DNA of 11,823 bases from positions 1 to 11,823 of the forward strand of contig JAFDCA010000649.1 of NCBI GenBank assembly GCA_019313025.1, read 5' to 3'. Below the pieces are notes generated by a model that saw only the letters and a list, made by a program, of their open reading frames with translations, searched no databases and was not told the DNA's origin. This stretch comes from Deltaproteobacteria bacterium. Its GTDB lineage: Bacteria; Desulfobacterota; Desulfobacteria; Desulfobacterales; UBA11574. A program made the position numbers and the translations under genes. Below are positions 1-11,823 of this stretch, one piece after another (position 1 is the stretch's first letter; each line of letters starts with the position of its first letter).

Positions 1-1293
1 ATCCAGTTCTCTGGGGGTGACATGGACTCTGTGATCTTCCCACTCATTGATTTTGAGAGTCATATAAGCATTGTAAATCCGTTCTCCCAGAAAATTTTTT
101 AAAAATTTACTCCTTTCGGCTTCAACCAGTGCTTCGTACATGGTTTTGGGCAAAAACCGCTTGTCCAAAACGCGACGCTTAAATTTCTTTTTATAAGTAC
201 TCGTAATATCTGGCTGGCCACAGTCCAAATCTTCTTCGATCCCTTGAATTCCCATGGCAATGAGTGTTGCGATTTGGAGATACGGGTTTCCTGCCGGGTC
301 CGGATTTCTCAACTCAATCCTGGTACTCTCAGGTTTATGGGTGTAAGGCAATCTGACCATTGAACTTCTGTTTCTAAATCCCCAGCCTCTGATAATCGGT
401 GCTTCCCTATCCAACACATATGCCTTGTATGAATTAAACGTTGATGCCATGATGATAGAGGTTTCTCTGGCATATTTCAGGATTCCCCCGATAAATTTCT
501 TACAGATTTTGCTGATATTAAATGTATCATTGGCATCGTAAAACAAATTAATTCCGTTTGGGTCCAGCATGGATATGTGCATATGAAAGGCGTTTCTGTT
601 GAAATTGTCAAATGGCTTGGGCATAAACGTTGCGTAATATCCAAACTCTCGAGCAACTTTTTGAGTGATATAATTGAAAAGAACGGTTCTGTCAGCGGCG
701 GTCAGCGGATCCGTGCATTCCAAATTAATTTCATGCTGGGATGGAGTGACCTCGTGGTGGGCTTTTTCAAACCGTATGTCACATGACTCGAGTATTGAAA
801 TGATCCTGTTTCGCACCAGTTCTCCCCTGTCGTGGGGCGTGGATTGAAAATAACCGGCTTTGTCCGAATGAACCTTTTCGCTAAATTCATCGCCGTCCAG
901 TATAAAGAATTCATGCTCCGGTCCAACGAGAAACGTAAATCCATAATTGGTTTTCGCTTTATTTAAAACGCCTTCCAGAACCGCTCGGGGATCGGCTTTT
1001 GCACGGACACCCTTGTTGTTATAGACATGGCCGATAAAAAAACCGAGTTTTTCATCGGCCAATTCTACCATACGGAAGCTTTTCGGGTCCGGTAAAATAA
1101 GTCGATCACTGCTGTCAACCGTGGCGTAACCGGCAACGGAGCTTCCATCAAAACCGATTCCGTCCAAAATAATCGATTCAATATTTCTGGGGTTGATGGG
1201 CAGGTTCATGATTCTGCCATTTAGATCCGTAAAGAAAATCTTTGTAAGATTTGTCTTTTTAAGTTTTTCTATGATGTGTTCAATACTCGCCAT
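1..1293 (-). CDS. Glutamine synthetase-family (type I-like) ligase, 3' end cut by window
   Basis: This is a GS-family ATP-dependent ammonia or amine ligase. The frame is open for 431 codons from the ATG at 1293 to the window edge, and only about ten C-terminal residues should be missing, judged by GSI length. Visible GSI motifs are DGSS (49-52), GPEHEFF (124-130), HHEV (179-182), QHEIN (186-190), FRNRSS (306-311) and RIELRNPDPAGNPYL (325-339). Aligned without gaps to Salmonella GS from memory, the metal and ammonia-site residues are kept (E126, E128, E181, E188, H237, E327, plus E297 and R329). The glutamate-contacting G265 and R321 become R233 and A291. The NLYDLPP adenylylation motif is absent. 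An AGGTGA ribosome site (1302-1307) fixes the start. It lies downstream of the aminomutase and ATP-grasp genes on the same strand. The family is certain. I doubt it is the housekeeping GlnA: the product may be an amide or gamma-glutamyl compound other than glutamine. Confidence 0.88.
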   Translation of the reverse strand, partial: MASIEHIIEKLKKTNLTKIFFTDLNGRIMNLPINPRNIESIILDGIGFDGSSVAGYATVDSSDRLILPDPKSFRMVELADEKLGFFIGHVYNNKGVRAKADPRAVLEGVLNKAKTNYGFTFLVGPEHEFFILDGDEFSEKVHSDKAGYFQSTPHDRGELVRNRIISILESCDIRFEKAHHEVTPSQHEINLECTDPLTAADRTVLFNYITQKVAREFGYYATFMPKPFDNFNRNAFHMHISMLDPNGINLFYDANDTFNISKICKKFIGGILKYARETSIIMASTFNSYKAYVLDREAPIIRGWGFRNRSSMVRLPYTHKPESTRIELRNPDPAGNPYLQIATLIAMGIQGIEEDLDCGQPDITSTYKKKFKRRVLDKRFLPKTMYEALVEAERSKFLKNFLGERIYNAYMTLKINEWEDHRVHVTPRELD

Positions 1294-1342
1294 GTTGTGT
1301 GTCACCTATTTTTGAATTTAAATGATAGACTGTACTTGAGTC

Positions 1343-1371
1343 ATTACATCTTTTTTAACTGACAATCGCAA
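1343..1371 (-). promoter_or_regulatory. Possible sigma-70-type promoter for the GS-family gene
   Basis: On the minus strand TTGCGA (1371-1366) and TGTAAT (1348-1343) are separated by exactly 17 nt, about 50 nt before the GS-family start codon. The 134-bp gap after the aminomutase gene has no clear terminator, so this gene may be both co-transcribed and separately promoted. I see no sigma-54 -24/-12 element. Short matches like this are common by chance in AT-rich DNA. Confidence 0.33.
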
Positions 1372-1427
1372 GAAAAAATTTTCGAACAACTCGAATGGTG
1401 AAATAGTAAAACAATAACCAATCGTTC

Positions 1428-2984
1428 TCACAGCTTGGCAAATGAAAACTTTTGGTTGGTGTATTCTTCGGGATCGGCGTCCGGGTATCTGACTTCTTCA
1501 CCGCTCCATGGCTTTATCATGACAATGGCGTTATCCTCATGCCCCACAACATTACTTCGGTGCAAAGGGATTTTCCCCCCTGCCGTGGCGATATATCGCG
1601 GAATGGCATCACCTGATATATTGCCGTACATACTTTCCACGATATCCCTTCCCTTTTCCACCGGAACCCTGAAGTGAGCAAACTGGGGATTTCGGTAACT
1701 GCAATTAAAAATATAATACGGCCGGACATAACTTTCCTGGATGGTTTCACACAACTTCCACATTTTTATCGTTGTATCATTGATTCCTTTCAGGAGAACG
1801 GCCTGGTTCAACACGGCACTAACGCTTTTGGAGATACGTTTAAAGGTATTTTTGGAAATCGGCGTAATTTCCTGGGCCGTATTAATCTGTGTGACCACCC
1901 TCACCGGTTTTTTGTCATTGCTTTCTTCGAGAATGTCGAGAAGTTCGGCGTCGACCCGCCAGGGGGTTGTGACCGGGATTCTCGTGCCGAGGCGTTTCAT
2001 TGTCACATGATCAATGTCATCCAGTGCCTTTAAAATGTTTTTGATCTTTTGATTGGGAAGAACAAACGCATCCCCACCGGTGATAAGGACATCCCGGATG
2101 CGTGGGTTATGGCGGATATAGTCTAAGGCTTCTTCATAGGCGTTGTCTGAATAAATCTGATCTTTTTTGCCGATGTGGGCAATCCGAAGGCAGTGGGTGC
2201 AGTACATGGCGCACATATTGGTGGCCTTAATGGTGAGGACCCTTGGATAAAACTGGTCGATCAGCCGGGCAGGGGAATGATCCGCCGCAACCGGCGGGAT
2301 CTCAACACCGACGTTATCGACCATTTCTCCGGTGGGAACCGATTGCAACAGCACCGGATCGTTCATTCGGTCGGGCTGAATCAGACTGGCGTAATAAGGG
2401 GTCAGGCGCATGCGGTAGCTCCGGGTCACCCGTCTGAGCTCTTCTATAATCTGAGATGGAAGATCGATTATTTTTGATAATTTTTCGATAGAGTCGATAC
2501 AATGTTTGAGTTGTCCCGAATAGGAATTCCATTCGTCGTCATTTATGTTTAGAATCGATTTTATACGATCAATATTTTTCTGAATACTGTCCCATAATTC
2601 AATGCCGCTTGGCGCTTCTGTATCCTTGTTTTTCAGATAATTGACAACCCTCTCATTGGCCTGTTCGACGATGGGCAGCGCCTGATTGACCCTGCCGCCG
2701 ATGGTGACGCCGTGCTCATCTACCTGTTGATGTCTTTCAGCGATCAATAAAAGGGCGTCTTTGGATATCCCGAAAGCATCAGGCGTGATCTTCAGTTCTT
2801 TTTTTATCTTCTTAAGGCGCGTGAACAAATGGACAGACGGCGCTGTCAGGCCGTTATCTTCCGCAGCTTTGACAAGACGGCCTATTTCATTGGTTAGTTT
2901 TTCAGGAAGAGATGGGACTTCTGAAACACTTTGATCAGTAGTATCAAAAAGCTCTTTTAAAAGCTCTAAAGTATAGTTATCCAT
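1428..2984 (-). CDS. KamA-family radical SAM/PLP amino acid 2,3-aminomutase-like protein
   Basis: This 518-residue protein belongs to the lysine/glutamate 2,3-aminomutase family, which uses a 4Fe-4S cluster, SAM and PLP to move an amino group between the alpha and beta carbons. The cluster motif CxxxCxxC is C258, C262 and C265. It is followed by LITGGDA (300-306), a KRLGTRIPVTTPWRV stretch (330-344), NQAVLLKGIND (393-403) and PYYIFNC (422-428). K471 in AGGK is the likely PLP lysine. About 135 extra N-terminal residues precede the core, compared with clostridial lysine aminomutase. The two aspartates that hold the lysine side chain there (D293 and D330, from memory) are replaced by S429 and by A466/T467, so lysine is an unlikely substrate. 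The start is supported by GGAGG six nt upstream. The ATG overlaps the ATP-grasp stop by 8 nt, which implies translational coupling. The substrate is unknown. Confidence 0.87.
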   Translation of the reverse strand: MDNYTLELLKELFDTTDQSVSEVPSLPEKLTNEIGRLVKAAEDNGLTAPSVHLFTRLKKIKKELKITPDAFGISKDALLLIAERHQQVDEHGVTIGGRVNQALPIVEQANERVVNYLKNKDTEAPSGIELWDSIQKNIDRIKSILNINDDEWNSYSGQLKHCIDSIEKLSKIIDLPSQIIEELRRVTRSYRMRLTPYYASLIQPDRMNDPVLLQSVPTGEMVDNVGVEIPPVAADHSPARLIDQFYPRVLTIKATNMCAMYCTHCLRIAHIGKKDQIYSDNAYEEALDYIRHNPRIRDVLITGGDAFVLPNQKIKNILKALDDIDHVTMKRLGTRIPVTTPWRVDAELLDILEESNDKKPVRVVTQINTAQEITPISKNTFKRISKSVSAVLNQAVLLKGINDTTIKMWKLCETIQESYVRPYYIFNCSYRNPQFAHFRVPVEKGRDIVESMYGNISGDAIPRYIATAGGKIPLHRSNVVGHEDNAIVMIKPWSGEEVRYPDADPEEYTNQKFSFAKL

Positions 2985-4380
2985 GAGGTTCCTCCGGACT
3001 CGGTTTTTTAGCGATGGTCAGTTCGATGGTTTTTCTTCCCTGGTTCAGCCCTTGCTGAACATCGGACCGACTATGTCCCAGGGCCACGATGCGGCCAATA
3101 AATGCACCTTCGGCCAGAATGAAATCACATCCGGTATGCTCCAAGATAAGAAAATCTTTCTTCAATTTCCCTTCCGCGACTTTCTTGAACGCTTGGCGTT
3201 CCTGGGTGCTCTGGGGAATGTAGCTTTCCGTTTGGGCCGTACCAAGAATTTTATAATTATATGTCCCCCAGTGCAAATTTTTAGTGTTTGATGTCATTTC
3301 TATGGTATTGGCCGGAAACACCCCTTCTGTGACGGCATAAAATTCAAGCTCCGGCAACATGGGAGATCCCGGTGGAAGAGACTGTTCAAGGGTACAGCAA
3401 AACTCCAGTGTGGTTCCTTGCTTTCGGGCATTGATTTCAAGGAAAAAAATCTCATCATTGTGATCCACAAGAAAATCACATCCGAATATGCCCCTGTATC
3501 CTTTTCGGGCAAGCCATCTGCCGATCATCCTGGTATAATCTTGTAGTCTTGCAATGATTTTTTTGTCCAATACCGACGGGAAGACAGAACCGGTAAACCG
3601 GGTTCCTTGTTCGATGCGCTGATCAGCCACTCCGGCAATATACACATCCGCTTCACCGGCAACAACCGCCAGCACCGTTGGATCATGCTCGTGGGGAATA
3701 AATCGGCTGATCAGATAGGGTTTGTCCGGTGCATTGAACTTGTTTTTTATGTCATCAATACCTTGGGCAATAATACTGTTCACTCCGGCGGCGCTGTATT
3801 CCTGGCATACAAAAAGTCCATCATGCCATGATTCGTAAAGTGTTTGCGCTGTTTGGATGAGGGAATCGAATCCATGGCAAATACGAAAATCTACAACAGG
3901 GAGTATATTTTTCAAATGTTGATACTGATAGATTTTACTGTTAAGCTGCTTTGCAATGTGTTTATCCGGTCCCAGAATGGATATACCCGGGGTTTCATCG
4001 AGGGTCATCTCAGGAATGCTTTCGTACATATAAATATAAATATGTTCCTGACGATTCAGAAGTCTTTTGATCAAGGAGTGAATCCGACGGTTTTTTGACA
4101 CCACTGCCGCAAACTCTTCGCCAGAAATCCTGCAGCTGACCGGAGAGCCGTATTGACATTCAAAGGTTTTTGCATGAGGATTGATGACAATCAGATTTTC
4201 ATAATCGTATTGCTCAAAAATGTCTGGTACGATGGAGATAAAATCGAATTTTCGGCTGAAAATATGAGACAGGGCTTCTTTCAGATAGGAGTTTAATCCG
4301 TAGTTCTTAAGCTCGCCGATATAAAAAAAATATTCCGTGTTTTCTTCCAATTGAAAATTGGAAAAATATATGTCAGACAT
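2977..4380 (-). CDS. ATP-grasp domain ligase of unknown substrate
   Basis: This 467-residue protein has an ATP-grasp fold, which joins a carboxylate to an amine through an acyl-phosphate. The diagnostic stretch runs from GYRGIFGCDFL (294-304) to FFLEINARKQGTT (312-324). D302, E315 and N317 are the expected magnesium/ATP ligands and R319 the expected catalytic arginine. A PYLISRFIP strand (221-229) fits the ATP-binding subdomain. Residues 1-135 look like a pre-ATP-grasp domain and 370-460 like a C-terminal lid with GHSRS (435-439), as in peptide-forming members. No signal peptide or membrane segment is seen, so it should be cytosolic. A GGAG ribosome site lies 8 nt before the ATG. It is the first gene of the minus-strand unit and overlaps the aminomutase gene, so it may ligate the aminomutase product to another amino acid. 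I do not recognise a named orthologue. Fold confidence is high; the function is inferred. Confidence 0.82.
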   Translation of the reverse strand: MSDIYFSNFQLEENTEYFFYIGELKNYGLNSYLKEALSHIFSRKFDFISIVPDIFEQYDYENLIVINPHAKTFECQYGSPVSCRISGEEFAAVVSKNRRIHSLIKRLLNRQEHIYIYMYESIPEMTLDETPGISILGPDKHIAKQLNSKIYQYQHLKNILPVVDFRICHGFDSLIQTAQTLYESWHDGLFVCQEYSAAGVNSIIAQGIDDIKNKFNAPDKPYLISRFIPHEHDPTVLAVVAGEADVYIAGVADQRIEQGTRFTGSVFPSVLDKKIIARLQDYTRMIGRWLARKGYRGIFGCDFLVDHNDEIFFLEINARKQGTTLEFCCTLEQSLPPGSPMLPELEFYAVTEGVFPANTIEMTSNTKNLHWGTYNYKILGTAQTESYIPQSTQERQAFKKVAEGKLKKDFLILEHTGCDFILAEGAFIGRIVALGHSRSDVQQGLNQGRKTIELTIAKKPSPEEPHG

Positions 4381-4468
4381 TGTGGATACTCCGGCCCTTT
4401 TCCCGAAGTGGTAATAAAAATGTATAATTTGTTAAAAGTTCGCTCGCCTTAACAACTGACATGATAAT

Positions 4469-4498
4469 TTGCAACCTAATTGTTATGTAAAATACAAT
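4469..4498 (+). promoter_or_regulatory. Possible sigma-70-type promoter for the Fe-S protein gene
   Basis: TTGCAA (4469-4474) and TACAAT (4493-4498) are 18 nt apart on the plus strand. The -10 box has one mismatch to consensus and the -35 has two. It would give a leader of about 150 nt before the Fe-S gene, containing the small ORF at 4577. This is pattern matching only. Confidence 0.33.
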
Positions 4499-4576
4499 CA
4501 TTAAGGTCGTCAAATAAAAACTTGTTTTAGGCTAAACCGAAGATCAAAAAGGGAAAAAGTGCTGGCCAGGGTCTGT

Positions 4577-4651
4577 ATGTCAGGAGAACATCTGCTTTTC
4601 AACGGTATTGTAACCGCTTTCCCATTGCGGAGCAAAGCGAGAATAACTTGA
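4577..4651 (+). CDS. Possible 24-codon leader ORF
   Basis: A 24-residue frame starts at an ATG with AGGG five nt upstream. It stops with a TGA whose bases are also the start of the GAGG ribosome site of the next gene, seven nt before that gene's ATG. This geometry would allow translational coupling or attenuation. The peptide (MSGEHLLFNG...) has no recognisable motif, and an open frame this short is expected by chance. Treat it as a hypothesis. Confidence 0.17.
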   Translation: MSGEHLLFNGIVTAFPLRSKARIT

Positions 4652-4658
4652 GGCGATC

Positions 4659-5939
4659 ATGGCGCATCATACTGTAAAATCCGGTTATGTGGAACTTGTG
4701 GATCGGTTGAACCGATTTCCCCAGGGGGCACCTCCTTCCCGACTGTTATACAAAATATTGGAGATGCTCTATAGCGAAAAAGAGGCGAAACTGGTGTCGT
4801 TGCTGCCGATAAAACCCTTTACCGTGGAAAAAGCCTGCCGTGTATGGAAGAAGCGTCCAAGTGTCAGCCAAGAAATTCTGGACGAGCTGTGCAGCCGGGC
4901 AATTTTAATGGATATGGAAGAAAACGGTCGCAGAATTTACTGTCTTCCCCCACCCATGGCCGGCTTCTTTGAGTTTTCCCTGATGCGGCTAAGGAACGAC
5001 ATTGACCAGAAGGTGCTGAGTGAGTTGTTTTATCAGTATCTCAATGTTGAACAGGATTTTATCAAGGAATTGTTTTTGAAAGGAGACACCAAGCTGGGAC
5101 GTGTTTTTGTCCATGAGCCCGTCCTTTCAGCAAAAAATGAGTTGCGCGTGCTCGATTATGAGCGGGCCACCAAGGTGATTCAAACCGCTTCATCCATCGG
5201 CATCAGCATCTGTTACTGCCGCCATAAAATGATGCATGTGGAACGGGACTGTGATGCACCCAAAGAGATCTGCATGACCTTCAATATGACGGCGGCGTCA
5301 CTGATCAAGCACGGTTTTGCCAAAAAGATCAAAATCTCGGAATGTCTTGAGCTGTTAAGTAAAGCCTATGATCACAATCTGGTCCAATTTGGAGACAATG
5401 TCAGGGAAGGTGTCAATTTTATATGCAACTGTTGTGGCTGCTGTTGTGAAGCAATGATTGCCGCCCGGGAATTTGCCATTTTTCATCCGGTTCATACCAC
5501 CAATTTTCTTCCACACATACAAAAGGCGGTTTGCACAGGATGCCGAAAGTGTGTGACCGTTTGTCCGGTAGAGGCCATGATCCTGGTTTCTGCCGATGAT
5601 CCGAAACATCCCAAAAGGAAAAAGGCCAGGCTTCATGAAGATATCTGCCTGGGATGCGGCGTTTGTGCAAGGGTCTGTCCGGAGGACTGCATTCGCCTGC
5701 GATCACGGGAACAACGGGTGGTGACACCTTTAAACACTGCCCACAGGGTCGTGTTAATGGCCATTGAACGGGGCAAGCTTCAGCATTTGATTTTTGACAA
5801 TCAGATGTCTAAAAGCCATCGAGCCATGGCCGCTGTTTTAGGGGTCATCCTGAACCTTCCGCCGCTTAAACAGACCATGGCCAGCCGACAAATGAAATCT
5901 GTTTATCTTGATACGCTGATTCAACGACTTCATCTATAA
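4659..5939 (+). CDS. Cysteine-rich 4Fe-4S dicluster protein with helical N-terminal domain
   Basis: This 426-residue protein is predicted to be a cytosolic electron-transfer or redox-sensing protein. The C-terminal part holds two ferredoxin-type cluster motifs: C292, C295, C298, then C302-P, and C330, C333, C336, then C340-P. Ahead of these is a second cysteine system: CYCR at 185-188, C198, C205 and a dense CNCCGCCC run at 256-263, which could bind another cluster. Residues 25-100 resemble a winged-helix fold (helical, with PSVSQEILDELCSRAIL), so DNA or partner binding is possible. There are no membrane segments or signal peptide. A GAGG site lies six nt before the ATG. It is divergent from the radical SAM unit and 69 nt upstream of the tungstate-binding protein gene. 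It could donate electrons to the aminomutase, but nothing in the sequence proves it. I do not recognise a gene name. Confidence 0.85.
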   Translation: MAHHTVKSGYVELVDRLNRFPQGAPPSRLLYKILEMLYSEKEAKLVSLLPIKPFTVEKACRVWKKRPSVSQEILDELCSRAILMDMEENGRRIYCLPPPMAGFFEFSLMRLRNDIDQKVLSELFYQYLNVEQDFIKELFLKGDTKLGRVFVHEPVLSAKNELRVLDYERATKVIQTASSIGISICYCRHKMMHVERDCDAPKEICMTFNMTAASLIKHGFAKKIKISECLELLSKAYDHNLVQFGDNVREGVNFICNCCGCCCEAMIAAREFAIFHPVHTTNFLPHIQKAVCTGCRKCVTVCPVEAMILVSADDPKHPKRKKARLHEDICLGCGVCARVCPEDCIRLRSREQRVVTPLNTAHRVVLMAIERGKLQHLIFDNQMSKSHRAMAAVLGVILNLPPLKQTMASRQMKSVYLDTLIQRLHL

Positions 5940-6008
5940 ACCGACGTTAAGTATCTTAAAATATTGATTCGATGATTGAAATTTAAACAAAGATAGGAGA
6001 TAAAAAAG

Positions 6009-6920
6009 ATGAACTTCAAAAGGTTATATATGCAAGCCGTCTTGCCGACACTGGCTTGTTTTTTCTTAATTTATCCTGCTTCAGCAGTAAGGGGCGTCTC
6101 GGAAACAATTAAGATGTCCACAACTACCAGCACGGAAAATTCAGGGCTTTTGGATGTGTTGCTGCCGGAGTTCACCAAAGATACCGGTATTGAAGTAAAG
6201 GTGTTTTCCAAGGGAACCGGGGCCGCCATACGCGATGGCATCGACGGCAACGTCGATGTCATTTTTGTACATGCCCGAACAAAAGAAGATAAATTTATTG
6301 CCGATGGATACGGCACCCGCCGTTATGCCGTAATGCATAACGATTTTGTTGTTCTGGGTCCTCAGGATGATCCGGCCGGCATTAAGGGGATGCAAAAGGC
6401 GTCTGATGCCATGAAACAGATCGCTGCAAAAGGAGCCCTGTTCATTTCCCGGGGCGATGACAGCGGAACCCATACAAAGGAACAAGAGTTGTGGAAATCA
6501 ACCGGTTTGAATATGGAGGTTCAAAAAAGTACCGTCTTTAAGGAAGGGAAAAAAAGGACGGTCAGTTCCATATATCCCAAAGGGTCTCATAAATGGTATA
6601 TGTCCATCGGCCAGGGAATGGGCAAGACTCTCACCTTTGCCGATGAAAAAAAGGCCTACACACTTGCTGATCGCGGAACTTACATAAAATACAAGTACGG
6701 CCGTGATGAAAGCCTTGATTTGGAGATTATGTGCGAGGGTGACTCGATGCTTTTTAATCCCTACGGTGTGATTCCGGTTAATCCGGAAAAGCATCCCCAT
6801 GTCAAATACCGGCAGGCCAAGCAATTTGTAAAATGGCTGATTTCACCAAAAGGACAACGTCTTATTTCAAATTACAGACTCAATGGGAAGCAACTTTTTT
6901 ATCCGGATGCCGTAAAATAA
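6009..6920 (+). CDS. tupA: TupA-like tungstate ABC transporter substrate-binding protein
   Basis: This 303-residue exported protein should capture tungstate outside the cytoplasm and pass it to an ABC permease. The first 26 residues are a typical Sec signal: basic start, a hydrophobic stretch (10-22), and an ASA cleavage site at 24-26. It has no lipobox cysteine, so it should be free in the periplasm. TupA-type motifs follow: STTTSTENSGLL (37-48), GTGAA (69-73), SRGDDSGTHTKE (147-158), YTLADRGTY (217-225) and NPYGVIPVNP (250-259). Length is normal for the family once the signal is counted. An AGGAGA ribosome site lies 8 nt upstream. Tungstate would supply formate dehydrogenases or aldehyde oxidoreductases in an anaerobe. 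No TupB permease or TupC ATPase follows; the next gene is convergent. Related anion-binding proteins (PstS, ModA) are less likely because of the TTTS motif. Confidence 0.87.
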   Translation: MNFKRLYMQAVLPTLACFFLIYPASAVRGVSETIKMSTTTSTENSGLLDVLLPEFTKDTGIEVKVFSKGTGAAIRDGIDGNVDVIFVHARTKEDKFIADGYGTRRYAVMHNDFVVLGPQDDPAGIKGMQKASDAMKQIAAKGALFISRGDDSGTHTKEQELWKSTGLNMEVQKSTVFKEGKKRTVSSIYPKGSHKWYMSIGQGMGKTLTFADEKKAYTLADRGTYIKYKYGRDESLDLEIMCEGDSMLFNPYGVIPVNPEKHPHVKYRQAKQFVKWLISPKGQRLISNYRLNGKQLFYPDAVK

Positions 6921-6948
6921 TAATATTCGTTGGTCCGGAATCATTATT
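6919..6948. terminator. AT-rich stem-loop between convergent tupA and sir2 genes
   Basis: AATAATATTC (6919-6928) can pair with GAAT plus ATTATT (6938-6948), with one bulged C and a 9-nt loop. It spans the stop codons of both converging genes, only 23 nt apart, so it could end transcription in both directions. The stem is AT-rich and lacks a strong T run, so it is a weak candidate. Confidence 0.28.
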
Positions 6949-7801
6949 TCATAACAACCTTGAATCGTTGCAAAATCTCCGGTAAAATTTTGCCGCTGGA
7001 CTGCTTGATGAAAAAGCCTTGCTGGCTGGTTAAAGCCATGTCTGAAAATCGATTTTCTTCAATATTGATATCAATGATTGTGCTGTTGCGCTTTTTTACT
7101 TCCCATACCACCTGATTTGGGAGATTGGTGGCCCCCGAGGTTCCTACCACCAACAACAGTTCGGTCTCTCGGGCTACGCTCAAGCTGCTGTGGTACCGGT
7201 AATAATGCTCGTTATATATTTCATCAAACCAGAGAACATGGGGCCTGGTCCGGTTGCCACAAGCCGGGCACTTGAGCAATTGGCGGTCTGTTTCTGTTAA
7301 GTCGTCATTTTTTCCTCTGTGGGTTAAATCTTTAGGTATCGGAAAAATTTTTCTTATGCATTCATCGGCACAGCGCATAAAAAGAACATTCCCATGAATT
7401 TGAAATGTTTTTTCAAAGCTGTTTCCGGCTCGAAGATGCAGATTATCCACATTCTGGGTGATCAGTGTGAAACGGTTTTTAAAAAGCGTTTCCATTTCAA
7501 CCAGGGCATAGTGCCCCGGATTCGGTTGGACTTTTTTACAGACCCCGATTCTGTATAGATACCATTTCCATACCTCTTCGGGTTTCTGCATGAACATCCT
7601 ATACGTCGCCATTTCCTGCGGTTGATATTCTTTTGAACCGATGGTCCAGTATCCTTCAGGGCCCCGAAAAGTGGGGATGTTGCTTTCGGCGGAAATACCG
7701 GCACCGGTTAAAATGGTGAGTCGTCCGGATCCTTTTGCGAAATCCTGAAGAATTTTATCAAGATGTTGATCCAACATGTTTTGTCTTTGGTTCGTGCCCA
7801 T
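6944..7801 (-). CDS. Sir2-family NAD-dependent protein deacylase (sirtuin)
   Basis: Sirtuins remove acyl groups from lysines using NAD, giving nicotinamide and O-acyl-ADP-ribose. Counting 285 residues from the ATG at 7801, the NAD-binding GAGISAES begins at 33, followed by IPTFRG. TQNVDNLH (115-122) and the catalytic histidine in IHGN (H136) follow. Zinc cysteines are the CxxxC at 144/148 and the CPAC at 178/181. GTSGATNLP (220-228) is the second NAD loop. A WYLYR stretch (80-84) fits the YxxR motif of SIRT5/CobB-like class III enzymes that remove succinyl or malonyl groups. The frame extends upstream to a TTG at 7888, but that part (RLVRLRRVGQ) encodes a GC-rich hairpin and has no family similarity. 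No start has a good ribosome site, and an ATG at 7777 is also possible. The gene follows the HDOD gene on the same strand. Confidence 0.88.
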   Translation of the reverse strand: MGTNQRQNMLDQHLDKILQDFAKGSGRLTILTGAGISAESNIPTFRGPEGYWTIGSKEYQPQEMATYRMFMQKPEEVWKWYLYRIGVCKKVQPNPGHYALVEMETLFKNRFTLITQNVDNLHLRAGNSFEKTFQIHGNVLFMRCADECIRKIFPIPKDLTHRGKNDDLTETDRQLLKCPACGNRTRPHVLWFDEIYNEHYYRYHSSLSVARETELLLVVGTSGATNLPNQVVWEVKKRNSTIIDINIEENRFSDMALTSQQGFFIKQSSGKILPEILQRFKVVMK

Positions 7802-7977
7802 CCAAAAATGGTCTTTTTGCCCAACCCGCCGAAGGCGGACAAGTCTCTTCGTTATGCTCAAAAAGATCATCCATTCCGCGATATTCAAGGCTTTAGGAGA
7901 AATACTCTCCGATCCCTGAATGATAATTCGTGCTGTGATCCGTATTTTGCGGCTTTAATAAACGTGAGGATGACGCA
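7802..7977. other. Gap between HDOD and sir2 genes with two short stem-loops
   Basis: CCGCC-GAA-GGCGG (7826-7838) is a perfect 5-bp stem located about 25 nt before the likely sir2 start. GGAGA-AATAC-TCTCC (7896-7910) is a second perfect 5-bp stem, about 70 nt past the HDOD stop codon. Neither is followed by a T run on the minus strand, so neither is a clear intrinsic terminator. They may modulate sir2 expression. No small gene is evident. Confidence 0.35.
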
Positions 7978-9147
7978 TTATTTTTTAGAATTTTCAAAAG
8001 CCTGTCCGACGTATATAACAATTTGTTCAAACCAGGCAATCTCTTTTTCCGAGAAGGGAACATCGCTGGCTCTGGCGATGAAATACGCTCCAATAACAAG
8101 ATCCATGGTGATGATGGGAGATATCATGGCAGTTTTAAAATGAGATTGGCTTTTCAAAAAGGGCATCTGAAAAGATCTTTCATTAAGATCAAAAACACCT
8201 GTTTTCTTATTATTTATGGATTTTACGATGGGTGAGTTATTCTCTTTCATACTGATTTTAAAATCCTCTGCTCTCAAAAGGTTATCTTTTCCTGCATAGA
8301 ATCTTCCGGTCATCATCGTTTTTGATTTATTAAAAAATGCTGTAAAAATTTCTGTTCCAATGAGACAGCGGTAAAGGGCTTCTTGAGCAAGCATTAATAC
8401 CTGATTGATTTCGGTATTTTTTCGGCGAGCAATCATCAGATCCGTCAAAAACTGACCGATAAGAGAATCCGGGTCCTGAGGCTTTTCTTTTTCGTTCAGT
8501 GCATCTCCAAAGGTCACTTTTCCGGCAATTTGGGCGGGGTTTCCTTTTCCCCATTCGAGAGCCTTGACCATCATGTCCACATCGTCTTTTTCCAGATTAA
8601 AGAATCTTGCGACATTTACATCCTCTTCACAGGTATCTTTGATAAAATCTGAAATGTTAAATTCATTGGTCTCGAGTATTTTTTTGATGCGAGCCTCGGT
8701 TTCTTCCATGGCTTTTTCTCCGCCAAGTTTGTTGCTGAACAACATATTTGAAATATGGCCGGACTCTCGTATCAATGCGATAGTGGGATCCTTGGTGTCA
8801 TCATCGTTTCTAAGTACTTTGGCGACTTTGTCGGGAAGGTTGTAGATGTTTGTCAATGCGTTACAAATTTCATCATATTCAACAGCAAACACCTCCAGAC
8901 AGGCGTTATTGTTTGAAATGTTTTTATCGGTAATCATATTTTCCATTTCTTTGAATTTATTAGGAAACGTATTTGCCAGTGCCAGCCAGGGAAGCCGATA
9001 AAGCAGACCGGCGATAAATATCTCTTCGGGATTATCAGCGTTGTTTTTCGCCGCTAGAGATCTGGCAAAGGCGCCTGAAAAATATGAACTGGCATAAAGC
9101 TGATCCAGTTGCTGGGTCTTGGCTGTTTTCATTGTCTGATTGAACAT
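7978..9147 (-). CDS. HDOD-GAF regulatory protein, C-terminal part (frameshifted gene)
   Basis: This 389-residue frame carries the second half of an HDOD domain and a C-terminal GAF-like domain. HDOD is a degenerate HD-type signalling domain found in bacterial regulators. ARSLAAKN (28-35), PEEIFIAGLLYRLPWLAL (40-57) and AVEYDEICNAL (88-98) are typical HDOD segments. The HD dyad position reads YR, so metal-dependent phosphodiesterase activity is not expected. Residues about 225-389 look GAF-like (DLMIARRKNTEINQVLMLAQEALYR). The start shown is an internal ATG; the true N-terminal half is in another frame at 9129-9437. A GGGAG seven nt before this ATG could allow separate translation, but the start falls inside a domain. 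Correcting a 2-nt shift gives a single 485-residue protein. It may be a pseudogene, a sequencing error, or a real two-frame gene. Confidence 0.78.
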   Translation of the reverse strand: MFNQTMKTAKTQQLDQLYASSYFSGAFARSLAAKNNADNPEEIFIAGLLYRLPWLALANTFPNKFKEMENMITDKNISNNNACLEVFAVEYDEICNALTNIYNLPDKVAKVLRNDDDTKDPTIALIRESGHISNMLFSNKLGGEKAMEETEARIKKILETNEFNISDFIKDTCEEDVNVARFFNLEKDDVDMMVKALEWGKGNPAQIAGKVTFGDALNEKEKPQDPDSLIGQFLTDLMIARRKNTEINQVLMLAQEALYRCLIGTEIFTAFFNKSKTMMTGRFYAGKDNLLRAEDFKISMKENNSPIVKSINNKKTGVFDLNERSFQMPFLKSQSHFKTAMISPIITMDLVIGAYFIARASDVPFSEKEIAWFEQIVIYVGQAFENSKK

Positions 9148-9437
9148 GGAGAGTCTCCCAGTGCCAGGGAGCGGATTTTTTCAAACCCTAAAAACGTGAC
9201 GGCATAGGTGACGGTTTTAATGGGATAGCGTGGCCGGTAAATCACCGAGTTGGCAGTGGCCAGAATATTAGAGGTCAAACCGCAATCCCTCATGATAACC
9301 GTGGCAAGATCAACGGCACGGGTATGGGATTGATGGGTAATTTGTGTGATTGCCTGAACATTTTCATTGATGGCCGGGAGATTCCCTTTGCTTCGCATTT
9401 CTTCGATCAATTGTTGTGTCTTAAAGTTATCGGTCAT
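9129..9437 (-). CDS. HDOD domain protein, N-terminal part (frameshifted gene)
   Basis: A 102-residue frame encodes the start of the HDOD domain: a KGNLPAI segment like the usual LP start, then DLATVIMRDCGLTSNILATANS (typical of the HDOD helix that packs near the active site), then AVTFLGFEKIRSLAL. It breaks off after LALG with an unrelated tail (DSPCSIRQ) and a TGA. The expected continuation (LSMFNQ...) is present in the next frame. The ATG at 9437 has AAGGA six nt upstream; an in-frame TTG at 9443 would sit on the ribosome site, so it was rejected. See the C-terminal part for the combined protein. Confidence 0.75.
   Translation of the reverse strand: MTDNFKTQQLIEEMRSKGNLPAINENVQAITQITHQSHTRAVDLATVIMRDCGLTSNILATANSVIYRPRYPIKTVTYAVTFLGFEKIRSLALGDSPCSIRQ
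9148..9158. other. Frameshift site in the HDOD gene (GA duplication inside a palindrome)
   Basis: On the coding strand the bases read CTGGGAGACTCTCCATG. Removing one GA gives CTG GGA CTC TCC ATG, which restores an uninterrupted HDOD reading (LGLSM). The site sits in an 11-bp perfect palindrome, GGAGAGTCTCC. Slippage during replication or an assembly or read error are both plausible. Confidence 0.7.
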
Positions 9438-9856
9438 AAACAATCCTTATCATATATTCTTGATCAGAATATGTTGTTGGTTAACCATTGAAAAAATGAT
9501 CCATCAAACCATTTATTACAAGCGCTCAAAACAAATTTCGCCGCAAGCGAAAACCGCTTCTTTTGGGCATTAAGAAAATCGTATTTTGCAAAACGCTGTT
9601 AAAAGCGAAGTGCTACGACCCATTCATGACTCTTTTTAATATATATCGGTCTATTATTAAAAAACTTAACCAAACAAAGAACACCGCTGTCAGCTTGGAT
9701 GGGCTGTTAACTATCTAATATTTCTATAAAATATAAATATTTTTCGGAGAATGAAGGATCATTGTTTAGGCAATGTTTCCACCGAACAATTTTATTGCAG
9801 TTTGAAGAATATAGGCCTAATATTGACTTAAAGAAAATCAGAAGGAACTCAATCCC
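9438..9856. other. AT-rich intergenic region between divergent HDOD and mpl genes
   Basis: This 419-bp stretch has no convincing protein gene, tRNA or known RNA. It holds AAGCG-AAAAC-CGCTT near 9551, CATTG-TTTAGG-CAATG at 9760-9775, and a near-perfect dyad AATATAGGCCTAATATT at 9808-9824 centred on AGGCCT. A TATAAA-type A/T run lies near 9725-9740. A 26-codon ORF (9751-9831) starts directly after GGAGA, with spacing too short for a normal ribosome site. Promoters for both flanking genes must lie here, but I cannot place them. Confidence 0.4.
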
Positions 9857-11278
<1,422 letters not shown>

Positions 11279-11297
11279 ATAATAGATTCTATAATCA

Positions 11298-11353
11298 GTC
11301 AATAAAAGTGATTGACATCCCAGCATTATTTCGTTAGCTGTCTATTCAGACAG
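11298..11353. promoter_or_regulatory. Two inverted repeats between mpl and birA
   Basis: GTCAAT-N7-ATTGAC (11298-11316) and CTGTCT-ATTC-AGACAG (11338-11353) are both perfect 6-bp repeats. A TTGACA -35-like box (11312-11317) overlaps the first. The palindrome GGTTAACC (11354-11361) follows the second. They may be an operator or a weak terminator for mpl. They do not match the BirA operator pattern as I remember it (two half sites about 15 nt apart). Confidence 0.3.
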
Positions 11354-11379
11354 GGTTAACCAAAAGGCATGGATCAACA

Positions 11380-11823
11380 GTGAAAGGTCAAATACTCAAC
11401 ATATTAAGAAGTGAAAACGGGGTTGTTTCCGGGGAGACCATGAGCACGCACCTGGGTATTTCACGGGTGTCTGTCTGGAAGCATATCAAAAAGCTTCAGG
11501 AGGTTGGATACGATATCGAGGCAACACCCAAGGGCTACCTGCTTGTCAATTCCCCTGACGTTCTTTACCCGTGGGAGTTCGGCAATAAAGAACACCACAT
11601 CCGTTATTTTGATGACGTGGATTCCACCATGGACATTGCCAGAGAACTTGCACGAAAACAGTGCCCCCATTTCACGGTGGTGATTGCCGGTCGTCAAAAA
11701 AAAGGGCGGGGGCGGTTGAAAAGAAGCTGGCTGTCTTCAGTAGGAGGGCTTTATTTTACCATTGTCGTCAGGCCAAAGATACCGCCGGCGATAAGTTCAA
11801 GGGTCAACTTTGCGGCATCGATG
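11380..11823 (+). CDS. birA: Biotin--[acetyl-CoA carboxylase] ligase / biotin repressor BirA, 3' end cut by window
   Basis: BirA makes biotinyl-5'-AMP and transfers biotin to a lysine of carboxylase carrier domains. Bifunctional forms also repress biotin genes. The first 148 codons are in the window. Residues 1-55 form an N-terminal helix-turn-helix (VSGETMSTHLGISRVSVWKH, then KGYLL), so this is the repressor-type form. The catalytic domain begins with YFDDVDSTMDIAREL (76-90), and the biotinyl-adenylate loop is GRQKKGRGRLKRSW (104-117), containing GRGR. The rest of the catalytic domain and the SH3-like C-terminus lie beyond the edge. The start is a GTG with GGA six nt upstream. The nearby ATG at 11370 hits a stop after four codons, and an in-frame TAG at 11335 leaves no earlier start codon of the usual types with support. 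It lies 101 nt after mpl, possibly co-transcribed. Confidence 0.92.
   Translation, partial: MKGQILNILRSENGVVSGETMSTHLGISRVSVWKHIKKLQEVGYDIEATPKGYLLVNSPDVLYPWEFGNKEHHIRYFDDVDSTMDIARELARKQCPHFTVVIAGRQKKGRGRLKRSWLSSVGGLYFTIVVRPKIPPAISSRVNFAASM

Follow-up and report, generated by a model that had tools for sequence, protein, structure and literature searches.

Several described systems resemble parts of the locus reported here. In the ablAB pathway to N-epsilon-acetyl-beta-lysine, a beta-amino acid that serves as a solute is made by AblA/KamA, a radical SAM and PLP enzyme. KamA1, the aminomutase of the present locus, has the same radical SAM and PLP chemistry and would likewise make a beta-amino acid as a solute, but the ablAB partner is an acetyltransferase, whereas KamA1 is partnered with a ligase and lacks both lysine-binding Asp residues. 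Carnosine is produced by an ATP-grasp synthase (ATPGD1) and degraded by an M20-type carnosinase. This system works like the one proposed below, since the coupling of a beta-amino acid to an amino acid by an ATP-grasp enzyme is followed by cleavage of the product by an M20 peptidase; however, the beta-amino acid would here come from a radical SAM enzyme of the same operon, and the likeness drawn is one of logic. Beta-glutamate has been reported from anoxic marine sediments.

A similar gene arrangement is that of the Pseudomonas Pbo cluster, where the gene table lists pboF (LAM-like radical SAM) and pboG (ATP-grasp amino acid ligase) as adjoining genes, as here; the cluster is a 16-gene natural-product cluster with other enzymes, and it is likened by description and not by sequence (PMC8473136, gene table). 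The beta-glutamate gene eam is counted among osmoprotectant genes in a passage of a paper on Na+ riboswitches (PMC9337991). For methanogens, passages of PMC1224877 report beta-glutamate amidation and beta-glutamine synthesis by the glutamine synthetase (GS) of Methanohalophilus portucalensis, and the exclusion by NMR of an aminomutase route to beta-glutamate.

Organisation of the locus

The window, the whole stretch of 11,823 nt that was analysed, carries three minus-strand genes, the first two overlapping by 8 nt (Table 1), which confirmed the layout given in the initial annotation. Its assignment of the products as a radical SAM aminomutase and two ligases was borne out by matches of the ORFs to TIGR00238, ATP-grasp_3 and the GS catalytic domain. 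The overlap and the GGAGG sequence ahead of the KamA1 start are likely to reflect translational coupling. A search of the gap between KamA1 and the GS-like ORF for a terminator-like site found none, and its predicted RNA fold was not stronger than those of shuffled sequences (z 0.80). The ATG at 1293 is the more likely start of the GS-like gene than the GTG at 1305, since the latter lies inside an AGGTGA motif and in loci L001 and L026 the same motif precedes the ATG. A riboswitch search at gathering thresholds, covering the window and 10 loci, found none.

Table 1. Genes, intergenic elements and substrate-site codons located in the window
Feature	Position	Strand	Basis or remark
ATP-grasp carboxylate-amine ligase (module A), 467 aa	2977-4380	-	ORF
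KamA1, radical SAM/PLP aminomutase (module A), 518 aa	1428-2984	-	ORF
GS-like ammonia ligase (module B), 435 aa, 3' end and stop beyond window	1-1305	-	ORF
ATP-grasp/KamA1 overlap, 8 nt	2977-2984	-	
GGAGG	2991-2995	-	6 nt ahead of KamA1 start
Gap between KamA1 and GS-like ORF, 122 nt	1306-1427	-	
KamA1 Ser429, place of LAM Asp293	1698-1700	-	alignment
KamA1 Arg431, near Ser429, invariant in 21 sequences	1692-1694	-	
KamA1 Thr467, place of LAM Asp330	1584-1586	-	alignment
KamA1 Arg463, near Thr467, invariant in 21 sequences	1596-1598	-	
GS-like Arg237; M. thermolithotrophicus GS has Gly246, a glutamate contact, at this position	595-597	-	motif spacing and alignments
GS-like Ala295; M. thermolithotrophicus GS has Arg303, which binds glutamate, at this position	421-423	-	motif spacing and alignments
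GS-like Arg300; Arg in 90/121, Lys in 23/121	406-408	-	

The ATP-grasp ligase and KamA1 form a conserved pair

The window ligase qualifies as an ATP-grasp carboxylate-amine ligase by its ATP-grasp_3 score (29.1 bits, cut-off 23.2), its ATP-grasp fold and its ExN metal motif. Residues D302, E315, N317 and R319 are invariant in all 23 aligned sequences, one from the window and 22 from the 26 loci (L006, with a stop in frame, and the partial L023, L025 and L026 were left out). The scores against LdmS (NF047900, 27.9 bits) and BesA (NF042917, 23.7 bits) are below the cut-offs of 475 and 750. The fold matches, considered also for homology to PylC of the pyrrolysine pathway, tie with one another and do not single out a specificity.

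The genome scan for relatives used six short peptide patterns and recovered close relatives only. KamA1 lies downstream of the ATP-grasp gene in 22/26 loci. In a sample of 193 genomes from a single order, the ATP-grasp gene occurs in 19 (two of them, G475 and G517, with partial matches), and each of these also has KamA1, on the same contig and strand and 33-727 bp downstream; the hypergeometric p for co-occurrence is 2.4e-24, kinship not being corrected. With these counts, the arrangement is not a matter of chance. KamA1 alone was found in G545 and G553, where both matches are without the first 23-25 model positions and the match in G545 begins at base 33 of its contig. A natural ATP-grasp-KamA fusion occurs in G143, and the fusion of L060 is 922 aa long; at least 15 fusion clusters of 915-957 aa, 84-98% identical to the G143 fusion, are among the matches listed in a large database.

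Three loci have the ATP-grasp gene with no adjoining KamA1. The genome of L006 has a second ATP-grasp copy, L025; the genome of L013 (G581) gave no KamA1-like match, and that of L011 (G580) yielded, besides a LAM-like paralogue, only a C-terminal fragment of 62 aa. The genomes of more distant ATP-grasps (33-35% identical; G221, G285 and G399) gave no KamA1-like match at E 1e-20, so the pairing is limited to the nearer ATP-grasp subfamily. In the phylum, the ATP-grasp gene was found in 8/395 genomes, with KamA beside it or fused to it in five of the eight. The KamA1 and ATP-grasp distances are correlated (r 0.90, 20 loci), a value obtained without a control gene and not taken as proof. The pairing of these two enzymes in sulfate-reducing bacteria is well supported. 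The three-gene order suggested in the initial annotation holds across genomes for these two genes; the intact row with the GS-like gene beside module A is found only in L001 and, as far as its edge, in the window.

A hydrolase of the M20 type is present in 14/26 loci (three run off contig ends). It directly follows KamA1 in 12 of the 22 loci that have this gene, comes after KamA2 in L001 and L026, and also follows ATP-grasp/KamA in L059 and L060. The L026 copy, a gene outside the window, scores 96.7 bits for Peptidase_M20 and 57.5 bits for the dimerisation domain. The GHxDTV and DEE motifs are invariant in the aligned copies, and at E 1e-20 carboxypeptidase G2 (1cg2) is the sole relative with a solved structure. 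No M20 gene follows KamA1 in L007, L014, L015, L017, L019, L023 and L024, and a search run without a positive control found none in six genomes of the Desulfofustis/L007 kind.

The substrate site of KamA1

KamA1 belongs to the KamA family (TIGR00238, 233.4 bits, cut-off 199.2) and keeps the radical SAM Cys triad CxxxCxxC, Tyr113, Arg134 and Lys337, of which Lys337 is presumably the PLP lysine and Arg134 the carboxylate-binding residue. The glutamate 2,3-aminomutase (Eam) model is the best of the specific ones (343 versus 287 and 242 bits), and the scores for glutamate 2,3-aminomutase (TIGR04368, 343.4 bits), lysine 2,3-aminomutase (LAM; TIGR03820, 287 bits) and EpmB (TIGR03821, 177.8 bits) are below the respective cut-offs of 650, 525.4 and 369.3. 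The alignment comprised the window sequence and those of all but two of the 22 KamA1 loci (L006 runs off its contig, and L017 was matched only from residue 37). We take LAM Asp293 to bind the lysine side chain, and the C. difficile glutamate enzyme to have Lys and Asn at the places of LAM Asp293 and Asp330. The Ser/Thr of KamA1 differ from both the Lys/Asn of this characterised enzyme and the Asp/Asp of LAM, which five LAM-like paralogues in KamA1-bearing genomes keep. KamA1 also has, unlike LAM, a longer N-terminus and a one-residue insertion with Arg. Because two further invariant Arg lie close to the pocket, an acidic side chain is favoured. The structure model of KamA1 is poor (pLDDT 57).

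The fused and adjacent relatives of KamA1 score closer to the Eam cut-off. The fused KamA of L060 scores 604.7 bits with the glutamate model (lysine 439, arginine 378) and the adjacent KamA of L059 scores 632.5 bits (lysine 455, arginine 403), within 45 and 18 bits of the cut-off, respectively; both have Lys at the Asp293 place and Thr at the Asp330 place. A lysine 2,3-aminomutase or N-acetyl-beta-lysine route was rejected for KamA1, which is below the cut-off and has lost both lysine-binding Asp residues.

The GS-like enzyme and KamA2

The GS-like protein matches the GS catalytic domain (323.8 bits) and is below the cut-offs for GlnA (TIGR00653, 352.7 bits against 429.15, the window edge cutting off about one residue) and gamma-glutamylputrescine synthetase (NF045547, 220.4 bits against 650). 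Gly246 and Arg303 are predicted to bind glutamate in M. thermolithotrophicus GS, according to a passage of PMC10799026. Both contacts are replaced throughout the GS-like set (the window and the 120 best of 5255 hits): Arg237 is present in 121/121 sequences, and position 295 is Ala in 119 and Gly in 2. The 10 canonical GlnA rows aligned keep Gly and Arg at the two positions (the GlnA of G003/L097 is not among them). With its GlnA score below the cut-off, the GS-like enzyme is rightly termed atypical, as had been proposed. It resembles type I GS in fold family, metals, ammonia site and catalytic Arg, retaining ammonia Asp50/Ser53, the metal Glu, the flap Glu and the catalytic Arg, with phosphate residues unchanged in the 121 sequences, but differs from it in the two contacts, in being a paralogue beside GlnA and in having an aminomutase partner.

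An ordinary GlnA over the cut-off accompanies the GS-like gene in 6/9 genomes, which speaks against the GS homologue being an ordinary, sole GlnA; G001 and G120 showed the variant with no other GlnA found, and the second GS copy of G246 is cut short (396.6 bits over 1-344). Ordinary nitrogen assimilation was rejected as the function of this gene on the two changed contacts, the sub-cut-off score and the separate GlnA in these six genomes. The altered glutamate site of the subfamily predicts an acid substrate other than glutamate.

The GS-like gene is paired with KamA2 in 6/7 loci and 4/4 genomes. KamA2 fits no specific model (arginine 362, lysine 349, glutamate 344 bits) and has Glu/Ala at the places of LAM Asp293/Asp330, so a cationic or an amide substrate is equally possible. 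The row of L001 is ATP-grasp-KamA1-GS-KamA2-M20, its M20 gene being cut by the contig end; in L026, GS, KamA2 and M20 lie in the same row and only a remnant of ATP-grasp/KamA1 is present. The GS-like gene occurs in 3/19 module-A genomes versus 1/174 others (p 0.003), KamA2 is likewise associated with module A (p 0.03), and the phylum sample has a single ATP-grasp/GS-like overlap (p 0.13), relatedness being uncorrected in all three values. Module A in L020/L021 and module B in L056/L057 each begin with a gene for a GntR regulator, and these regulators are 50-55% identical.

Discussion

The scheme originally suggested for the three genes, in which an aminomutase, a ligase and an amidating enzyme act in turn, is partly supported. 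The analysis shows the gene order, the fusion, the co-occurrence, the residues lost and gained and the class of fold; the substrates, products, reaction direction and role of the modules are inferred. Sulfate reducers probably make a beta-amino acid, most likely beta-glutamate, and join an amino acid to it. KamA1 would shift an amino group from C2 to C3 in an acidic alpha-amino acid (glutamate most likely), giving a beta-amino acid (beta-glutamate), the ATP-grasp ligase would activate a carboxylate with ATP and couple the beta-amino acid with either an amine or another amino acid, and the M20 hydrolase would split the ligated product again. In module B, KamA2 would give a second beta-amino acid, whose carboxylate the GS-like enzyme would amidate using ammonia and ATP, the simplest candidate for the product being beta-glutamine. 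We assign a probability of roughly 0.55 to the reading that one cluster holds two beta-amino-acid modules, A carnosine-like and B amide-forming, and that the product is likely a compatible solute or nitrogen store, which would be kept out of protein synthesis. It is suggested more tentatively that the products are beta-glutamyl or aminoacyl-beta-glutamate dipeptides of a hitherto unknown class, made by an aminomutase and an ATP-grasp ligase (fused in one clade) together with a dedicated beta-amino-acid amide synthetase that would have arisen from GS through the exchange of two glutamate contacts.

The same architecture could act on 2-aminoadipate, glutamine, aspartate or ornithine, which is compatible with the module logic and is possible, if not probable. 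KamA1 is below every specific cut-off, and its Ser429/Thr467, like the Glu/Ala of KamA2, depart from the lysine and glutamate enzymes; the glutamate model is nevertheless the best specific one for KamA1 and for its fused and adjacent relatives, and the two added Arg residues favour an acidic side chain. It is unlikely that KamA1 and the ligase make a bioactive or signalling beta-peptide, a reading modelled on pboF and pboG, which stand consecutively in the Pseudomonas Pbo cluster table (PMC8473136, gene table). The GntR-family regulator at the head of the module in L020/L021, the patchy distribution in the phylum and, in L012, a gene set resembling an ABC exporter by eye, ~1 kb past the unit on the opposite strand, would agree with such a product, but neighbour clusters common to the loci include no recurring peptide synthetase or exporter, and the presence of a hydrolase in the row suits a cytoplasmic pool undergoing both synthesis and breakdown.

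Attachment of a beta-amino acid to a protein, as by EpmB/EpmA on EF-P, is very improbable. The KamA family includes EpmB and certain ATP-grasp enzymes modify proteins, but KamA1 reaches only 178 of the 369 bits required for EpmB, and a small acyl-amino acid is what an M20 enzyme of the carboxypeptidase-G2 type suggests. Just as little weight is given to a catabolic route started by KamA1 and KamA2 with the ligases as chance neighbours. Clostridial lysine 2,3-aminomutase is catabolic and provides a precedent, amino-acid uptake genes lie near KamA2 in L053 and L087, and the KamA1-less ATP-grasps of L011/L013 are near an aminotransferase and a methylmalonyl-CoA-mutase-like gene (by eye); against this stand the fusion and strict co-occurrence of KamA1 with an ATP-consuming ligase, and no recurring catabolic gene cluster was found beside KamA1 loci among the shared neighbour clusters.

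A KamA-type aminomutase is thus tied to an ATP-grasp ligase as a conserved unit, through strict co-occurrence and natural fusion. In a full-text literature search, with most subscription papers outside its reach, the ATP-grasp/KamA pair appeared only as pboF/pboG (PMC8473136, gene table). If beta-glutamate is the substrate, these bacteria would form beta-glutamate compounds by a route that a passage of PMC1224877 reports as excluded in methanogens. The compound can be sought in the cultured bacteria Desulfopila aestuarii and Desulfofustis glycolicus. The proposed pathway, if true, would provide a bacterial source for the beta-glutamate of anoxic marine sediments.

Gene Organization in the Window and Its Relatives

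The initial annotation proposed three same-strand genes, two of them overlapping by 8 nt, as a candidate beta-amino acid pathway. All three were read as open reading frames on the minus strand where it had placed them (see the table; L and G numbers denote loci and genomes of relatives). The overlap was found between the genes for the ATP-grasp ligase and KamA1, a KamA-type radical SAM aminomutase, together with a good ribosome-binding site. The gene for the glutamine-synthetase (GS)-like enzyme starts 122 nt past KamA1. The PBP-like and Sir2-family genes upstream of the cluster recur near it in L026, the latter also in L003.

Coordinates of the features in the window and in the loci of relatives
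Feature	Locus	Positions	Strand	Remark
ATP-grasp ligase gene	window	2977-4380	minus	
KamA1 gene	window	1428-2984	minus	
GS-like gene	window	1-1305	minus	likely start 1293; 3' end outside window
PBP-like binding protein gene	window	6009-6920		
Sir2-family protein gene	window	6944-7888		
ATP-grasp/KamA1 remnant	L026	10001-10462		
GntR/FCD regulator	L020	9248-9901		before module A
GntR/FCD regulator	L021	9182-9847		before module A
GntR/FCD regulator	L056	11303-12004		before module B
GntR/FCD regulator	L057	11437-12138		before module B
Family-3-binding-protein-like gene, apparent permease and ATPase genes (by eye)	L087	4614-8189		directly before KamA2
Family-3 amino-acid binding protein gene	L053	10418-12329		before KamA2's neighbour gene
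602-aa KamA-like protein	L058	1223-3031		between GS variant and KamA2
KamA-like protein	L088	8186-9364		after KamA2
KamA2 and GS variant, then sulfotransferase (PF13469) and radical SAM protein on the same strand	L054	7275-12798		

A scan of species genomes with the ATP-grasp yielded 26 loci, titled Desulfobacterales, Desulfobulbaceae, Desulfofustis, Desulfopila, Desulfocapsa and similar, with one SAR324 MAG. KamA1 lies downstream of the ATP-grasp gene in 22 loci. GS is present only in L001 and L026, both times followed by KamA2, a second aminomutase, and then by an M20 hydrolase gene. The row in L001 is ATP-grasp-KamA1-GS-KamA2-M20. That of L026 differs in its first two genes, which are broken: a single 153-aa in-frame remnant fuses the ATP-grasp N-terminus to the KamA1 C-terminus beside intact GS, KamA2 and M20. 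This remnant may reflect a genuine deletion or an assembly effect. Deduced from these relatives, KamA2 and M20 would follow the GS-like gene in the window's genome, and module A (ATP-grasp, KamA1 and often M20) and module B (GS variant and KamA2) probably stand in one row there too.

KamA1 was not near the ATP-grasp in L011, L013 and L025. These copies lie near tRNA-guanine-transglycosylase-like and aminotransferase-like genes, that of L011 also near a methylmalonyl-CoA-mutase-like gene (all named by eye).

ATP-Grasp Ligase, KamA1 and M20 Hydrolase

Of 193 genomes from the order that includes Desulfofustis glycolicus, 19 gave an ATP-grasp match, 21 a KamA1 match and 19 both; in all 19 the two share contig and strand, with matched ends 33-727 bp apart. 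In the two KamA1-only genomes, the KamA1 matches lack the first 23-25 model positions. The ATP-grasp family is present in 8 of 395 genomes of the phylum: it is adjoined by KamA1 in three (G003, G020 and G323) and by a glutamate-aminomutase-like KamA in G066, and in G143 ATP-grasp and KamA form a single 922-aa protein. Genome data could hardly make the ligase-aminomutase pairing firmer. No KamA1-like match was found in G285, G399 and G221, the ATP-grasps of which (L061-L063) form a distant branch, 33-35% identical.

A large protein set contains at least 24 long proteins with this ATP-grasp, at least 15 of them fusions of 915-957 aa; the other nine of the 24 listed are the ATP-grasp alone. The 15 listed fusions, of which a source names four glutamate 2,3-aminomutase and three lysine 2,3-aminomutase, are 84-98% identical to the G143 protein across the ATP-grasp part and therefore probably descend from one event.

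The structure model of the ligase is confident (pLDDT 91.2). The fold search places it, with tied scores, in the PurK/PurT/biotin carboxylase/PylC/peptide-ligase group, and the alignment shows D302, E315, N317 and R319 to be invariant. These results do not point to a substrate.

Judged by the curated cut-offs, KamA1 belongs to the KamA family but to none of its substrate-specific groups. In the alignment it shares the Cys triad, Tyr113, Arg134 and Lys337 with lysine 2,3-aminomutase (LAM) but differs at Asp293 and Asp330, replaced by Ser429 and Thr467 in 21/21 aligned sequences; five other KamA paralogues from KamA1-bearing genomes keep both Asp. The ATP-grasp-linked KamA proteins of L060 (fused) and L059 (adjacent) have Lys and Thr there. 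On the model for glutamate 2,3-aminomutase, whose cut-off is 650, they score 604.7 and 632.5, respectively, the lysine and arginine models being lower. Asn291, Thr330 and Asp189 (LAM numbering) are common to KamA1 and these two proteins, as is Gln230, which KamA2 has as well. Given these scores and residues, and two invariant Arg of KamA1 close to the changed positions, glutamate is a well-grounded guess for its substrate.

In the M20 protein the catalytic motifs are preserved, and carboxypeptidase G2 is its sole solved relative at E 1e-20. Its gene occurs in 14 of the 26 loci, immediately 3' of KamA1 in 12, where the copies of L002 and L010 are cut by contig ends, and after KamA2 in L026 and L001 (first 40 residues, then contig end). 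No M20 lies 3' of KamA1 in L007, L014, L015, L017, L019, L023 and L024. A search that had no positive control turned up no M20 in six Desulfofustis- and L007-type genomes, so breakdown by M20 looks optional.

GS Variant and KamA2

The GS-like protein had 5255 matches, and site counts refer to the window and the best 120 of them. Arg stands in place of the Gly touching glutamate in 121/121 sequences. The Arg holding the glutamate carboxylate has become Ala (119 sequences) or Gly (2); at position 300, 90 sequences have Arg and 23 Lys. The description of this GS as atypical is borne out. Gly246 and Arg303, named among predicted glutamate-binding residues in PMC10799026, were placed on the variant by their distance from His250 and Glu309 and through alignments. 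The altered site extends to orthologues down to 53% identity. Canonical GlnA, aligned in ten rows (nine of them from six GS-variant genomes and one from G143, that of G003 not being among them), has Gly, Arg and an aromatic residue at the three positions. GlnA exceeds the family cut-off in six of nine genomes with the variant. The altered site is as firm as the ligase-aminomutase pairing.

In 6/7 loci, the variant and KamA2 are no more than a few genes apart; in the order sample, the two share a contig in all four variant genomes, at a distance of 59 bp to 3.8 kb, and lie on opposite strands in G448. KamA2 is 33-35% identical to KamA1 (L001, L026); its two substrate positions are Glu and Ala, and three aminomutase models score it about alike. 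It occurs in 13 of 395 phylum genomes, 70-85% conserved, and seven of these are without the GS variant. One such locus, L087, has KamA2 behind an apparent amino-acid ABC transporter; this and the binding protein gene of L053 hint that the KamA2 substrate or product is taken up.

On the general KamA model, the L058 KamA-like protein scores 306 bits, but it falls below every specific aminomutase cut-off. That of L088 has Met at both substrate positions and is followed by a sulfotransferase-like gene (by eye). The B12-binding-like part of the L054 radical SAM protein misses its cut-off of 32.1 bits, with a score of 30.5.

Link between the Modules and Proposed Pathway

Modules A and B share one row in L001 and, in broken form, in L026. 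In the order sample, the GS variant occurs in 3/19 module-A genomes versus 1/174 others (p 0.003, uncorrected for kinship); the two coincide in one genome of the phylum sample (p 0.13). GntR/FCD regulators that are 50-55% identical precede module A in one pair of genomes (L020, L021) and module B in another (L056, L057).

In the most likely scheme, KamA1 would turn a common alpha-amino acid into a beta-amino acid, which the ATP-grasp enzyme would couple to a partner and M20 would free again. Carnosine metabolism follows such a logic, with beta-alanine, an ATP-grasp ligase and an M20 carnosinase; module A would differ in that the beta-amino acid is made in the same operon. The enzymes ATPGD1 and CN1 are named in an abstract on the carnosine system.

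KamA2 and the GS variant may make a beta-amino-acid amide. The review PMC1224877 describes beta-glutamine as a solute in methanogens and reports that a glutamate aminomutase was ruled out there, so the present scheme would be another route. No riboswitch was found in the window or 10 loci; in other bacteria, eam stands under Na+ riboswitches, according to PMC9337991. By analogy with these precedents, a compatible-solute role is suggested.
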